Below, piece by piece: positions 1 to 64,000 of a DNA stretch of 64,000 nucleotides. The DNA is from Weeksella massiliensis. GTDB lineage: Bacteria; Bacteroidota; Bacteroidia; Flavobacteriales; Weeksellaceae. The stretch is from assembly GCA_000751595.1 (NCBI GenBank), contig CCMH01000004.1, forward strand, positions 124,001 through 188,000. Direction: 5' to 3'. The notes under the pieces were generated by a model. It searched no databases and was not told the origin of the DNA. It was given only the letters and a program-made list of their open reading frames with translations. The position numbers and the translations under genes are program-made. The stretch's first letter is position 1, and each line of letters opens with the position of its first letter.

Positions 1-290
1 GGGAAACTACCAATTGTGGTTTCAACTTCGCTTTTTTCACGGTTTATGTTGAGTACTTTGGTTAATCGTACCGAAACATTTTTACTTTTCTGAAATATTT
101 TTCGAAGAGGAAAAGAGATACTCGAAGGTTCGATCCTTGCCGTTGCCACTTGATAGAACAAGGGTTGAAATTGATGGAAGTTGTACCGATCTATGAGTGT
201 TACCGAAAAACTTGGATGATTGTTGAGTTTTCTTGCCAAACGCAAACCAGCAAATCCAGCACCAATAATCACTATTTTTTTCTTTTCCAT
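1..290 (-). CDS. ndh: Type II NADH dehydrogenase (NAD(P)/FAD-dependent oxidoreductase), N-terminal part
   Basis: The minus strand is open from an ATG at 290 to the window edge, about 96 codons, so only the N-terminus is present. It opens with MEKKKIVIIGAGFAGLRLAR, a Rossmann FAD-binding fingerprint (GxGxxG), followed by the LIDRYNFHQFQPLFYQVATA stretch that is characteristic of single-subunit, non-proton-pumping NADH:quinone oxidoreductases. Such enzymes pass electrons from NADH to the quinone pool at the inner face of the cytoplasmic membrane. The gene is divergent from the Old Yellow Enzyme gene, and a TAATTTTG -7 word lies about 20 bases before the start codon. The C-terminal quinone and membrane-binding parts lie outside the window. 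Confidence 0.85.
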   Translation of the reverse strand, partial: MEKKKIVIIGAGFAGLRLARKLNNHPSFSVTLIDRYNFHQFQPLFYQVATARIEPSSISFPLRKIFQKSKNVSVRLTKVLNINREKSEVETTIGSF

Positions 291-310
291 TTTACCCTTA
301 AATTTTACAT

Positions 311-318
311 CAAAATTA
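311..318 (-). promoter_or_regulatory. Putative -7 element (TAATTTTG) of the ndh-like gene
   Basis: Read on the minus strand this is TAATTTTG, a perfect match to the Bacteroidota -7 consensus TAnnTTTG, 20 bases before the ndh-like start. No clear -33 TTTG at normal spacing was seen. Confidence 0.4.
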
Positions 319-434
319 AGAATAATTTTCTTCTATAAAAAGTATTTCAAAAGCATATTTATTTGATAATAATTTATGGTTTTATTGATTTTTGCACGAA
401 GTTTGAAAGTTTTAATTATAAATACGATAAAAAA

Positions 435-1508
435 ATGGCTAAATTATTTACACCTCTAAAAATCAATTCACAACTCACGCTCAAAAACCGTATTGTTGTT
501 TCTCCAATGTGTCAATATTCGGCCGTTGATGGATTTGCAACTCCTTGGCATTTAGTGCATTTGGGAAGTAGAGCAGTGGGGGGAGCTGCTGCGATTATTC
601 AAGAGGCTACGGCAATTGTTCCGGAAGGTAGAATTTCTTATGCCGACTTAGGTCTATGGTCGGATGCACAAATAGAAAATTTAAAAGGAATTACTTCTTT
701 TATCAAAAAACACGATGCTATTCCTGGTATTCAATTAGCACACGCGGGTAGAAAAGCAAGTACAGAATTGCCTTGGATAGAACCGAAACAACTCACCCCA
801 AATGATAAAAACGGATGGCAAACAGTGGCTCCTTCAGCGATCCCTTTTCATGAGAATGATGTCACACCGGTCGAATTATCGATTCCCCAAATAAAAGGGT
901 TGGTACAATCTTTTGCAGATGCCGCCAGACGCGCTGTGGAAGCAGGATATGAAATTATCGAAATTCATGCTGCGCATGGGTATTTGATTCATCAGTTTTT
1001 CTCTCCATTGGTCAATTTTCGTACTGATGAATATGGCGGAAGTTTCGAAAACAGAACTCGATTTTTGTTAGAGGTTTTAGAAGCTGTAAAGAAAGAGTTG
1101 AGTTCGCAATCTTTGTGGGTACGTATTTCGGCAACCGATTGGGCAGAAGGAGGTTGGGATTTGGATCAGTCGGTTGAGTTGGCGAAAATTTTACCAGAGT
1201 ATGGAGTTGAGGTTATAGATGTTTCGAGCGGAGGTGCGGTTCATGAACAAAAAATAAAAGTCGAAAAAAATTATCAAGTTCCTTTTGCCGAAGCAATTAA
1301 AAAATCAACTTCTTTACTAACGGCTTGTGTCGGTTTGATTGAAGATGCAGAACAAGCAGAAGATATTTTGATCGAAAACAAAGCAGATATTGTGATGATT
1401 GGGAGAGAGCTTCTTCGTAATCCATATTTTCCGTTAGAAGCTGCTGAAACCTTGCATGCAACGGTCGATTGGCCTAAACAATATTTGCGTGCGAAACCTC
1501 GGAAATAA
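435..1508 (+). CDS. Old Yellow Enzyme family NADH:flavin oxidoreductase, YqjM/NamA type
   Basis: This 357-residue FMN-dependent TIM-barrel ene-reductase reduces activated C=C bonds with NAD(P)H. The translation aligns by eye with B. subtilis YqjM (NamA) along its length. Cys26 and Tyr28 in SPMCQYS correspond exactly to the redox-tuning Cys26 and active-site Tyr28 of the thermophilic-like OYE class; His178 and His181 in EIHAAHGYL are the substrate-binding pair; DEYGGSFENR is the usual family loop. The ATG at 435 is chosen because the longer open frame from 363 adds a non-homologous, AT-rich tail and because numbering then matches the family. It is monocistronic and divergent from ndh. The physiological substrate cannot be inferred from context. 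Confidence 0.9.
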   Translation: MAKLFTPLKINSQLTLKNRIVVSPMCQYSAVDGFATPWHLVHLGSRAVGGAAAIIQEATAIVPEGRISYADLGLWSDAQIENLKGITSFIKKHDAIPGIQLAHAGRKASTELPWIEPKQLTPNDKNGWQTVAPSAIPFHENDVTPVELSIPQIKGLVQSFADAARRAVEAGYEIIEIHAAHGYLIHQFFSPLVNFRTDEYGGSFENRTRFLLEVLEAVKKELSSQSLWVRISATDWAEGGWDLDQSVELAKILPEYGVEVIDVSSGGAVHEQKIKVEKNYQVPFAEAIKKSTSLLTACVGLIEDAEQAEDILIENKADIVMIGRELLRNPYFPLEAAETLHATVDWPKQYLRAKPRK

Positions 1509-1704
1509 ATAAAAAAACACCACCTTTGCAAATTAATTTTTTTAGATAGTTCATCTATTTTTGGTTTATGGTAGGATGTTTTATTTGCTCTATCAAAACT
1601 TGAATTTAAGCTGTTTAGTGATTTGAATATTAATTAATTAAATTATTAAAAATAATTTCATTCAATCAGTACATAACTAAATAGTAAGTTAGTAAAATAA
1701 ACTT

Positions 1705-2856
1705 ATGAATAAAAGTATATTGGCTTTGGCGATTGGTGCCCTCGGAATTGGAATGACCGAATTTACCATGATGGGGGTAATCGAAGTTTTCGCTAAAGAT
1801 TTAGAAATTAGTATTCCTGAAGCTGGACATTTTATTTCTATTTATGCATTGGGTGTATTTGTAGGTGCACCGATTTTAGTAATGTTGACAAGTAAAAAAT
1901 CTCCTAAAGATATCTTAATATTTTTTATGGTTTTATTTACTGTATTTAATATAGCCTTTGCTTTAGCACCAAATTATTTAACATTATTAATAGCACGTTT
2001 TCTCACCGGTTTACCCCATGGCGCATATTTCGGAGTAGGTACAGTTGTAGCGACATTTTTAGCACCAAAAGGAAAAGAAGCAACTTATATTTCTTATATG
2101 TTTGCAGGCTTAACTTTAGCTAATTTGTTCGGAGTACCAATAGGAACGTTTATTGGACAGAATTTATCATGGAGAGTTTCATTCCTATTAATTGCATTGG
2201 TTGGTATATTATCAATTCTAGCAATTGTTGTGTGGATTCCTAAAATTAAACCTAACACAGAAATTTCATTAAAAAAACAATTATTATTTTTTAGAACATG
2301 GAGAGCTTGGGTTTTAATTATTATGATTTCTATAGGAACTGCTGGCTTATTTGCATGGATAAGTTATATTTCTCCGCTCGTAACCAATGTCGGAAAATTA
2401 CCTATTGGTCAAGTTCCGATAATCATGGTTTTGGTAGGATTAGGAATGTTTTTGGGTAATTTGATAGGCGGGCGTTTAGCTGATAAATTTTCTCCTAATA
2501 AAGCGACAATAATGAGCTTTTTAGGAATGTGTATTATACTTATTATTAATTTCTTCTTTATTAAATTTTCTTTTTTAAACTATTTTCTTGCTTTTTTTAC
2601 TGGATTAATAGCATTTACAATAGGTTCCCCGATTCAAATGATGCTTATCAATAATGCCAAAGGTTCCGAAACTTTAGCCGCTTCTGCCGGACAAGCAAGT
2701 TTTAATTTAGGAAATGCTCTTGGCGCATATTTCGGTGGTTTACCTATTATTTGGGGCTTTGGTTTCTCATCTCCTTTGATTGTGGGTGCAATCATGGCTA
2801 TAACTGGAGCAATAATTGCTACTTTATTTCTAATTCTAAATAAAAAATTATCATGA
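1705..2856 (+). CDS. MFS transporter, AraJ/YdhP-like DHA1 efflux family
   Basis: The product has 383 residues, about 12 hydrophobic segments and no signal peptide. The N-terminus (ALGIGMTEFTMMGV, AGHFISIYALGVFVGAP, ARFLTGLPHGAYFGVG) closely follows E. coli AraJ, a proton-driven sugar/drug efflux protein of the major facilitator superfamily. It is translationally coupled to the following aldo/keto reductase through a 4-base ATGA overlap (2853-2856), so the two probably act together, for instance exporting or detoxifying a reactive carbonyl compound; that role is inference. Codon use is somewhat more AT-rich than in its neighbours. About 196 bases precede it and hold a GGTAGGAT word at 1570. 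Confidence 0.85.
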   Translation: MNKSILALAIGALGIGMTEFTMMGVIEVFAKDLEISIPEAGHFISIYALGVFVGAPILVMLTSKKSPKDILIFFMVLFTVFNIAFALAPNYLTLLIARFLTGLPHGAYFGVGTVVATFLAPKGKEATYISYMFAGLTLANLFGVPIGTFIGQNLSWRVSFLLIALVGILSILAIVVWIPKIKPNTEISLKKQLLFFRTWRAWVLIIMISIGTAGLFAWISYISPLVTNVGKLPIGQVPIIMVLVGLGMFLGNLIGGRLADKFSPNKATIMSFLGMCIILIINFFFIKFSFLNYFLAFFTGLIAFTIGSPIQMMLINNAKGSETLAASAGQASFNLGNALGAYFGGLPIIWGFGFSSPLIVGAIMAITGAIIATLFLILNKKLS

Positions 2857-3809
2857 TAAAAAAACATGTCGGAAAAACCGATTTGCAAACTGCACCAATT
2901 ATTTTTGGTGGAAATGTTTTTGGTTGGACTCTCGATAAAGATGAATCTTTTGCAATTTTAGATGAATTTGTTGATCATGGTTTTAATATGATTGATACCG
3001 CCAATAACTATTCGTATTGGGTCGAAGGGAATGTCGGTACCGAATCGGAACATATTATTGGTGATTGGCTAAAATCTCGTGGAAATCGATATCAAATGAT
3101 AGTCGCAACCAAAGTTGGCGGACGAAATTTTATCCAGAAACATCCGAACACCAAAAAAGAACATATCCTAAAAGAAGTAGAAGAATCCCTGAAACGCCTT
3201 AATACAGATTATATCGATTTGTACCAAACGCATTACGATGACGAAACAACACCAGTTGAAGAAACACTTTCGGCTTACGATAAATTGATCAACGAAGGGA
3301 AGGTGCGTTACATTGGAGCATCGAACATTACTGCGATTCGACTTAAAGAAAGTTTAGAAAAAGTAGAAAAATATAACCTTCCGAAATATGCAACTTTGCA
3401 ACCGGAATATAATTTATACGACCGTCAGAAGTTCGAAGAATTTTTAGAGCCAATGTGCGATAAATTTCAGTTAGGAGTGATTCCGTATTATTCCTTAGCA
3501 AGCGGTTTTCTAAGTGGAAAATACCGTTCGATGGACGATTTGGGTAAAAGTGTTCGTGGTAAAAACATCGAGAAATACCTTACTCCAAGAGGATTTTCTA
3601 TTCTAAATGCATTAGATGTTTTGGCCCAAAAATACCAAGTTTCGCTTTCAGCGATTGCTCTTCATTGGCTAATGAACCAGAAAACGATTGTTGCGCCCAT
3701 TGCTTCGGCCACCAAAAGTACGCATATTGCCAGTTTTGTAGAAGCTGCAGAAGTGCAAATAACAGTAGAAGACCTCAAATGGTTAACCGATATTAGTCGT
3801 CCAGATTAG
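2853..3809 (+). CDS. Aldo/keto reductase
   Basis: The product is a 318-residue NADPH-dependent oxidoreductase of the aldo/keto reductase superfamily. The catalytic tetrad is visible: Asp48 and Tyr53 in IDTANNYSYW, Lys87 in VATKVGG, and His127 in LYQTHYDD. The later RYIGASNIT and the C-terminal region that binds NADPH phosphate also fit a (beta/alpha)8 AKR of the YajO/Tas-like group. The start codon overlaps the stop of the upstream MFS gene (ATGA), indicating one transcript. A GGTAGGAT word follows the stop codon by 9 bases. Substrate unknown. Confidence 0.88.
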   Translation: MIKKHVGKTDLQTAPIIFGGNVFGWTLDKDESFAILDEFVDHGFNMIDTANNYSYWVEGNVGTESEHIIGDWLKSRGNRYQMIVATKVGGRNFIQKHPNTKKEHILKEVEESLKRLNTDYIDLYQTHYDDETTPVEETLSAYDKLINEGKVRYIGASNITAIRLKESLEKVEKYNLPKYATLQPEYNLYDRQKFEEFLEPMCDKFQLGVIPYYSLASGFLSGKYRSMDDLGKSVRGKNIEKYLTPRGFSILNALDVLAQKYQVSLSAIALHWLMNQKTIVAPIASATKSTHIASFVEAAEVQITVEDLKWLTDISRPD

Positions 3810-3879
3810 GAGGATATCGGTAGGATGAATTTCTATTTTGGGTAGTATATCATCAGGTTAATTCAGAAAAAATTAAACC

Positions 3880-3914
3880 CAAAAAAAACAGCACTTTCAA
3901 TCTGAAAGTGCTGT
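3880..3914 (-). terminator. Rho-independent terminator of the B12 uptake operon
   Basis: A 12-bp perfect stem (3888-3899 with 3903-3914, core CAGCACTTTCA) with a 3-base loop is followed on the minus strand by a run of eight or nine T. It lies about 40 bases past the stop of the last minus-strand gene of the B12 operon. It may also stop + strand transcripts from the aldo/keto reductase gene. Confidence 0.85.
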
Positions 3915-3954
3915 TGATAAAAACTATTTGATGGACATAAATCTGATTAAAGAT

Positions 3955-6264
3955 TTATTTTTTAATTACTTTTTTAGTTTCTTTTCCAAAATGGAAAATA
4001 TATGTTCCTTTAGGTAAAGCGTTCATCTGAACTGTATTCTTACCACGTTTTAATTTTTGTGCTATCACTTCTTGTCCAAGAATCGAATAAACCTTCAGGT
4101 CAGCAACTTCTTTCGCATCAATAAAAATAGCCTCCGAAGTTGGGTTAGGATACAAGGTAAATTGTGATTTTTCTACCGTATCTAGACCTAGTTTGTTGAT
4201 TGTGAAATCGATAAAATGTTCAGTTACCAATCCGTTCGATTCGAAATCTAAACGAATTTTGATTTCTCCTGTTGCTTCGATTGGAGTTTTCTGAGCATTC
4301 CCTTTTGCTTTATCTGCATTAAGCGTTACGCTAAGAATTCCTTCTTCAGAAAGTTCTACCGTTGCAAGATCATCCTCTTGTAGAATTTCCATATTGATAA
4401 CAATTGCAGCATCAAGATTATCATCGTCACTTACAAACTCATTCAGATTAATACTCAAAGCGCTATCTACGGTATAATTTTCCTCCAAACCTTCTACTTT
4501 TGGTGCTTCAGCATCTGGGAAAACCGTAACAGCAGGGAACCAGTAATAATCATTCATTTCGATTGTTTTTACTAATTCACCTTTTGAATCATAACGATGA
4601 ACCCAATTTTTTTGATAATGAGCTCCATAACCGCTTTCGGTAGTAGTGATGATGATTTCATCAGTTTTAGGATTTACACGAACTCCAGCTCCGTAAGGTG
4701 TTTGTTTGTAAGTACCATCTTGACCAGGAATTGTAATGAAAGATGGATCAAAAGTAAGTGTTGTTGCGTCAAATTTCACCAAGTTAGGACTTACAGACCA
4801 ACCCATTCCCGAGAAGAAATATAGGTTGTTTTCATTTGTACTTGCAGTGAAACTACCTGCATTCCATGCTCCCCACGAATTTGGAATAGAAATATTTTCG
4901 GGCATGTCGATAGTCGAGGTTTCTAAACTAAACTGATCAATTGCGACTAATTTTTTATCCAATGCTCCCCAAACTTTTCCGTCCTGAGCTTGAACAACCG
5001 AATGGAAGTTACCTTCTATCGTTTGAATCAAGGTATGAGTCGTTGGATCGATTACCAAGATTCCTGCATTTTGTTTAACAGCAAATACATATTTTTTGGT
5101 ACGGATAAGATTTCCTATTTGTCCAGAATAAGCACTTCCGCCTCCGGTACCTTCGATAATTTCGCCAACTTTCATGTTTTCGATATCGAATAAGAAAACA
5201 CCGTTAGAGCTTGCGATATAAGCAGTTTTTGGATTAACCCCTAAAAATGCACGACCATCACCGCCACCAATATTATCAAAGCTTGCAATTTTTTCCATTG
5301 TTTTGGCATTCGCGACAACCAATCTTCCGCCAGGAGTATAATTGGTATCTCCACCGTCAGCTTCTTGTTTAGAGACAAAGTAGAATTTATCTCCATAAAT
5401 TGTCCCGAATTGTGTCGTTGCGCCAAAAGCTTCGTTGTTATTTCTATCGCTATACACTCGGTAATGAACTTGATCATTTTCATCAATAAAATTCACTGAT
5501 CCGTTGGTATGTCCAAACCATTCTTCGTTAACAATGAAATACCCTTTCGTAAAATCGATTGGCTTTTCTACATGCGGTTCGGCTGCAGTAAAATTATCTG
5601 CCATTGGGTAGCTTTGGAAACTAACAGAGAAAGACCAACCATCCCAAGAACCATCTTCTAATTTTCTGCTACTTGCTCCAAGGCCAGAGAAATTGAAATC
5701 TTCTTCAGCCGAATCTTTTACCCAATACGACCAAAATCCGTTTGAGAACCAACCTGAATACCAACGATCATTCGCATCGAAAGCAGTCCAATCATCGAAA
5801 TCATAATCATTAGTTAATACTTTTCCGTCGAGTGGATAGTAAGGATTTTTGGTATCATTGTTTTTGACCAACGCACGTGTTCCTGCATTATCCCAATCGT
5901 AACCAAAACCTCCGACTGCTGTTCCGTACTGTGTACCTTCGTAGGCAAGAACATAGAAACGTGGATCTACTTTAGCGATTTCTAAAATCATATCCACCCC
6001 AAATTTTTCGCCATCAAAACGATAACCCCAAACCATTGCTTCAGGATTTTTGTCATCGTTCCATTGAACTACCATGGCAGCTTTTTTACTTCCTTCACCA
6101 ATCCAATATTGGATATCGTCGAAGGTAAAAGAAGGATCACCTGCTTTTTGTGTAATTTCAGGTTTCTTCAGATCATTGCGCAAGACGCCTTGCACTTTTA
6201 CTTGTGCTTGTAATCCTACCGAAAAAGTAAGAAACAAGACCATTAAGAGATAGAGTTTTCTCAT
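3955..6264 (-). CDS. T9SS-exported surface protein with DUF5074/BtuG-like beta-propeller
   Basis: The product has 769 residues and a Sec signal peptide (residues 1-20, ending LQAQ). An N-terminal domain (about 40-230) is rich in aromatic and acidic residues. A central region (about 240-560) carries repeated blade-like segments (NAKTMEKIASF, LFDIENMKVGEI, VIDPTTHTLIQTI) of the YncE/DUF5074 propeller kind. An Ig-like acidic segment (about 570-690) follows. The end is a type IX sorting domain (LYPNPTSEAIF, KGTYIFHF, terminal KKVIKK). It is the last gene of the riboswitch-controlled B12 operon, 28 bases after the preceding lipoprotein gene. I infer a cell-surface corrinoid-capturing protein analogous to BtuG of Bacteroides, delivered by T9SS instead of by a lipid anchor. 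Confidence 0.7.
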   Translation of the reverse strand: MRKLYLLMVLFLTFSVGLQAQVKVQGVLRNDLKKPEITQKAGDPSFTFDDIQYWIGEGSKKAAMVVQWNDDKNPEAMVWGYRFDGEKFGVDMILEIAKVDPRFYVLAYEGTQYGTAVGGFGYDWDNAGTRALVKNNDTKNPYYPLDGKVLTNDYDFDDWTAFDANDRWYSGWFSNGFWSYWVKDSAEEDFNFSGLGASSRKLEDGSWDGWSFSVSFQSYPMADNFTAAEPHVEKPIDFTKGYFIVNEEWFGHTNGSVNFIDENDQVHYRVYSDRNNNEAFGATTQFGTIYGDKFYFVSKQEADGGDTNYTPGGRLVVANAKTMEKIASFDNIGGGDGRAFLGVNPKTAYIASSNGVFLFDIENMKVGEIIEGTGGGSAYSGQIGNLIRTKKYVFAVKQNAGILVIDPTTHTLIQTIEGNFHSVVQAQDGKVWGALDKKLVAIDQFSLETSTIDMPENISIPNSWGAWNAGSFTASTNENNLYFFSGMGWSVSPNLVKFDATTLTFDPSFITIPGQDGTYKQTPYGAGVRVNPKTDEIIITTTESGYGAHYQKNWVHRYDSKGELVKTIEMNDYYWFPAVTVFPDAEAPKVEGLEENYTVDSALSINLNEFVSDDDNLDAAIVINMEILQEDDLATVELSEEGILSVTLNADKAKGNAQKTPIEATGEIKIRLDFESNGLVTEHFIDFTINKLGLDTVEKSQFTLYPNPTSEAIFIDAKEVADLKVYSILGQEVIAQKLKRGKNTVQMNALPKGTYIFHFGKETKKVIKK

Positions 6265-6292
6265 GAGAATTATTTAATTAATTGAATTTTAT

Positions 6293-7498
6293 CTATTTCA
6301 GATGTAAATCATACGCACCGATAATTTCGGTAGAAACTTCGCCAAGCCAACCAGCTTCTTGATTGATACCGGTGTAAACTTTGATGAAATCTATGCCTGG
6401 TAAATGCACATAATTTCCGTTTTTATCCACTGCCCAAGAGATGTCGATATTAGAAGCTTCATCGTTATTGGGCGCATTATCTGCGTACCCATAAGCATAC
6501 GAACGGCCAACCCAATAATTTCCGGTACCGCTTTGATCGTAGAAATTATCCGGTAATCGAGTGCCCGAAAAAGTAATAGATTTGTTCGGATTCCATAAAG
6601 GATAATACGCTTGAGTATTGAAAATGTTTTGAGTTTTATACCCTGTATTTCCTTGATTGTCTTCCCATTTTATATACCGAACATCCATATCCCAACCATT
6701 AGGACCTGGTGTTGGCGTGTGATTAGCTTTGGGTTGGAAATAGGTTATCGAATAGTTTTTTATGGTTGCCGGGTTATGGTATTCGCTCCCCGCAATTTCG
6801 TACCATTCATCATCATCGGGTTTACCGTTTTTATTTTTATCATAAGCCACCATAATAATTCCGGGTTCGCAAGAACCTGCGCGGGCTTCTTCTGCAGCAT
6901 CACCCCAAAATGCATTTCCGAGAATTTTGAAATCCCGAACGTTGGGTTTATTCATAATCGTATGATCGAATCCGAAAACCACATAACCTCCAAAACCACC
7001 CAAAGAAAGTAAAGAAGTTTGCGCACCAACAATTGCTTTAGAAGCTTTTTCGACCATTTTATCTTTCGAATCTCCTGTTTCATAAGCTGGATAAACATTG
7101 GTAAATTGTCCTACAGCAGGCGCATAATCAAAAACTTTTGCAATGTATTTGCTATATGTTTTGCTTTCTTGTTGTACGATAATATTGGTAGAAAGTACTT
7201 TAGATGTTTGAGGAGTTTTTATTTCTAAATCTACTTTATACGTTCCGACTTTATCGCTGATAAACGGTAAATGTTTGGTGTTTGAAAGAACAGAATCGTT
7301 CATACGCCAAGTGAAAACAGTGTTTTCGGTAGAGTTTCCGCTTGGTTCTACGTCGATAATCGTCAAGCGGTTTCCGGTATAAGAATCTTTGAGTTGTAAA
7401 ATTTCTACATTTTCTGTAATCGAATCATCCAAAGAACAACTTTGTAGTTGCAACGTGATGATGGGTAATAAGCCGAGGATGAGGTATTTCTTTTTCAT
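6293..7498 (-). CDS. Surface lipoprotein with PKD-like domain, cobalamin locus
   Basis: This 401-residue protein has a lipoprotein signal peptide (lipobox LQSC, Cys at about residue 21). Residues about 40-110 look like a PKD/Ig-type beta domain (TWRMNDSVL, GTYKVDLEI). The C-terminal part (about 130-400) contains a calcium-loop-like DKNKNGKPDDDEWYEI and several WxxD/GxxY aromatic motifs typical of uncharacterised cell-surface proteins in Bacteroidota cobalamin loci. It sits 5 bases after the BtuG-like gene and 28 before the T9SS propeller gene, within one operon. It is a candidate outer-membrane accessory binding protein, comparable in position to BtuH-type lipoproteins, but I see no decisive homology. 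Confidence 0.6.
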   Translation of the reverse strand: MKKKYLILGLLPIITLQLQSCSLDDSITENVEILQLKDSYTGNRLTIIDVEPSGNSTENTVFTWRMNDSVLSNTKHLPFISDKVGTYKVDLEIKTPQTSKVLSTNIIVQQESKTYSKYIAKVFDYAPAVGQFTNVYPAYETGDSKDKMVEKASKAIVGAQTSLLSLGGFGGYVVFGFDHTIMNKPNVRDFKILGNAFWGDAAEEARAGSCEPGIIMVAYDKNKNGKPDDDEWYEIAGSEYHNPATIKNYSITYFQPKANHTPTPGPNGWDMDVRYIKWEDNQGNTGYKTQNIFNTQAYYPLWNPNKSITFSGTRLPDNFYDQSGTGNYWVGRSYAYGYADNAPNNDEASNIDISWAVDKNGNYVHLPGIDFIKVYTGINQEAGWLGEVSTEIIGAYDLHLK

Positions 7499-7503
7499 AG
7501 TTG

Positions 7504-8637
7504 TTATTTATATAAAAAAACAAAGTGTGCAGGAATATTTCCGGCAGCAACTTTCCATTTGAATTTTCCGTTTTTGTCAAAAGCATAAACATATCCTGTT
7601 GATACATAATCTCCTGCGTCGGTAAGATATATATCTTTGGTTGTCGGATTTACTGCAATCCCATACGGTGTTTTTATCTTATCGATCATCGGATCTTTGA
7701 TCAAATATTGATTGACAATTTCTTCTGTTTTGGTATTGATAACGCCATAAGAGCGTGTCCATTTGAAGGTGTTGTAATTAAACTCATTCGCATAGTAATA
7801 CAGCAAATCATCGACAATGGTAAAATTAGAAACCGGAATATTGAAGGTTTTTTTGATTTGATGTGTCTGCGAATCCAACACATATAGATTCGATGGAATG
7901 GTATAATAATCTCCGCGCGAAGAAACATACAAATCATTCTCTTGATCTTTTTTGATGTGATGCAAATTGATTGCTACGTCGATTTTTTTCTCTTCTTTGA
8001 AGCTTGTCAAATCCACTACCGAAACGGTTTTGTCATAGTTTGGTACACGATAACCGCCCGAATTGGCTACAAATAATTTATTCCCAACCACCACCAATTC
8101 ATCGGGCTGATAACCAACCGTTGCTTCTCGCGTAATGGCCAACGACGCCGTATCGATTTCCACAACTTTTCCGATCGGTGCATTTTCGCTAATTTCTACA
8201 GGTCCGGCGTACGAACTTGCATAAGCTTTCCCTTTATCGAAAGTGATATAGCGAACATTATTTATGGGAATAGAACCTATATGTTTCGCAGTTTTCGCAT
8301 CCATAACTTCGATATAATTCGACACGTTGATAACGGCGTACAATCGATTTCCATAAATTTTTATATCATTCCCAACATCACCTAATTCTTTTACGATTGT
8401 CGGATTGGCAGTTGCATAAATATTGCGTTGGTATTGTCCTTTTTCATAATCTAAAAAATCGATAGATGCTCGATTGGTTCCCATATTTCCTTCGTTCAAC
8501 AAATAAAAACCTTTGATATTGGTATTTTCTGGTTGAATTCCGGTTGTTTCTATTTCGACCTGATCGATAGAATCGTCTTGCGAACAAGAAGAAAAACTGA
8601 GGATGAAGACAGAAAGAAGTAAGCTTATTTTTTTCAT
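7504..8637 (-). CDS. BtuG-like lipoprotein, DUF5074/YncE beta-propeller
   Basis: This 377-residue protein has a lipoprotein signal (lipobox SSC, Cys at about 18) and then a seven-bladed-propeller type sequence: YATANPTIVKELGDVGNDI, VIDVSN-like IEVMDAKTAKHIGSI, VVEIDTASLAITREATVGYQ, VVDLTSFKEEKKI, NPTTKDIYLTDAGDYVSTG. This matches the DUF5074/YncE group that includes BtuG of Bacteroides thetaiotaomicron, a surface protein that binds cobalamin with very high affinity and hands it to BtuB. Its start codon overlaps the btuB stop (ATGA at 8634-8637), so it is translationally coupled to the receptor. Assignment rests on fold-like repeats, lipid anchor and gene order. Confidence 0.75.
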   Translation of the reverse strand: MKKISLLLSVFILSFSSCSQDDSIDQVEIETTGIQPENTNIKGFYLLNEGNMGTNRASIDFLDYEKGQYQRNIYATANPTIVKELGDVGNDIKIYGNRLYAVINVSNYIEVMDAKTAKHIGSIPINNVRYITFDKGKAYASSYAGPVEISENAPIGKVVEIDTASLAITREATVGYQPDELVVVGNKLFVANSGGYRVPNYDKTVSVVDLTSFKEEKKIDVAINLHHIKKDQENDLYVSSRGDYYTIPSNLYVLDSQTHQIKKTFNIPVSNFTIVDDLLYYYANEFNYNTFKWTRSYGVINTKTEEIVNQYLIKDPMIDKIKTPYGIAVNPTTKDIYLTDAGDYVSTGYVYAFDKNGKFKWKVAAGNIPAHFVFLYK

Positions 8638-10661
8638 AATTCTAGTTGTATAGAAAATCGAACATTGGTGCCTGGCATTGGATAATACATAATCACTTCA
8701 TATTGCTGATTGAATAGATTTTGTACTTCGGCCATTAACCGTAGTTGATAATTATTTATTTTGAAATCTTTTTGGATTGATAAATCATGTGTAAACCAGG
8801 GGTTTACTTCATTGATTTTGATATTGTTGCGCAGCGAATTGTAACGTTTCCCAACATAGATAAAACTATAATTCAGTCGCCAGTTTTGGTAAGCCGCACT
8901 AAGAACCGCTGAACCCGAATGTTTGGGCGTGTACGGAATTTGATCTTTGTACAATGCACTCGGATACGAATTGCCGTTGAGGTCAGTATCATAAGTATAA
9001 TCTTGTGCTTGCTGAAAAGTGTAGGTGAGCAAAGTAGAAAAATCAACAGCATGAAAGTTGAAATCTGCTTTTACATTTGCATCCAAGCCTTTGATTCTTA
9101 CTTCTCCTAAATTGACCATCATCCAACGGAAATTATTATTTCCAGGCATTGCCACAATTTTATCTTCTACTTCATTATAATAGGCGTCTATTTTGGCCGA
9201 AAAGTTTTTCATCCAACCAGAATTCATCGTTACATTATATGCCAGTCCGACATTGTATTGTGTGGTATATTCGGGTTTGAGAAGCGTATAACCGATTTCG
9301 GTATAATATAAATCGTTGAAGGTTGGCATTCTGAATATTTTTTTATAGAATGCTCTCAAATGAAAATCTTTTTCTAGAAAAGGCTGATAGCTAAGAAAAA
9401 AAGCATGAGTCCAAATGTTTTTATCCGGTGCAGCTGTATTTTTTTTCACGTTCTCTTGTACAAAAGTACCCAACAAACTCGCTTGCGCTTTGAGATGTTT
9501 GGTTTGATATGCCGTTGCCAAAGCAAACAAATTAGAATATCGAGTAGGATAGGAGAAGTCGCGTAAATTAGCCGACAGATTATTGTACTGAAAATCATAA
9601 GCCAAACTCACATCCCATTGCGGATTTATTCGGTATAAATTACTCGTTGATGCATAAACTTCTCGCTGTATATAGGTGTTGTCGATCATTAAACGCGTAG
9701 TATCTCGCGTTACATAATGGGTATAATCGTAGGCAAATTTTCCACGAAATTGAGTTTCGAAATTATTCCATTTCTTTTGGAAATTTCCTTGCAAATAATG
9801 GTTGCGATCCGCAAGAGTTGGTCCTGTAAGAATTTCATCATGTCCTTTAACTACCGCACCCGGAATTTCTCGATCCGAAAGATAATTATACGATTTCAAG
9901 TCCCATTGTCCATTTTCTATTTTTCCGAAAACAGTCGCTTCCAATCGTTTTGCCTCGATGCTTGCATCACGACGTTTCCACTTTTCTGACCATAATACAT
10001 TTCCTTGTTGATCGGTTTTGCGGTAACGAAAAGAATAAATTCCGTTCGACTTAATCAATTCGCTACTCAAAGCTGCAGAAAGTGTAGGAGATATTTTTTG
10101 TTCTATCCGAACCGAAGGATTGATTAGTTGGATGCTTCCTAACTTATAGCCAACCTTTAGATTGGTTTTTTTATCGGGCGTAAATGTAGGTTTTTTGGTG
10201 TTAAGGTAAATCGATCCTGCAGATCCGAAATCTTTTGCCGATTGAAAGATTTGACTTTTCTGACCATTGTACAAAGAAATCATTTCCATATCATCCAACG
10301 AAAATCGACCTAAATCGACCGTTCCGTTTTGGGCATTCCCAATTTGTATCCCGTCATAAAAAACACCAACATGTTGTGAACCCATACTACGAATGTTGAC
10401 GGTTTTCAGTCCGCCAATTCCGCCATAATCTTTGATTTGCACACCCGAAAAATAACGCAAAGCATCGGCAACATTATGGCTATTAAGTTGTTGCAATTCT
10501 TCGCCTTTCAGGATTTGAGCAGGAGAAACTTCTTTGTACGGATAGGCTTGTATGGTTACATGCTGCAAATGCACAACCGAATCATTTTCTTGTGCTATAA
10601 GCCAAGAATTGAAGGGCAAAACCGTTACAAAAAAGAGTATTTTTCGGTAGAATTTTCTCAT
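8634..10661 (-). CDS. btuB: TonB-dependent outer-membrane cobalamin receptor
   Basis: This 675-residue protein has a signal peptide (to about residue 23), a plug domain (about 30-150; VTIQAYPYKE TonB-box region, LKGEELQQLNSHNVADALRY, GVQIKDYGGIGGLKTVNIRS, VFYDGIQIGNAQNG) and a 22-strand barrel. The C-terminal signature NLFNQQYEVIMYYPMPGTN is typical of BtuB-type receptors and the chain ends in an aromatic/Leu strand. It imports cobalamin across the outer membrane using TonB energy. A cobalamin riboswitch about 110 bases upstream on the same strand supports the substrate assignment. The gene heads a four-gene operon with three surface binding proteins. Confidence 0.88.
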   Translation of the reverse strand: MRKFYRKILFFVTVLPFNSWLIAQENDSVVHLQHVTIQAYPYKEVSPAQILKGEELQQLNSHNVADALRYFSGVQIKDYGGIGGLKTVNIRSMGSQHVGVFYDGIQIGNAQNGTVDLGRFSLDDMEMISLYNGQKSQIFQSAKDFGSAGSIYLNTKKPTFTPDKKTNLKVGYKLGSIQLINPSVRIEQKISPTLSAALSSELIKSNGIYSFRYRKTDQQGNVLWSEKWKRRDASIEAKRLEATVFGKIENGQWDLKSYNYLSDREIPGAVVKGHDEILTGPTLADRNHYLQGNFQKKWNNFETQFRGKFAYDYTHYVTRDTTRLMIDNTYIQREVYASTSNLYRINPQWDVSLAYDFQYNNLSANLRDFSYPTRYSNLFALATAYQTKHLKAQASLLGTFVQENVKKNTAAPDKNIWTHAFFLSYQPFLEKDFHLRAFYKKIFRMPTFNDLYYTEIGYTLLKPEYTTQYNVGLAYNVTMNSGWMKNFSAKIDAYYNEVEDKIVAMPGNNNFRWMMVNLGEVRIKGLDANVKADFNFHAVDFSTLLTYTFQQAQDYTYDTDLNGNSYPSALYKDQIPYTPKHSGSAVLSAAYQNWRLNYSFIYVGKRYNSLRNNIKINEVNPWFTHDLSIQKDFKINNYQLRLMAEVQNLFNQQYEVIMYYPMPGTNVRFSIQLEL

Positions 10662-10773
10662 TTAGCTCCACAATGCGCTTACGAGAAATAATGAAGTAAT
10701 TGGGATAAAAAAATATCCTAATCAAATGTTCTTCACGCTTTAGTCCCCGAAAGCTGTTAACAATTCATTTTTT

Positions 10774-10928
10774 GGTAGGTCTTCTGACTTACTCCATTTT
10801 TTAGAAATTCTTCCCATAGAAAACTACAGTGAATTTGCGGCTCTAAAAAACTTTTGCGGAGCTTACAGCAGCGGGTCTGTTCAGGATTTTCACCTGATTC
10901 CCTGTTACCGAATATTTCTATTCGCACC
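10774..10928 (-). promoter_or_regulatory. Cobalamin (AdoCbl) riboswitch
   Basis: On the minus strand the conserved blocks appear in the right order: GGTGCGAA, then GGGAATCAGGTGAAAATCC, then ACCCGCTGCTGTAAGC, TCACTGT, and the B12 box AAGTCAGAAGACCTACC at 10774-10790. These are the consensus elements of the cobalamin riboswitch (P3-P6 core and B12 box). It lies in the leader of btuB, about 110 bases before its start codon, so excess cobalamin should shut off the B12 uptake operon. The 100 bases after the B12 box hold a short inverted repeat around 10700-10717 (GGATA/TATCC), but no strong terminator, which suggests translational control. A short open frame on this strand here is a by-product of the RNA. 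Confidence 0.93.
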
Positions 10929-11161
10929 AAAAATTTGTTCAAATGTACAAAAATTATTTTTGATCCTTTTCTTGCATAAAAACGAATAAATTTTATGTAA
11001 CCAATTCTATAACGTTAGTCGAGGAGTGTGTTTTTTTATTGATAATAAGTAGATTAAACGTTTGTTTCGATTATTATTTTAGATAAGAACTTTAAAATCA
11101 TCCTACCGAAATGGACTTTATACTTCCTAAATTGTATCGGTAAGAAGTCTTAATTTTATTG

Positions 11162-11169
11162 TAATTTTG
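11162..11169 (+). promoter_or_regulatory. Putative -7 element of lipB (TAATTTTG)
   Basis: TAATTTTG matches TAnnTTTG and lies 48 bases before the lipB ATG. The nearest upstream TTG (11132) is farther away than usual, so the -33 part is not convincing. Confidence 0.4.
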
Positions 11170-11217
11170 CGTGGTGTAGACGATGTTTATTTGCAAAATC
11201 TACCTTAATTTTAGGAC

Positions 11218-11931
11218 ATGAAGAGAACGGTATATTTTCAAGATTTAGGAAAAAAAAGAGATTATCAAGAAATTTGGGATTATCAAGAAGCCTTATTGGC
11301 CGAAAATGTTGGTGTAAAACAATACAATCGAGCGCAAGAAAAGGAAGGAAAAACCGAATTCAAAACTACGAAAAATCACTTGCTTTTTGTCGAACATCCT
11401 CATGTTTACACAATGGGTAAAAGTGGGCATATAGAAAATATGTTGGCCAATCAAGATCAGTTGAATCATATTCATGCGACGTACGTAAAGACGAATCGTG
11501 GGGGCGATGTTACTTATCACGGACCCGAACAATTGGTAGGATATCCGATTTTCGATCTGGATCAATTCAAACCCGATATTCATTTGTATATGCGTAATTT
11601 AGAGCAAGTTATCATCCAAACATTGGCGCATTATGGTTTGCAGGGCGAACGATCGAAGGGAGAAACAGGGGTTTGGTTGGATGTCGGAAAACCGTATGCC
11701 AGAAAAATTTGTGCAATGGGAGTAAAAGCTTCTCGTTGGATTACGATGCATGGTTTTGCACTGAATGTGAATACCGATTTACGTTATTTCGAATACATTG
11801 TGCCGTGTGGTATTAAAGATAAAGCGGTGGCTTCACTCGAACAAGAACTCAACCGAAAACTCGATATGGATGAGGTGAAAGAAGTTGTGCGTAAACAGTT
11901 TATCGATGTTTTTGATATCGATTTGAAATAA
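11218..11931 (+). CDS. lipB: Octanoyl-[acyl-carrier-protein]:protein N-octanoyltransferase
   Basis: This 237-residue enzyme transfers octanoyl from ACP to the lipoyl domains of 2-oxoacid dehydrogenases and GcvH, the first step of lipoate synthesis. Family motifs: TNRGGDVTYHGPEQLVGYPI (92-111), catalytic Lys163 in ARKICAMGVK, and the acyl-thioester Cys197 in YIVPCGIK. The spacing Lys to Cys is the same as in E. coli LipB (Lys135/Cys169). The N-terminus has an extra 25-30 residues compared with the E. coli protein, as in other Bacteroidota. It is monocistronic; lipA is not in the window. Confidence 0.93.
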   Translation: MKRTVYFQDLGKKRDYQEIWDYQEALLAENVGVKQYNRAQEKEGKTEFKTTKNHLLFVEHPHVYTMGKSGHIENMLANQDQLNHIHATYVKTNRGGDVTYHGPEQLVGYPIFDLDQFKPDIHLYMRNLEQVIIQTLAHYGLQGERSKGETGVWLDVGKPYARKICAMGVKASRWITMHGFALNVNTDLRYFEYIVPCGIKDKAVASLEQELNRKLDMDEVKEVVRKQFIDVFDIDLK

Positions 11932-12036
11932 AATTTGACATTTATTTAACAGATTATCATTTTTCTAAATATATTTAAGGGCGAAGAACGGAACATAAAT
12001 ATAGGTTTCGTTTTTCATCCATAAAAAATAGAACAC

Positions 12037-13458
12037 ATGAATAATCAAAAAACGATTTGGAGCCAATTTATTCCCTTGGTTTCCGTATTCTTCTTTTGGG
12101 GTTTTATTGCAGCAAGCAATGATATTTTGATTCCCGTCTTCAAAGAAGCTTTTCATCTTACACAAGGACAAAGTCAATTAGTTTCCTTGGCTTTTTACAT
12201 TGCTTATACGATAGGTTCGCTTATATATTTAGGAATTTCTGTTCTTATTGGTAAAGATCTTATCAATCGACTAGGGTATAAAAACAGTTTAGCAATCGGT
12301 TTAATTGTTTCTGCTCTGGGAACATTACTTTTTATACCAGCTGCCAATTTACATTCGTATCCATTAATGTTAAGTGGTTTGTTCACGGTAGGATTAGGGT
12401 TTTCATTGCAACAAACTGTAGCCAATCCATTGGCGATTGCCTTGGGTGATCCACAAACCGGATCGCAACGATTGACCTTAGCGGGCGGAATCAATAATTT
12501 CGGGACAACGATCGGACCGTTGATTGTTTCTTTTGCGATTTTTGGTTCGGTAAGCGAAAATTCTACTCATCATGTTGCCTTAGAAACCGTAAAAATTCCA
12601 TATTTGATTATTGGCGTTTTATTTTTGGCAGTAGCAATTTTCCTTAAGTTTTCTAAACTTCCCGATAAACCGCAAATTGTAGAAGAAGAAGATTCAACAA
12701 AACCTCATCGCGATCGAAAATCAGCACTTTCTTATCCACAACTTTGGTTAGGGATGATAGCAATTTTTCTTTACGTTGGGGTAGAAGTATCCACAGCGAG
12801 TAATTTACCCGAATATATGCACCGGGATTTAGGCTTCAAAATCCACGAAGTTGCACCTTATGTTTCGCTTTATTGGGCAAGTATGATGATCGGACGTTGG
12901 TCGGGTGCTGTAGAAGCTTTCAACCTTAAAAAGTCGGTCGAAAAATATGTAAAACTCATTGCACCGTATTTGGCTTTTGGCGTTTTCTTGTTGGTTAACT
13001 ATCTCGGAAATCACGATCTACAACCTTTCTATATCTATGCATTGGTGATTTTAGTTCTGATTGTTGCCGATTTATTAGCCAAAGGAAATCCAGTTCGCAT
13101 GTTATTTATATTCTCATGTTTCGGTGCGTTTGCCATCATAACCGGAATGCTTTCTACGGGCATGGTAAGTGTTTATGCTTTCTCAAGTGTGGGATTATTT
13201 TGTAGTACCCTTTGGCCATGTATTTTCACAATTGCCATTTCTGGTTTAGGTAAAAATACGAGTCAAGGAAGTAGTTTATTGATCATGATGATTATGGGTG
13301 GTGGAATTATTAGTTTCTTGCAAGGTTTATTGGCCGATGCAACCAGCATTCATTTCTCATATATCGTAGGTGTTTTATGTTTTGGATATTTAATTGTTTA
13401 TTCGATTCTGGCCAAAAGAATCTTAGCTAAACAAAATATTGTGTTCGAAAATAAGTAA
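12037..13458 (+). CDS. Sugar MFS transporter, FucP/GluP family
   Basis: The product has 473 residues and about 12 membrane segments. The N-terminal FFFWGFIAASNDILIP and the helix 4-5 region GFSLQQTVANPLAIALGDP, LAGGINNFGTTIGP are the signature of the fucose:H+ symporter family, which includes the glucose/galactose transporters of Bacteroidota. It should take up a monosaccharide by proton symport at the cytoplasmic membrane. There is no sugar-catabolic gene nearby to identify the substrate. It converges on kbl, with a bidirectional terminator between them. Confidence 0.87.
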   Translation: MNNQKTIWSQFIPLVSVFFFWGFIAASNDILIPVFKEAFHLTQGQSQLVSLAFYIAYTIGSLIYLGISVLIGKDLINRLGYKNSLAIGLIVSALGTLLFIPAANLHSYPLMLSGLFTVGLGFSLQQTVANPLAIALGDPQTGSQRLTLAGGINNFGTTIGPLIVSFAIFGSVSENSTHHVALETVKIPYLIIGVLFLAVAIFLKFSKLPDKPQIVEEEDSTKPHRDRKSALSYPQLWLGMIAIFLYVGVEVSTASNLPEYMHRDLGFKIHEVAPYVSLYWASMMIGRWSGAVEAFNLKKSVEKYVKLIAPYLAFGVFLLVNYLGNHDLQPFYIYALVILVLIVADLLAKGNPVRMLFIFSCFGAFAIITGMLSTGMVSVYAFSSVGLFCSTLWPCIFTIAISGLGKNTSQGSSLLIMMIMGGGIISFLQGLLADATSIHFSYIVGVLCFGYLIVYSILAKRILAKQNIVFENK

Positions 13459-13467
13459 TTGGGTTTC

Positions 13468-13562
13468 GGTAGGATGATATACAATCTTTTGATTTTTTCG
13501 GTATACTGAAAATAGAAAAGATCTTCCAGTTCATCATCTTGATAATTTGATTGTATCCTACC
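13468..13562. repeat. 95-base inverted-repeat element bounded by GGTAGGAT words
   Basis: The stretch begins with GGTAGG-ATGAT-ATACAATC and ends with GATTGTATCCTACC. The two ends are inverted copies of GGTAGGATACAATC, apart from five extra bases in the left copy. It starts 10 bases after the permease stop codon. It could be a small palindromic insertion or a folded 3' UTR element. The same GGTAGGAT octamer recurs in many other places in the window, listed in the findings. Confidence 0.5.
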
Positions 13563-13625
13563 TAAAATTTCCTAACCAATTTTTATTACAAATATTATTA
13601 TCAAACCTAATATAAAATAAAAGCA

Positions 13626-13659
13626 AAAAAAATCCACTTCAAACGAAGTGGATTTTTTT
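13626..13659. terminator. Bidirectional terminator between permease gene and kbl
   Basis: A perfect 15-bp stem (13626-13640 with 13645-13659, core AATCCACTTC) with AAAC loop has A runs on the left and T runs on the right, so it can end transcription from both converging genes. Confidence 0.9.
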
Positions 13660-13694
13660 GTACCTATCTATTTTCCTATCCAAAGAAAAATAGA

Positions 13695-14894
13695 TTATTT
13701 AATAACTCCTAATTCTTTTCCTACCTTGATGAAAGCAGCAATCGTATGATCGAGTTGTTCTTTGGTATGGGCTGCCGAAAGCTGTACGCGAATTCTTGCT
13801 TTATCTCTAGGCACAACCGGGAAAAAGAATCCGATTACATACACGCCTTCATCTAAAAGTTTATCGGCCATGACCTGAGAAAGTTTTGCGTCGTACAACA
13901 TCACCGGTACAATCGCCGCATCTCCTTCGGGAATATCGAAACCAGCTTCTACCATTCCTTTACGGAAATAGTCTGCATTCCACATCACTTTATCTCGCAA
14001 GGTATTGTCTTTTTCGAGCATCGAAAGCACTTCTAATGCAGCACCAACAATCCCTGGAGCCAACGAGTTTGAGAAAAGATACGGACGAGAACGTTGACGC
14101 AACATCTCGATAATTTCTTTTTTACCTGATGTAAAACCGCCCATCGCGCCACCCAATGCTTTTCCAAGTGTAGAAGTAATGATGTCTACTCGGCCCATTA
14201 CGTCGCAGTATTCGTGTGTTCCACGACCAGTTTTCCCCATGAAACCAGTTGCATGCGAATCGTCTACCATTACTAATGCATCGTATTTTTCTGCTAAATC
14301 ACAAACTCCTTTTAGGTCGGCAACAATTCCGTCCATCGAGAAAACTCCGTCCGTTACGATGATTTTGAAACGATGATTTTTAGCAGAAGCTTCTTTTAGT
14401 TTTTCTTCTAAATCATTCATATCATTATTTTTGTAACGATAACGAGCAGCTTTACTCAAACGAACCCCATCGATAATAGAGGCGTGGTTGAGTTCGTCAG
14501 AAATTATAGCATCTTCATCTGTAAATAAAGGTTCGAAAACTCCACCATTGGCATCAAAAGCGGCAGCATACAAAATCGTGTCTTCGGTCCCTAAATAATG
14601 GGCTATTTTTTGTTCTAATTCTTTGTGTATATCTTGGGTTCCACAAATGAAACGCACTGATGACATCCCATATCCACGTCGATCGAGAATGTCTTGCGCT
14701 GCTTTTATTACTTGTGGATTATCTGAAAGGCCTAAATAATTATTGGCACAAAAGTTTAATAATTTTTGACCATTTTCTAAAGTGATTTCTGCACTTTGAG
14801 GAGAAGCAATGATGCGCTCTTTCTTGAAAAGGCCTTGCTCTTCTAATTCGTTTAATTGTGTCTGAAGATAATTCTGAAATTCTTTGCTATACAT
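13695..14894 (-). CDS. kbl: Glycine C-acetyltransferase (2-amino-3-ketobutyrate CoA ligase)
   Basis: This 399-residue PLP enzyme cleaves 2-amino-3-oxobutyrate with CoA to glycine and acetyl-CoA in threonine breakdown. It is nearly collinear with E. coli Kbl (398 residues): NFCANNYLGL, SVRFICGTQD, TDGVFSMDGI, DDSHATGF and the PLP-binding lysine, Lys245, in TSTLGKALGGA. The acetyl-CoA-specific end (FFFPVVPRDKARIRVQLSAAHT) also matches. No tdh (threonine dehydrogenase) gene is adjacent. A TATATTTG -7 word lies 20 bases upstream. Confidence 0.93.
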   Translation of the reverse strand: MYSKEFQNYLQTQLNELEEQGLFKKERIIASPQSAEITLENGQKLLNFCANNYLGLSDNPQVIKAAQDILDRRGYGMSSVRFICGTQDIHKELEQKIAHYLGTEDTILYAAAFDANGGVFEPLFTDEDAIISDELNHASIIDGVRLSKAARYRYKNNDMNDLEEKLKEASAKNHRFKIIVTDGVFSMDGIVADLKGVCDLAEKYDALVMVDDSHATGFMGKTGRGTHEYCDVMGRVDIITSTLGKALGGAMGGFTSGKKEIIEMLRQRSRPYLFSNSLAPGIVGAALEVLSMLEKDNTLRDKVMWNADYFRKGMVEAGFDIPEGDAAIVPVMLYDAKLSQVMADKLLDEGVYVIGFFFPVVPRDKARIRVQLSAAHTKEQLDHTIAAFIKVGKELGVIK

Positions 14895-14913
14895 TTGTCT
14901 GTTTGTTTATACA

Positions 14914-14921
14914 CAAATATA
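14914..14921 (-). promoter_or_regulatory. Putative -7 element of kbl (TATATTTG)
   Basis: On the minus strand this is TATATTTG, a full match to TAnnTTTG, ending 20 bases before the kbl start codon. It shares the short divergent intergenic region with the GNAT gene promoter. Confidence 0.45.
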
Positions 14922-14944
14922 GAAAATAGTCCTAATAAATTGCT

Positions 14945-14952
14945 TATTTTTG
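14945..14952 (+). promoter_or_regulatory. Putative -7 element of the GNAT gene (TATTTTTG)
   Basis: TATTTTTG matches TAnnTTTG and ends 18 bases before the ATG at 14971, implying a leader of only about ten bases. Confidence 0.4.
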
Positions 14953-14970
14953 TAAAAATAGCCGTTGACC

Positions 14971-15810
14971 ATGATCGAATTGATATACCTTTTATACATT
15001 GCTGTACGTTTTGGATTTTTAGCCAAACGATATCGAAAAAATATATTTTTATGGGTTGTTTTATCAGGAATTTTTTATGTGATTTCGCTGATGTTTATCG
15101 CTTTCAATATTCATTTATTTTCGATGTTTGATTTGATGCCAAAACTTACGGAGATGAACGAAAATTACCAAATGTGGATTCCTGTTTTTGCAGGACTTTT
15201 TGTAGCGTTTGGCGTGTATCGAATTGTCGAAAAAAACTTCAGAAAAGATAAACAATTGGCTGAGGAAATAGAACAAGTCAAAGTGCAGAAAAAAGAAGAA
15301 GCCAAACGGAAAGATTTGCATTATTTCTTTCATGCCGTTAATCCTACCAATGTACATCACATCCTACCATTGGCTAAAAAAATATGGTCAACAACTTATG
15401 ACTCGATTTTATCTCAAGAGCAAATCGATTATATGATTCCAATGATGTACGACGAAAAGAAAATTTTGTCGGAAGTGGAACAAGGTGAATGTTGGGAGAT
15501 TCTGAAAGTTGACAATATTTCGGTGGGTTATTTGCATTATAAATTAGAAGAAGATGGACGTGTTTTTTTGTCTAAAATATATTTAGATTCATCAAATCAA
15601 CAACAAGGTTTAGGAAAAATAATGTTGGCGCACGTAACCGAATTTGCCGAGTCGAAATCTGCAAAAGCAATTTATCTGACTGTGAATAAACACAACGCAA
15701 AAGCAATCTCTTTTTATGAAAGAAATAATTTTACGCGTACACAAGAAGCTGTTTTCGAAATCGGAAATGGCTATGTGATGGATGATTATATTTATCAGAA
15801 AAATTTATAA
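14971..15810 (+). CDS. Membrane-anchored GNAT-family N-acetyltransferase
   Basis: The 279-residue product has three likely membrane helices in its first 90 residues (ELIYLLYIAVRF, IFLWVVLSGIFYVISLMFIA, MWIPVFAGLFVAFGVYRIV) and a charged linker (KDKQLAEEIEQVKVQKKEEAKRK). The C-terminal GNAT acetyltransferase domain (about 120-279) has the acetyl-CoA loop QQQGLGK and the late motif NKHNAKAISFYERNNF. The ATG at 14971 is preferred over a TTG two codons earlier. The catalytic domain should face the cytoplasm. The acceptor is unknown. Its 3' end overlaps that of the convergent radical SAM gene by 6 bases. The two halves may be a lineage-specific fusion. Confidence 0.75.
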   Translation: MIELIYLLYIAVRFGFLAKRYRKNIFLWVVLSGIFYVISLMFIAFNIHLFSMFDLMPKLTEMNENYQMWIPVFAGLFVAFGVYRIVEKNFRKDKQLAEEIEQVKVQKKEEAKRKDLHYFFHAVNPTNVHHILPLAKKIWSTTYDSILSQEQIDYMIPMMYDEKKILSEVEQGECWEILKVDNISVGYLHYKLEEDGRVFLSKIYLDSSNQQQGLGKIMLAHVTEFAESKSAKAIYLTVNKHNAKAISFYERNNFTRTQEAVFEIGNGYVMDDYIYQKNL

Positions 15811-17466
15811 TTCGAGCTGTAAAGTCGCATCAACAGGAGGGTGAACAACATTGTGCGAATTGGTAATGTATTCGATTACCCACATTTGTTTCGTTTCTAC
15901 AATTCTTCTTTCGGTTTCCCAAATCATCCAATCAAAATCAATAGAGAAGTTAACGAATCTACTTTTAGGGTGCGTTGCAATAACTGAATAATCCATTGCC
16001 AATTCTTCTTCGATATTAAATAAATCCTTCGGATTTGATTTGTGATGCGTGTAATAATCAATCGCAATCAATTGCAGTAGAATAGGGGAATTGTATTGCT
16101 TTTGAGTAAAAGTATAAAGCGTTTCATAGACCTGATTTAGGGTATGTTTGTAAGATAATCGTTCGGTAAAATAATTTCCTAAATCCATCAGATAATCAAA
16201 AATAGAAGCCGTTTCACTTATATACGTCAAGGTATGAATGGCGCGCGGTTTGTTCCAATAAATTTCCAGAGCATGCTCTAAGGCCGTAATATTGGCTAAA
16301 TCTTCTTGGCTAAGAAAATTGCTTTCGATGATTTGATAGGGCGGAGCTGGATCGAATTTATACCCATAATTTTCATATTTCTGCCGAACAGGTGTCCCTT
16401 TAAGAAACTTGAGAAAACCAAGCTGCAATTCGGGCGGATAAAGCTTGAAAGTTGACTCGAAACTATATTTCAAATCTTGCAAATATTCCAATGGCAAACC
16501 AACAATCAGATCCAAATGCATTTCTATTTTATCTTTTAATTGTAGGATTACATTCGACGTTTTATCAAAATTCTGTTTGCGAGAAACTTCTCGATTACTT
16601 GCTTGATTCACGGTTTGGATACCAATTTCGAATCGAAATAAATCTTTCGGAACTTTTTCATTGATAAACGCAATGATGTCCGGATGCACAATGTCGGCGG
16701 TAATCTCGAACTGAAAAACGTTTCCTTCTCGGTAATGTTCTAAAATAAATTGAAACAATGAAATCGTAAAATCTCGTTTGATATTAAACGTTCGATCTAA
16801 AAATTTGATGGTTTTTCCATGTTGCATCAAATACAAAAGATTCTCGTGAATGGTTTCTGTAGGTAAATACCTCATTTTATTATCCAAACTCGCCAAACAA
16901 AACTCACATTTATACGGACAACCTCTCGAAGTTTCTATATAACAAACTTTTTGTGCCAACTCTTTCGGATCATCATAAATATAAGGATTTCGACCTTCTA
17001 AGCGATTGATATCGAAAGTGATATTTTCTTTGTTGTAGATAATTTCTCCATTTTTCTTATACACTAAATTCGGAACTTTTTCTGTTTCTGGATAATGATT
17101 AAGAAATTCTTCGAACGGAATTTCACCTTCGCCTACAATGATAAAATCTACGCAATCGAGCGCTATAACTTCATCATATTCGTAACTAACTTCGGGGCCA
17201 CCCAAAAGAATTTTCGTTTCAGGAGAAAGATTTTTTATCAATTTAGCAACTTCTAAAGTTTGTGTTATATTCCAAATATAACAACTAAAACAAACAACAT
17301 CATAGCGCGAACATTCTTCTGCAACCGATTGAAAATCAGACTTAATAGTAAATTCTTTCCAATCTATATTGCCGCGTTCATGCGTGAGGTCATACAAAAT
17401 ACGAATCGCTAAATTTAGATGTATATATTTGGCATTCAGTGTTGTAAGAAGAACTTTTGGTTGCAT
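15805..17466 (-). CDS. Cobalamin-binding-domain radical SAM protein (DUF4080 type)
   Basis: The product has 553 residues. The N-terminal Rossmann-like part (about 1-130; LLTTLNAKYIHLNLAIR, ILLGGPEVSYEYD, FIIVGEGEIPFEE) is a B12-binding domain. The radical SAM core follows, with the 4Fe-4S cysteines Cys183, Cys187 and Cys190 in RGCPYKCEFC, and then a C-terminal DUF4080-like extension. Such proteins are thought to be SAM-dependent methyl or carbon-skeleton enzymes, but the reaction of this group is unknown. Dependence on cobalamin links it loosely to the B12 uptake operon in this window. A TATTTTTG -7 word precedes the start. Confidence 0.85.
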   Translation of the reverse strand: MQPKVLLTTLNAKYIHLNLAIRILYDLTHERGNIDWKEFTIKSDFQSVAEECSRYDVVCFSCYIWNITQTLEVAKLIKNLSPETKILLGGPEVSYEYDEVIALDCVDFIIVGEGEIPFEEFLNHYPETEKVPNLVYKKNGEIIYNKENITFDINRLEGRNPYIYDDPKELAQKVCYIETSRGCPYKCEFCLASLDNKMRYLPTETIHENLLYLMQHGKTIKFLDRTFNIKRDFTISLFQFILEHYREGNVFQFEITADIVHPDIIAFINEKVPKDLFRFEIGIQTVNQASNREVSRKQNFDKTSNVILQLKDKIEMHLDLIVGLPLEYLQDLKYSFESTFKLYPPELQLGFLKFLKGTPVRQKYENYGYKFDPAPPYQIIESNFLSQEDLANITALEHALEIYWNKPRAIHTLTYISETASIFDYLMDLGNYFTERLSYKHTLNQVYETLYTFTQKQYNSPILLQLIAIDYYTHHKSNPKDLFNIEEELAMDYSVIATHPKSRFVNFSIDFDWMIWETERRIVETKQMWVIEYITNSHNVVHPPVDATLQLEL

Positions 17467-17486
17467 AATCGTGAATAAATAGATGA

Positions 17487-17494
17487 CAAAAATA
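17487..17494 (-). promoter_or_regulatory. Putative -7 element of the radical SAM gene (TATTTTTG)
   Basis: On the minus strand this is TATTTTTG, a TAnnTTTG match, located 20 bases before the start codon at 17466 and downstream of the cyclophilin stop. Confidence 0.4.
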
Positions 17495-17525
17495 CGTATT
17501 TATTTGTCGATATGCGATTTCACTT

Positions 17526-18227
17526 TTATCGGATGGTGGCAGCACCGACAGAAAAACTTGTTTTTGGATTTGTTCTTGGTAAGAATTTTTTCACTTTTAT
17601 GGTAAAAGTTACCGCTTTGGTAGGATGTGATTTTTCGGTTGGGAGCTGACTTATTTTCATCAAAACATCTAATCCTTTTGTAACTTCTCCAAAAACCGTA
17701 TAATCATTATCGAGCCTCGGTTGCCCTCCGTTTTTTAGATATTCTGTTCGTTGTTCTTGCGAATAATGTATTCCTTTTTTAGTTTCTAATTCATCCAAAT
17801 CAGTTGAATTTACTTTTTGTCCAACCACAAAATAGAGTTGATTAAAGTAAGATCCTTTCTCGGGATTATCATCTCGTCCGGCACCCAAAGCACCCATTTT
17901 ATGAAACGCTTTTGGATGAAACTCGGGAGCAAGACGTTGCGGTTTTTCGGTAGGATTTTTAGCTTCTCTAGCCAAAATAGGTTCATCGAGTTCTCCGCCC
18001 TGTACCACAAAATCTTTTACTATTCGATTGAAATTTGCTTTTTTATACGTTCCTTTTTCAATTTCGCGAAGGATTAAATCTCGATGATTCGGAGTAAAAT
18101 CATACAAAACAACTTCGAAATTACCATAATTCGTTTTGAATTTCAATTGATAAGTTTGTGCAAAAAGAGCAGACGTCTGTAAAATGAAAAAACAAAATAG
18201 AATCGAAAAAACACGAAATTGAAAACC
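17526..18227 (-). CDS. Secreted cyclophilin-type peptidyl-prolyl cis-trans isomerase
   Basis: From the ATG at 18227 the product has 233 residues and begins with a typical signal peptide (MGFQFRVFSILFCFFILQTS, cleavage after ALFAQ), so it acts in the periplasm. The body shows cyclophilin motifs: FNRIVKDFVVQGGE, GALGAGRDDNPEKGSYFNQLYFVVG and DNDYTVFGEVTKGLDVLMKI. It should catalyse prolyl isomerisation in exported proteins. A longer frame to 18269 exists, but its first codons overlap a perfect TATCTTTG -7 word at 18251, which favours the shorter start. The protein contains two antisense GGTAGGAT words. Confidence 0.85.
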   Translation of the reverse strand, partial: GFQFRVFSILFCFFILQTSALFAQTYQLKFKTNYGNFEVVLYDFTPNHRDLILREIEKGTYKKANFNRIVKDFVVQGGELDEPILAREAKNPTEKPQRLAPEFHPKAFHKMGALGAGRDDNPEKGSYFNQLYFVVGQKVNSTDLDELETKKGIHYSQEQRTEYLKNGGQPRLDNDYTVFGEVTKGLDVLMKISQLPTEKSHPTKAVTFTIKVKKFLPRTNPKTSFSVGAATIR

Positions 18228-18250
18228 CATAACTGTAAAATTTATCATTT

Positions 18251-18258
18251 CAAAGATA
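18251..18258 (-). promoter_or_regulatory. Putative -7 element of the cyclophilin gene (TATCTTTG)
   Basis: On the minus strand this is TATCTTTG, matching TAnnTTTG, 23 bases before the ATG at 18227. Its position inside the longer open frame is the reason for choosing the shorter start. Confidence 0.4.
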
Positions 18259-18536
18259 CTTTTTTTCATTGAACTTTTTTTTGATTAGAACATGAGAATT
18301 TAGAATAGTCCTCAGTAGAAATATCATTCAACCCATCAATACCAAAAGTTGATTCAGAATTTTTCATGACAGTTTTTGATAATAAAAGTAGGTTGATTTA
18401 TCAATATAAGTCAGAAGTGTCAAAAAAACAAAGCCCAAAAATTGATTCACAAAATTATTCTTCTATTTTTGTCAATACTCCGAAAAATTAACAGAAAAAA
18501 AATTTTCGGTATTATAAATAATGACTCGATAAGAAA

Positions 18537-19841
18537 ATGAAAAACACAAAAATACGCACAATTCTCACTTTAGGTTTCGCTTTATTTGCCATGTTCTTTG
18601 GTGCAGGAAATTTAATTCTTCCTCCATTTATTGGTTTAGAAACTGGTGATCAATGGATGTATGGAATAATTGGTTTTGGTCTTACCGGAATTATAGGACC
18701 TTTTTTGGGGTTATTGGCCGTAATTTTTTCTGGAGAATCTTTTTTTGATTTAGGTAAAAAAATTCATCCACTTTTCTCGGTCGTGATGGGGACGATTATC
18801 ATGTTGTGTATCGGTCCGATGATTGCCATTCCGAGAACTGCCTCATTGACCTATGAAATTGGAATTCAACCCTTTTTTCCGATCATAAATTCCTATGTTG
18901 GGAGTTTGATGTTTTTTGTTGTTGTGATTGCTTTATCACTTTCAAAATCGAAAATTGTCGATATCATCGGTAATTTTTTAACTCCTTTTCTTTTATTGAT
19001 ATTATTCTATTTACTTTATGTAGGAATTTTTCATCCAGTTTCTACCGATTATGAGTCGCTTGTAACCAAATCAGAGGCGTTCGGTTTTAGTTTTGTAGAA
19101 GGCTATCAAACACTAGATGTTTTGGCATCTGTTATTTTTGCCGGAATCATTATTGGCGCAACGAAAACAAAAGGTTATAATACCATAAAAGACCGATCTC
19201 GTGTTGCAATTTACGCGGGTTTATTGGCAATATTTTTTCTGTTAATCGTCTATGGTGGTCTAGTATATTTAGGTGCTTCTTCAGGGATCACGAATCATTC
19301 TATTTTCCGAACAGAATTACTGATTTCCATTGCTCATACTCTTTTAGGAAGTTCGAGTACAATTCTTTTATCTGCTTGTATAGCTTTGGCTTGTCTTACA
19401 ACTGCAATTGCTCTAACTGGTGCTGTGGCTTCATTTTTCGAGCAGATTACAAATGGTTTTCTACCCTATAAAATTGGCGTGTTGGTTTGTAGTTTTGTGG
19501 CTTATTTATTTTCGATTATGTCGGTAGATGAAATTATTGAGTTTGCTGTTCCTATCTTGATTTTTGTCTATCCGATTGTTTTAACATTGGTTTTATTTGT
19601 TGTACTTTTTAGTAGAATAATCACCGGAAAATTGCCTTATATCGGAGCGGTAATTGGTACAACATTGGTTGCATTTTTAGGATTTTTACAGCAATTTAAT
19701 TTACTAAGTGATGCATTGATTTCTTTTCGACAATCTCTACCATTATTTTCTTATGAGCTAGAGTGGTTATTGCCAGCAATTGGTTTTTTTGTTGTTTTTT
19801 GTTTGATAGAATACGTACAAAAATCTAGAAAAATTTCCTGA
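18537..19841 (+). CDS. brnQ: Branched-chain amino acid:cation symporter
   Basis: This 434-residue, 12-helix protein has the BrnQ signature at its N-terminus (FALFAMFFGAGNLILPPFIG) and GTIIMLCIGPMIAIPRTASLTYE. It belongs to the LIVCS family, which takes up leucine, isoleucine and valine with Na+ or H+ across the cytoplasmic membrane. The upstream 267 bases contain an imperfect inverted repeat CCGAAAAATT/AATTTTCGG (about 18481-18509) close to the start, whose role is unclear. Next comes cbpA on the same strand 61 bases later. Confidence 0.92.
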   Translation: MKNTKIRTILTLGFALFAMFFGAGNLILPPFIGLETGDQWMYGIIGFGLTGIIGPFLGLLAVIFSGESFFDLGKKIHPLFSVVMGTIIMLCIGPMIAIPRTASLTYEIGIQPFFPIINSYVGSLMFFVVVIALSLSKSKIVDIIGNFLTPFLLLILFYLLYVGIFHPVSTDYESLVTKSEAFGFSFVEGYQTLDVLASVIFAGIIIGATKTKGYNTIKDRSRVAIYAGLLAIFFLLIVYGGLVYLGASSGITNHSIFRTELLISIAHTLLGSSSTILLSACIALACLTTAIALTGAVASFFEQITNGFLPYKIGVLVCSFVAYLFSIMSVDEIIEFAVPILIFVYPIVLTLVLFVVLFSRIITGKLPYIGAVIGTTLVAFLGFLQQFNLLSDALISFRQSLPLFSYELEWLLPAIGFFVVFCLIEYVQKSRKIS

Positions 19842-19902
19842 TAATAGTTGTTGTTAGGGCATAGATTTTGCATGTTTCTATTCATTTATTAAGCAAAAAT
19901 TT

Positions 19903-20805
19903 ATGGCCTATATTGATTATTATAAAACATTAGGTTTGGATAAATCGGCAACGGCTGATCAAATAAAAAAAGCTTATCGAAAATTAGCAAGAAAATACCA
20001 TCCAGACCTTAATCCAAACAATCAAGATGCAGCGACAAAATTCAAAGAGCTCAACGAAGCAAATGAAGTTTTAAGCGATCCTGAAAAAAGAAAAAAATAC
20101 GATAAATACGGAGAAAATTGGCAATATGCTGATCAAATAGAAGAGCAGCAACGTCAACAAGCCAATAATCAATCCTACCAACAATATAGTTCTTCGGGCG
20201 AAGGATTTAGTGGATTTGATGATTATGAAGGCTTTTCTGATTTCTTTGGTTCGATGTTCGGACGTGAAGGTCGTCAAAGTCGAAATCAAGGTTTCAAAGG
20301 ACAAGATTTGCATGCCAATCTAAGATTAAATCTTACCGATACCCTAAAAACCGAAAAACATACCTTAACGGTGAATGGTAAAAATCTTCGATTGACAATT
20401 CCGGCCGGTGTAGAAGATGGGCAAACCATAAAAATAAAAGGACACGGCGGAAAAGGACATAACCAAGGACCAAATGGTGATCTTTTTATTACGTTCGAAA
20501 TTGTTAATAATACCGATTTTAGAGTAAAAGGTGCCGATCTAGAAAAAGAAGTCGTAATTCCTTTGTATGATGCAGTTTTGGGTGGGGATATAGTTATTGA
20601 AACTTTGGATGGAAAAGTAAAAATTCCGATTGCCGAAGGAACTAAAAACAATCAACAAGTGAAATTGAAAGGTAAAGGTTTACCGAAATACAAAAAAGAA
20701 AAACAATTTGGCGATTTGTATGTGAAATTTTCGGTTGATATCCCAACGAAATTGTCTGACAAAGAAAAAGAATTGTTCACTGAATTGAAAAATCTTAAAG
20801 CGTAA
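19903..20805 (+). CDS. cbpA: DnaJ-class co-chaperone / curved DNA-binding protein
   Basis: This 300-residue protein has an N-terminal J domain (residues 4-70) with the HPD motif at 33-35 (YHPDLNP), which stimulates DnaK ATPase. A Gly/Phe/Gln-rich linker (about 75-130) follows, then the two beta-sandwich substrate domains of DnaJ C (about 135-298; [37 protein letters not shown]). There is no CxxCxGxG zinc finger, which distinguishes CbpA from DnaJ. It is followed 6 bases later by a cbpM-like gene, the standard cbpA-cbpM pair. Confidence 0.9.
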
Positions 20806-20811
20806 AAAACT

Positions 20812-21096
20812 ATGAAAAGTTATGAAATAACCATCGTCCAATTTTGTCAATATCACCAAATAGAACCAGAATTTGTAGAACAATTACAAGATTTTGGTTT
20901 GATAGAATTTGTAGAACCTAATCATACCTTGACCGAAGATGAAATCGATTTACTCGAACGGTATAAAAAATTTCATTACGATTTAGGAATTAATTTTGAG
21001 GGACTTGATGTTGTGAGAAATTTACTAGAACAAATAGAACAATTGCAAAAAGAAGTTCATACGTTACGACGATTAGAATCGTATCTAAAACCATAA
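20812..21096 (+). CDS. cbpM: CbpM-like chaperone modulator
   Basis: This 94-residue protein has a MerR-like fold: an N-terminal winged-helix part (VEQLQDFGLIEF) and a C-terminal helix with a leucine pattern (LLEQIEQLQKEVHTL). CbpM proteins bind the J domain of CbpA and inhibit its co-chaperone and DNA-binding activity. The gene begins 6 bases after cbpA, so both should be made from one message. Confidence 0.82.
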   Translation: MKSYEITIVQFCQYHQIEPEFVEQLQDFGLIEFVEPNHTLTEDEIDLLERYKKFHYDLGINFEGLDVVRNLLEQIEQLQKEVHTLRRLESYLKP

Positions 21097-21098
21097 AA

Positions 21099-21125
21099 AA
21101 AGCTGTAAACCCAGTTTACAGCTTT
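21099..21125 (-). terminator. Terminator shared by cbpM and the cold-shock gene
   Basis: A perfect 12-bp stem AAAGCTGTAAAC/GTTTACAGCTTT (21099-21110 with 21114-21125) with a 3-base loop. On the minus strand it is followed by seven T, so it best serves the cold-shock gene; on the + strand the T run is short. Confidence 0.8.
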
Positions 21126-21150
21126 GTACGAAGTATGTTGAAATTCTTTT

Positions 21151-21342
21151 TTATGACAATTTAACATTCACGGCATTGATGCCTTTTCTTCCTTGTTCAA
21201 GATCAAAAACTACTTCATCGTTCTCTTTAATTTTATCAACTAAACCAGAAACGTGTACAAAGTACTCTTTACCTGACTCTTCATCTACAATAAAACCAAA
21301 ACCTTTAGTTTCATTGAAGAATTTTACTTTACCTTTATTCAT
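21151..21342 (-). CDS. Cold-shock domain protein
   Basis: A 63-residue single cold-shock domain. RNP1 is KGFGFI (residues 13-18) and RNP2 is YFVHVS. Such proteins bind single-stranded RNA and DNA and melt RNA structure at low temperature. The product follows the usual CspA length and ends normally. About 190 bases lie between it and the divergent hemW gene; this could include a long cold-sensing leader, but no structure was resolved by eye. Confidence 0.93.
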   Translation of the reverse strand: MNKGKVKFFNETKGFGFIVDEESGKEYFVHVSGLVDKIKENDEVVFDLEQGRKGINAVNVKLS

Positions 21343-21508
21343 TTTATTATTTTAAGTGATGTAAATGTAATGTAATATTTTAATACTTTGCAAATATCTT
21401 TACAAATTAACATATAAGTTTCACATTTAGTTCAATTCTAAATGAAATTTGGAAGACATATTCTCTATTTTTTCACCTTTCTAAATCAAAACATCCTTAT
21501 AAAAGTTT

Positions 21509-21516
21509 TAACTTTG
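21509..21516 (+). promoter_or_regulatory. Putative -7 element of hemW (TAACTTTG)
   Basis: TAACTTTG matches TAnnTTTG and ends 20 bases before the TTG start of hemW. The bases TGA within it are also the in-frame stop that rules out a longer hemW N-terminus. Confidence 0.4.
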
Positions 21517-21535
21517 AACTCGAAAAATCAGAATT

Positions 21536-22660
21536 TTGGCAGGATTATACTTTCACATTCCTTTTTGTAAACAACGTTGTACGTATTGCGATTTTCATTT
21601 CACGACCAATTTATCTCAAAAAAAAGAAATGATCGACGCTATTTTACAAGAAGTTGTTTTGCGTAAAAACTCGATCAATACGCCCATAGAAACTATCTAT
21701 TTCGGTGGTGGAACGCCAAGTATTTTAGAAGATAAATTAATCGATGAGATATTTGTGTTCTTAGAAAATACTTTTGATTTGAGTCTTTTACAAGAAGTTA
21801 CCCTCGAAGCTAATCCCGATGATTTAACTGCCGGAAAATTAAAATTTTTACGCACAACGCCGATCAATCGATTGAGTATTGGCGTTCAATCTTTTTTTGA
21901 TAACGATTTAGTTTTTATGAATCGCGCTCATAAAGCAGAAGAAGCTGAAAATTGTATCAAAATGGCACAAGATTTTGGTTTTGATAATTTGACGATTGAT
22001 TTGATTTACGGAGCGCCAACGACGAATGACGAACAATGGATAGAAAATTTAAACAAAGCAGTCGATCTTCAAGTGCCTCATATTTCTTCTTACGCTTTGA
22101 CGGTTGAAGAAAAAACGATTTTAGACCATGCTATCAAAAGTGGAAAAGCTCCTCAAATAAATGAAGAACAACAACTTCGACAGTTTTCTATCCTACAAGA
22201 ATTTTTAGCTCAACAAAATTATATTCAATACGAAATATCTAATTTCGGAAAAGAAGGTTTTTTTGCAAAACACAATACCAGTTATTGGCAATATAAACCC
22301 TATTTTGGATTCGGTCCTTCGGCACATTCTTATAATGGTCGCAACAGGCAATGGAATGTTGCTAATAATCAACTGTATAAAAAAGCAATTGCCCAAGGTG
22401 AAATTCCGTGCGAAATGGAGGTATTGTCAGAAGTTGATCATTATAACGAAAAATTAATGATCGGTTTGCGAACCATGTGGGGCGTTAAACTAGAAGAGCT
22501 GAAAGAGCAATTTAGTGAAGAGATTTATCGTTCTTTCGAAAAAGAAGTTTCTCTTTTATTAGCGGAAGGATTAATTGCGGAGGAAGCAGGTTACATACGA
22601 ATTCCGAAAGAAAATAAATTTTATACCGACGGAATTACTTCTCGTTTATTTTACGTCTAA
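21536..22660 (+). CDS. hemW: Radical SAM family heme chaperone HemW
   Basis: This 374-residue protein is of the HemN-like group that binds heme and is thought to deliver it to respiratory enzymes. It begins AGLYFHIPFCKQRCTYCDFH, with 4Fe-4S cysteines Cys11, Cys15 and Cys18, followed by IYFGGGTPS and RLSIGVQSFFDNDL. The start is a TTG codon: the in-frame stop at 21515-21517 leaves no ATG or GTG before the conserved N-terminus. It lacks the extra N-terminal cysteine of true coproporphyrinogen oxidase HemN. It is followed by murI. Confidence 0.88.
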   Translation: MAGLYFHIPFCKQRCTYCDFHFTTNLSQKKEMIDAILQEVVLRKNSINTPIETIYFGGGTPSILEDKLIDEIFVFLENTFDLSLLQEVTLEANPDDLTAGKLKFLRTTPINRLSIGVQSFFDNDLVFMNRAHKAEEAENCIKMAQDFGFDNLTIDLIYGAPTTNDEQWIENLNKAVDLQVPHISSYALTVEEKTILDHAIKSGKAPQINEEQQLRQFSILQEFLAQQNYIQYEISNFGKEGFFAKHNTSYWQYKPYFGFGPSAHSYNGRNRQWNVANNQLYKKAIAQGEIPCEMEVLSEVDHYNEKLMIGLRTMWGVKLEELKEQFSEEIYRSFEKEVSLLLAEGLIAEEAGYIRIPKENKFYTDGITSRLFYV

Positions 22661-22668
22661 AAATTCCT

Positions 22669-22676
22669 TAATTTTG
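22669..22676 (+). promoter_or_regulatory. Putative -7 element of murI (TAATTTTG)
   Basis: TAATTTTG matches TAnnTTTG. It ends only 5 bases before the murI start, so a transcript from here would be almost leaderless; this may instead be chance. Confidence 0.25.
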
Positions 22677-22681
22677 CAGCT

Positions 22682-23509
22682 ATGATGTACGACAATCGGC
22701 CAATAGGAGTTTTCGATTCTGGGGTAGGAGGACTAAATTTTGCGAAAGAAATAAAACGTCTTCTGCCCAAAGAGAGCATTATCTATTTTGGCGATACCAA
22801 GCATTTGCCTTACGGAGAAAAATCGGCAGAAGCAATCAAAAGATACTCTAAAGAAATAACAGAATTTTTGTTGAGTCAGAATTGTAAAGCTATTTTGGTG
22901 GCTTGCAATACTGCTACAGCCAACGCGATAGAAGAAATAAAAGAAGTCGCAGGAAAAGATGTTTTGGTGGTTGATGTTATCAATCCTGTGGCCGAAAAAG
23001 TTGCGTATGAATTGCGAACCAAAATAGGCGTAATTGCAACCAAAGCTACGGTGAATTCTTGTGCTTATAAAAAAACGATTAGGAAATTCAATAAACACAT
23101 AAAAGTAGTCGAGGTCGCAACTCCTTTACTTGTACCAATTATCGAAGAAGGTTTTTATAATTCGAATGTTTCGCGAGCCGTTCTAGAAATTTATTTATCC
23201 AATAAAAAATTAGAAGATATTGATTCTATAATTTTAGGATGTACGCATTATCCTTTGATACAAAAAGAGATAGAGCAGATATTTGAAGGGAAGGTTCAAG
23301 TGATTAATTCTCCGTTGATCGTTGTTAATTATTTGATTTATCAACTTCGTCAGAAGCATCAATTAGCGAATAATGAGAATCCATTCTATTCGTTTTATCT
23401 TTCAGATTATACCGATAATTTTCATAAAATATCCAAACGTTTTTTTGGGAATAAAGTTCAATTACAAGAGAAAGATTTGAGTGAAACTTCTCAAGAAAAT
23501 ATAAAATAA
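22682..23509 (+). CDS. murI: Glutamate racemase
   Basis: This 275-residue cytoplasmic enzyme makes D-glutamate for peptidoglycan. The cofactor-independent two-base mechanism uses two cysteines, visible here as Cys75 in VACNTATA and Cys187 in LGCTHYPL. The N-terminal FDSGVGGLNF is also diagnostic. Two adjacent ATG codons (22682 and 22685) are possible starts. It lies 21 bases after hemW on the same strand. Confidence 0.94.
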   Translation: MMYDNRPIGVFDSGVGGLNFAKEIKRLLPKESIIYFGDTKHLPYGEKSAEAIKRYSKEITEFLLSQNCKAILVACNTATANAIEEIKEVAGKDVLVVDVINPVAEKVAYELRTKIGVIATKATVNSCAYKKTIRKFNKHIKVVEVATPLLVPIIEEGFYNSNVSRAVLEIYLSNKKLEDIDSIILGCTHYPLIQKEIEQIFEGKVQVINSPLIVVNYLIYQLRQKHQLANNENPFYSFYLSDYTDNFHKISKRFFGNKVQLQEKDLSETSQENIK

Positions 23510-23544
23510 TTCCCTTTACCTTTTTTTCTGAAGCGCGATAGTTG

Positions 23545-23552
23545 TATTTTTG
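23545..23552 (+). promoter_or_regulatory. Putative -7 element of rocD (TATTTTTG)
   Basis: TATTTTTG matches TAnnTTTG and ends 21 bases before the ATG at 23574. It overlaps the first codon of the longer open frame, supporting the downstream start. Confidence 0.45.
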
Positions 23553-23573
23553 AGAAACTTTTCAAAAAACATT

Positions 23574-24812
23574 ATGGAAACTTATACTTCAGAACAATTA
23601 ATTGCCTTAGAAAACAAATACGGAGCACATAATTATCATCCATTACCAGTGGTTTTAGAACGCGGTGAAGGTGTGTTTGTTTGGGATGTTGAAGGTAAAA
23701 AATATTATGATTTTCTTTCTGCGTATTCAGCAGTAAATCAAGGACATTGTCACCCAAGAATAGTTGCCAAAGGAAACGAGCAAATGGCAAAATTAACGCT
23801 AACTTCTCGCGCTTTTTACAATGCAGAATTAGGGAAATACGAAGAATTTATGTCAAAATTGTTTGGTTTTGACAAAGTTTTACCAATGAATTCGGGTGCA
23901 GAAGCAGTAGAAACTGCCCTGAAAATTGCTCGTAAATGGGGGTACGAAAAAAAGGGAATCGCCAATGATCAGGCCGTTATCGTAGTTTGTGAAGGGAATT
24001 TTCATGGAAGAACAACAACCATCATTTCTTTTTCTAACGACGAAGAAGCACGCAAAAACTTCAATCCATATACCTCAGGTTTTGTGAGTGTCCCTTATGG
24101 TGATGCCGATGCTTTGGCAAAAGTTTTCGCAGAAAATGCTGGAAATATTTGTGGGTTTTTGGTAGAACCTATTCAAGGTGAAGCCGGCGTAAATGTACCA
24201 GTAGAAGGTTATTTATCTGCTTGTAAACAATTGTGTAAAGACAATAACGTTCTTTTTATTGCAGATGAAATCCAAACCGGAATTGCCCGTACGGGTAAAA
24301 TGTTAGCCATTGATTATGAGAATATCCAGGCAGATGTGTTGATTTTAGGAAAAGCTCTTTCTGGAGGAGCCTATCCGGTTTCAGCTGTTTTGGCAAATGA
24401 CGATATCATGAATGTTATTCAGCCAGGACAACACGGTTCTACTTACGGTGGGAATCCTTTGGCTTGTGCTATTGCTAGAGAAGCTTTGCAGGTTGTTTTA
24501 GATGAAAAATTACAAGAAAATGCTTTCGAATTAGGTGAGTTTTTCCGTACAGAAATCAATAAGTTAGTAGAGAACTTTTCTATCCTAAAATCGGTTCGTG
24601 GAAAAGGATTATTGAATGCTTTGCTAATCAATGATTCACCTGAAAGCGAAACAGCTTGGAATTTTTGTCTTAAATTAGCTGAAAAAGGATTACTTGCCAA
24701 ACCGACTCACGGGAATATTATTCGTTTTGCACCTCCTTTGGTTATTACCAAAGAGCAAATTATCGATTGTATCCGTATTATTGAAGAAACTACCCTTGAA
24801 ATGTCGAACTAA
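23574..24812 (+). CDS. rocD: Ornithine aminotransferase
   Basis: This 412-residue class III PLP aminotransferase converts ornithine and 2-oxoglutarate to glutamate semialdehyde and glutamate. It is collinear with B. subtilis RocD: YGAHNYHPLPVVLERGEGV, LSAYSAVNQGHCHP, NFHGRTTTIISFS, EPIQGEAGV, ADEIQTGIARTGK and the PLP lysine Lys260 in LILGKALSGG. The C-terminal THGNIIRFAPPLVI binds substrate. The ATG at 23574 is used; a TTG at 23550 falls in the promoter. A strong terminator follows. Confidence 0.93.
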   Translation: METYTSEQLIALENKYGAHNYHPLPVVLERGEGVFVWDVEGKKYYDFLSAYSAVNQGHCHPRIVAKGNEQMAKLTLTSRAFYNAELGKYEEFMSKLFGFDKVLPMNSGAEAVETALKIARKWGYEKKGIANDQAVIVVCEGNFHGRTTTIISFSNDEEARKNFNPYTSGFVSVPYGDADALAKVFAENAGNICGFLVEPIQGEAGVNVPVEGYLSACKQLCKDNNVLFIADEIQTGIARTGKMLAIDYENIQADVLILGKALSGGAYPVSAVLANDDIMNVIQPGQHGSTYGGNPLACAIAREALQVVLDEKLQENAFELGEFFRTEINKLVENFSILKSVRGKGLLNALLINDSPESETAWNFCLKLAEKGLLAKPTHGNIIRFAPPLVITKEQIIDCIRIIEETTLEMSN

Positions 24813-24834
24813 ATTAGTAATTTATATATTTTAT

Positions 24835-24864
24835 AAAGGGAACAAATTTTGATTCCCTTTTTTT
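24835..24864 (+). terminator. Terminator of rocD
   Basis: An 8-bp stem AAAGGGAA/TTCCCTTT (24835-24842 with 24853-24860) with a 10-base loop and a T run lies 22 bases after the rocD stop. Confidence 0.8.
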
Positions 24865-24886
24865 ATTAAACTTTAAACTTTTACTT

Positions 24887-25849
24887 ATGAAAAGTTTTTT
24901 TATAACTTTATTTTTAGTTACCTCATGTTTGCCAGCTTTAGCGCAAGTAGACAAGAACAATAAAGAAAAAATAGTAGAGAACTCTCTTCAAAATAAGACA
25001 ATAGAATTTACAGGAGATTGGCAATTTACCAATCAAGGTGACCGTTATTATATTGTAGGTGAGACAATAACAAATAACTCTGAACAACGAACTCAGAACT
25101 TGAAATTGAGTGTTTTTTTAGTTCCTACGGTAGACTATTCTACATTTAATTTTTTATCAAATGAACCAATTAAGACGATTTCTCTAGGTAGAATTGCTGG
25201 AAACGGTTCGAGTATTCGAAATATTAAAATTGATTTTAAGTCTAATTTTACAGAGAAATTCCCAAATGGTGAGTACGTTCCCGTATTGGTTTTGAACAAT
25301 TCTGCAATGGATCGTATCGTTTTGAATAATTTATTTATCCAAAATGGTAAAATTGATTTTGATTTAATCAATCTACCAGAACCGACGAATAATGTAGGTG
25401 TCAATCAACCTATAACAACAGCTGATTACGAGCAGAAAGGATATCAATTCAAACCAATTGTTTCTTCAGATAAAGTAGAAAAAGATATTCTTTTTGATGG
25501 GAAAATTGAATTAGAAATTAATCGAAAAGATTACAAAGTTATTCTAAAAAGTAAAGACGGATTTCTTATAAATTATGCTCAAGAAAATAATCCCGTAAAA
25601 GTTCGTGTGGTATTGGTCAAAGATTTAAAAGAAAATGAAGATGGAAAAGGTTTTAATATTGCAGAATATTCTTTAGAAGAGGTTCCTGCAGAAACTAAAC
25701 TTGGTAATTTTACCTTTCAGACAAACTTATTGCGCTTAGTGCCTAAGGGAGAATATACGCCGGTTTTATTGATAGCCAAAGAAGAAAATTGGAAATATTT
25801 ATTCAAATCAAGTTATGTATTCAATAAAAAAATAGTAATAAATAATTAA
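24887..25849 (+). CDS. Secreted protein of unknown function with two related beta modules
   Basis: This 320-residue protein has a Sec signal peptide ending ALAQ (about residue 20). I do not recognise the family. Two modules can be seen. The first (about 36-165) starts FTGDWQF and ends FPNGEYVPVLVLNN; the second (about 200-315) ends VPKGEYTPVLLIAKE. Both close with a PxGEYxPVL line followed by an aromatic strand, suggesting a repeated beta-sandwich. The next gene encodes a shorter protein with one such module, so the pair probably arose by duplication. It is likely periplasmic or surface-exposed; no function is inferred. Confidence 0.6.
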   Translation: MKSFFITLFLVTSCLPALAQVDKNNKEKIVENSLQNKTIEFTGDWQFTNQGDRYYIVGETITNNSEQRTQNLKLSVFLVPTVDYSTFNFLSNEPIKTISLGRIAGNGSSIRNIKIDFKSNFTEKFPNGEYVPVLVLNNSAMDRIVLNNLFIQNGKIDFDLINLPEPTNNVGVNQPITTADYEQKGYQFKPIVSSDKVEKDILFDGKIELEINRKDYKVILKSKDGFLINYAQENNPVKVRVVLVKDLKENEDGKGFNIAEYSLEEVPAETKLGNFTFQTNLLRLVPKGEYTPVLLIAKEENWKYLFKSSYVFNKKIVINN

Positions 25850-25891
25850 AAATAAGCTGATTATTTTATAACCAAACCTAAACTATATTTC

Positions 25892-26581
25892 ATGAAAAAA
25901 TCTTTTATTCTATGTGTAAGTTTCTTTTCTTGTGCAGTTTTTGCCCAAAAAGATAGTATCCCAACGAACATACATTCGGTGGAATCTCAATTTATAAAAG
26001 AAGATAGTAAATTAATTTTGAAGCAAGTTGATGATCAAACAAAAGACAAAAATTTGCAACAACAAACTTTGGATCCAACAACCTTCGAATCATCTATTTC
26101 GTCTTATCCAAAAGATGTAAAAAACTCTGTAACCATTACCAATAAAGATATCAAAGAGCCGTTCGAGGTAGACAAAGATCAGGTGAAAGAGCCGTCAATT
26201 AGCAAAACAAATGTTCAGATTTTGGGTGATTGGAAAGTAGATTTGGATCTGAAAACGAAAGAAATTAAAATTCTTGGGCAAGATAATCGAATTACCAATG
26301 TAGATTCTCAGGCCACATTGCCACTAAAATTATCTTTGTATTATACCTTGGATAAATATTCGGGTAATGGAGAGTTGAAAGGATTTGAGATTTTTAATGT
26401 TGATTTACAACCGATTGCAGCCAAATCGTTTATACGAGAACCTCAGATAAAAAGTAATTATTTTAATAAAGTTCCTAAAGGAGAATATTATCTAATTATG
26501 ACGATTACCGAAAAAGGAAACGATGATATTTATCGACTAAAAGCTTATCGCGTATTTGATAATGTATTTAAATTCGAGTAG
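25892..26581 (+). CDS. Secreted protein of unknown function, one module shared with its neighbour
   Basis: This 229-residue protein has a signal peptide (cleavage after VFAQ, about residue 18). The middle is Lys/Asp/Gln-rich and probably disordered (about 20-105). The C-terminal module (about 108-229) starts LGDWKVDL and ends VPKGEYYLIMTITEKG, resembling the two modules of the preceding protein (GDW... PxGEYxxxL...). The two genes are 42 bases apart on the same strand and end at a shared terminator. Function unknown. Confidence 0.6.
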   Translation: MKKSFILCVSFFSCAVFAQKDSIPTNIHSVESQFIKEDSKLILKQVDDQTKDKNLQQQTLDPTTFESSISSYPKDVKNSVTITNKDIKEPFEVDKDQVKEPSISKTNVQILGDWKVDLDLKTKEIKILGQDNRITNVDSQATLPLKLSLYYTLDKYSGNGELKGFEIFNVDLQPIAAKSFIREPQIKSNYFNKVPKGEYYLIMTITEKGNDDIYRLKAYRVFDNVFKFE

Positions 26582-26603
26582 TTGATATTCAGTAAATTAT
26601 GAT

Positions 26604-26636
26604 AAAGACTTAAACAAATAGTTTAAGTCTTTTTTT
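26604..26636 (+). terminator. Terminator after the two secreted-protein genes
   Basis: A perfect 12-bp stem AAAGACTTAAAC/GTTTAAGTCTTT (26604-26615 with 26621-26632), 5-base loop and T run, 23 bases after the stop codon. Confidence 0.88.
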
Positions 26637-26728
26637 GTTGAAAGATTTAACCAAAGATTATTCAAATACTTTCTTATGATCTTATTTTTTTTAGTAGTTT
26701 TAGGCAAAATATTTATCAAGCTATTTTT

Positions 26729-28018
26729 ATGATACCTAAAGATAATCCGAAATATATAAAAGCATGGGTTTCCTATGATTGGGCAAATTCTGTACATTCT
26801 TTGGTAATTGCTTCGGCAATTTTCCCGGTTTATTACAGTGCGATTACTTTGTCGGGAACCGATCATCCCATAAAATTTTTAGGATTATTACCCGAAACTG
26901 CTTTTAATTTTTCTTTGGCAATTGCCTTTCTATTTGTAATTATTCTTTCTCCTATTTTATCATCCATTGCCGATTTGTTAGGCGATAAAATTAAGTTTCT
27001 GCGTTTCTTTTGTTATTTGGGAGCTTTCTCTTGTATGGGCATGTTTTTCTTTACAAGTGCCGATTATATTTGGTTAGGATTGCTGTTTAATATTACGGCA
27101 AGTATCGGATTTTGGGGAAGTCTGGTGTATTATAATGCCTATTTACCTGAGATAGTTTCCGATGAAAAAATGGATAAAGTTTCGGCTTGGGGATATATGT
27201 TCGGCTACATTGGGTCGGTGTTGTTGTTGGCAATTTGTTTAGCGATGATCATGTTCGGACCAAAAGAAAAAGAATCTTTACTTACACGAACTTCTTTTTT
27301 GATTACCGGAATTTGGTGGTTTGGCTTTGCGCAATATGCCTTACGTGTTTTACCGAACAAGAAGAACAATAAAAAAGTACCCAAAAATATTATAGCAAGC
27401 AGTTTTCATGAGTTGAAAAATACTTTGAGAGATTTGATGCAATACCGAAATCTGCGGGTTTATTTAGGAGGATTTTTCTTCTTTAGTTTAGCCATGCAAA
27501 CCATTTTTTTAATGGCTGCCTTATTTGGAAGTTCTGAAATTGGTTTAGAAAGCGAAGAATTAATTTTGACCATTTTACTGATACAAATTGAAGCTATTCT
27601 TGGTGCTTGGTTATTTTCGTTATTATCCGGGAAAATAGGAAACAAAAAAACAATCCTTCTTGCTTTATTTATTTGGATTGCCACATGTTTCATCGCTTAT
27701 TTTATGAGTAAAGATGATCCGAATGTGAAACTTAAATTCTATCTCATGGCGGCTTTGGTTGGCCTTGTAATGGGTGGTTTACAACCATTATCACGAAGCA
27801 CGTATGCCAAATTATTACCCGAAACAGAAGATACCACGACTTATTTTAGTTTTTATGATGTGTTCGAAAAGAGTGCGTTGTTTTTCGGTCTGGTTATTTA
27901 TGGAGTTTTGATTGAGTTTTCTGGTGGGATGAAACTTTCGGCTCTTGCCATGGGGATTTCTTTTATGATTAGTGTTGTGATATTTTTGTTTTTTAAAATG
28001 GAAAAGTCAAAAAAATAA
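26729..28018 (+). CDS. MFS transporter, UMF1/Atg22-like family
   Basis: This 429-residue polytopic protein has about 12 membrane segments. Its N-terminus (IKAWVSYDWANSVHSLVIAS, IFPVYY) and the helix 10-11 sequence (GLVMGGLQPLSRSTYAKLLPE, TTYFSFYDVFEKSA) are the hallmark of the UMF1 family, related to the yeast vacuolar amino acid exporter Atg22. Bacterial members are uncharacterised; amino acid or small-metabolite efflux is a guess. It converges on the sulfurtransferase gene with only 5 bases between the stop codons. Confidence 0.85.
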   Translation: MIPKDNPKYIKAWVSYDWANSVHSLVIASAIFPVYYSAITLSGTDHPIKFLGLLPETAFNFSLAIAFLFVIILSPILSSIADLLGDKIKFLRFFCYLGAFSCMGMFFFTSADYIWLGLLFNITASIGFWGSLVYYNAYLPEIVSDEKMDKVSAWGYMFGYIGSVLLLAICLAMIMFGPKEKESLLTRTSFLITGIWWFGFAQYALRVLPNKKNNKKVPKNIIASSFHELKNTLRDLMQYRNLRVYLGGFFFFSLAMQTIFLMAALFGSSEIGLESEELILTILLIQIEAILGAWLFSLLSGKIGNKKTILLALFIWIATCFIAYFMSKDDPNVKLKFYLMAALVGLVMGGLQPLSRSTYAKLLPETEDTTTYFSFYDVFEKSALFFGLVIYGVLIEFSGGMKLSALAMGISFMISVVIFLFFKMEKSKK

Positions 28019-28023
28019 TCAAT

Positions 28024-28854
28024 TTATTCTATGGGTAATTCAGGATTTACACCCCATTCTGACCATGAACCGTCGTATACTTTTACCGATTGATTACCGA
28101 TAGAATAAGCAACCAAAGCTAAAATACTCGCAGTTACACCCGAGCCACAACTAAAGATATAATCATTTTTAGAATCTCCAATCGATTCGAAAATTGATTT
28201 AAGATTTTGTGGTGCTTGGATAAAGTTCTTATCCAAAACATTTTCGAAAAAAACATTGTTCGAGTTCGGAATATGTCCACTTCTAAGACCTGGACGAGGT
28301 TCTGCCTGTTTTCCTAAAAATCGTGCAGAAGAACGTGCATCAACAATGCGAGTATTTTCATCTTCTAAAACTTGTAATATTTCCTCTGCCGTTGCAATCC
28401 AATTCTTGTATAAATGTACAGTTATAGGCGCAGTTTTTTCGGCTTTTCTATAAGAATCAACGATCGGCAATTGATTATCCTTCCAAGCTGGTAAACCACC
28501 ATCCAAAACAAAAACATTCTCAAAACCATAGGTCTTAAAAATCCACCAAGCACGTGGCGAAGAATAAACACCCCAACGATCATAAACCACAATAATCGAA
28601 TCTTTATTGATGCCTAATTCTGCTAAATAATTAGAAAATTTATCAGCAGAAATCAGTGTGTGTGGGAGAGGAGAATTGGGTTCTGAAGCTCTCTTCTCGA
28701 TATCGAAAAAAAGTGAATTAGGAATGAGTTCTAATTTTTCATCTTTTAGAGAAGCACCAACTTTATCCATGGTTGCATCTAAAAGAATCAAATTTTTGTT
28801 ATCGAATAATGCTTGTAATTGCTGCGTTGTGATGAGTGGATGTTGCGAATTCAT
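28024..28854 (-). CDS. Sulfurtransferase (thiosulfate / 3-mercaptopyruvate, tandem rhodanese)
   Basis: This 276-residue protein has two rhodanese domains (about 1-130 inactive, about 150-276 catalytic). The active loop is CGSGVTAS with Cys236; CGSG(V/T)TA is the loop type of SseA-like 3-mercaptopyruvate sulfurtransferases. Conserved VYDRWGVYSSPRAWW and the second-domain start IVDARSSARFLGKQAEPRPG are also seen. It transfers sulfane sulfur to cyanide or thiols in the cytoplasm. No signal peptide. Confidence 0.88.
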   Translation of the reverse strand: MNSQHPLITTQQLQALFDNKNLILLDATMDKVGASLKDEKLELIPNSLFFDIEKRASEPNSPLPHTLISADKFSNYLAELGINKDSIIVVYDRWGVYSSPRAWWIFKTYGFENVFVLDGGLPAWKDNQLPIVDSYRKAEKTAPITVHLYKNWIATAEEILQVLEDENTRIVDARSSARFLGKQAEPRPGLRSGHIPNSNNVFFENVLDKNFIQAPQNLKSIFESIGDSKNDYIFSCGSGVTASILALVAYSIGNQSVKVYDGSWSEWGVNPELPIE

Positions 28855-28912
28855 AAAAAAATACCTTTATTACGAGAATAAAGGTATTTAAAATATTATT
28901 AGGATGAACTAT

Positions 28913-30556
28913 TTATTGATCAGAAAATGATTCTGCTTGTGCTTGCCCGATGCTTCCATTAGGCGCTTCAATTTTTAGTAGAGAAGATAAAGTAGGAGCG
29001 ATGTCGGTCATGTTGATTTCTTTGTAACTTTTCCCATGTTTCACACCCCAACCCATCATAACAAACGGAATATGTGAGTCGTACGAATTCCAAGTTCCGT
29101 GCGTAGTACCTGTAGAATTTTGTTTTCCACTATACCATTGCGGATCTAAAACATACTGTATTGCGCCGCTTCTTTTTTTGTTGTATCCGTTGATAATTCG
29201 TTCTTTAATCAGGCTTGGTACAGAATACATTCCGATTCGTTCTACATCAACTGCAAAAGAAATTGCAGGGTGTTTTTGTAATTCTCGCACAATTGCATCT
29301 TTCAATTTTATCTCATCAATTTTATTGCTTTCGATGATTGGATAATTAAGATGAACTTGATAATTGGTCAATGATCGCACCAAATCTTTTGCACCAAACT
29401 CTTGTTGTAAAACAGAATTCAATTGATCTTTGGTTTCTTTCGATTGGAAATATCCTCCGTTTCCTTTATGATCTGTAAAATATTTCGGATTGTGAGAAGC
29501 ACCGTGATCAGCTGTTAAGAAAACTAAGTATTCTCCTTTTCCTACTTTTTGATCCAAATACGTAAAGAATTTAGCCAAATCTTGATCCAAACGCAAATAT
29601 GTATCTTCAATTTCGGTTGTGTTTATCGAATAATGATGCCCAATGTAGTCAGTTGAAGAAAAACTAACTGCAAGAAAGTCGGTAATACCCGGTTTGTTTT
29701 GACCCAATTTTTCATTTTCGATTAATGCTTGCGCCAATTCTGCTGTAATTGTATTCCCGAAAGGCGTTACTTTTATCAAATCGTAACCATTATCTTTTTT
29801 CAGTTGGGCTAAATTTTTTGGGAAGTCAGCTTTCTTTTCACCCTTAAGAAGTCCTTTGTATTCGTATCCTTCTTGGTCGGTATTGACATAGGTGTTTTTA
29901 GGATAAAGCGTGTTCCATTCTTTTAGATATTTATCAGCAAACTTGGTGTCATTCAGTTGATTAATCCATTTAGGTAAAGCATTCATGTAGAAGGTGCTCG
30001 AAATCCATTTTCCCGATTCACCATCCAACCAATAAGCTGCATCTGCAAAATGTCCGGCTGGTAAAATTCCTCCACGATCCTTGATCGAAATTCCAAAAAC
30101 TTTTGATCGGAAATTCGTTGCTAATTTCAATTGATCGGTTACGGTAGAAGCCAATAAATTTTTAGGCGACATTTTCCCGTTATTGTTCGTTGTACCAACA
30201 CTTTCTACGCTATCATCTTGTGTACAATACATGCTTTCTCCGGTTGCTTGAATGATAAAATCATTTCCTGCAATCCCATGAATAGCCGGTACACTTCCGG
30301 TATAAATGGTAGAGTGGCCAATAGCTGTATAGGTCGGAATATAATCGATATAGGTATTTTCGTAAGTAAAGCCTTCGTTGAGTAAACGTTTGAAACCGCC
30401 GTTTGAATAGCGATCCTGAAAACGGTACAAATAATCCCAACGCATTTGGTCGACAACGATTCCTACAACGAGTTTCGGGCGGTTAACTTCTTGTGCTTGT
30501 GTAAATTGAGTTGCAAACGCAAAGACAAATCCAAGAAATAATTTTTGAAATTTCAT
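28913..30556 (-). CDS. pafA: PafA-like alkaline phosphatase
   Basis: This 547-residue secreted phosphomonoesterase has a signal peptide ending TQAQ. Active-site residues can be matched to Elizabethkingia PafA with a near-constant offset: metal ligand Asp36 (VVDQMRWD), threonine nucleophile Thr77 (IPTYTAIGHST), Asn98 (GIAGND), and Lys159/Arg161 (ISIKDRGG), which contact the phosphoryl group; zinc ligands lie in ADHGASHN and the late GTHGTW. It releases phosphate from organic monoesters in the periplasm. No pho-box-like site was recognised; a GGTAGGAT word lies about 60 bases upstream. Confidence 0.88.
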   Translation of the reverse strand: MKFQKLFLGFVFAFATQFTQAQEVNRPKLVVGIVVDQMRWDYLYRFQDRYSNGGFKRLLNEGFTYENTYIDYIPTYTAIGHSTIYTGSVPAIHGIAGNDFIIQATGESMYCTQDDSVESVGTTNNNGKMSPKNLLASTVTDQLKLATNFRSKVFGISIKDRGGILPAGHFADAAYWLDGESGKWISSTFYMNALPKWINQLNDTKFADKYLKEWNTLYPKNTYVNTDQEGYEYKGLLKGEKKADFPKNLAQLKKDNGYDLIKVTPFGNTITAELAQALIENEKLGQNKPGITDFLAVSFSSTDYIGHHYSINTTEIEDTYLRLDQDLAKFFTYLDQKVGKGEYLVFLTADHGASHNPKYFTDHKGNGGYFQSKETKDQLNSVLQQEFGAKDLVRSLTNYQVHLNYPIIESNKIDEIKLKDAIVRELQKHPAISFAVDVERIGMYSVPSLIKERIINGYNKKRSGAIQYVLDPQWYSGKQNSTGTTHGTWNSYDSHIPFVMMGWGVKHGKSYKEINMTDIAPTLSSLLKIEAPNGSIGQAQAESFSDQ

Positions 30557-30663
30557 TTTTGGTGTAATTTTTTTATTGGATATAAAATTAAGGTTTATTT
30601 TTTTGGATTAAATTAAGGTAGGATTAAGTTTTATCTCATCCGACACAAATTAATCTTAAAAAG

Positions 30664-30698
30664 AAAAAACCATCAAAAAGTTATTCGATGGTTTTTTT
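30664..30698 (-). terminator. Terminator of the M20 dipeptidase gene
   Basis: An 11-bp stem AAAAAACCATC/GATGGTTTTTT (30664-30674 with 30687-30697), loop 12 bases, followed on the minus strand by a T run, 11 bases after the stop codon. Confidence 0.85.
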
Positions 30699-30709
30699 AT
30701 GTAATACAA

Positions 30710-32092
30710 TTATTCTTGTACGTAGTATTGATAGAAGTACGGGATAGTTTCGATTCCTTTGTAGAAATTGAATAAACCGTAATGTTCATTTGGTGAGTGG
30801 ATAACATCCGAATCTAATCCGAATCCCATCAAAACAGATTTCGTTCCTAATTCTTCTTCGAATAAGGCTACAATCGGAATAGAACCTCCGCCACGTTCTG
30901 CGATAGCTTCTTTCTCGAAAGTTTCGCTCAATGCTTTTTTCGCTGCTTTGAAACCTTTGTGCGAAGTTGGTAACAAATAAGGTTTACCACCATGATGTGG
31001 AATAACTTTTACTTCTACCGAATTTGGCGCTAAGGTTGGGAAATAATTGACAAATTTTTGGGTAATATCATCAGGATCTTGACCAGGAACCAAACGCATA
31101 GAGATTTTGGCGTAGGCATGCGATGGAATCACCGTTTTAGCACCTTTACCAATATAACCACCCCAAATACCGTTAACGTCGAGTGTAGGTCGGGTAGAAG
31201 CACGCTCTATAGTACTGAAACCATCTTCTCCTTGAATATCTTTTATTCCTAAAGATTTTTTATACTCTTCTAAATCAAAAGGAATTTTCGCTAATTCTTC
31301 TCTTTCTTCTGCAGTAAGTTCGATAACATTATCGTAGAATCCAGGAATAGTGATGTGCCCTTTATCGTCGATCAATTTGTCGATCATCGAACATAAAATA
31401 TTGATAGGATTAGGAACAGCTCCACCATAAACTCCTGAATGCATATCGCGATCAGCACCTTTTACCTCAACTTCGATATACGATAAACCTCTTAAACCAA
31501 CATTGATAGACGGTTGATCGTTTGAGATGATAGAAGTATCTGAAATTAGGATAACATCATTTTTAAGTTTTTCGCGATTATTTTTCACATAATTCACTAA
31601 ACTTGGCGAACCTACTTCTTCTTCGCCTTCGATCATGAATTTTACATTGCATGGTAATTCACCTGCTGCCATCATGGCTTCGAATGCTTTTACATGCATA
31701 AAGAATTGCCCTTTATCATCGGCTGATCCACGAGCAAAAATAGCTCCTTCTGGATGAATTGGCGTTTTTTTGATCACTGGCTCAAATGGTCCAGACTCCC
31801 ATAATTCAATTGGGTCGGCAGGTTGCACATCATAGTGCCCATAGACCAAAACAGTTGGTAAAGCTGGATCGATAATTTTATCACCATACACTACAGGGAA
31901 ACCTTCCGTTTCTTCAATACTTACATTATCTGCACCTGCTTTGGTAAGAAAATCGGCAACTTTGTCTGCTGTATCGTACACATCTTGCGTATATGCAGGG
32001 TCTGCACTGATAGAAGGAATTTTTAGAAGTTCAATTAATTCATCCAAAAAACGTTGTTTGTTTTCTTGTATAAATTGTTGTGTCTTGTCCAT
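30710..32092 (-). CDS. M20 family dipeptidase (CNDP/Dug1-like)
   Basis: This 460-residue cytoplasmic metallopeptidase has the dinuclear zinc site motifs of family M20: VYGHYDVQPADP (first His-Asp), IFARGSADDKGQ (bridging Asp), EGEEEVGSP (general-base Glu and ligand), SDTSI, and the late ERGGGSIPI and HSPNE. The extra lid domain (about 200-330, including DMHSGVYGG) and the overall length match the CNDP2/Dug1 group, which cleaves Cys-Gly and other dipeptides. It is divergent from the DUF4286 gene. No signal peptide. Confidence 0.88.
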   Translation of the reverse strand: MDKTQQFIQENKQRFLDELIELLKIPSISADPAYTQDVYDTADKVADFLTKAGADNVSIEETEGFPVVYGDKIIDPALPTVLVYGHYDVQPADPIELWESGPFEPVIKKTPIHPEGAIFARGSADDKGQFFMHVKAFEAMMAAGELPCNVKFMIEGEEEVGSPSLVNYVKNNREKLKNDVILISDTSIISNDQPSINVGLRGLSYIEVEVKGADRDMHSGVYGGAVPNPINILCSMIDKLIDDKGHITIPGFYDNVIELTAEEREELAKIPFDLEEYKKSLGIKDIQGEDGFSTIERASTRPTLDVNGIWGGYIGKGAKTVIPSHAYAKISMRLVPGQDPDDITQKFVNYFPTLAPNSVEVKVIPHHGGKPYLLPTSHKGFKAAKKALSETFEKEAIAERGGGSIPIVALFEEELGTKSVLMGFGLDSDVIHSPNEHYGLFNFYKGIETIPYFYQYYVQE

Positions 32093-32165
32093 TTTTTATT
32101 TTTAATGAAATATTCGTCTAAATTAACAATAAAACTTCGAAAAGGCTTCATTAATCAAGTTTTTT

Positions 32166-32173
32166 TATCTTTG
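32166..32173 (+). promoter_or_regulatory. Putative -7 element of the DUF4286 gene (TATCTTTG)
   Basis: TATCTTTG matches TAnnTTTG and ends 16 bases before the ATG at 32190. Confidence 0.4.
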
Positions 32174-32189
32174 TGAAAAAGATTTATAC

Positions 32190-32510
32190 ATGATCATTTA
32201 TAATACGACTTTCTTTGTAGATCCTACTATAGAAGAAGAATGGCTCGCATGGTTGCAAAACGAACAGATTGCGAATTACTTAGAAAAAAATCATTTCTCG
32301 AAAGGGGTTTTGGCAAAAGTTACTTCGCACGAACAAGAAGATGCGGTCTCGTATGCTATGCAATTATTTTGTGAAAACCAAGAGAAATTAATGCAGTTTA
32401 GAAAAGATATATTACCATATTTGCAAACAGAAAGTCTAAAGAAATTTGGTACGAAAGTACTTTCATTTGAAACTGAAATGTTACACATAAAGGATTTCGA
32501 ATCAAATTAA
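32190..32510 (+). CDS. DUF4286 family protein
   Basis: This 106-residue cytoplasmic protein has the start pattern MIIYNTTFFVDPTIEEEWLA that is typical of the Bacteroidota DUF4286 family, a ferredoxin-like (dimeric alpha-beta barrel) fold predicted from strand-helix alternation. Function unknown. It is monocistronic with its own promoter word and a strong terminator. Confidence 0.78.
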   Translation: MIIYNTTFFVDPTIEEEWLAWLQNEQIANYLEKNHFSKGVLAKVTSHEQEDAVSYAMQLFCENQEKLMQFRKDILPYLQTESLKKFGTKVLSFETEMLHIKDFESN

Positions 32511-32523
32511 TAAAGTTGTAGCG

Positions 32524-32553
32524 ATACCCTAAACTTGTTTAGGGTATTTTTTT
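32524..32553 (+). terminator. Terminator of the DUF4286 gene
   Basis: A perfect 11-bp stem ATACCCTAAAC/GTTTAGGGTAT (32524-32534 with 32537-32547) followed by a T run. The CTTG-type tight loop and position, 14 bases after the stop, fit a rho-independent terminator. Confidence 0.88.
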
Positions 32554-32575
32554 GTTCATTATTTTTTGTGATCTC

Positions 32576-33238
32576 CTACATTTCTTTTTTATCTTCTCCT
32601 ATAAAGGCTGCTATTTCGTGGGCTTCTATGATATGATTTCCAGGCCAGTTTTTTTGAGCTACATTAAGCATTGCTTGCGCCAAATGAAGGGTCGAAAGTG
32701 GTTTTTGTTTTTGGAACAAACCGATACGATTGAAAAATTGCAGCACATGAACTGCCATGTTTTCTCCTTGTCGATCAGAATTTGGCCGAATCAAAACGGG
32801 TGGACGAAATAGTATACACTGCTCAAAATTCAACTGCTCAACCGCTTGCTCAAGCTTTCCTTTCATTTTCGAGTAAAAGAAAATCGAGTTTGCATTTGCT
32901 TTACTGGCCGATACCAACACATATTTCGGAACCTTGTTTTCTTTGGCAATCCGAGCAAAGGTATATTGATAATCAAAATCGACCGTCCACTGATTTTTCT
33001 TACTACCAGCTTTTTTCAGTGTGGTGCCCATCGCAGAAAACAAAACATCTCCTACAACCCATTGTTGCCATTTTTCGGGTTTCGAGAAATCGATGCAATG
33101 AACGGTCAATTTAGGATGGGCTGCAAAGGTATTTTTTCGGACAAAAAGGGTTACCGAAGAATATGCCGGATGTTCGAGAAGTTGTTGTACCAATTCTTTT
33201 CCTGTGGCGCCCGAAGCACCAATAATCAGAGCATTCAT
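32576..33238 (-). CDS. NAD(P)-binding Rossmann-fold oxidoreductase (HTATIP2-like)
   Basis: This 220-residue protein has the dinucleotide-binding motif GASGATG at residues 7-13, followed by FVRKN, DVLFSAMGTTLKKAGSK, YVLVSASKANANSIFFYSKMKG and a LFRPPVLI line. That is the pattern of atypical short-chain dehydrogenases related to HTATIP2/TIP30 and YbjT-like NADH-binding proteins, with Ser/Tyr/Lys in the usual order (SASKAN, YSKMK). Substrate unknown. The gene borders the accessory island: the repeat array starts about 70 bases upstream of its start codon. Confidence 0.8.
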   Translation of the reverse strand: MNALIIGASGATGKELVQQLLEHPAYSSVTLFVRKNTFAAHPKLTVHCIDFSKPEKWQQWVVGDVLFSAMGTTLKKAGSKKNQWTVDFDYQYTFARIAKENKVPKYVLVSASKANANSIFFYSKMKGKLEQAVEQLNFEQCILFRPPVLIRPNSDRQGENMAVHVLQFFNRIGLFQKQKPLSTLHLAQAMLNVAQKNWPGNHIIEAHEIAAFIGEDKKEM

Positions 33239-33309
33239 CGTTTTTTGTTTTTATGAAATGAACCTTAAAGATACATCAATTTCTCTGATAATAGAAGCAT
33301 AGGTGTTGG

Positions 33310-33585
33310 ACTTCGGCTCCGCTTGGTGGTTGAGTGTTGTCGAAACTTAGGGAGCACCCTTCGGCTTTCCCCTTCGACTTTCCTTCGACTCCGCTCAGGT
33401 AGCAGCTCAGGGTACAGCTTGGGGACCTCTTCGGCTCCGCTTGTTGGTTGAGTGTTGTCGAAACCCAGGGTAGAACCTTCGACTTTCCCCTTCGACTTCG
33501 CTCAGGGACCTCCTTCGACTCCGCTTGGTGGTTGAGCTTTGTCGAAACCCAGGTAGCAGCTCAGGGAACAGCTTAGGGTAAATGT
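33310..33585. repeat. Left array of hairpin repeats beside the GIY-YIG gene
   Basis: About 275 bases made of directly repeated units. Each unit reads roughly TTCGGCTCCGCTTGGTGG, then TTGAGTGTTGTCGAAAC. The outer parts TTCGRC and GTCGAA are inverted, so each unit can fold as a hairpin of about 35 bases. Three full units start near 33310, 33429 and 33513, separated by shorter fragments such as CTTCGACTTTCC and CAGCTCAGGG. GC content is clearly higher than in the neighbourhood. No coding frame with sense was found. Confidence 0.85.
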
Positions 33586-33633
33586 ATTAGTATTATTGTA
33601 GGATTAATACAGAAATCGTATTTTTATAAGAAC

Positions 33634-33942
33634 ATGAAAGGTTTTATGTACATATTGCTTTGTTCAGATGGTAGTTACTATACTGGTAGTACGATTAATC
33701 TTGAGTTGCGGTTAGAACAGCATCAAACAGGTAAAGGTGCTAATCATACCAAGAAGCATTTGCCTGTCTTGTTAGTTTATTTTGAAGAATTTGAGAGTAT
33801 TCAGGAAGCTTTTTATAGGGAGAAACAAATAAAAAGATGGAGTAGAAAGAAAAAAGAAGCTTTGATTGATGGGAGGAGTGATGACCTTAAAATGTTTTCG
33901 AAATGTATGAATGATTCTCATTGTAAAAGAGTAGATTCTTGA
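33634..33942 (+). CDS. GIY-YIG nuclease family protein
   Basis: This 102-residue protein is a single GIY-YIG domain of the UPF0213/YhbQ kind. The two core strands are seen as FMYILLCSDGSYYTGST (residues 4-20), the conserved arginine is in LELRLEQH, and the metal-binding glutamate is in FYREKQIKRWSRKKK. Such small domains cleave or nick DNA, but most cellular members have no known role. The gene is enclosed by two arrays of the same hairpin repeat; its stop codon (33940-33942) is the first bases of the right array. This suggests that nuclease and repeats move or spread together. Confidence 0.88.
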   Translation: MKGFMYILLCSDGSYYTGSTINLELRLEQHQTGKGANHTKKHLPVLLVYFEEFESIQEAFYREKQIKRWSRKKKEALIDGRSDDLKMFSKCMNDSHCKRVDS

Positions 33943-34262
33943 CTTTCCCCCTTCGACTTTCCTTCGGCTCCGTTGGCGGTTGAGCTTAGTCGAAACCCAG
34001 GGTACAGCTCAGGGGCCTCCTTCGGCTCCGCTTGGTGGTTGAGCTTAGTCGAAACCCAGGGTACAGCTCAGGGGCCTCCTTCGACTTCCCCTTCGACTTC
34101 GCTCAGGGACCTCTTCGACTCCGCTTGGTGGTTGAGCTTTGTCGAAACTCAGGGAACTGCTCAGGGACCCCTTCGGCTTCGCTTGGTGGTTGAGCTTAGT
34201 CGAAACCCAGGGAACACCCTTCGACTTTCCTTCGACTCCGCTCAGGTAGCAGCTCAGGGAAC
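33942..34262. repeat. Right array of hairpin repeats beside the GIY-YIG gene
   Basis: About 320 bases with four units in the same orientation as the left array, starting near 33963, 34020, 34112 and 34171. The units read CTTCGGCTCCGCTTGGTGG then TTGAGCTTAGTCGAAACCC. Intervening fragments (CAGGGTACAGCTCAGG, CCTTCGACTTCGCTCAG) are partial copies. An open frame across the array (33973-34296) is just translated repeat (recurring WWLSxVETQG) and is not regarded as a gene. Confidence 0.85.
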
Positions 34263-34266
34263 ATGG

Positions 34267-35079
34267 TTAATTAAGTATTCGGGGGATGTTGTTTAGAAGT
34301 ATGTTCGACGAGCCAAATACTTTATGCATATTTGTATATGAGTTAAAGTTGTTATTGTGTGCAATTTGTTTAAATGTGAGATTTGTGAATAGTATTTCAG
34401 CAAGTGCTTTCAGCATTCGCATTTTTAAAACGTATTGGCTATAGGTACAATTGAAATAAAACTTAAAAGCATTCTGAACTTCATAGTTCGAGTATTGATA
34501 TTGATTTAATACCTCATCGGACAATTGATGATTACTTTTTTTGTAAATAGTTTTTAAATGACTTTTGGGAATTCTATTGAATTTTTTCCATTTTTCTTTT
34601 GCTATTAATGAATCCACTTCTATGGAACAAAAATGAAATTGAAGGCTTGTATCCGATGCTTGATAAATAAATCCAATAATATGGTGTAAAGCAGGTGAAA
34701 TAGAGGAGATGTCGATACTCAGACAACTAAAGTTAGCTAAAGACGAGAGTTGTTTTTGTTTGCATTCTAATAAGTGGTTGAATTTGTGTATATCGATTGA
34801 AGAGAGAGGAAATTCGATCACGTGTATTCCTTTTTCGGTTTGATGAAATGTCAAAGATAAATGAGATTGAATGGTTAGATTGTTTTGGAATCTTCGAAAA
34901 TCGAATAGATTAATCTCTTTGAAGAAACCTATTAAATATTCGATAACATTCAGTCCTTGATTGAGGATCATAAGATCTTTGTATTCTATATGCGAAGTTT
35001 CTTTGGAGGCTATTTCACTATATCTTGTGCAGAAATATTCGATATAGTAGATATATTCTTCGTACAAATCAATTTTCAT
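34267..35079 (-). CDS. AraC-like helix-turn-helix protein
   Basis: This 270-residue protein has an N-terminal part (about 1-180) with no recognised fold and a C-terminal AraC-type DNA-binding part (about 185-265). The second helix-turn-helix is visible as TFKQIAHNNNFNSYTNMHKVF, preceded by the linker helix YSQYVLKMRMLKALAEIL. It is a likely transcriptional regulator; the effector is unknown. Its last codons run to the edge of the right repeat array (stop at 34267), so the 3' end may have been changed by repeat insertion. Low-GC composition. Confidence 0.6.
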   Translation of the reverse strand: MKIDLYEEYIYYIEYFCTRYSEIASKETSHIEYKDLMILNQGLNVIEYLIGFFKEINLFDFRRFQNNLTIQSHLSLTFHQTEKGIHVIEFPLSSIDIHKFNHLLECKQKQLSSLANFSCLSIDISSISPALHHIIGFIYQASDTSLQFHFCSIEVDSLIAKEKWKKFNRIPKSHLKTIYKKSNHQLSDEVLNQYQYSNYEVQNAFKFYFNCTYSQYVLKMRMLKALAEILFTNLTFKQIAHNNNFNSYTNMHKVFGSSNILLNNIPRILN

Positions 35080-35211
35080 AAACCTCGGATTTAGTTTAAT
35101 ACTTGATGAAATAGTCTATTGCAAATAAAATATATTGAAATTAATAATTATTTTTCAATAATACAAGTCAAATCTTCTGGTAAGTAGTTGTTTATCCGTT
35201 TTTTTATGGAT

Positions 35212-35234
35212 AAAAAAACCTCCCGAAGGAGGTT
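35212..35234 (-). terminator. Terminator of the DUF6266 gene
   Basis: On the minus strand a 7-bp stem AACCTCC/GGAGGTT with a TTCG tetraloop (35217-35234) is followed by a run of T, directly after the stop at 35240. Confidence 0.85.
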
Positions 35235-35239
35235 GATTG

Positions 35240-35887
35240 TTAAGTGATTTGTATTTTACCGACATATACCGAATTTGAAGCGTCTTGATTGTTTTCGGAT
35301 ATGAAGCTCATCCAAACATGTAAAAATTCGCCCTGAAATTTAGGTAGCACTTCCATTTGATAGGTTTCTGAAGATCTTTTTACATTGGTTTGCATCAGAA
35401 AACTTTGCGATTTATCGATGCCATCTTCAGCATACAAGATTACTAAGGTATCATTTTCTTCGTCTTCGTACATAGCGTTATTGAGCCAGTTTAGCGTAAA
35501 ACTTGAAGGTTCTTCTGAGCTAATACTCAAGGGTTGAGGTTGCAGTAAGTTCCCTTTAGAAAACTGTATTTTATCGTAATCTATCTCGAATTCGAGAAGG
35601 GTCATATTGCACGAAACAGCTTGTAATAAACTTCCCATCGCTTGATTGTAGGTTGATTTCAGTCCATTTTTTTTACCGTAATAAAATTTGACAAACGATT
35701 TGTAGCCTTGTATAAAACGAGTAGCCCAATTAAACCGTTCCTGAATAAGTTGTTGTTTAGGAGATGCTTTCCGGTCATTTCTTCTTGGTCGCATTCTCGA
35801 AATTTCGACACCGTTAACGTTCGTTACAACAATACGTCCTGTACGACCTCGCGTACCCGACAAAATTGAATCTGTGATTTTTCCCAT
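35240..35887 (-). CDS. DUF6266 family protein
   Basis: This 215-residue protein begins MGKITDSILSGTRGRTGRIV and continues with SRMRPRRNDRKASPKQQLIQ and GYKSFVKFYYGKKNGLKSTYN, the pattern of a Bacteroidota-specific family often called DUF6266, which is usually found as isolated, variable genes in accessory regions. The C-terminal half looks like a beta domain. There is no signal peptide. Function unknown. It has its own promoter-like word and terminator. Confidence 0.65.
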   Translation of the reverse strand: MGKITDSILSGTRGRTGRIVVTNVNGVEISRMRPRRNDRKASPKQQLIQERFNWATRFIQGYKSFVKFYYGKKNGLKSTYNQAMGSLLQAVSCNMTLLEFEIDYDKIQFSKGNLLQPQPLSISSEEPSSFTLNWLNNAMYEDEENDTLVILYAEDGIDKSQSFLMQTNVKRSSETYQMEVLPKFQGEFLHVWMSFISENNQDASNSVYVGKIQIT

Positions 35888-35935
35888 TTTTGATGATTTT
35901 TTAAATTAAACTTTCTTTTGGTTTCAGCAACTGTT

Positions 35936-35943
35936 CAAATTTA
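35936..35943 (-). promoter_or_regulatory. Putative -7 element of the DUF6266 gene (TAAATTTG)
   Basis: On the minus strand this is TAAATTTG, matching TAnnTTTG, 48 bases before the start at 35887. It sits in a symmetric stretch TCAAATTAAATTTGA. Confidence 0.4.
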
Positions 35944-36126
35944 ATTTGACATATTATGAGAAAACAGGCGAGGAAACGTACCGAATCCTATTGACGACTG
36001 ATGAACAAGATTAGGTGATGAAGAGGTAAGCTGAGTATTGTGTTTCTCGTTTAATGTTTTATAAGGCTTAGGTATTTGGGTTTGAAGACTATCAAAGGAC
36101 TATTTTTTATTTTTTCTATGTCTTTT

Positions 36127-36233
36127 CTTCGGTGCTTGTTCGGTGTTGCTATATCCTTTCTTCGGTGCTTCTATATCCCTTCTATATCCCTTCTATATCC
36201 TTTGTTCGGTGCTTGTTCGGTGTTTGTATATCG
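36127..36233. repeat. Short-period direct repeats in a gene-free gap
   Basis: The 395-base gap between the DUF6266 and HTH genes (35888-36282) contains a patchwork of two words. TTCGGTGCTTGTTCGGTG occurs near both ends (about 36127 and 36204), and CTATATCC(C/T)TT occurs four times between. This looks like slippage-generated or degenerate repeat DNA. A + strand open frame through it (36076-36393) has no credible protein features and overlaps a real gene on the other strand. Confidence 0.7.
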
Positions 36234-36241
36234 GTTAGTGC

Positions 36242-36278
36242 AAAAAAAGGGGGAAATATTTTTAGTATTTCCCCTTTT
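36242..36278 (-). terminator. Terminator of the small HTH genes
   Basis: On the minus strand a 13-bp stem (AAAAGGGGAAATA pairing with TATTTCCCCCTTTT, one bulged base) is followed by seven T. It lies 5 bases after the stop at 36283. Confidence 0.85.
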
Positions 36279-36282
36279 GTTT

Positions 36283-36555
36283 TTACTTCACCAGATGGGT
36301 AAGAATACCTCTGATGATATCATGTCTCAGATAGAAATTCCGTTTCCCTATCTGATAGACTGTGAAGTAGTTTTTCAGTCGATACCTACGTAAAGTAGAT
36401 TTTGATATTTGCAATAAACTACTCACTTCGTGTTCTTCCATCAAAATAGAATTGCTAAATTCTACAATATTGTTTTTCCAATCTTGTTCTAAATCATTAA
36501 TTTTTTGGATGATGGAATTGAACCATTGTACTGAGAAAATAGAATCTGTTTTCAT
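36283..36555 (-). CDS. Helix-turn-helix domain protein (excisionase-like)
   Basis: This 90-residue protein has an N-terminal helix (about 1-35) and a MerR/excisionase-like helix-turn-helix at about 42-85: EEHEVSSLLQISKSTLRRYRLKNYFTVYQIGKRNFYLRHDI. This is the usual pattern of small Bacteroidota HTH proteins associated with integrative elements. It is probably cotranscribed with the preceding small gene, 12 bases upstream. No integrase gene was seen nearby. Confidence 0.65.
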   Translation of the reverse strand: MKTDSIFSVQWFNSIIQKINDLEQDWKNNIVEFSNSILMEEHEVSSLLQISKSTLRRYRLKNYFTVYQIGKRNFYLRHDIIRGILTHLVK

Positions 36556-36567
36556 ACTTTTTGTTTT

Positions 36568-36756
36568 TTAAAAATTCATTTCTTCTGGATCAATTTTATA
36601 CACACTACAGAACTCTTTTACACTTAGCATGTCTTGTTTCGATTTGCCAAGTTGTATTTTCGCCTGCTTTATCAGTCGTAAACAATGCCGATAACTTTTA
36701 CCGGTCACTTGTTGCACATCTTTTGGGTAGATGATAATTCTTTTGAAATTCTTCAT
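36568..36756 (-). CDS. Small HTH-like DNA-binding protein
   Basis: This 62-residue basic protein contains YPKDVQQVTGKSYRHCLRLI, followed by MLSVKEFCSVYKID. It resembles a widespread group of short flavobacterial proteins read as helix-turn-helix factors. Its start is 4 bases from an inverted repeat, TATAAGT/ACTTATA, which may be an operator for this protein or its partner. Function not established. Confidence 0.5.
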   Translation of the reverse strand: MKNFKRIIIYPKDVQQVTGKSYRHCLRLIKQAKIQLGKSKQDMLSVKEFCSVYKIDPEEMNF

Positions 36757-36759
36757 AAT

Positions 36760-36780
36760 TATAAGTTTTGGTTACTTATA
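36760..36780. promoter_or_regulatory. Inverted repeat TATAAGT-n7-ACTTATA, possible operator
   Basis: Seven-base perfect arms (36760-36766 and 36774-36780) separated by 7 bases, immediately upstream of the small HTH gene on the minus strand. The size and position suit a dimeric repressor site; this is inference. Confidence 0.35.
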
Positions 36781-37031
36781 AAATTAGTTGGATTTGATTA
36801 GTATTGCGGTATAATTTTAATTTTTGGTTATACTTTTTCTATTTTGATGATGTTTTTTTTATTTTGGAGATGTTTTGTTGTAAATGGTTGATACTATTGG
36901 TCTAATAATGTATATTCTTGTTATGATTTGCCTAAAAATGCTCATTAGTTTCTAAAAGTGTTCTATTTGTCTTTCCTATTTTCAACTTATCGATTTTGCT
37001 TTCATCTTTGTAGTGTCTAACTGTAAAATTG

Positions 37032-37442
37032 ATGACTATGGAACTACATTTAAAAAGGATATATCACTCTTTGGGTACAAATGGAAGCTTATGGTTTCGG
37101 CAACAACTAGTATGTTTCACGATAGAATTGCCTTGGCTATTCAATCAACGAAACAAATCATGTATCCCAGAAGGCAAGTATCCACTCAAGAAACGTTACA
37201 GTCAACGTTTTGGTTGGCATATTTTGATTGATCAAGTTCCGGATCGCGACTTGATTTTGATTCATCCTGCCAATCAGGCACAAAAGGAGCTAAGAGGCTG
37301 TATAGCTCCGGTTACTTCTCTTACGGGAGAGGGTATAGGTGTAAATTCTCGCAAAGCTTTTACTAAACTAAAGGAGATGATTTATGCATCGATTGCGAGA
37401 GGTGAAAATGTATATTTAAAAATTCAAAAACAATTGGTATGA
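37032..37442 (+). CDS. DUF5675 family protein
   Basis: This protein of about 136 residues matches the pattern of DUF5675: CFTIELPW, CIPEGKYPLKKRYSQRFGWH, VPDRDLILIHPAN, ELRGCIAP. The HPAN...RGCI arrangement recalls the His/Cys motif of YkuD-type L,D-transpeptidases, so a wall-related catalytic role is possible, but that is my inference. Either ATG, 37032 or 37038, could be the start. It overlaps the next small gene by 4 bases (ATGA) and heads a three-gene cassette with two membrane proteins, an arrangement like a lysis cassette. Confidence 0.68.
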   Translation: MTMELHLKRIYHSLGTNGSLWFRQQLVCFTIELPWLFNQRNKSCIPEGKYPLKKRYSQRFGWHILIDQVPDRDLILIHPANQAQKELRGCIAPVTSLTGEGIGVNSRKAFTKLKEMIYASIARGENVYLKIQKQLV

Positions 37443-37672
37443 ATGTTATAGAACGTTTACAATTACCAACTCCTAAATTATTTCAACAAATCCGTACAAT
37501 AGGGTTAGTTGCCGCTAGTATTGGCGGTGTATTAATTGCCGCGCCTGTTGTGTTACCAGCTGTTCTTTTGCAGTTAGGAGGATATTTAGTAGTTGCTGGA
37601 GGAGTTTTGACAGCTGTAAGTCAGCTTACTGTTGATCATGATGCTGATCATGAACCCACTTCCACCGAATAA
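37439..37672 (+). CDS. Small membrane protein downstream of DUF5675
   Basis: The 77-residue product has two hydrophobic helices (IGLVAASIGGVLIAAPVVLP and LLQLGGYLVVAGGVLTAVS) and a charged tail ending in His/Asp/Glu residues. Two short helices plus a polar C-terminus are holin-like, though no family could be named. Its ATG overlaps the stop of the DUF5675 gene, so it is translationally coupled to it. Confidence 0.6.
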   Translation: MNVIERLQLPTPKLFQQIRTIGLVAASIGGVLIAAPVVLPAVLLQLGGYLVVAGGVLTAVSQLTVDHDADHEPTSTE

Positions 37673-37688
37673 TCATGGCTTTAATAGT

Positions 37689-37835
37689 ATGATTGGCGGT
37701 ACAATATGTGGAATGTTTGCAAGTATTCACTGGCAAGATCTGTTATCGACTATACTGATTTCTATCGTAGGTGCGCTTACTAGTTTTTGTATGTCGATGA
37801 TGTTGCAAAGGATTAAGAACAAGAATTTATTGTAA
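37689..37835 (+). CDS. Very small membrane protein, third gene of the DUF5675 cassette
   Basis: From the ATG at 37689 the product is 48 residues: MIGGTICGMFASIHWQDLLS, then a helix ILISIVGALTSFCMSMML and a basic end RIKNKN. It is one or two membrane segments with positive residues at the C-terminus. A longer frame from 37632 exists but overlaps the previous gene by 41 bases and its extra residues look like noise. A terminator follows 10 bases after the stop. Function unknown; holin or small accessory membrane protein is plausible. Confidence 0.5.
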   Translation: MIGGTICGMFASIHWQDLLSTILISIVGALTSFCMSMMLQRIKNKNLL

Positions 37836-37845
37836 TGTTTAATGT

Positions 37846-37873
37846 GGCCATCTCATTGTAGATGGCCTTTTCT
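37846..37873 (+). terminator. Terminator of the DUF5675 cassette
   Basis: A perfect 8-bp GC-rich stem GGCCATCT/AGATGGCC (37846-37853 with 37860-37867), loop of 6 bases, followed by TTTTCT. Confidence 0.82.
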
Positions 37874-37929
37874 ATTGATGTAAAACTAGATTGTTGTAAG
37901 AATTTCGTTAGTAGATAACCTTCTATTAT

Positions 37930-40900
37930 TTAATTTGTAAGAAGAATATTCTTTATATAATCTTCGGCATCATCATATTGAAAGTAAACATGATTCTCAT
38001 GAAAAACTTCTTTTGTTATTTGATTACCCCAACCTACATCAAAATGGCTTGTATTAGAAATAATATACGAATCTAATTCAATCCCAGCATTTAGTACTTG
38101 GGGTTGTATCTTTTCTTTTAAGACTTTGAAAAATTGAATCTTCGGATCGTTTATACCTTTAGAATTTCGAATTCCTTTTGGATCAATAAATTTAATTATT
38201 TGTTTATCCCCTTCTATAATCCACAAAATAAAATCAGGATAGAAATTATTACCATCTGTAAAGAATCCTAATCCTTTTTTACTTTGATTTCTCAGTACAT
38301 GAACTTCTTTGTCTTCTAAATGACTTGGTTTTGTACCTATATAAGTAATAAGATCATCTAGGAATTGTTTTTCAGAGGCATCTAACGGAATTGGGCTGAC
38401 TTGTAATTTTTCTTTATATGCTTTCCCTACATAAACTAAAGGTTTGTATAAGTGTAATAAATTATCAAAAGCTGATACTTCAGTTCCTATTTGAATTGAA
38501 TCAAAAGCAGGATCCATTACTTCTGTTTTTAACTGCTCAATTTTGGTCTGATACTGCTCAATTTCTTCTTCTGTATTTACTCTAAAATCATATTCTAATA
38601 CGAAATTATCATCCGTTCCTTTTAAATGAATCGCTTCTACGTGATGTGAGTTGAATTCATTTTTATAAAACAAATAGAATTGCTCAATGTATTTTTTCAA
38701 TAATGTTGTGGCTAACTCTTGCCAAATCTGTACATTACTATATTGTTTAAATTCCATTTTATGTTCAGGAATCAATAGATTGTACCAAGACACTTCCTTT
38801 AAGATTGCTTGTAATTGGTCTAACTCAATTTTTAAGTTGTGATACCCTTTATCCGCTTTGAAATTCTGAATGGCTAAGTAAATGGCATTCCAATTTAATA
38901 AGGTTATGTGCTGCGTACTTAAAAAAGCACTGTTTTTGTTTACTGCATTTCCAGAACTTTTCTTTTCTAATACATCAATTTTAGGATACCAATCCAACTC
39001 CACCATTTTCCCATCAAAAATAGAAGCATTGTACACTAAATGAACAAGAACTTTTTGTTTGAAGTTTTCCGAATCTTTTACGGCAATTAGTTTTAATCTG
39101 TTTTGTTGTACAATTTCTTTTTGTATTGAAGTTACTTTTATCGTAATCCACGCTGAATCATTGGCAGGTAAACCTTCTTCTTCTAAAAATTCTTTGAACT
39201 TCTCCATATAGTCGGCTTTTACACCAAAAATCTGAAGTGTTTCTAAATGTCTTAGGTATTTTTTCAAGGCTCTGATATTATCCGGTTTTTGATATTCATC
39301 TAAACCAGTTGAACGTTTTAAGGAAAAATTATAGCCTTTTAAACGAACCCCACGACCAAACAATTGAATGATTTGAGAACCTTCGCTTTTACCAACATTC
39401 ATTAATCCCATAGACGAAACCCGCCAAGATGACCAACCTTCTGAAAACTTTTTAGAACCAATTAGCAAATTGATTGTAGAAGTATCTTCATTAATTTTTT
39501 TGAATAGGGAATCTGAAAAATCACGATCTGTACCCAAAACGTGATTATTTAATGCTAAATCATGTAATTTCTTTTCATCGCCTACATTGATAACACCAAA
39601 ATAGTCATTATCACCTACGCGAAGTCCTAACTCGCCATCTGCACCTTTCAGATTATCTACATACAAATTGGCACCAATTGTGGTGTTATTGAAAACCAAT
39701 TCATTGATTAAATTGAAGATAGTAGCTCCATCTAAATTTTGTTCTTTGATGTAGGTAAATGAGGTTTCGAAAATAGAATACCCATTTTTGTCTACCAATC
39801 CTGCTTTATCAGTAATGACCGCCTCTATATTCTGGATAGAAACTGTAGGATTCTTTAAGAAATCGGTTAGGAAATAGATAATTTCCAAAACATCTGAAAC
39901 TTCTTTTCCTTTTTCTCTACGAACGGCATTTACTTTTCCACCTACAAAAATCCATAAAGGTTTATGTAAAAGAAAATCCCTTAAAGCTGTTTTCTGCTCC
40001 TTAAAAATCAATTGTTGTTGGAAAAAAGAAACTAAATTCGCCGTCAGATATAATTGCTGATAAGCAGTATTATCTTCTTTTAAATTTAGAATGCGGTAAT
40101 CTTTTCCATACCCATCTTCATAAAAATATTTGTACGAATAATCGAACAAAATACTTTTTGCATATTCTTGTGTAAATTCGGTTTTCTTAGCACCTGAAGC
40201 AGCATTAATCGCCTGACCAAAGGTTGCTGAGTATTCAAAAGCAAAACCTGTTAAACTTAATTGATCTCTGAATCGTTTCCACGAATCACCAGACATTCCT
40301 CCGTGACCTTCATCAATTAAAACTAAGTTGTCGGTCTCAAAACTTTCTACTGCAACCGTTTTATCACCACTGTTTTCTGCCAGTTTAGTAATCTCTAAGA
40401 TTTCTACTTGTTTACCCGAAAACATACCAGAATCGTTTTTAGAGAAGTTATTCGCTCTAATATCAGAAAGCTTAAATTCCGCTAAATGTTGCTTCGTTAA
40501 TCCTTCATTTGGCGTGATTAACAATACTTTGTTTTGATGGCCTTGGTTGTATTGGTTGGCATAATGCAAATATTGCTTGATGTTGATGTGCATCAACAAA
40601 GTTTTACCCGAACCAGTGGCATTCCAAAATGCTAATTTATTGAGGTTTTCTAAGGTAAAAGGCTGTGCAATAAACTCGTCTTTCTTTTTTTTCTTCCCTG
40701 CATTGGCTTGTGCTTGTTTCAGGTTGAATTCTTTGACAAATTCATTGACATCTGCCAACAATTTGACTTTATTACTGAAATACTTATCCAAGTACACCTC
40801 CGTAAACAATAAAGAAAGATATTGGAAATACTTCCAAGTGATCTGTTCCTCACGTTTTTCAGAAATCTGTTTGGTATAGCGTACAATGTTTTCGTCATAG

Positions 40901-41127
40901 GTTTGCAGCATCGTAGCCGTCATATGATCAGAATTATACATATGCGCAATTAAAGCTTGCAAATATTTGGTATTGCCTTCTTCTGTATAGCCTTCGTTAG
41001 AAGAAAGCTTTAATTCGGTAAAAATTTCTACGCCTTTTTTACCGATGATTTTTTTGCCAATGCTATCAATTCCGAAAAGCGATAGCATATACTTATTGAG
41101 TACAAGTTTGTCGTGAAAGTTTGCCAT
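37930..41127 (-). CDS. res: Type III-like restriction subunit: DEAD/DEAH helicase with PD-(D/E)XK nuclease
   Basis: This 1065-residue protein has an SF2 helicase core with Walker A ATGSGKT (170-176) and a Walker B DEGH (272-275). Helicase domain 2 contains the line SEGSQIIQLFGRGVRLKGYN, typical of type III Res subunits. The C-terminus carries a nuclease-like site: FYPDFILW (Asp965) followed by FIDPKG (Asp982, Lys984), i.e. PD-x16-DxK. It should cut DNA that the methyltransferase has left unmodified, after ATP-driven movement. It is the last gene of the seven-gene operon, 5 bases after the SecB-like gene. This separation of res from mod by a three-gene module is unusual. Confidence 0.87.
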   Translation of the reverse strand: MANFHDKLVLNKYMLSLFGIDSIGKKIIGKKGVEIFTELKLSSNEGYTEEGNTKYLQALIAHMYNSDHMTATMLQTYDENIVRYTKQISEKREEQITWKYFQYLSLLFTEVYLDKYFSNKVKLLADVNEFVKEFNLKQAQANAGKKKKKDEFIAQPFTLENLNKLAFWNATGSGKTLLMHINIKQYLHYANQYNQGHQNKVLLITPNEGLTKQHLAEFKLSDIRANNFSKNDSGMFSGKQVEILEITKLAENSGDKTVAVESFETDNLVLIDEGHGGMSGDSWKRFRDQLSLTGFAFEYSATFGQAINAASGAKKTEFTQEYAKSILFDYSYKYFYEDGYGKDYRILNLKEDNTAYQQLYLTANLVSFFQQQLIFKEQKTALRDFLLHKPLWIFVGGKVNAVRREKGKEVSDVLEIIYFLTDFLKNPTVSIQNIEAVITDKAGLVDKNGYSIFETSFTYIKEQNLDGATIFNLINELVFNNTTIGANLYVDNLKGADGELGLRVGDNDYFGVINVGDEKKLHDLALNNHVLGTDRDFSDSLFKKINEDTSTINLLIGSKKFSEGWSSWRVSSMGLMNVGKSEGSQIIQLFGRGVRLKGYNFSLKRSTGLDEYQKPDNIRALKKYLRHLETLQIFGVKADYMEKFKEFLEEEGLPANDSAWITIKVTSIQKEIVQQNRLKLIAVKDSENFKQKVLVHLVYNASIFDGKMVELDWYPKIDVLEKKSSGNAVNKNSAFLSTQHITLLNWNAIYLAIQNFKADKGYHNLKIELDQLQAILKEVSWYNLLIPEHKMEFKQYSNVQIWQELATTLLKKYIEQFYLFYKNEFNSHHVEAIHLKGTDDNFVLEYDFRVNTEEEIEQYQTKIEQLKTEVMDPAFDSIQIGTEVSAFDNLLHLYKPLVYVGKAYKEKLQVSPIPLDASEKQFLDDLITYIGTKPSHLEDKEVHVLRNQSKKGLGFFTDGNNFYPDFILWIIEGDKQIIKFIDPKGIRNSKGINDPKIQFFKVLKEKIQPQVLNAGIELDSYIISNTSHFDVGWGNQITKEVFHENHVYFQYDDAEDYIKNILLTN

Positions 41128-41132
41128 ATCTG

Positions 41133-41567
41133 TTATAGTTTAATATGGATATCTTCTGTAAACATTTTATCCACGTTTACTAACCCAATAATGAATTGGT
41201 TAAAAGGCGTATTTTTGGTATTCGCAAATAAAACTCCACGAGCTGTTCCCGTCGTAATCATTGCTAAATGTTTTGCTGTACCACAAGGTAAAATAATAGC
41301 CTCCGTTTGAACTAGTTTTTCCTTAAAAGCCTTTGGCTCAATTTCAAAATAACAGGTTATTTCTAATTTTGTTAGTGGCTGGTTTTGTTTGTGCAATACA
41401 AACTCCATTGCCACTGCTATGATATTATTTTCTGCATCACAACCGAATCCAAAACCAATTTGTTGTTGGATACGTTCTTCAATGACTAATGCATCTTCGA
41501 AAACTGAAAATTGATTCTCTTCAACCTTAACAATTTTAAATGGTATTGGTAATTCTTTTTTACTCAT
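41133..41567 (-). CDS. SecB-like chaperone of a toxin-antitoxin-chaperone module
   Basis: This 144-residue protein has the strand order of SecB. After several beta strands (IIAVAMEFVLHK, LTKLEITCYFEI) come the helix and loop HLAMITTGTARGVLFANT, then NTPFNQFIIGLVNVDKMF. This parallels the SecB C-terminal region (helix, RG, FPxLNLxPVNFxxLF). SecB-like proteins next to HigB-HigA pairs form TAC systems, where the chaperone folds the antitoxin. Here it follows an XRE gene by 4 bases and a toxin-like gene precedes that, giving the order toxin-antitoxin-chaperone seen in TAC operons. The family call rests on pattern only and should be treated as probable. Confidence 0.58.
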   Translation of the reverse strand: MSKKELPIPFKIVKVEENQFSVFEDALVIEERIQQQIGFGFGCDAENNIIAVAMEFVLHKQNQPLTKLEITCYFEIEPKAFKEKLVQTEAIILPCGTAKHLAMITTGTARGVLFANTKNTPFNQFIIGLVNVDKMFTEDIHIKL

Positions 41568-41571
41568 AAAA

Positions 41572-42012
41572 TTAAGCTGTTAAGGTGTTATAGTTATTCT
41601 CATACAAACTGTCCTCACTCATTGTGATTGCAGGTTTAACTACCTTAGTAACATTTGTAAAAGAATAATCGTCAGAAGACGTTACTTTTACTTCTTCTGA
41701 TTTTGACGTAGTTGATTTCACTACCACGTTAATTAATTCAACGCCTAATATTTGACTTAATTTTGCAAGGGTATCTAAGGTAAAGTTTTCATTCCCCTTT
41801 ACCCATTTGTTTACTTGCTGAGGAGAAACCTCCATTTTTTCAGCTAAGTCTTTCTGCTTCCATTTTAACTCGTCTAAACGAATCAAAATAGATAAAGCAA
41901 TCTTTTTAGAATACCTGGTGTAGCTTCTTCTAGCAATTCTTGCTTTTAATTCTTCTACAGCATTTGTATCTTCTTGTGAAACCAATGCCTTAAATGTTTC
42001 TTTATTGCTCAT
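41572..42012 (-). CDS. XRE-family antitoxin with C-terminal extension
   Basis: This 146-residue protein has an N-terminal helix (about 1-35), a Cro/C1-type helix-turn-helix at about 50-95 (WKQKDLAEKMEVSPQQVNKW, FTLDTLAKLSQILG), then a tail of about 50 residues rich in Ser, Thr, Lys and Val. In chaperone-controlled TAC systems the antitoxin carries a C-terminal chaperone-addiction sequence; this tail is a candidate. Its gene lies 4 bases after the toxin-like gene and 4 before the SecB-like gene. It probably represses its own operon or a promoter inside it. Confidence 0.7.
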   Translation of the reverse strand: MSNKETFKALVSQEDTNAVEELKARIARRSYTRYSKKIALSILIRLDELKWKQKDLAEKMEVSPQQVNKWVKGNENFTLDTLAKLSQILGVELINVVVKSTTSKSEEVKVTSSDDYSFTNVTKVVKPAITMSEDSLYENNYNTLTA

Positions 42013-42016
42013 TGTT

Positions 42017-42535
42017 TTATTCGTTTAAAAATTCATAGAAAGAATCTTCGTCAAATATTCCTTGTTCTTTAAGATATTCTTTTGCTCTATTTAGTTTATC
42101 GAGCTCTTGTCTGGTATGATCTCTGTCTTTCATTAAGTGATGGAACTTAATGGCTCCACCGGTAATCACAAATGTGTCCTGATCTATACGTATGGCGTAC
42201 AATCTCAAATAAGACTGCCGACCTTTTTGAAGAGATAATATTTTGAATTGATGCTCATTGTTGTCTAAAGGTTTAAAGAAATACTCCAATGTTTTGTCGG
42301 GCGAATTGATGATTTCATTTAAAGTATCATCTATCCATAGAGCGTCTTCATTGATTTTGTCCATTAAGCCTTCCAGGTCATAATCGTTTGGCCAATCTCG
42401 TTTGTTTTCTTTCAAAAAACCATACAAATACTCGATATCGTCCCATAGTCCTACTATTTTACGGTACGCATTATCCGCTTCTCCTTCGTAATGGAAAGCG
42501 AATAACCGTTTTGCAAAGATAGGGACTATTTTCAT
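42017..42535 (-). CDS. Toxin candidate of the HigB/RelE kind
   Basis: This 172-residue protein is acidic in its first half (about 1-85) and has a C-terminal part that looks like a RelE/HigB toxin core: FKILSLQKGRQSYLRLYAIR, then VITGGAIKFHHLMKDRDHTR and QELDKLNRAKEYLKEQG. The pattern of a basic strand LRLYAIR, GGAIK and a final helix is seen in Bacteroidota proteins paired with XRE partners. Its position directly before an XRE gene supports a toxin role, possibly as a ribosome-dependent RNase. It begins 102 bases after mod, beyond a hairpin repeat. Function inferred, not shown. Confidence 0.5.
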   Translation of the reverse strand: MKIVPIFAKRLFAFHYEGEADNAYRKIVGLWDDIEYLYGFLKENKRDWPNDYDLEGLMDKINEDALWIDDTLNEIINSPDKTLEYFFKPLDNNEHQFKILSLQKGRQSYLRLYAIRIDQDTFVITGGAIKFHHLMKDRDHTRQELDKLNRAKEYLKEQGIFDEDSFYEFLNE

Positions 42536-42585
42536 AAAATCAACTTATAGGTTTATTTTTTATTTTGACTATGCCTTTCTCTTCC

Positions 42586-42637
42586 CTTCGACTACGCTCA
42601 GGGAACGAAAGGAATTGGTAGCTGAGCGGAGCCGAAG
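42586..42637. repeat. Hairpin repeat at the end of mod
   Basis: Left arm CTTCGACTACGCTCAG (42586-42601) and right arm CTGAGCGGAGCCGAAG (42622-42637) are inverted copies matching at 14 of 16 positions with a 20-base loop. The right arm ends exactly next to the mod stop codon (42638-42640). The arms are the same family as the arrays around the GIY-YIG gene. The hairpin may act in termination or messenger stability between mod and the toxin-like gene. Confidence 0.8.
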
Positions 42638-45616
42638 CTACAATTCCGAAATATTAAACATTTGCTTAAAGAAAGTTTCCTCGATTAGTTTTACTTTGAA
42701 GGTATCTTCACCTGTACGCATATTATCGAAATGATGATCGCCATTAATGTAGATTTGATCAAACTCAGAAGAACGTACGCTATCGTAGATTTTACGGAAA
42801 CGTTGTGCGGTTTCTTCATTACTTGTAGTTTCTAGATTGCGCCAAATGACTAAGGTTTTGATGCCTTCTCGAGTTTTACCCTCTACAAACTTGATATCGC
42901 CTACACGTTGCACACGCTCTACATACAAGCCAATTAAATAGTTGAAGGTTTCTACTAAATCTATTGTTGTAGGTACCAATTCGTTGTTTTCTGTTACCTT
43001 TAATTGGTAATTGAACGGATTACGGAACATTTGTACATTGAGCAAATGATCTTGTGTTTCTACATCCAACATATAGTTTAAGAGGTACTCTTCTTGCGCT
43101 TGCTCGTCAAAGTTTAATAAAGCGGCATTGGTTTTATTGGGTAATTGCAAATTGTTTAAGGCATCTTCATACGATTCTAAGACTTGGTATTTGAATAGTT
43201 GCGAAATACCTGCTTTATCTTGCGGTTTACCGTTTTTCCAGTTATCGGTATAAATGACTTTTTGAATACGTGGTTTGGTTACGGTATTAAAATACGTACC
43301 CATTTCTACCAAGATATATTTACGATTTCCGGGTGCTGAGCCTGTCGAAGCATCTTCACGGTTTAATTTTATGGTAGCGTGACCAGTAGTTCCTGAACCT
43401 GCGAAATAGTCGAGAATGATGGAGTTACTTACTGAACTGATTTTTTCTATATATTGAATTAAATTAGATGGTTTTGGAAATGAAAAACTGTTGTATCCAA
43501 ATAAATTAGATATTTCTTCAGATCCCATCCCGTTACTATAATTTATCAATGCTCTATAAGGTAAACTACGAATATATTTTTCACCATTATTATCCACGAA
43601 TTGGTATTGTTTTATATATACTTTTTCTTTTTCATTATCAATAACAACAAACCCATTCTTTATTCCCCAATCAAACTTATTTTCACTCCATCTCCAAGTA
43701 TTTGGTCTTCCAAAAAAACCTCCTGGATAAATATGTTTACCATTAGATAATTTTATAGGATAGTCGCCTGATTCAGAATATGAACCTTTATAGTCCATAT
43801 CTCTTAAATAGTATTTTCCTCTTTCTTTTACATACTCATCCGAATGTTTATATTTATTATCATTCTCAACATCAATAGGCTCCTGATTTATATTTACCAT
43901 TGATTTATTTTTACAAAATAATGTAATATAGTCATATTCAATTGCTAAATTTTTAGAATCGTGTCCAGAACCAGATTTGTTTTTACGAATCATATTCGCT
44001 AAATAATTTTCATTGCCGAAAATATTTTTTAAAATTCCAACTAAATTTATATTTTCATTATCATCAGTACTTATAAAAATAGAACCTGAGTTGCTAATTA
44101 AATTTTTAGAAAAAATCAATCTGTTCATCATAAAAGATAACCAACTCGAACTTTGAAAACCATCCTTATAAGTAAACCCATCATTACCTGTATTATAAGG
44201 TGGATCAATATAAGTTGTATCAATCTTCTCCTGATACTTTTCCTGAATTACATTCAATGCTTGGAAATTCTCTGAATTGATTAATAAACCATTAGTTTCT
44301 TCGTCTAAATTGTCGAATTCGGCTAATAGCTTGTCTTTGAATTCTTCGGAGTAAAATTTTGTATCTAATACCAGATAAGGTTCGTTTCGAAGAGATTCCT
44401 CACTACCGTTCGGAATGACAACGTCAAATAACTCTTTCCACTCGTCTAATTGTGCTTGGTTTGCTACAATTTCAGGATAGTATTTTTCAGGAATACGGTC
44501 TAAGGTGATGCAGTAATTGGTACTGATGACGAACTTTTTCTTCAGCCATAATTTCTTTTGGAAATCTTCTATCTGCGCTAAGAAGGTAATAATTTTAGAC
44601 GCCACCGTTTTCAACGCTTTTATCTTGGATAATTGCGCTGTAAAAAAAGCTGGATTTTCGGTATTGATGTCGTCGATGAATAAGACTTCGTTTTTAATAT
44701 AAAAGTCCAACTCACGACGTAAAAATCCACCTAAATCTTTATGTATAAAATAATCGAATGTATTTCGCGAAATAAAATCGTTTAGATGTTTTTCTAGAAT
44801 CGTACGGTTTTTATTTTTTTCGGTTGGTGCTTTATCGAAAAGCAAGGTAAAGTCAAAAGCTGGGGCTTCGACAAGCTCAGCCACCGCATTTTGAATGACT
44901 TCAATTGCCTTGGCTTCCAAATCCGCTTGTTTTACCGTTTTCTTATACGGTTCGTAGGTAAAATTGATGTATAATTGAGCATCGATTACTTCCACAGGTT
45001 GTTCCTCATAAATGGCAAAACGACGTTCTTGATCGCCTTGTGCTTTATTGTTGTTTTGTTCGGTAGAAGCTTCTTTTAATTGGAAATGAACCGATTTACC
45101 ATCTTTTAATTTAAAGCTGTAATTCTTTAGATATTCCGATGTTTTGATATAATACTGGTCGTGATTTGCCCAATGCAGTTTTACTTCCTCACCTTCATAC
45201 GGAATGGCATACACGTCTTTCTTATAGCGGCGTAAGGAAATAAAATCACCGTCTTTGTAATAACGTTTGAAGAAATTAGCCAAATGCGAAAATACTTCCT
45301 GCTCTAAAGCATTGGTATCAATGGCATTTTCTAACTGTGCTTTGAGGGCTATATATTTAGGAGCCGATTCACGAGCAACACCCGCATCATCCAAAGATTT
45401 ACCCAATTGATCTAATTCTGCTTGAATACTTACAGCCTCTTTAGATTGTGTTTGCGCTAATATGTCTTTGATATCTTTAGGTAATCGACGATCGATAAAA
45501 TCCATCACCTGATCGCGTTTTTGATTCATAATGCGGTAGATCCCAAAATCTAAATCCGCCTTATCCATCTCAAATATTTCTTTTAAAACCTTTTGTAAAT
45601 TTTCGTAATTGTTCAT
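42638..45616 (-). CDS. mod: Type III-like DNA methyltransferase (adenine-N6, beta class)
   Basis: This 992-residue protein has the motif order of beta-class amino-methyltransferases: catalytic DPPYNTG at 471-477, SAM-binding FAGSG at 738-742 (DYFAGSGTTGHA). An N-terminal extension of about 450 residues and a C-terminal region make it much longer than a standard Mod (600-700 residues). It should methylate adenine in the recognition sequence and so protect the host. Three in-frame segments match dispersed repeats: VIPNGSEESL (400-409), AELVEAP (246-252) and DASTGSAP (755-762). It follows the transposase gene by 15 bases. Confidence 0.88.
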   Translation of the reverse strand: MNNYENLQKVLKEIFEMDKADLDFGIYRIMNQKRDQVMDFIDRRLPKDIKDILAQTQSKEAVSIQAELDQLGKSLDDAGVARESAPKYIALKAQLENAIDTNALEQEVFSHLANFFKRYYKDGDFISLRRYKKDVYAIPYEGEEVKLHWANHDQYYIKTSEYLKNYSFKLKDGKSVHFQLKEASTEQNNNKAQGDQERRFAIYEEQPVEVIDAQLYINFTYEPYKKTVKQADLEAKAIEVIQNAVAELVEAPAFDFTLLFDKAPTEKNKNRTILEKHLNDFISRNTFDYFIHKDLGGFLRRELDFYIKNEVLFIDDINTENPAFFTAQLSKIKALKTVASKIITFLAQIEDFQKKLWLKKKFVISTNYCITLDRIPEKYYPEIVANQAQLDEWKELFDVVIPNGSEESLRNEPYLVLDTKFYSEEFKDKLLAEFDNLDEETNGLLINSENFQALNVIQEKYQEKIDTTYIDPPYNTGNDGFTYKDGFQSSSWLSFMMNRLIFSKNLISNSGSIFISTDDNENINLVGILKNIFGNENYLANMIRKNKSGSGHDSKNLAIEYDYITLFCKNKSMVNINQEPIDVENDNKYKHSDEYVKERGKYYLRDMDYKGSYSESGDYPIKLSNGKHIYPGGFFGRPNTWRWSENKFDWGIKNGFVVIDNEKEKVYIKQYQFVDNNGEKYIRSLPYRALINYSNGMGSEEISNLFGYNSFSFPKPSNLIQYIEKISSVSNSIILDYFAGSGTTGHATIKLNREDASTGSAPGNRKYILVEMGTYFNTVTKPRIQKVIYTDNWKNGKPQDKAGISQLFKYQVLESYEDALNNLQLPNKTNAALLNFDEQAQEEYLLNYMLDVETQDHLLNVQMFRNPFNYQLKVTENNELVPTTIDLVETFNYLIGLYVERVQRVGDIKFVEGKTREGIKTLVIWRNLETTSNEETAQRFRKIYDSVRSSEFDQIYINGDHHFDNMRTGEDTFKVKLIEETFFKQMFNISEL
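43336..43350. repeat. Dispersed repeat half-site inside mod (encodes ASTGSA)
   Basis: CTGAGCCTGTCGAAG on the + strand, in frame within mod just after motif I. It matches the core CTTCGACnnGCTCAG of the repeats seen at 33.3-34.3 and 42.6 kb. Confidence 0.7.
44392..44419. repeat. Second repeat type inside mod (encodes VIPNGSEESL)
   Basis: On the minus strand it starts GTCATTCCGAACGG and continues TAGTGAGGAATCTC. It resembles the widespread dispersed repeat of the form GTCATTCCGAnnGnAGnGAGGAATCT found in many bacterial genomes. Here it lies in the mod reading frame before the catalytic DPPY motif. Confidence 0.6.
44866..44880. repeat. Dispersed repeat half-site inside mod (encodes AELVEA)
   Basis: CTTCGACAAGCTCAG on the + strand, in frame in the mod N-terminal extension, opposite in orientation to the copy at 43336. 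Confidence 0.7.
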
Positions 45617-45631
45617 GTTTACAATTATTTT

Positions 45632-46219
45632 TTATGCTAATTCATCGGTATCCCAATTTTCAGGATTTGTGATGATGTATTTTTTGATACGTTGATAATC
45701 TATTTCTGTTCTGATAATGACATCGTGATAACGAGATTGCCAACCTGACGGTAACCCTAAACGGTTACAATGTTTGGTTACCGCTGATTTATACGAACCA
45801 ACAATGGTTGATAGATTTGGTGGTGGTGGTGGTAGGGACAGGGCATGCCCTGTCCCTACAACAATATTATTTTGCCCTGTCCCTACCATATTATTCTGCC
45901 CTGTCCCTACAACAATATTATTTTGTCCTGTCCCTTCCATATTATCCGTTTCCATCGTTGGTTTTATGATAATAATTCCGTGTACGTGATTGGGCATTAT
46001 CACGTATTCGTCTAATTCTACATTGCGAAAATGATTTTTAATTTCATACCACAATATATTGGCTATAATACCTGAATGCGAATGGTGCATTTTACCGTTT
46101 ATTATTTCACCCAAAATCGGCGATCTGTCTTTGGTACAAATCGTCACAAAATATGCTGCAGGATTTGTATAATCCCACCATTTTGCTCTTGGCGACTTTC
46201 TATTTTTTAACGGACACAA
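45632..46219 (-). CDS. RAYT-type Y1 (HUH) transposase
   Basis: This 195-residue protein belongs to REP-associated tyrosine transposases. The HUH motif is IMPNHVHGIII (His-x-His), the early strand AAYFVTICTKDR and the late YHDVIIRTEIDYQRIKKYI with NPENW supply the catalytic Tyr helix and family signature. A short low-complexity insert, repeated GTGQNN units and a proline run, corresponds to a DNA repeat within the gene. The start is TTG at 46219, since no in-frame ATG precedes the conserved region. It sits in the operon between SNF2 (14 bases) and mod (15 bases), so it has been inserted or recruited there without breaking the operon. Confidence 0.87.
   Translation of the reverse strand: MCPLKNRKSPRAKWWDYTNPAAYFVTICTKDRSPILGEIINGKMHHSHSGIIANILWYEIKNHFRNVELDEYVIMPNHVHGIIIIKPTMETDNMEGTGQNNIVVGTGQNNMVGTGQNNIVVGTGHALSLPPPPPNLSTIVGSYKSAVTKHCNRLGLPSGWQSRYHDVIIRTEIDYQRIKKYIITNPENWDTDELA
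45832..45938. repeat. Palindromic REP-like repeats inside the transposase gene
   Basis: Positions 45832-45859 form a perfect 28-base palindrome centred on GGGCATGCCC with outer arms GTAGGGACA/TGTCCCTAC. Three further half copies GCCCTGTCCCTAC follow at 45874, 45898 and (with changes) 45925, spaced 27, 24 and 27 bases, all multiples of three. In the protein they give the repeated VGTGQNN units. Confidence 0.85.
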
Positions 46220-46233
46220 ACTATTATTTCGAT

Positions 46234-49071
46234 TTATATTAACTCAAAAGAAATGGTGAAAACTTCTTCTTCTGTTATTGTTCTGTTTAATTTACTCTTC
46301 GCTTCAGCAATCATTTGGTCGCGTTCTTCGTTGATTTCATCCTCACGATCAAACATTTCTCTTTTCAGGCGTGATACTTTTTTCTTCGCCTTTGCTAATT
46401 TTTCCTGCATCGCTAAAGCTTCTGCACCAGATAATCCTTCCTGCATTGCAGCTTTATCAATTTCTTTTTCTTCTTTTTTGGCTTCTTTTAATTCAGATTC
46501 TAATTCAAAAATCTTATCATCTGCCCAGTTATGGAATTTTTTAAATTCACGTTGCATTAAAGCAGCATCGTTGTTTTCTAAATACTTTAATCTTTCTTGT
46601 TTAATGATAGAATGGTGTTTTTCAATTGTATCTAAATCACCTTTAAAAGTATCTTTGATGGTAGAATCAAGCCCTAACAAAAATCGGCAAATATCGTCAT
46701 TTAATACTTCGTTTTCGGCAGTAATTCCCGAAAAAAGTAATACCGAATGTGATTCGATTTCAGATGACACTTCTAAATTGCTCACTCTCAATATTCCGGA
46801 GTTTGATTTTAAGTTGCTAATTTCAGAATGGTTCATCATTGCCCCACTAAAATCAAATGAAAGATGCGCTAAAGGAGTTTTTTCTTTTTTGCCTTGGTTA
46901 ATGATTTTCTGAGCAATTGGTCCATTGATAAAAAAACGTTTCGCATCTTCTCGCTTCTTGTTCAACGAATATTTTTCGCCATTATCGAGAATAAAGGTAT
47001 AATCATCAAAAATAAATTGTGCTTTGTTTTGAAGATAGAATTGGGTTAATTCCCACAACCATTTTTCGAATTTCTCGATAAATACTTTGGTATCTGAATA
47101 CGTGGTACGCAGTTTATCGATGACACTTGCTTCGAAATGATCAAACAATTTCGATTGAACTTCTTTAACCTTTAGATTAATTTGGTCTTCGAATTCAGTT
47201 TGTAACTGGTTGAAATAATCTTCTATTTCTTCTTTGGTACGACACATTTTGTAGACCTCGATGATTCGTTTTTCGAAATCGACACCACTTTCTATTGAGC
47301 CTAAGACTTCATCAGAAGAACCAAAAACACCTTCGAATAAGCGAAATTTTTTTTCTAGCAACTCATACACTCTGGTTTCTACTGCATTCGCTGCATTGAT
47401 AAAATTAACTACCACTACATCAAACTCTTGACCATAACGATGGCAACGACCAATGCGTTGTTCTACACGTTGTGGATTCCATGGTAAATCGTAATTAACA
47501 ATCATACTACAGAACTGTAAATTGATTCCTTCTGCTGCTGCTTCGGTAGCAATCATGATATCATAATGATCACTTTTGAAAGCATCTACTAAGGCTTGTC
47601 TGATATCGACCGCTTTAGATCCAGTAACTTTTCCAGCATTTTTATCATTGACAATCCAATCACGATAAATTTGATTGGATATAGGATCAGAATTACTCCC
47701 ATTAAAGGTTAAAATTCTTTCTGCATATTTTTCTTTTGATAAACGCTCTAATAAATATTGTTGTGTTCGGGTAGATTCTGTAAAGATTAAGGCTTTTTGC
47801 TTTGCACCTAATTCATTTAGTTTAGCAAAACCTTTGTCTAAAGCAATTAATAATTTCTCTCCTTTTTCATTATGTTGTATGCTATTTGCCAGAATTAAAA
47901 ACTCCTCTAGCTGCTTGATTTCTTCTTCTATCGCAATTTTGTCATCTAGTGTGATTTCATTAAAATCCTCTTCATCAATAATTTCACCTTCATCGAATTC
48001 ATCATCAAGATTTTCATATTCTTCTAAGAACATTTCATACAAATCATCTTCTACGATTTTTGAAGATTCCAATAGCATTTTTAACCTTTTTAATAAAGAT
48101 TCTAATGTTCTACTAATTGCGAAAGAAGATGAACCCAATAATTTAAAAATTACAGATTGCATTAAATGTTTTTGAGCGGGCGGAAAAGCATAGGTTCTTT
48201 CCTGTCTAAGATATTCTAAAACTTTATCGTATAATTCTTGTTCTTCTTTTGTAGGTGTAAATTGTTGTGTAATTGGGATACGCTCCCTATAGTTAATAAA
48301 TTCCTTAACATCCTTTCTTAGTGTTCTGTGAACTATAGAACTCAATCTTTCCTTCAAACCATCGATATCACGATTTCCGGATTCTAAAATGTAGTTGCGT
48401 CTAAAACTTTTGATGTCACCAAAAATCTCAGGATCAATAAAAGACACTAAACCATACAATTCATCTAATCTATTTTGCAAAGGAGTAGCTGTAAGTAACA
48501 CTTTTTTATAAGCACGAATTGCGTTTTGTATGGTTTTAGCTATAACATTTCCATATTTATAGGCATTTCTTAAATAATGTGCTTCGTCTAACACCACCAA
48601 ATCCCATGAAGTTAATTGTATTTCTTCCGCACGTTTACGAGCAAATTGATAACTACAAATTTTTATGGTATGTCCATGATCAAATGGATTTTTAATTCCA
48701 GATTTTGTTTGTTTGTTGTAAGATATATTGTCTAATACTTCAGCTTTAAGATAAAACTTATCTTCTAGTTCGTTTACCCATTGTTTACGTAGAGAAGAAG
48801 GACAAATTATTAATATTTTTCTTTTTCCTTCAGCCCATTTTTGACTTAATAAAATCCCAGCTTCAATAGTTTTACCTAAACCTACTTCGTCTGCAAGAAT
48901 AGCTCCTTTAGAATATGGTGATTTAAAAGCAAATAAAGCGGCTTCCACTTGGTGAGGATTTAGTTCTACTTTGGCATCCATTAAGGTTGCTCCGAACTTT
49001 TCTGGGCTATCTGAAGCTGCTTTTTTAGATAATTCGTAGGCGTAATATTTAGCTTGGTATTGGTTGATCAT
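46234..49071 (-). CDS. SNF2-family helicase (HepA/RapA-like) of the restriction operon
   Basis: This 945-residue protein has the SNF2 core: DEVGLGKT (61-68), DEAH (162-165), TATPLQNRLDELYGL, and domain 2 with TEAAAEGINLQF and QRIGRCHRYGQ. A very acidic insert lies near 345-395. The C-terminal third ends in a long charged coiled coil (about 840-925). Such proteins translocate on double-stranded DNA or displace bound proteins. It is the first gene of the operon; restriction loci with SNF2 proteins, such as class 1 DISARM with DrmD, use them as motor components. No DrmA, DrmB or DrmC was seen. Confidence 0.87.
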   Translation of the reverse strand: MINQYQAKYYAYELSKKAASDSPEKFGATLMDAKVELNPHQVEAALFAFKSPYSKGAILADEVGLGKTIEAGILLSQKWAEGKRKILIICPSSLRKQWVNELEDKFYLKAEVLDNISYNKQTKSGIKNPFDHGHTIKICSYQFARKRAEEIQLTSWDLVVLDEAHYLRNAYKYGNVIAKTIQNAIRAYKKVLLTATPLQNRLDELYGLVSFIDPEIFGDIKSFRRNYILESGNRDIDGLKERLSSIVHRTLRKDVKEFINYRERIPITQQFTPTKEEQELYDKVLEYLRQERTYAFPPAQKHLMQSVIFKLLGSSSFAISRTLESLLKRLKMLLESSKIVEDDLYEMFLEEYENLDDEFDEGEIIDEEDFNEITLDDKIAIEEEIKQLEEFLILANSIQHNEKGEKLLIALDKGFAKLNELGAKQKALIFTESTRTQQYLLERLSKEKYAERILTFNGSNSDPISNQIYRDWIVNDKNAGKVTGSKAVDIRQALVDAFKSDHYDIMIATEAAAEGINLQFCSMIVNYDLPWNPQRVEQRIGRCHRYGQEFDVVVVNFINAANAVETRVYELLEKKFRLFEGVFGSSDEVLGSIESGVDFEKRIIEVYKMCRTKEEIEDYFNQLQTEFEDQINLKVKEVQSKLFDHFEASVIDKLRTTYSDTKVFIEKFEKWLWELTQFYLQNKAQFIFDDYTFILDNGEKYSLNKKREDAKRFFINGPIAQKIINQGKKEKTPLAHLSFDFSGAMMNHSEISNLKSNSGILRVSNLEVSSEIESHSVLLFSGITAENEVLNDDICRFLLGLDSTIKDTFKGDLDTIEKHHSIIKQERLKYLENNDAALMQREFKKFHNWADDKIFELESELKEAKKEEKEIDKAAMQEGLSGAEALAMQEKLAKAKKKVSRLKREMFDREDEINEERDQMIAEAKSKLNRTITEEEVFTISFELI

Positions 49072-49193
49072 ATTAGCTGTTGTGTTTTAGTGCAATATAA
49101 TGAAACTATCCTTTTAACAATTAAAATCTAATGGTAAAACTAAAGCATAAAATCATAAGAATATGCATTGTACAATTTATCTAACTAAACAAC

Positions 49194-49228
49194 AAAACCG
49201 AAGTAAGTATTTATTCTTCGGTTTTTTT
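49194..49228. terminator. Terminator between poxB and the SNF2 gene
   Basis: A 10-bp stem AAAACCGAAG/CTTCGGTTTT (49194-49203 with 49216-49225) with A and T runs on both sides. It lies 33 bases after the poxB-like stop on the minus strand and about 120 bases upstream of the SNF2 start, so it separates the two transcripts. Confidence 0.8.
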
Positions 49229-49260
49229 ATGTTCGATTATTACTAATTAATTTCTAAATC

Positions 49261-50994
49261 TTACAATTCTTTGAGGTGTTGAATGTTGGCTTTTATGGTT
49301 GCGAAAACTTCATTCATTTTACCGTTTAGCATCAGCTTTGTCATGGATTTTGTCATACCTTTAAATTGATCGAAATCTACTTTAGGAGGCATTGCCAATG
49401 CATTCGGATTGGTGAAAATATTAACCAAAACGGGTCCATTGTGTAAAAAAGCATTGCCAATAGCTTCGGGTAAATCTTCAGGTTTATGTACGTTGACTCC
49501 TTTGATTCCCATCGCTTCTGCGACCATCGCAAAATCTGGATTCACCATGTCTGTTTCATTGTCCATGAGTCCGGCAACTTCCATTTCTAATTTTACCATT
49601 CCCAAAGATCGATTATTGAATACAAATAATTTTATAGGAAGGTTGTATTGTTTGATTGTTGCCAAATCACCCAATAACATCGATAAACCACCATCACCAC
49701 AAATGGCAATAATTTGTTGATCGGGATGGGACAAAGCTGCACCAATCGCCATTGGCATCGCATTCGCCATCGAACCATGGTTGAAGGATCCTAGCATTTT
49801 TCTTTTGCCTGTTGCGGTAATAAATCGTGCACCCCAAACACAAGACATTCCTGTATCTACAGTGAAAATTGTATCATCATTGGCTAACTGATCGAGTATA
49901 TATGCTGCATATTCGGGTTGAATATTATCTTCGCTACCGGCATTATCTACATAGGTTTTGAGGTTTTCTTTTACTTTTTGATAGAATTCTAATTGAAGTT
50001 CGAGAAACGATGCATCTTCTTGTTGGGTAAGCAAAGGAAACAAAGCTTCTAAGGTCGGTTTTATATCACCACATAGACCCAAGGACAATTTGGCTCTACG
50101 GCCTAAACGTTCTGTATTGACATCGATTTGTACTATTTTATTGTTTTCGGGCATGAATGCTTGGTAAGGAAAATCTGTTCCTAACAAGATAAGCAAGTCC
50201 GAATCGTGCATGCTATGATAAGCAGAGGGTAAACCCAACAAACCGGTCATTCCGATCTCGTTCGGATTATTGTATTGGGTGCTCATTTTACCTCGAAAAG
50301 AATAACCAACAGGTGCTTTTCTCATTTCCGACAAACGAACGATTTCATCGTGGGCATCTGCTGCACCGACACCGCAATAAATGGTGGTTTTAGAAGAAGC
50401 ATTGATCAAATCGGCTAATTGTTTCAATTCTTCATCATTGGGTCGGATAACGGGATTGGTTCTAAAAATCTGTGTAGAAGTTTCACTTTCTACCGCTTTC
50501 AGTTCAGACAAATCTCCCGGAAGCCCGACCACAGCAACTCCTTTTTTCGACAAAGCATGTTGTATCGCGGTCTGAAATATTCTTGGTACTTGAGTCGGCG
50601 TCATCATCATTTGATTGTATACACTACAATCGTCAAATAGTTTTATGGTATTGGTTTCCTGAAAGTAATCCATCCCGAACTGATTGGTATCAATGGTCGA
50701 TGCGATTACAATCATCGGTACATGGCTTCGGTTGGCTTCGTACATTCCGTTAATCAGGTGAATATGTCCCGGTCCGCAGCTTCCTGCACAACAGGCCAAA
50801 CCATCTAATTCTGCTTCGGCAGCGGCAGCGTAAGCGCCAACTTCTTCGTGTCGTACATGGATCCATTGTATTTTTCCGCTCTTTCTCACGGCTTCATTAA
50901 AATGGTTCAAACTATCGCCCGTTACAGCATAGACTCTTTTCACTCCGGCATCCACCAACATTTCTACCAATTGTTCTGCTACATTTTTTTTCAT
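49261..50994 (-). CDS. poxB: Pyruvate:quinone oxidoreductase / thiamine-diphosphate enzyme (PoxB-like)
   Basis: From the ATG at 50994 the product has 577 residues, close to E. coli PoxB (572). N-terminal MKKNVAEQLVEMLVDAGVKR, VTGDSLNHFNEAVR, the catalytic glutamate in RHEEVGAYAAAAEAEL, CAGSCGPGHIHLINGMYEA, and the ThDP site GDGGLSMLLGDLATIKQYNLP with the late FNNRSLGMVK are present. It decarboxylates pyruvate to acetate and CO2, with FAD passing electrons to quinone at the membrane. A longer frame to 51099 is rejected as non-homologous upstream sequence. The C-terminal membrane-binding helix is less conserved. Confidence 0.87.
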   Translation of the reverse strand: MKKNVAEQLVEMLVDAGVKRVYAVTGDSLNHFNEAVRKSGKIQWIHVRHEEVGAYAAAAEAELDGLACCAGSCGPGHIHLINGMYEANRSHVPMIVIASTIDTNQFGMDYFQETNTIKLFDDCSVYNQMMMTPTQVPRIFQTAIQHALSKKGVAVVGLPGDLSELKAVESETSTQIFRTNPVIRPNDEELKQLADLINASSKTTIYCGVGAADAHDEIVRLSEMRKAPVGYSFRGKMSTQYNNPNEIGMTGLLGLPSAYHSMHDSDLLILLGTDFPYQAFMPENNKIVQIDVNTERLGRRAKLSLGLCGDIKPTLEALFPLLTQQEDASFLELQLEFYQKVKENLKTYVDNAGSEDNIQPEYAAYILDQLANDDTIFTVDTGMSCVWGARFITATGKRKMLGSFNHGSMANAMPMAIGAALSHPDQQIIAICGDGGLSMLLGDLATIKQYNLPIKLFVFNNRSLGMVKLEMEVAGLMDNETDMVNPDFAMVAEAMGIKGVNVHKPEDLPEAIGNAFLHNGPVLVNIFTNPNALAMPPKVDFDQFKGMTKSMTKLMLNGKMNEVFATIKANIQHLKEL

Positions 50995-51441
50995 GATTTT
51001 TCTATTTTTATATGTTTGAGTTTGATGAGGTTCCTCAACATTTTCCAGGTTCTCTGCAATCACTTTTGGTAGATAATTTCGGTAGGATGAAATACACAAG
51101 GCGACATCATTGACCGTTTTATTGTCGGAATGATGAAAAGTTTTTGTATAATTCTATTGCGTTTTGATTTTTCATGTTGAGAAATAAAAAACCGACAAAC
51201 ACGTGCCCAAGGATATATTTAAGAAAAGAGAAGGTTAATTTGCATTAAAAAGATGTTTAAGGGTTATGTTTATTTATCATAAATATACGTTTTTGTTTGG
51301 TAGGAGTATTGAAATAAAATGTTAAAAAGATTATTTTTGTATGGATTTTATTTACTCATTTTCGATTCCTCTGTACGATGAAAATCAATACGAAGAGAAA
51401 GTAAATGATTAGAAACTTATTCATAAAAAGGAAAGAAATTT
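50995..51441. other. Intergenic region between poxB and the DUF1275 gene
   Basis: The 447 bases between the divergent poxB-like and DUF1275 genes hold a GGTAGGAT word at 51081 and a good promoter at 51309-51339. A 23-codon frame starting at 51341 begins at the expected transcription start and is not counted as a gene. No RNA gene or other structure was recognised. Confidence 0.5.
51309..51339 (+). promoter_or_regulatory. Bacteroidota promoter of the DUF1275 gene
   Basis: A TTG (-33 part, 51309-51311) and TATTTTTG (-7, 51332-51339) are separated by 20 bases, close to the Bacteroidota consensus. Transcription would start near 51345, giving a leader of about 95 bases. It is the best two-part promoter seen in the window. 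Confidence 0.55.
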
Positions 51442-52152
51442 ATGTTCAGACACAGCGGTAAAAAAAGAACTTTCAGGCACAATTTACGAATTGCGTCCCT
51501 ATTGTCTTTTGTGGCCGGAATTGTGAATGTTGCTGGCTTTTTATCGATACAGCGCTTGACAACAAATGTTACGGGGCATTTTGCGTTCTTTGTTGATGAG
51601 GTTTTCCGTTGGAATCTTTGGGAAAGTTTTGTTTTTTTTCTTTATATCTTTTTCTTTTTGTTAGGTTCTTTCGTGTCGAATATGATTGTAGAAATTATTT
51701 CTAAACTCAATGATAAACCAAGTTACCGTACACCGATTATCATCGAAAGTATTATTTTGCTTTTGGTTGCAACTTTCGGACAAAAATTAATTTATACTCA
51801 TCCAGATTTCATCGCTTGTGTATTGCTTTTCACGATGGGTTTACAGAACTCATTGGTAACAAAAATCTCTAAAGCAACTGTTCGTACAACACATCTTACC
51901 GGACTTTTTACCGATTTGGGTATCGAATTGTCGCAGTTGTTTTTCTATAAACTACCCGAACAAAAAAAGAAGCTTTTGTCTTCTATCAAGTTGCGTTTAA
52001 CAATTATTAGCTTTTTCTTTTTAGGAGGATTTTTGGGCGGAATTTTGTATTCTTCGCTTCAATTGAATATTCTGGCTATTGCTGCTGCTTTTTTACTTTT
52101 CGGATTGATCTACGATGAAATTCGATTGAAAATTGCACGCTTCAATCATTAA
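51442..52152 (+). CDS. YoaK/DUF1275 family membrane protein
   Basis: This 236-residue protein has about six membrane segments. The features typical of DUF1275 are ASLLSFVAGIVNVAGFLSIQ, TTNVTGHFAFF, and FTMGLQNSLVTKISKATVRT followed by THLTGLFTDLGIELSQ. The family is widespread and of unknown transport or membrane function. It lacks a signal peptide. The gene is monocistronic under a good promoter. Confidence 0.83.
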   Translation: MFRHSGKKRTFRHNLRIASLLSFVAGIVNVAGFLSIQRLTTNVTGHFAFFVDEVFRWNLWESFVFFLYIFFFLLGSFVSNMIVEIISKLNDKPSYRTPIIIESIILLLVATFGQKLIYTHPDFIACVLLFTMGLQNSLVTKISKATVRTTHLTGLFTDLGIELSQLFFYKLPEQKKKLLSSIKLRLTIISFFFLGGFLGGILYSSLQLNILAIAAAFLLFGLIYDEIRLKIARFNH

Positions 52153-52216
52153 AGTTAATTGTTTTTGATCAACGAGTTTTTCTATATTAAAATTTTCAAA
52201 CCATACTGTTCATTTT

Positions 52217-52606
52217 ATGAAAATTGCTTATTCTAAAAAGAGACTTCTTATCAATGCATTTTTAGGCGTTTTTTGGGTGTTAATGGGAGCGATATATTTA
52301 ATGACAAATGTTAATTTTTCTTGGTTGAGTTATTTAACGATTATTTTAGGATGTCTGTATATTTATTTGTTTGTACGAGATTATAACAAAAAATATATAG
52401 AAGTGAATGAGAATTCTTTGACAGTAAATACTTTTCCTGTCAAAACTATTCTTTTTAAGGATCTCATTAATGTATCTTATTTTGCAGGTGACTTTATATT
52501 TAAGACTGATAAAACTACAATTCGAATTAATAAAAATTTAATACAAAAAAGTCAACAAGTTTTTTTTGAAGAGTTTTTTCAAAACTTAAAAAATAGAATA
52601 GACTAA
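52217..52606 (+). CDS. Small membrane protein with PH-like C-terminal domain
   Basis: This 129-residue protein has two N-terminal helices (FLGVFWVLMGAIYLMT and YLTIILGCLYIYLFV) and a C-terminal soluble part of about 70 residues (YIEVNENSLTVNTFPVKTIL, LINVSYFAGDFIFKTDKT) that resembles a bacterial PH-like domain by strand pattern. No specific function. It lies 64 bases after the DUF1275 gene on the same strand. A more AT-rich composition than neighbours is evident. Confidence 0.55.
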   Translation: MKIAYSKKRLLINAFLGVFWVLMGAIYLMTNVNFSWLSYLTIILGCLYIYLFVRDYNKKYIEVNENSLTVNTFPVKTILFKDLINVSYFAGDFIFKTDKTTIRINKNLIQKSQQVFFEEFFQNLKNRID

Positions 52607-52738
52607 TATTAAACCAAAACTTATTATTGTATCTATTTTTACCGCTTACTTACAGAAGTAAAGGCAGAATATTCGGCAAATTCTACCGAAAAGATTAACT
52701 TTACGTAATTAGAAAATTATCGAACAAAATAGATTACC

Positions 52739-54889
52739 ATGAGAAAAGGATTTATTACTTTGTCTATCATGGCTTTAGCAATAAATTATTCTTGCTCTAG
52801 CTCAAAAAGTACAGTTAGTTTACCCATGACACAGAATACCGAAAAAGTTGACGCAAAATACAAAGACAATCCGTTCTTTGCCAACAGTTCTTTGCCGTAT
52901 CAGGCACCGGATTTTGATAAAATAAAAGATGAACATTATCAACCTGCTTTCGATTATGGATTGCAACAGCAATTGACAGAAATTGAAGGGATTACGAAGA
53001 ATTCGGAAACGCCAACATTCGAAAATACTGTTTTGGCTTTAGAGAACAGCGGAAAAGTTTTGAAGCGTGCGCAGATTATTTTTTATAATATGACAAGTGC
53101 CAATACCAATGATGCGTTGCAAGCTTTGCAAGAAAAATATGCTCCGATTTTTGCGGCGCATTACGATAAAATTTATTTGAATGAAGATTTGTACAAGCGT
53201 ATAAAAGCTGTTGATACCAAAAATCTTAATTCAGAAAGTAAACGTTTGGTTGACTATTATTTACAGAACTTCGAAATTGCGGGAGCTAATCTTTCTGCTG
53301 AAAATAAAACCAAGCTGAAAGAAATCAATCAGCAATTGGCAAGTTTATCGACTCAATTTGGCAGTAAATTGTTAGAAGCCAGAAAACATGGAGCTGTTTT
53401 ATTTGATGATGTTAAAGAACTTGACGGACTTTCTGCTGACGATATTGCCGCTGCAGCGAATGATGCCAAAGAAGCTGGTTTTGATGGGAAATATCTTTTG
53501 GCGTTGCAAAATACAACCCAACAACCTCTGTTGCAAAACATGAAAAATAGAGCTTCTCGCGAAAAACTTTTCAAAGCTTCGTGGACGCGTGCAGAAAAAG
53601 GTGATGCCAATGATACGAGAGAAACCATCGATCAATTGGCTAAATTACGTTTAGAAAAAGCTCAGTTGTTTGGTAAGAAAAACTTTGCCGAATGGAAACT
53701 GCAAGATCAAATGGCCAAAACGCCCGATGCAGCTTTCGATTTGATGAAACAGTTGGCTAAACCTGCGGTAGAAACTGCTAAGAAAGAAGCACTAGAAATT
53801 CAATCGTTGATCGATCAACAAAAAGGCAACTTCAAACTCGAGCCTTGGGATTGGAATTTCTATGCAGAGCAAGTTCGAAAAGCAAAATATGATTTAGATG
53901 AAAATGAGATAAAACCTTATTTCGAATTGAAAACTGTTCTGGAAAAAGGAGTGTTCTTTGCTGCAGAAAAATTCTATGGAATTACTTTTAAACAACGAAC
54001 AGATTTGCCAGTTTATCATCCAGATGTTGTGGTTTATGAAGTGTTTGATAATGATGGAAAGTCGATGGCTTTGTATTATTTAGACTTTTATACGCGTAAC
54101 AATAAAAGCGGTGGTGCTTGGATGAATAATTTTGTGGAGCAATCTCATTTATTAGGTCAAAAACCAGTGATTACCAATGTGTTCAATTATCAGAAACCAG
54201 CAGACGGAAAACCTTCGTTGATTTCTTTTGATGATGTCACCACGATGTTCCACGAATTCGGACATACCTTACATGGTTTGTTTGCGAATCAGGATTATGT
54301 TTCTCTTTCAGGAACCAATGTTCCGCGAGATTTTGTTGAGTTTCCTTCGCAAATCAACGAACATTTTGCGCTAGAAGCCGAAGTATTGAAAAATTATGCG
54401 GTTCATTACCAAACGAAAAAAGTGATGCCACAAGCATTGGTCGATAAAATCAAGAAAGCATCTAATTTCAATCAAGGCTATGCGACAACTGAGTTGGTGG
54501 CTGCTGCTTTGGTGGATATGACGTATCATACCGTAAGTAAAAATCAAGACTTTTTACCTGTTTTAGCTTTCGAACAACAAGCTCTATCAGCCAATGGTGT
54601 TGCCTTGCCACAAGTTCCGCCACGTTATCATGCGCCGTATTTTGCACATATTTGGGGTGGAGGATATTCGGCTGGATATTACGCCTATATTTGGTCGGAA
54701 ACTTTAGATTCTGATGCTTGGGAATGGATCAAAGCAAATGGTGGAATGACTCGAGAAAATGGAGATCGTTTCAGAAAACATATTCTTTCGATAGGAAATA
54801 CAAAAGACTTGAATCAAGCTTTTGAAGGCTTCACCGGTCGAAAAGCAAGTATAGAACCTTTGCTAAGAACTCGCGGGTTTATCAAATAA
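52739..54889 (+). CDS. dcp: M3 family peptidyl-dipeptidase (Dcp-like), lipoprotein
   Basis: This 716-residue zinc peptidase begins with a lipoprotein signal (MRKGFITLSIMALAI, lipobox YSC with Cys at about 19). The M3 zinc motif HEFGH is at 505-509 (TMFHEFGHTLHGLF), with the downstream glutamate in the EHFALEAEV region and the substrate-side HAPYFAHIWGGGYSAGYYAY. The helical N-terminal half is normal. It removes C-terminal dipeptides from peptides, probably at the periplasmic face of the envelope, unlike the cytoplasmic E. coli enzyme. A strong terminator follows. Confidence 0.9.
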   Translation: MRKGFITLSIMALAINYSCSSSKSTVSLPMTQNTEKVDAKYKDNPFFANSSLPYQAPDFDKIKDEHYQPAFDYGLQQQLTEIEGITKNSETPTFENTVLALENSGKVLKRAQIIFYNMTSANTNDALQALQEKYAPIFAAHYDKIYLNEDLYKRIKAVDTKNLNSESKRLVDYYLQNFEIAGANLSAENKTKLKEINQQLASLSTQFGSKLLEARKHGAVLFDDVKELDGLSADDIAAAANDAKEAGFDGKYLLALQNTTQQPLLQNMKNRASREKLFKASWTRAEKGDANDTRETIDQLAKLRLEKAQLFGKKNFAEWKLQDQMAKTPDAAFDLMKQLAKPAVETAKKEALEIQSLIDQQKGNFKLEPWDWNFYAEQVRKAKYDLDENEIKPYFELKTVLEKGVFFAAEKFYGITFKQRTDLPVYHPDVVVYEVFDNDGKSMALYYLDFYTRNNKSGGAWMNNFVEQSHLLGQKPVITNVFNYQKPADGKPSLISFDDVTTMFHEFGHTLHGLFANQDYVSLSGTNVPRDFVEFPSQINEHFALEAEVLKNYAVHYQTKKVMPQALVDKIKKASNFNQGYATTELVAAALVDMTYHTVSKNQDFLPVLAFEQQALSANGVALPQVPPRYHAPYFAHIWGGGYSAGYYAYIWSETLDSDAWEWIKANGGMTRENGDRFRKHILSIGNTKDLNQAFEGFTGRKASIEPLLRTRGFIK

Positions 54890-54917
54890 AACGCTTGATT
54901 AGAACAAAATATTCGAT

Positions 54918-54949
54918 AAAAAAGCTATCATTTTTGATAGCTTTTTTTT
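54918..54949 (+). terminator. Terminator of the Dcp-like gene
   Basis: A perfect 13-bp stem AAAAAAGCTATCA/TGATAGCTTTTTT (54918-54930 with 54935-54947), TTTT loop, T run to 54949. Confidence 0.9.
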
Positions 54950-55016
54950 GTTTTTGATTCGTCACTTAATGCATTTCTATTTTTTGAATGTTTATATTTG
55001 AGCTCAAAAAAAATCT

Positions 55017-55862
55017 ATGAAATCGTATTTTTATTTATTAATCTTCATCTGTTTTTCCGTTCAGTCGAATGCACAAACTTCGCTGATTTTCAAGACGTTT
55101 TTTTTGCCCGATAAAACCTATAAAATATCGATGAATGTGGAGATGGATTCTGAAATTAACGTGGTTGGCAATGCAGATATCATTGAGCAAATGAAGGCTA
55201 TGCAAATGGAGTATCCTATGAAACTTCAGTCTGAAATGCTGGTGCAATCTACCATTTCGACAAAAGCTGAGCAGGAAAATAAAATACCTTTCGAGATTTC
55301 GTATGATCAAGTTCTGATAAACGAATCCATTAATGGCAAGAAAAGGACGAGCACGAATCCATTGGAAAAGAGCGTTTTGCATGGATATTATGTCGATGGA
55401 TTTCAGATGAAAATAGATTCGATCGTCAATTCTACTTTAGATAATGCGACTAAAGATATGTTAGTGAATGTATTACAGAAAACAACAAACGATATCAATT
55501 TTCCTACCCAACCAATCAAGATAGGGGATACGTTCGATCAAAAGATTCCGATTTCGATTCCAATTCCGGGCGTTGGTTTGTTGAGTTATGAAACGATCAA
55601 TACCTATACCTTAAAAGAAATCAAAGATCAAAAAGCTTTGTTTGATTTGGATATTCAGTTCAATATGCTAACCGATAGCGATTTGTTTGAGATAAAATCT
55701 TCAGGGAATGGAAAAGGAAAAGCGGTGTTTGATCTTGAAAATAAAATGATTCAGAACAATGATTCATCCTACGAAATGATTATGAAGTTGACGAAAGACG
55801 ACTTCCACTACAAAGCTACAATTCGGGGTTCATCAGAATATCGTCTCAAAATAATTGAGTAA
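55017..55862 (+). CDS. Secreted DUF6263-like protein
   Basis: This 281-residue protein has a signal peptide (cleavage after SNAQ, about residue 20). The mature part, LIFKTFFLPDKTYKISMNVE, methionine-rich QMKAMQMEYP, and late KIGDTFDQKIPISIPIPG with NGKGKAVFDLENKMI, fits a Bacteroidota family of secreted beta proteins of unknown function (DUF6263-like). It precedes the ArsC-like gene by 22 bases and may be cotranscribed with it. Confidence 0.55.
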   Translation: MKSYFYLLIFICFSVQSNAQTSLIFKTFFLPDKTYKISMNVEMDSEINVVGNADIIEQMKAMQMEYPMKLQSEMLVQSTISTKAEQENKIPFEISYDQVLINESINGKKRTSTNPLEKSVLHGYYVDGFQMKIDSIVNSTLDNATKDMLVNVLQKTTNDINFPTQPIKIGDTFDQKIPISIPIPGVGLLSYETINTYTLKEIKDQKALFDLDIQFNMLTDSDLFEIKSSGNGKGKAVFDLENKMIQNNDSSYEMIMKLTKDDFHYKATIRGSSEYRLKIIE

Positions 55863-55884
55863 TTTTATACCAAAATAATAGACT

Positions 55885-56229
55885 ATGTACACGATTTTAC
55901 ACAATTCTCGATGCGGAAAAAGTAGAGAAGCGATGAAGATTTTAGAAGAATCGAACAAAGAATTTACGGTTAGAGAATATTTAAAAGATCCGTTGAATAA
56001 GGAAGAAATTGTTTCGATTTTAGGAAAGTTGAATGTGCAACCGATTGATATCATCAGAACCAATGAAGAAGAATGGAAGACGAATTACAAAGGAAAAGAA
56101 TTAAGTAATGATGAATTGATTGATGCGATGATTGCTTATCCTAAATTGATTCAGCGACCAATTATTTTTGATGAAAAGAGCGGAGTTATCGGTCGACCAA
56201 CAGAATTGGTCAAAGAATTTATCCAATAA
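55885..56229 (+). CDS. ArsC/Spx-family thioredoxin-fold protein (arsenate reductase-like)
   Basis: This 114-residue protein is close to plasmid-type ArsC: catalytic Cys10 in HNSRCGKSREAMKIL with the nearby arginine, and the substrate arginines in IQRPIIF and GVIGRPTELV. The YPKLIQRPII line is typical of the glutaredoxin-coupled arsenate reductase family (YfgD/ArsC). It would reduce arsenate using glutaredoxin-type thiols, but many chromosomal homologues without ars neighbours have unproven roles. No other ars gene is near. Confidence 0.85.
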   Translation: MYTILHNSRCGKSREAMKILEESNKEFTVREYLKDPLNKEEIVSILGKLNVQPIDIIRTNEEEWKTNYKGKELSNDELIDAMIAYPKLIQRPIIFDEKSGVIGRPTELVKEFIQ

Positions 56230-56340
56230 AAAAATCCATAGACTAAATTTATCTATAATATAAATAAAGCAAATAATATAAAAGATTCATTCTAAGTAGG
56301 TTGGTTTAATATTTGAAGGGTTTAGATTAAAACCTTAAAA

Positions 56341-58449
56341 ATGGAGAACAATAAGAAAATTAAACAACTTACCGAAAGTGTAATCGATAATCAGAACAAA
56401 GTTCTAACGACGAATGATGGCGTTCCGATTTATGATAATAACAATACACTAAAAGCAGGTGATCGAGGGCCTTCTTTACAGCAAGATCATATTTTTTATG
56501 ATAAATTAGGGCATTTTGATCGGGAAAGAATCCCAGAGAGAGTCGTACATGCAAGAGGAAGCGGAGCGCACGGCGTATTAGAAATCCACGAAGATATTTC
56601 TGAGTTTACTTGTGCCAAGTTTTTGCAAAAAGGAGTGAAAACACCCTTGTTTACTCGTTTTTCTACCGTTGCAGGTTTCAAGGGTTCTACCGATTTGGCC
56701 CGTGATGTGCGTGGTTTTTCTGTGAAATTCTATACCGAAGATGGCAATTATGATTTGGTCGGCAATAATATTCCGGTTTTTTTCATTCAAGATGCAATGA
56801 ACTTCCCAGATCTCATTCATGCTGTGAAACCCGAACCCGATAAAGAAATTCCGCAAGCAGCTTCGGCGCATGATACTTTTTGGGATTTTGTTTCGTTGAT
56901 GCCAGAATCTGCTCATATGATTATGTGGGTGATGTCTGACCGTGCCATTCCGCGAAGCCTTAGAATGATGGAAGGATTTGGGGTGCATACATTTAAGTTG
57001 GTCAACAAGGACGGAAAAGGAACGTTTGTTAAATTCCATTGGAAACCAAAATTGGGTGTGCATTCTGTGGCTTGGAATGAAGCACAAAAAATATCAGGAT
57101 TCAATTCAGATTTTCATCGTCAAGACCTTTGGGATGCGATCGAAAGTGGGAACTATCCGCAATGGGATTTGGGTGTACAATTGATTCCGGAAGAAGATGA
57201 ATTCAAATACTCTTTTGATATATTAGATGCGACTAAAATTGTTCCTGAAGAAGTAGTGCCGGTGAAAATTATTGGTACGATGACCCTCAATAAAAATCCA
57301 GATAACTTCTTTGCAGAAACAGAGCAAATTGCTTTTGATCCTGGTAGAATTGTACCCGGAATCGATTTGTCTGATGATCCTTTGTTGCAAGGTCGCGTTT
57401 TCTCTTATATGGATACCCAAAATTATCGCCTTGGAGGAAATTTTCACGAAATTCCGATCAATAGACCAATTGTACAAAAGCATAACAATCAGAAAGATGG
57501 AAGTTCTCGTATCGATATCCTGAAAGGCAATGTAAGTTATTTTCCGAATAGTAAAGCCGAAGGTTGTCCATACCAAGCGATGTTCAAAGGTGAAGAAGGA
57601 TTCGTGTCGCACAAACAAAAGGTCGATGGCGCGAAAGTTCGTGCAAGATCTGATTCTTTTGCTGATCATTTTTCTCAGGCCACTTTATTCTACCATTCTC
57701 AATCAGAAGAAGAGAAACAACATATAATAAATGCGTTAAGTTTCGAGTTGAGCAAAGTAAATGATCCGAAAATTAGAGAGCGTGAAGTTGCGATTTTATA
57801 TCAAATCGATCATGATTTAGCGCAAAAAGTTGGCGATAATTTGCAAATAACTCCTCCTACCGAATTAGATGAATTGACTTTGAAATTTGCCCGTCAAAAT
57901 CATCCTAATTATCCTATTCAACCTAAAAAATCTGAAGTGGACAAATCGGCTGCGCTTAGCATGAAAGTTGGTAAAGGAGAAGGAACGATTGCAACAAGAA
58001 AAGTAGCCTTTTTGGTTAGCGAAGGAGTTGAAAAACATAGCATTGATGAGTTGAAAAATGCTTTAGAAAAACAAGGTGCAGAAGCTGTATTGATCAGTAC
58101 AAAAGTGGGTGATCTTACGTTGGATAATGGAGAAAAAGTAACGATAGAACATACTTATACAACGGATCCTTCGGTATGTTATGATGCAGTTTTTACACCA
58201 ACAGGCGCTTCGGTTGACGTCTTAAAAAACAATGCCGATTATTATGAGTTTATCAATGATGCGTATCGACATTGTAAAGTTTTGGCTTTTGCAAAAGGCA
58301 CTGAAAAGTTATTGGATAAATCTTTTGTAGAAAAAGATGCAGGTGTTTTCATGGCCAATGAAAATGATCAATGGGTCGATGGTTTTATCGATGCGTTGAA
58401 AAAACATAGAGTTTGGGAACGTGAAGAAAGTAGAAAAGTTCCATCATAA
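56341..58449 (+). CDS. katE: Large-subunit catalase (HPII type)
   Basis: This 702-residue haem catalase has the active-site His70 (RVVHARGSG), Asn143 (GNNIPVFFIQ) and proximal Tyr356 (FSYMDTQNYRLG). Motifs FTRFSTVAGFKGSTDLARDVRGF and NNIPVFFIQDAMNFPDLIHA are diagnostic. A C-terminal flavodoxin/DJ-1-like domain (about 560-700; RKVAFLVSEGVEKHSIDELK, DAVFTPTGASVDVLK) makes it a clade 2 large-subunit enzyme like E. coli KatE. It decomposes H2O2 in the cytoplasm. No OxyR-type site was recognised upstream. It is followed by a bidirectional terminator. Confidence 0.94.
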   Translation: MENNKKIKQLTESVIDNQNKVLTTNDGVPIYDNNNTLKAGDRGPSLQQDHIFYDKLGHFDRERIPERVVHARGSGAHGVLEIHEDISEFTCAKFLQKGVKTPLFTRFSTVAGFKGSTDLARDVRGFSVKFYTEDGNYDLVGNNIPVFFIQDAMNFPDLIHAVKPEPDKEIPQAASAHDTFWDFVSLMPESAHMIMWVMSDRAIPRSLRMMEGFGVHTFKLVNKDGKGTFVKFHWKPKLGVHSVAWNEAQKISGFNSDFHRQDLWDAIESGNYPQWDLGVQLIPEEDEFKYSFDILDATKIVPEEVVPVKIIGTMTLNKNPDNFFAETEQIAFDPGRIVPGIDLSDDPLLQGRVFSYMDTQNYRLGGNFHEIPINRPIVQKHNNQKDGSSRIDILKGNVSYFPNSKAEGCPYQAMFKGEEGFVSHKQKVDGAKVRARSDSFADHFSQATLFYHSQSEEEKQHIINALSFELSKVNDPKIREREVAILYQIDHDLAQKVGDNLQITPPTELDELTLKFARQNHPNYPIQPKKSEVDKSAALSMKVGKGEGTIATRKVAFLVSEGVEKHSIDELKNALEKQGAEAVLISTKVGDLTLDNGEKVTIEHTYTTDPSVCYDAVFTPTGASVDVLKNNADYYEFINDAYRHCKVLAFAKGTEKLLDKSFVEKDAGVFMANENDQWVDGFIDALKKHRVWEREESRKVPS

Positions 58450-58484
58450 TTTAGCTATTTCAACTATCATCACGATAGGAAAAT

Positions 58485-58522
58485 AAAAAAGGGGAGAAGC
58501 TTATGGCTTTTCCCCTTTTTTT
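58485..58522. terminator. Bidirectional terminator between katE and the SRPBCC gene
   Basis: A 16-bp stem (58485-58500 with 58506-58521, core AAGGGGAGAAGC, one G-U pair) with A and T runs at the two sides ends both converging genes. Confidence 0.9.
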
Positions 58523-58527
58523 GGTGG

Positions 58528-59055
58528 TTATTTTTCTACAATTTGTTTTAGTTTTTGCAAACCTTTTCCGTATGATTTTTCCATTTGGCTATCCATAAAA
58601 AGCTTCATCAAATTCATCGGATAATCCAATTCACAATCCATGCTCCAAGTAACTTTTGTGGCTTGACCTTCTTGGCTAAAAACCACGTCTGAAGTTGCAT
58701 CACTCTCAAATGGTTTTTTGAACATCATCTTGGTCGCAACTTTTTCATTCGGAATCAGAGCTGTAATTTGATGACAACCTTGCCCAACATCTTCATTGCC
58801 TTCCCAACAATATTCATCGCCAACTTCTCCTTCGTTACCTTTATAGGTAAGTTGTAAATTAGGATCCAAATCTAACCAAGGATTCCATTGATTGAAGTTT
58901 TTAGAAGAGCTTGCTTGATGATACACTTTTTCGATGGGAGCATTGACCAAAATCGAGGTTTCGAAATGATAGTGTTTCCCGAGGGCAAACATCGTAATCA
59001 CGGCAACAACAAGGAGTGCAGCCACGACGAGTAATAATTTTTTTAGTACCTTCAT
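58528..59055 (-). CDS. SRPBCC-family protein with N-terminal membrane anchor
   Basis: This 175-residue protein has one N-terminal hydrophobic helix (LKKLLLVVAALLVVAVITMF) and then a START/SRPBCC-like domain (about 30-170): ILVNAPIEKVYHQASSSKNF, NPWLDLDPN, KGNEGEVGDEYCWEG, ATKVTWSMDCELDYPMNLM. The fold binds hydrophobic ligands; the specific ligand is unknown. It faces the periplasm by its anchor. It is monocistronic. Confidence 0.83.
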   Translation of the reverse strand: MKVLKKLLLVVAALLVVAVITMFALGKHYHFETSILVNAPIEKVYHQASSSKNFNQWNPWLDLDPNLQLTYKGNEGEVGDEYCWEGNEDVGQGCHQITALIPNEKVATKMMFKKPFESDATSDVVFSQEGQATKVTWSMDCELDYPMNLMKLFMDSQMEKSYGKGLQKLKQIVEK

Positions 59056-59089
59056 GTTGTAAATTTTAGTGAACTAAAAATACTAAAAT

Positions 59090-59122
59090 AAAAGCTCTGC
59101 AAAATAAATTTACAGAGCTTTT
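59090..59122 (-). terminator. Terminator of the T9SS surface protein gene
   Basis: A perfect 10-bp stem AAAAGCTCTG/CAGAGCTTTT (59090-59099 with 59113-59122), loop 13 bases, located 33 bases after the minus-strand stop at 59156, followed by T-rich sequence. Confidence 0.8.
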
Positions 59123-59155
59123 CATTTAAAAAAATTATTTGAGGTTTTGATGAAA

Positions 59156-60688
59156 TTAATTCTTTACAAACTTCATTGTAACTTCTTGGTTATTTTTAGT
59201 TTGAAGTTTTATAATGTACACACCTTTGGCAAGATTCTGTACATCGATTTTTTTCCCATTCATTTTTCGAGAAACAATGCTACGACCTGTCATATCTTTT
59301 ATTTCGTAAGCCAAAACATGTTGGTTGTTTTCTACATGTAAGAAATCATTGGTCGGATTTGGATAAACTTTTAATGATGAAGTATAAACATCATTAGTGT
59401 TTAGATTAGTTGTAATCTCTAAATTAAATGTACCTTCAGTAAAATCAATAATAGTTGAAGATCCTATATTAACATAGTATTTTTTTCCTTGTACAGTATT
59501 AAGTAAAGTAACCGTTTCTGGTTTAGAGAAAGATTGTTCATCTACGTTAGCCAAACAAGAAGTTTCACCACAACTACCTTCTTTCACAACTATTTGTGGG
59601 TTCCAGAAAGAAGTAGGTGTTACGGTTATAGTAATATCGCTTCCATTTCCTTCTACAACATACCAAAGTCCATCATTTGCTACTCCTTCGCCATTACATT
59701 TCACTGGACCTTCTGAATCTGATGCAAATCTTCCATCAATATCTTTCGAGAATGGTAAATTAGACACTATTTCGGCTGTAGAACAATTATCGTTTGCAAC
59801 GGGCGTTCCAGTTGTAAAAGTGGTAATTTGACAATTTTCAGCCTCACCTTCAGCATTTACCGGAGTAATTTGTACATAGTGCTTAGTATTAGGCTTTAAT
59901 TCAAATGTAAAGAAATAATCAAGATAGGCCTCATTATCATATTTATTAGCAATATTCCAATTTCCTTCTTCATCTCCTACAGAAACCAAATATTTTTCGG
60001 CTCCAGCTGCTGCATCATAAACAATTTTTGGTAAGAAGATCTGATTCGTCGCACCATCTGTCGGAAGCACAGCTTTGGTACAGCTTGGGACTGCAGCACC
60101 TCTTTCTAATCCGTACAAGGTGATATTTGGTAAAATATCGTACAATTTCCCTTCACCAATATTGGTAGGATTGATTACATTAGAATCGAATAACTCTCTA
60201 TGATACAAAGAAGAGTTATTTGCGCCAACGGTTCCTATAAACGAACTCGAAAAGCTACCATATCCTTTTTTCTTCTCGTGAAAAGTTACCACCAAATGAT
60301 CTTCACCGTTGTAAGTAAACTCTTGATCGAAATTGATTTTTACTTTGTTATTAGCTCCAATTGTTAGTGTACCCGAGTATACTTTCGTTAATTCTGCATA
60401 TGGCGACCAATCGGTTGTCGAACCAAAACCATCTTCTTTTTTATGCGACAAATATACGTCTACCTCATCAGAATTATTCAAGTTACTTCCCGCTTTCATG
60501 GTGTATTCGATTGCGTTAATTTTACCGGCAGTACCAATCGCACTAGCTTTGTAAATCGACTGTGAATACGTATAGCTGTAAGAAATAGAAATCGGAAGAT
60601 TGGTAGAATATGTATCATTTCCGATATTGATTTGCCCCATAGCAAATGAGCCCAATAATAAGGCTAAAGAGTAAAGATGTTTTTTCAT
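59156..60688 (-). CDS. T9SS-exported surface protein with fibronectin type III-like domain
   Basis: This 510-residue protein has a Sec signal peptide (cleavage after AMGQ, about residue 19), a beta-rich N-terminal region (about 25-200), a fibronectin III-like region (about 205-295; PTDGATNQIFLPKIVYDAAA, ELKPNTKHYVQITPVNA) and a jelly-roll-like CUB-type region with paired cysteines (about 300-425; NDNCSTAEIV, DGLWYVVEGNGSDITITV, GSCGETSCLANVDE). The C-terminus is a type IX sorting domain (LKVYPNPTNDFLHV, KGVYIIKLQT, terminal VKN). It is predicted to be secreted or surface-bound; the ligand is unknown. Confidence 0.82.
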   Translation of the reverse strand: MKKHLYSLALLLGSFAMGQINIGNDTYSTNLPISISYSYTYSQSIYKASAIGTAGKINAIEYTMKAGSNLNNSDEVDVYLSHKKEDGFGSTTDWSPYAELTKVYSGTLTIGANNKVKINFDQEFTYNGEDHLVVTFHEKKKGYGSFSSSFIGTVGANNSSLYHRELFDSNVINPTNIGEGKLYDILPNITLYGLERGAAVPSCTKAVLPTDGATNQIFLPKIVYDAAAGAEKYLVSVGDEEGNWNIANKYDNEAYLDYFFTFELKPNTKHYVQITPVNAEGEAENCQITTFTTGTPVANDNCSTAEIVSNLPFSKDIDGRFASDSEGPVKCNGEGVANDGLWYVVEGNGSDITITVTPTSFWNPQIVVKEGSCGETSCLANVDEQSFSKPETVTLLNTVQGKKYYVNIGSSTIIDFTEGTFNLEITTNLNTNDVYTSSLKVYPNPTNDFLHVENNQHVLAYEIKDMTGRSIVSRKMNGKKIDVQNLAKGVYIIKLQTKNNQEVTMKFVKN

Positions 60689-60903
60689 TTTTTTAATGTT
60701 AATTGCCGCAAAAATAAAATAATAATTAACTATTCGCTATTCATTTTAGAATATTTTTCATTTATCATTCTTTACGATAGAATGATATTCAGTTTATTTG
60801 TCTGAATGTAAAATAATTGGACTCCAGAATATTTTAGATAGAAAGTTGAATTTTTTGTCTAATAGAAAATTTCATAGTACCTTGATTTAGGAAAACACGA
60901 TCT

Positions 60904-61557
60904 ATGCTAAACACTTCATTCTTTCTAATTACACGTCCTATTCACCGAGCAGTTTTGGCATTATTGTCGGCAATAATCGTATTTTTTTTACTTCCCGTTT
61001 CGTGGGATCTTCTCATTAAACTCTTGGCCGCTTGGTTGATTTTTGCTGTTGTGTATTTGCTGATTTGTTGGGAGACTATTTGTAAAATGAATGCCCAACA
61101 AGTTGCCAAAAAAGCAAGTGTGGAAGATGGGAGTAGAGCTTTTGTGTTCGGTTTTATTTTGTTTGGAACGTTTGGTTGTTTTGTCGGAATTTTTCTTAGT
61201 GTTGTTGGTCAAGACGATCAGAGCATTTCAGAGAATTTATTGGTCGGTATTACTTTGGCCAGCATGATTGCGTCGTGGTTGCTCATTCACACGACTTATC
61301 TTTTTCATTATGCGCGTTTGTATTATAAAAACTCTAAACTAAAAAAAGGTTTGATTTTCCCTGGAAATGAAGAACCAGACTATCTTGATTTTGCTTATTT
61401 CTCTTTCGGTTTAGGCACAACTTTTCAAGTGTCGGATGTAGAGATACAAGCCAAAAATATTCGTCGTGTTGCTTTCTTTCATGGATTGTTGTCGTTCGGA
61501 CTTAATACGTATGTGATAGCGTTGACTATTAATATCTTATCGGGTTTGATTCATTGA
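60904..61557 (+). CDS. DUF1345 family membrane protein
   Basis: This 217-residue protein has five or six membrane helices. The C-terminal PDYLDFAYFSFGLGTTFQVS and the middle HTTYLFHYARLYY are the signature of DUF1345, a family with no known function. There is no signal peptide. The gene is single, preceded by a 215-base AT-rich gap with no clear promoter by eye. Confidence 0.83.
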   Translation: MLNTSFFLITRPIHRAVLALLSAIIVFFLLPVSWDLLIKLLAAWLIFAVVYLLICWETICKMNAQQVAKKASVEDGSRAFVFGFILFGTFGCFVGIFLSVVGQDDQSISENLLVGITLASMIASWLLIHTTYLFHYARLYYKNSKLKKGLIFPGNEEPDYLDFAYFSFGLGTTFQVSDVEIQAKNIRRVAFFHGLLSFGLNTYVIALTINILSGLIH

Positions 61558-61599
61558 TGACATTAATGTTTTTTTAGGAATTTTAAAAGTAGAAATCAC

Positions 61600-62157
61600 T
61601 CAATATTCTTCTACTTCCCAAAGACCTACTTTGTTTTCTCTGGCTTCTTGTTGTAACTGATAAAACAAATCAGCGTACAAAGAATTCGGTTGAATTGTCA
61701 TAATTCTTGCAAAGCCATTTTTCACCAATTCGGCATTGATAAACGCGCCGTTTTCATCATAAACATACGCCAAAGTTCGGTCGTAACGATCAAAACGCTC
61801 AACATCAAATTCTAGAAAAACTTCCTTTTCCAAAATCAAATCGGTGAGATATTCCTTTGCTTCAATTCCGTAATATCCTTTTTTCTTTTTGAAACGATTT
61901 TGTGTTTCAGGTGCATCAATTCCTATCAATCTGATTTTTAGTTTGTTATTATATTCATCAAGACAATGAAACGTATCGCCATCGACCACCTTAAAAACAA
62001 AATAGGATTGTGATTTATCAAAAGTTTTTTCTTTCTCTACTTTCGGCAATGATGATTTGAATGATTCGAAAATAAAATTAAAATTCTTTTCACCTTCTGT
62101 AGAACAACTTGAGTAGAATAAAATTATTAGAAATATATAAAAAACTTTACGAGACAT
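61600..62157 (-). CDS. Thermonuclease (SNase)-like lipoprotein
   Basis: This 185-residue protein has a lipoprotein signal (MSRKVFYIFLIILFYSSC). The staphylococcal nuclease core is seen as VVDGDTFHC, IRLIGIDAPETQ, the basic loop FKKKKGYYGIEAKEYL, then FDVERFDRYDRTLAYVY and NAELVKNGFARI. It should degrade DNA or RNA with calcium at the cell envelope. Asp, Glu and Arg residues corresponding to SNase Asp21, Arg35 and Arg87 are present in these motifs. Confidence 0.86.
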   Translation of the reverse strand: MSRKVFYIFLIILFYSSCSTEGEKNFNFIFESFKSSLPKVEKEKTFDKSQSYFVFKVVDGDTFHCLDEYNNKLKIRLIGIDAPETQNRFKKKKGYYGIEAKEYLTDLILEKEVFLEFDVERFDRYDRTLAYVYDENGAFINAELVKNGFARIMTIQPNSLYADLFYQLQQEARENKVGLWEVEEY

Positions 62158-62323
62158 TTGTATTTTATTTGGTAAATATATTCATTTCTATGAAATGATT
62201 AAACTATATAAACATTCTAAAATCTTTAAATTGATAGAAACTAATAAAAGAAAATTAGATTTTAATATTAAATAAGTCATTTGAAGATTTGTATATTTAA
62301 ATTGGTAAAATTAAACTAATGTT

Positions 62324-62659
62324 ATGAAAAGCTATTTATACCTTGCTTTTGCAATTTTGTTCGAAACATTTGGAACTTCTCTTTTGAAAAAAACAGAAAG
62401 TTTCTCTAAACCGATTCCCTCTATCTTTTTTGTCGTGTGTATGGGACTTTCATTTTATTTGCTTTCATTGGCACTCAAAGGGATTCCGATAGGTATTGCG
62501 TATGCAATTTGGTCAGCCGTTGGAATTGTTTTTATCTCTATAGTTGGATTTTTTGTGTACAAAGAAAAATTAGATTTTCCAGCGATTTTAGGTATTCTAT
62601 TTATTATCGTTGGCGTTGTCATTATTAATATTTTCTCTAAAACGAATACTCATACTTAA
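62324..62659 (+). CDS. Small multidrug resistance (SMR) transporter
   Basis: This 111-residue protein has four membrane helices. The essential glutamate is in helix 1 (AFAILFETFGTSLLK, Glu at 14), as in EmrE Glu14; the YAIWSAVGIVFISIVGF and helix 4 GILFIIVGVVIIN also match the family. As a dual-topology dimer it exchanges protons for cationic drugs, guanidinium or polyamines. It is followed within 10 bases by a small KOW-type gene. Confidence 0.9.
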   Translation: MKSYLYLAFAILFETFGTSLLKKTESFSKPIPSIFFVVCMGLSFYLLSLALKGIPIGIAYAIWSAVGIVFISIVGFFVYKEKLDFPAILGILFIIVGVVIINIFSKTNTHT

Positions 62660-62669
62660 GCCAAAAACT

Positions 62670-62843
62670 ATGATACAAAATTGAGATTATTGTCAAGTTA
62701 TTCAAGGAACACACAAAGGAAAATCGGGTTTTGTGAGTGATAAAAATACAAGTAAAACGGGAGCAATTACCATTACTGTTACCCAAGAAAATGGAGTTCG
62801 ATTCAAAACATTAGCTAAAAATGCAGAAAAGTTAAATAACTAA
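62670..62843 (+). pseudogene. KOW-domain-like small gene with an internal stop codon
   Basis: A 57-codon frame from the ATG at 62670 runs to the stop at 62841-62843. It reads MIQN, then TGA at 62682-62684, then DYCQVIQGTHKGKSGFVSDK and ITITVTQENGVRFKTLAKNA. The GTHKGKSGFV segment is a KOW (NusG/ribosomal L24-like) RNA-binding motif. A single G-to-T change (GGA to TGA) would account for the stop, since the related proteins read GDYC here. Either the gene is dead, the stop is a sequence error, or translation begins at a later non-ATG codon. It ends 3 bases before the next gene. Confidence 0.6.
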
Positions 62844-62846
62844 AGT

Positions 62847-63305
62847 ATGAAAATTGAAGCGTCTACGGTAGAAGAATATTTGGTGCAATTATCAGCTGAT
62901 CGACGACAAGCCATCGAAAAATTGAGAACTATTCTGAAAGATAATTTAGATCCAAACTTTAAAGAAACCCTTTCTTATGGGATGATTGCGTATGTTGTTC
63001 CGCATTCTTTGTACGAGAAAGGATATCATTGCAATCCGCAAACTCCTTTGCCTTTTATCAATCTAGCATCTCAGAAAAACTTTATTGCCCTTTACCACAT
63101 GGGGATTTATGCCAATAATGCTTTGTATGATTGGTTTGTCGAAGAATATCCAAAACATTGTACGTCCAAACTCGATATGGGAAAAAGCTGTATTCGATTC
63201 AAAAAAATAGAACAAATTCCTTACGATTTAATTGCTGAGTTAGCTCAAAAAATTACAGTTGAAGATTGGATACAAACCTATGAGGAAGCATTGCTGAAAA
63301 AGTAA
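62847..63305 (+). CDS. DUF1801 domain-containing protein
   Basis: This 152-residue cytoplasmic protein shows the DUF1801 (YdhG/frataxin-like fold) pattern: VEEYLVQLSADRRQAIEKLR, KETLSYGMIAYVVPHSLY, LPFINLASQKNFIALYHMG, LDMGKSCIRFKKIEQIPYDL. Function unknown. It starts 3 bases after the KOW-like gene and is probably in one transcript with it and the SMR gene. Confidence 0.83.
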   Translation: MKIEASTVEEYLVQLSADRRQAIEKLRTILKDNLDPNFKETLSYGMIAYVVPHSLYEKGYHCNPQTPLPFINLASQKNFIALYHMGIYANNALYDWFVEEYPKHCTSKLDMGKSCIRFKKIEQIPYDLIAELAQKITVEDWIQTYEEALLKK

Positions 63306-63345
63306 GCTTATACAAATACGATATAAAACGATAATTACACTAAAA

Positions 63346-64000
63346 ATGTCTAAAACTTTTGCAGATAAAATAATAGAATTCAATCAAAGTTTATCATTCG
63401 ATTTGCGTTTGCCCGAAGGTTTTCAGGTGATGAATCCTTTCCTTGATAATCCCGAAACGATGTCGGTGATGAAAGAGTTTTATACAAAGTTTTACAACGA
63501 TTCTAATCCAAGAAAATTTATTATCGGAATCAATCCGAGTAGGAAAGGAGCGGGCGTAACCGGCGTACCTTTTACCGATACTAAAAGGTTGTTGTCGGAT
63601 TGTGGAATCGAAATGAAATCGGCTCATACACACGAGATTTCATCGGTTTTTATGTATGAGATGATTCGAGATTATTGCGGTGTCGATGCGTTTTATCATC
63701 AATATTATATCAATTCTCCGTTTCCTTTAGCAATCATCCGGATGAATAAAAATAAACAATGGGTAAATGCAAATTATTATGATGACGTGAAGCTCTTTAA
63801 TGCCCTAAAATCGTATATGATTGGTTCGTTGAAAAAGCAAATAGAACTTGGTCTTTTGACCGAAGAAGTTTATGTTTTAGGGAAGAAAAATGCTCACTTT
63901 TTAGATAAGATTAATCGAGAAGAAAAGTTGTTCGGGCGTTTACAAGTGTTAGAGCATCCAAGATATATACAACAATATAAATCGAAAGAAAAAAAAGCGT
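63346..64000 (+). CDS. SMUG2-like uracil-DNA glycosylase family protein, 5' part
   Basis: The frame is open from the ATG at 63346 to the window edge (218 codons). FIIGINPSRKGAGVTGVPFTDTKRL is the motif of the uracil-DNA glycosylase superfamily (GxNPxxxxxxxTGxPF), and the IGINPSRKGAG variant with the downstream HEISSVFMYEMI, NSPFPLAIIR and VLGKKNA lines matches the SMUG2/DUF4918 group. It probably excises uracil or related damaged bases. The end is outside the window. Confidence 0.82.
   Translation, partial: MSKTFADKIIEFNQSLSFDLRLPEGFQVMNPFLDNPETMSVMKEFYTKFYNDSNPRKFIIGINPSRKGAGVTGVPFTDTKRLLSDCGIEMKSAHTHEISSVFMYEMIRDYCGVDAFYHQYYINSPFPLAIIRMNKNKQWVNANYYDDVKLFNALKSYMIGSLKKQIELGLLTEEVYVLGKKNAHFLDKINREEKLFGRLQVLEHPRYIQQYKSKEKKA

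What the first reader, a model, noticed from the sequence alone, without database searches (positions are those of the whole stretch)
41133..42535. Toxin-antitoxin-chaperone (TAC-like) module inside a restriction operon
Between mod and res lie three tightly packed genes (4, 4 and 5 bases apart): a HigB/RelE-like toxin candidate, an XRE protein with a 50-residue tail, and a SecB-like protein. The order toxin, antitoxin, SecB-like chaperone is that of TAC operons such as HigB1-HigA1-Rv1957 of M. tuberculosis. Placing such a module between mod and res could couple restriction to abortive growth arrest: if res or the chaperone is lost, or a phage disturbs protein folding or export, the antitoxin would be lost and the toxin released. 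I know of no described type III system with this arrangement. Sequence facts are the gene order and motifs; the mechanism is inference.
Basis: partly seen in the sequence, partly recalled or inferred. Interest (0 to 1): 0.85.

Follow-up and report, generated by a model that had tools for sequence, protein, structure and literature searches.

The report
Chaperone-guarded toxin module inside restriction operon
Between the two genes of a bacterial DNA-restriction system lies a toxin-like gene, its likely antidote and a SecB-shaped chaperone, probably a second-line virus alarm that relatives carry inside several other kinds of defence operon.

Summary
Between an intact-looking type III mod and res lie three minus-strand genes, spaced 4, 4 and 5 bases. 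Neither outer protein has a significant Pfam or NCBIfam match, but high-confidence models give a HigB/RelE fold (172 aa) and a SecB fold (144 aa); the middle one is an XRE protein with a ~50-residue tail. This is a divergent toxin-antitoxin-chaperone (TAC) module. (1) In 116 loci, the antitoxin's aromatic-rich tail occurs almost only with the chaperone gene (40 aa or more: 89 of 92 with, 1 of 24 without), as expected of a chaperone-addiction tail. (2) A palindrome, AACYTATARGTT, sits at a near-fixed place before the toxin, also in embedded copies. The trio recurs in SNF2-mod-res (3 lineages, window included), other type III, hsdS-hsdR and BREX operons, by many separate moves, but often stands alone. 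PADLOC already models the proteins as candidate PDC-M64; antiphage TACs and a toxin-antitoxin pair inside hsdS-hsdR are published; my searches showed no paper on a TAC between mod and res. Most likely it is a phage-triggered growth-arrest module backing up restriction. That the antitoxin also gates res is untested: the boldest open reading.

The parts
42017..42535 (-). toxin gene, 172 aa, HigB/RelE fold
   Evidence: AlphaFold model mean pLDDT 93.9; VIA Z 9.5 to a S. pneumoniae toxin-antitoxin toxin 6af4, 8.2 to HigB1 7nbu, then RelE/ParE/HigB toxins; no significant Pfam/NCBIfam match; PADLOC PDC-M64B 3.7e-5
41572..42012 (-). XRE antitoxin, 146 aa, with ~50-residue C-terminal tail (putative chaperone-addiction region)
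   Evidence: HTH_3 2.2e-12; PDC-M64C 2.1e-16; tail/chaperone association
41133..41567 (-). SecB-like chaperone, 144 aa
   Evidence: model mean pLDDT 90.7; Foldseek prob 1.00 to SecB 1qyn and to the TAC chaperone Rv1957 5mtw; VIA Z 10.3 and 8.9; PDC-M64C PDLC04763 1.2e-9
42542..42553 (.). palindromic putative antitoxin operator, AACTTATAGGTT on + / AACCTATAAGTT on -, 6 bases before the toxin ATG
   Evidence: only exact copy in the window; core before the toxin in 76 of 117 loci, 0 of 2039 random windows
42638..45616 (-). mod, type III DNA methyltransferase, 992 aa
   Evidence: PADLOC MTase_III 8.5e-216; N6_N4_Mtase 5.6e-35
37930..41127 (-). res, type III restriction subunit, 1065 aa
   Evidence: PADLOC REase_III 3.5e-197; ResIII 1e-11
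46234..49071 (-). SNF2 helicase, 945 aa, upstream gene on the same strand, likely of the same operon
   Evidence: NF038318 DrmD_b 672.8 bits, below its cut-off of 950; precedes mod in L115, L117, L195, L196, L201, L215, L216
45632..46219 (-). REP-associated (RAYT-type) transposase gene between the SNF2 gene and mod; probably a later insertion
   Evidence: NF047646 1.8e-15, 57.1 bits, below its cut-off of 80; absent from between SNF2 and mod in L115 and L117
42586..42602 (+). REP-like element in the mod-toxin gap
   Evidence: five matches in the window, this one included, none expected

Best explanation
It is a toxin-antitoxin-chaperone (TAC) module lodged as accessory cargo between mod and res. 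At rest the SecB-like chaperone binds the antitoxin's C-terminal tail and keeps the XRE antitoxin folded; the antitoxin neutralises the HigB-fold toxin and, with it, sits on the palindrome before the toxin gene and represses the module. When a phage escapes restriction, an abundant newly made phage protein occupies the chaperone, the antitoxin is degraded, the toxin stops translation, and growth arrest limits the phage while restriction can act. Shown here by computation: gene order, folds, tail-chaperone link, conserved palindrome, repeated embedding. Inferred from published TAC systems: neutralisation, chaperone titration, antitoxin loss, translation block, phage trigger. Not shown: any dependence between toxin and res.
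For: Folds. Antitoxin tail of 40 aa or more in 89 of 92 loci with the chaperone gene and 1 of 24 without; on the toxin tree 5 independent contrasts on well-supported branches, of which a mean of 4.8 go with the chaperone and 0 against; tails hold 11.6% F/W/Y against 4.5% in the rest of the same proteins, 88 of 92 with three or more. Published: chaperone-addiction tails are absent from chaperone-independent antitoxins and are transferable (PMC5105189, abstract and passages). Palindrome core before the toxin in 76 of 117 loci, mostly at one of two distances, 0 of 2039 random windows. Embedding: 40 of 92 non-duplicate trios lie within 400 bp of an R-M, BREX or SNF2 gene on the same strand, 23 flanked on both sides by the same kind of system (16 type I, 6 type III, 1 BREX); key labels checked by family models. 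Antiphage action of TAC systems: CmdTAC senses capsid protein (PMC11618068, abstract and passages); HigBAC and lambda tail protein (PMC11980606, passages); MqsRAC works together with McrBC restriction (PMC10783111, abstract and passages).
Against: I have no toxicity, binding or phage data for this family and found none in the searches. Toxin and chaperone match HigB and SecB by fold only; hhalign of the chaperone profile with E. coli SecB gave probability 1.4%, 0 of 30 chaperone relatives hit PF02556 and 0 of 30 toxin relatives hit any Pfam model. Most trios are not next to labelled restriction genes: 52 of 92; in an even draw of the class only 3 of 18 fetched loci lay between hsdS and hsdR, one of them a two-gene pair. 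None of 20 other Res homologue loci with mod in view carries it. At lower tail thresholds the independent contrasts agree less (3.4 and 3.6 of 5).
Confidence: 0.68

Rival explanations
1. The XRE antitoxin mainly serves as a controller of restriction: bound to the palindrome between mod and the toxin it holds back transcription into res, so that methylation precedes restriction in a new host, and antitoxin loss in infection raises Res.
For: The palindrome lies between mod and res; a looser form of it was found in 35 of 42 loci with a defence neighbour against 52 of 75 others; the next defence gene follows the trio at a median of 29 bp in the 23 doubly flanked loci, 5 bp here; controller proteins of R-M systems are XRE proteins (recalled).
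Against: The palindrome is also typical of stand-alone modules, so it need only autoregulate; in L080, L189, L046, L052 and L156 the restriction gene lies before the module, not after it; two-gene forms without chaperone occur in the same slot (L121, L229). No promoter was identified (18 found, 21.5 in shuffles).
Confidence: 0.25
2. The trio is an addiction module that stabilises the restriction operon in the genome: cells that lose the locus lose the labile antitoxin and are arrested.
For: General property of type II TA modules (established knowledge); many separate changes of neighbourhood on the toxin tree suit a mobile, selfish module.
Against: Chaperone dependence adds nothing obvious to this role; only 3 plasmid records match the toxin and no viral contig was confirmed, whereas it recurs inside defence operons.
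Confidence: 0.25
3. A guard of the restriction enzyme in the manner of PrrC in EcoprrI: inhibition of Res or Mod by a phage anti-restriction protein is sensed and frees the toxin.
For: PrrC is embedded in a type I operon and senses restriction inhibition (PMC12707154, passages).
Against: The same toxin family sits beside different type I, III, IIG, McrBC and BREX proteins and often alone, so a common restriction partner is unlikely; the sensor that anatomy suggests is the chaperone.
Confidence: 0.12
4. Accidental neighbour: an ordinary mobile TA-like module that happened to insert between mod and res and has no functional link with restriction.
For: 52 of 92 trios have no labelled defence neighbour; the mod-res junction holds other cargo in 9 of 20 relatives.
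Against: Same operon kept in three lineages with identities to the window of 60-63% for the toxin and 70-77% for Res; both-sided embedding in 23 of 92 trios, against 0 of 39 SecB-like loci without the toxin that have any such neighbour (the neighbour library came from trio loci, which favours the trios).
Confidence: 0.2

Closest known systems
PADLOC-DB phage defence candidate PDC-M64
   Same: Its models match all three proteins; PDC names come from a guilt-by-embedding survey (PMC10855318 and PMC12988326, passages; the source preprint is not held and was not read)
   Different: In the library copy a bare candidate name without description; whether its authors call it a HigB-XRE-SecB TAC is not known to me; no paper in the library holds the name
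HigB1-HigA1-Rv1957 TAC of M. tuberculosis
   Different: Profile searches of the PDB sequences up to E 10 did not list either protein; here embedded in defence operons; other phylum
CmdTAC, HigBAC and MqsRAC antiphage TAC systems of E. coli
   Same: SecB-like chaperone, antitoxin that depends on it, toxin that stops translation; MqsRAC cooperates with restriction (PMC10783111)
   Different: The passages read do not place them inside a restriction operon; CmdT is an mRNA ADP-ribosyltransferase (PMC11618068), MqsR another RNase
DarTG2 in the RptR-regulated type I locus of enteropathogenic E. coli
   Same: A toxin-antitoxin pair between hsdS and hsdR, a site called a potential recombination hotspot (PMC12255303, passages)
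   Different: Other toxin, no chaperone in the passages read, separate regulator RptR; type I
PrrC in EcoprrI
   Same: Translation-blocking effector embedded in an R-M operon (PMC12707154, passages)
   Different: Single gene that senses inhibition of the restriction enzyme itself; no antitoxin-chaperone pair

Membership tests
TAC (toxin-antitoxin-chaperone) modules | Three adjacent genes: toxin, antitoxin, SecB-like chaperone | tested here: met
   Window, and 92 non-duplicate loci in all, window included
TAC (toxin-antitoxin-chaperone) modules | Antitoxin carries a C-terminal chaperone-addiction extension, lacking in two-gene relatives | tested here: met
   By anatomy and association only: 40 aa or more in 89 of 92 against 1 of 24; binding not tested
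TAC (toxin-antitoxin-chaperone) modules | Chaperone needed for neutralisation of the toxin | not testable with these tools
   Needs expression tests
SecB | SecB fold | tested here: met
   Foldseek prob 1.00, TM 0.55-0.62 to 1qyn chains; VIA Z 10.3, rmsd 3.1, 120 aligned to 1fx3
SecB | Membership of sequence family PF02556 | tested here: not met
   0 of 30 members at E 0.01; hhalign with E. coli SecB prob 1.4%
SecB | Tetramer with client groove | not testable with these tools
   No complex prediction on hand
HigB / RelE superfamily toxins | RelE (BECR-type) fold | tested here: met
   VIA Z 9.5, rmsd 3.2, 112 aligned to 6af4; 8.2 to 7nbu; rows down to about rank 39 nearly all RelE/ParE/HigB-type; Foldseek alone weaker, best E 4.8e-3, TM below 0.5
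HigB / RelE superfamily toxins | Match to a toxin family model | tested here: not met
   0 of 30 members hit any Pfam model at 0.01; no NCBIfam hit for P0001
HigB / RelE superfamily toxins | Ribosome-dependent mRNA cleavage | not testable with these tools
   Residues invariant in 52 rows, among them R111, Y113, T125, G126, G127, K130, are candidates only
HigA-type antitoxins | XRE/HTH_3 protein downstream of its toxin | tested here: met
   HTH_3 2.2e-12; but below the HigA cut-off of NCBIfam, 27.2 of 47.7 bits
HigA-type antitoxins | Binds a palindromic operator before the toxin gene | tested here: inconclusive
   Conserved palindrome found; binding not tested
PDC-M64 (PADLOC candidate) | Hits of the three proteins to its models | tested here: met
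   toxin hit weak (3.7e-5)
Type III restriction-modification | mod and res with catalytic motifs | tested here: met
   activity not testable
DISARM | Helicase that reaches the cut-off of a DrmD model | tested here: not met
   672.8 bits against 950, 256.5 against 610
DISARM | drmA, drmB and drmC alongside | not tested
   Only the seven proteins of this operon were scanned; other window genes were not
R-M controller (C) proteins | XRE protein that regulates R and M genes | not testable with these tools
   Position of the palindrome fits; a weak hit to PADLOC Control_protein, 0.0057; function untested

The most novel reading that the evidence does not exclude
One antitoxin-bound palindrome works as a shared switch for two layers of immunity: by occupying the chaperone, a phage protein removes the XRE antitoxin, which at once frees the toxin and lifts repression of the restriction gene downstream. 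SecB-type chaperone sensing would then be a plug-in phage alarm that several unrelated methylation-based systems (type I, type III, BREX) have each acquired.
Probability: 0.2. Interest if true: 0.85.

Novelty: new variant of a known kind. Interest (0 to 1): 0.6.

Why it matters
It gives an identity (HigB-fold toxin, tail-bearing XRE antitoxin, SecB-fold chaperone) to a candidate defence module that PADLOC lists only by number, whose chaperone family is found in 77 of 395 sampled Bacteroidota genomes (this also counts chaperones without the toxin), and shows that TAC modules repeatedly become internal parts of restriction and BREX operons. It makes testable whether a protein-folding sensor and DNA restriction act as one layered response, and offers natural pairs with and without chaperone in the same slot to study how chaperone addiction arises.

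Tried and rejected
Sequence routes to the folds failed: PDB profile searches with 30-member alignments gave no hit for the chaperone and three chance-like hits for the toxin; Pfam and NCBIfam gave nothing significant for either. Only structure models settled the folds.

Idea that the trio is proper to type III systems: rejected; 25 Res-homologue loci (from 24 of the 34 positive of 395 genomes; 20 of them with mod in view) hold no trio, while type I, BREX, McrBC-adjacent and IIG-adjacent loci do.

Idea that the trio always lies before the restriction gene: rejected; L080 and L189 have res-trio-mod, and L046, L052, L041 and L156 have hsdR before the trio.

Idea that the palindrome marks a wider regulon: three exact sites in the own genome against six for the reversed control, so no excess; the two other sites were not followed beyond an ORF list.

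Sigma-70-type promoter scan: no excess over shuffles; such scans need not cover the promoters of this phylum.

Ten large unlabelled neighbours had no PADLOC hit at 1e-15 except an SNF2-like one in L186, so I did not count the other nine as defence genes.
Full report
WHAT IS THERE. On the minus strand run an SNF2 helicase gene (49071-46234), a REP-type transposase gene (46219-45632), mod (45616-42638), the trio (42535-41133) and res (41127-37930); the gaps within and after the trio are 4, 4 and 5 bases. Mod and Res look intact: type III methyltransferase and restriction models at 8.5e-216 and 3.5e-197, with DPPY, GSGKT, DEGH and a PD...DPK motif in place (motifs recalled).

IDENTITY OF THE THREE PROTEINS. 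By sequence, only the middle one is recognisable in Pfam (HTH_3, 2.2e-12). PADLOC matches all three to models named PDC-M64 (toxin candidate 3.7e-5, XRE 2.1e-16, third protein 1.2e-9). I collected relatives and built alignments of 52 and 53 rows. The toxin model has mean pLDDT 93.9; VIA-align puts first a S. pneumoniae toxin-antitoxin toxin (6af4, Z 9.5, rmsd 3.2, 112 aligned; 6af3 likewise) and M. tuberculosis HigB1 (7nbu, Z 8.2, rmsd 4.0, 115 aligned), followed almost only by RelE, ParE and HigB toxins. Foldseek alone was weaker (best E 4.8e-3, TM under 0.5). The third protein's model has mean pLDDT 90.7; Foldseek gives E. coli SecB (1qyn, prob 1.00, TM 0.55-0.62) and the TAC chaperone Rv1957 with its antitoxin peptide (5mtw, prob 1.00). 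VIA gives SecB Z 10.3 and Rv1957 Z 8.9; two streptococcal proteins of unknown function stand between and near them (9.3, 8.4), and rows unrelated to SecB start at 5.3. Sequence comparison with SecB fails: hhalign with E. coli SecB 1.4%, 0 of 30 relatives in PF02556. So the protein has a SecB fold but is not in the SecB sequence family as Pfam draws it; likewise none of 30 toxin relatives hits any Pfam model.

CONSERVATION OF THE TRIO. The PADLOC chaperone model finds matches in 77 of 395 Bacteroidota genomes, the window's own included. I fetched 80 places (77 of the 85 places outside the window, eight weak ones left out, and 3). With the window, 42 of 81 loci hold toxin, XRE and chaperone genes in this order on one strand. 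A second, toxin-led set of 80 named loci (best 80 of 574 confirmed in a capped scan) plus the window gave 54 with all three, 24 with toxin and XRE but no chaperone, one cut by a contig end and two without a recognised XRE gene. Three rows repeat others by identical toxin (L050=L170, L051=L189, L044=L043); without them there are 92 trios.

THE TAIL GOES WITH THE CHAPERONE. Measured from the end of the HTH core, the antitoxin tail is 40 aa or longer in 89 of 92 loci with the chaperone gene and in 1 of 24 without. On the toxin tree, 5 independent contrasts rest on well-supported branches; over random pairings a mean of 4.8 go the same way and none the other; five pairs cannot reach p = 0.05 by themselves. 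At lower thresholds (25, 35 aa) the agreement is weaker (3.4 and 3.6 of 5), again with none against. An uncorrected rank test on 95 against 24 rows, repeats included, gave p = 8e-14, which ignores kinship. The tails differ widely in sequence but hold 11.6% F/W/Y (rest of the same proteins 4.5%) and 6.8% Y (0.9%); 88 of 92 have three or more aromatics. This fits what is published of chaperone-addiction (ChAD) tails: variable in length and sequence, absent from chaperone-independent antitoxins, transferable (PMC5105189; abstract and passages). A telling pair lies in one slot: L121 (between hsdS and hsdR; 107-aa XRE, no chaperone gene) is sister, on a starred branch, to L125 (155-aa XRE with chaperone).

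A CONSERVED PALINDROME. Within -80 to +90 of the called toxin start, the core ACYTATARGT is found in 76 of 117 loci, mostly at exactly -17 or at -8/-9, against 0 of 2039 random windows of the same length from the same loci. The consensus over 89 loci found with a looser pattern is aaAAAaTaAACcTATAaGTTGATTt.ATG; the looser pattern is present in 35 of 42 loci with a defence neighbour and 52 of 75 others. The core is also in two-gene forms (13 of 25), so it goes with toxin and XRE and is most simply the antitoxin's operator (inference). In the window its only exact copy is 42542-42553; in the whole own genome there are three exact sites, no more than the reversed control.

WHERE THE MODULE LIVES. 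Large neighbours of first-set trios were named by PADLOC (20 proteins) and Pfam (hsdS, McrC, HsdM and HsdR labels confirmed on examples) and served as a search library. Of 92 trios, 40 have such a gene within 400 bp on the same strand (six of these by scores under 200 bits; L156, L071 and L049 then got Pfam support) and 23 are flanked on both sides by one kind of system: 16 type I (15 as hsdS-trio-hsdR, L156 as hsdR-trio-hsdM), 6 type III (window, L115, L117 and L054, whose mod is split in two frames, as mod-trio-res; L080 and L189 as res-trio-mod, the res of L189 cut by the contig end) and 1 BREX (L039, brxC-trio-pglX). L139, L151, L154 and L144 are type I loci with further genes in between. 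One-sided cases include type IIG genes, brxL and McrBC. Median gaps in the doubly flanked cases are 46 bp before and 29 bp after. As a control, 0 of 39 chaperone loci lacking the toxin have such neighbours, but the library came from trio loci and the control is biased by that. On a quick tree of 117 toxins, neighbourhood changes at least 28 times; well-supported branches alone force at least 7 changes for type I, 4 for type III and 4 for IIG (long branches, SH-aLRT support only). Sampling matters: in an even draw of 395 genomes of the class, 18 had the toxin, the window's own included; of the 18 loci fetched from the 17 others, 3 lay between hsdS and hsdR, one of them without chaperone (contig lengths show that several repeat loci seen before). 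The module is thus an independent cassette that often, not always, moves into defence operons.

THE MOD-RES JUNCTION. In the window, L115 and L117 the order SNF2-mod-toxin-XRE-chaperone-res is the same, but for the transposase gene of the window; identities of L115/L117 to the window are 63/60% toxin, 60/53% XRE, 66/58% chaperone, 63/57% Mod, 77/70% Res, 80/72% SNF2. P0005 (Res) has homologues in 34 of 395 genomes; of 25 loci fetched from 24 of these none has the trio. Of the 20 with mod in view, 9 have mod and res overlapping by 1 or 4 bases, 2 have short gaps, and 9 hold other cargo: DUF1016/YhcG nucleases in L200, L212, L215, L216 and by likeness L201 and L203, an Abi_C-like gene with a partner in L195 (just under the Pfam cut-off), a REP-type transposase in L210, a DUF559 protein in L214. 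The junction looks like a cargo slot.

MECHANISM. In CmdTAC newly made capsid protein takes the chaperone from the antitoxin, which ClpP then degrades (PMC11618068; abstract and passages). In HigBAC the lambda major tail protein plays that part (PMC11980606; passages). MqsRAC works with McrBC restriction against T2 (PMC10783111; abstract and passages). By analogy I propose that here a phage protein titrates the SecB-like chaperone, the tail-bearing antitoxin is lost, and the HigB-fold toxin arrests translation as a back-up for the type III system. Steps shown: anatomy, folds, tail-chaperone association, palindrome, recurrent embedding. Steps inferred: neutralisation, titration, toxicity, phage trigger.

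WHAT IS KNOWN. PDC denotes phage defence candidates found by guilt-by-embedding and released in PADLOC-DB v2 (PMC10855318, PMC12988326; passages). The source preprint is not held and I have not read it; it may describe PDC-M64 further. TA embedding between hsdS and hsdR is published for DarTG2 (PMC12255303; passages). A recent BREX survey describes embedded nucleases, but its main text holds neither chaperone nor SecB (PMC12839542; find). A review of SecB chaperones counts 52 of 688 SecB sequences next to TA genes (PMC4257090; passages). In the listings of my searches I saw no paper on a TAC inside a restriction operon (some searches listed only 20 of 48, 15 of 74, 15 of 118 and 12 of 63; PDC-M64 itself 0 papers); most subscription papers and all bioRxiv preprints are outside the library. 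I therefore rate it a new variant of a known kind.

Noticed in passing
window 46234-49071; L115, L117, L195, L196, L201, L215, L216: An SNF2 helicase gene precedes mod in many relatives of this type III system, so SNF2-mod-res looks like a conserved three-gene operon; it resembles DISARM DrmD but scores below that model's cut-off.
   Followed up: partly
window 45632-46219, 42586-42602, 33383-34246; L128, L144, L210: A REP-type transposase gene sits inside the operon, with a REP-like element in the mod-toxin gap and a cluster of four at 33-34 kb; similar transposase genes lie inside other R-M loci.
   Followed up: partly
L195, L200, L201, L203, L210, L212, L214, L215, L216: The mod-res junction of 9 of 20 relatives holds other cargo, mostly DUF1016/YhcG nucleases, in place of the trio.
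   Followed up: partly
L220 (own genome, contig C37, 6871-7062): A second, divergent SecB-like protein of 139 aa (PF02556 21.8 bits, below the cut-off of 26) beside 83-aa and 206-aa genes; possibly another chaperone-linked module.
   Followed up: no
L231: Three tandem copies of the toxin-XRE pair, without a chaperone gene.
   Followed up: no
L093, L094, L098, L100, L104, L112, L113: Among the 39 chaperone loci without the toxin, several share one gene order (337 aa, 288 aa, then about 540 aa on the other strand, then the SecB-like gene), all in one genus-level group (g60), as if a solitary SecB-like chaperone were conserved there.
   Followed up: no
L051 = L189: Trio beside a type III-like Mod (861 aa) and an 876-aa protein whose C-terminal part matches a TIR-like ThsB model.
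   Followed up: no
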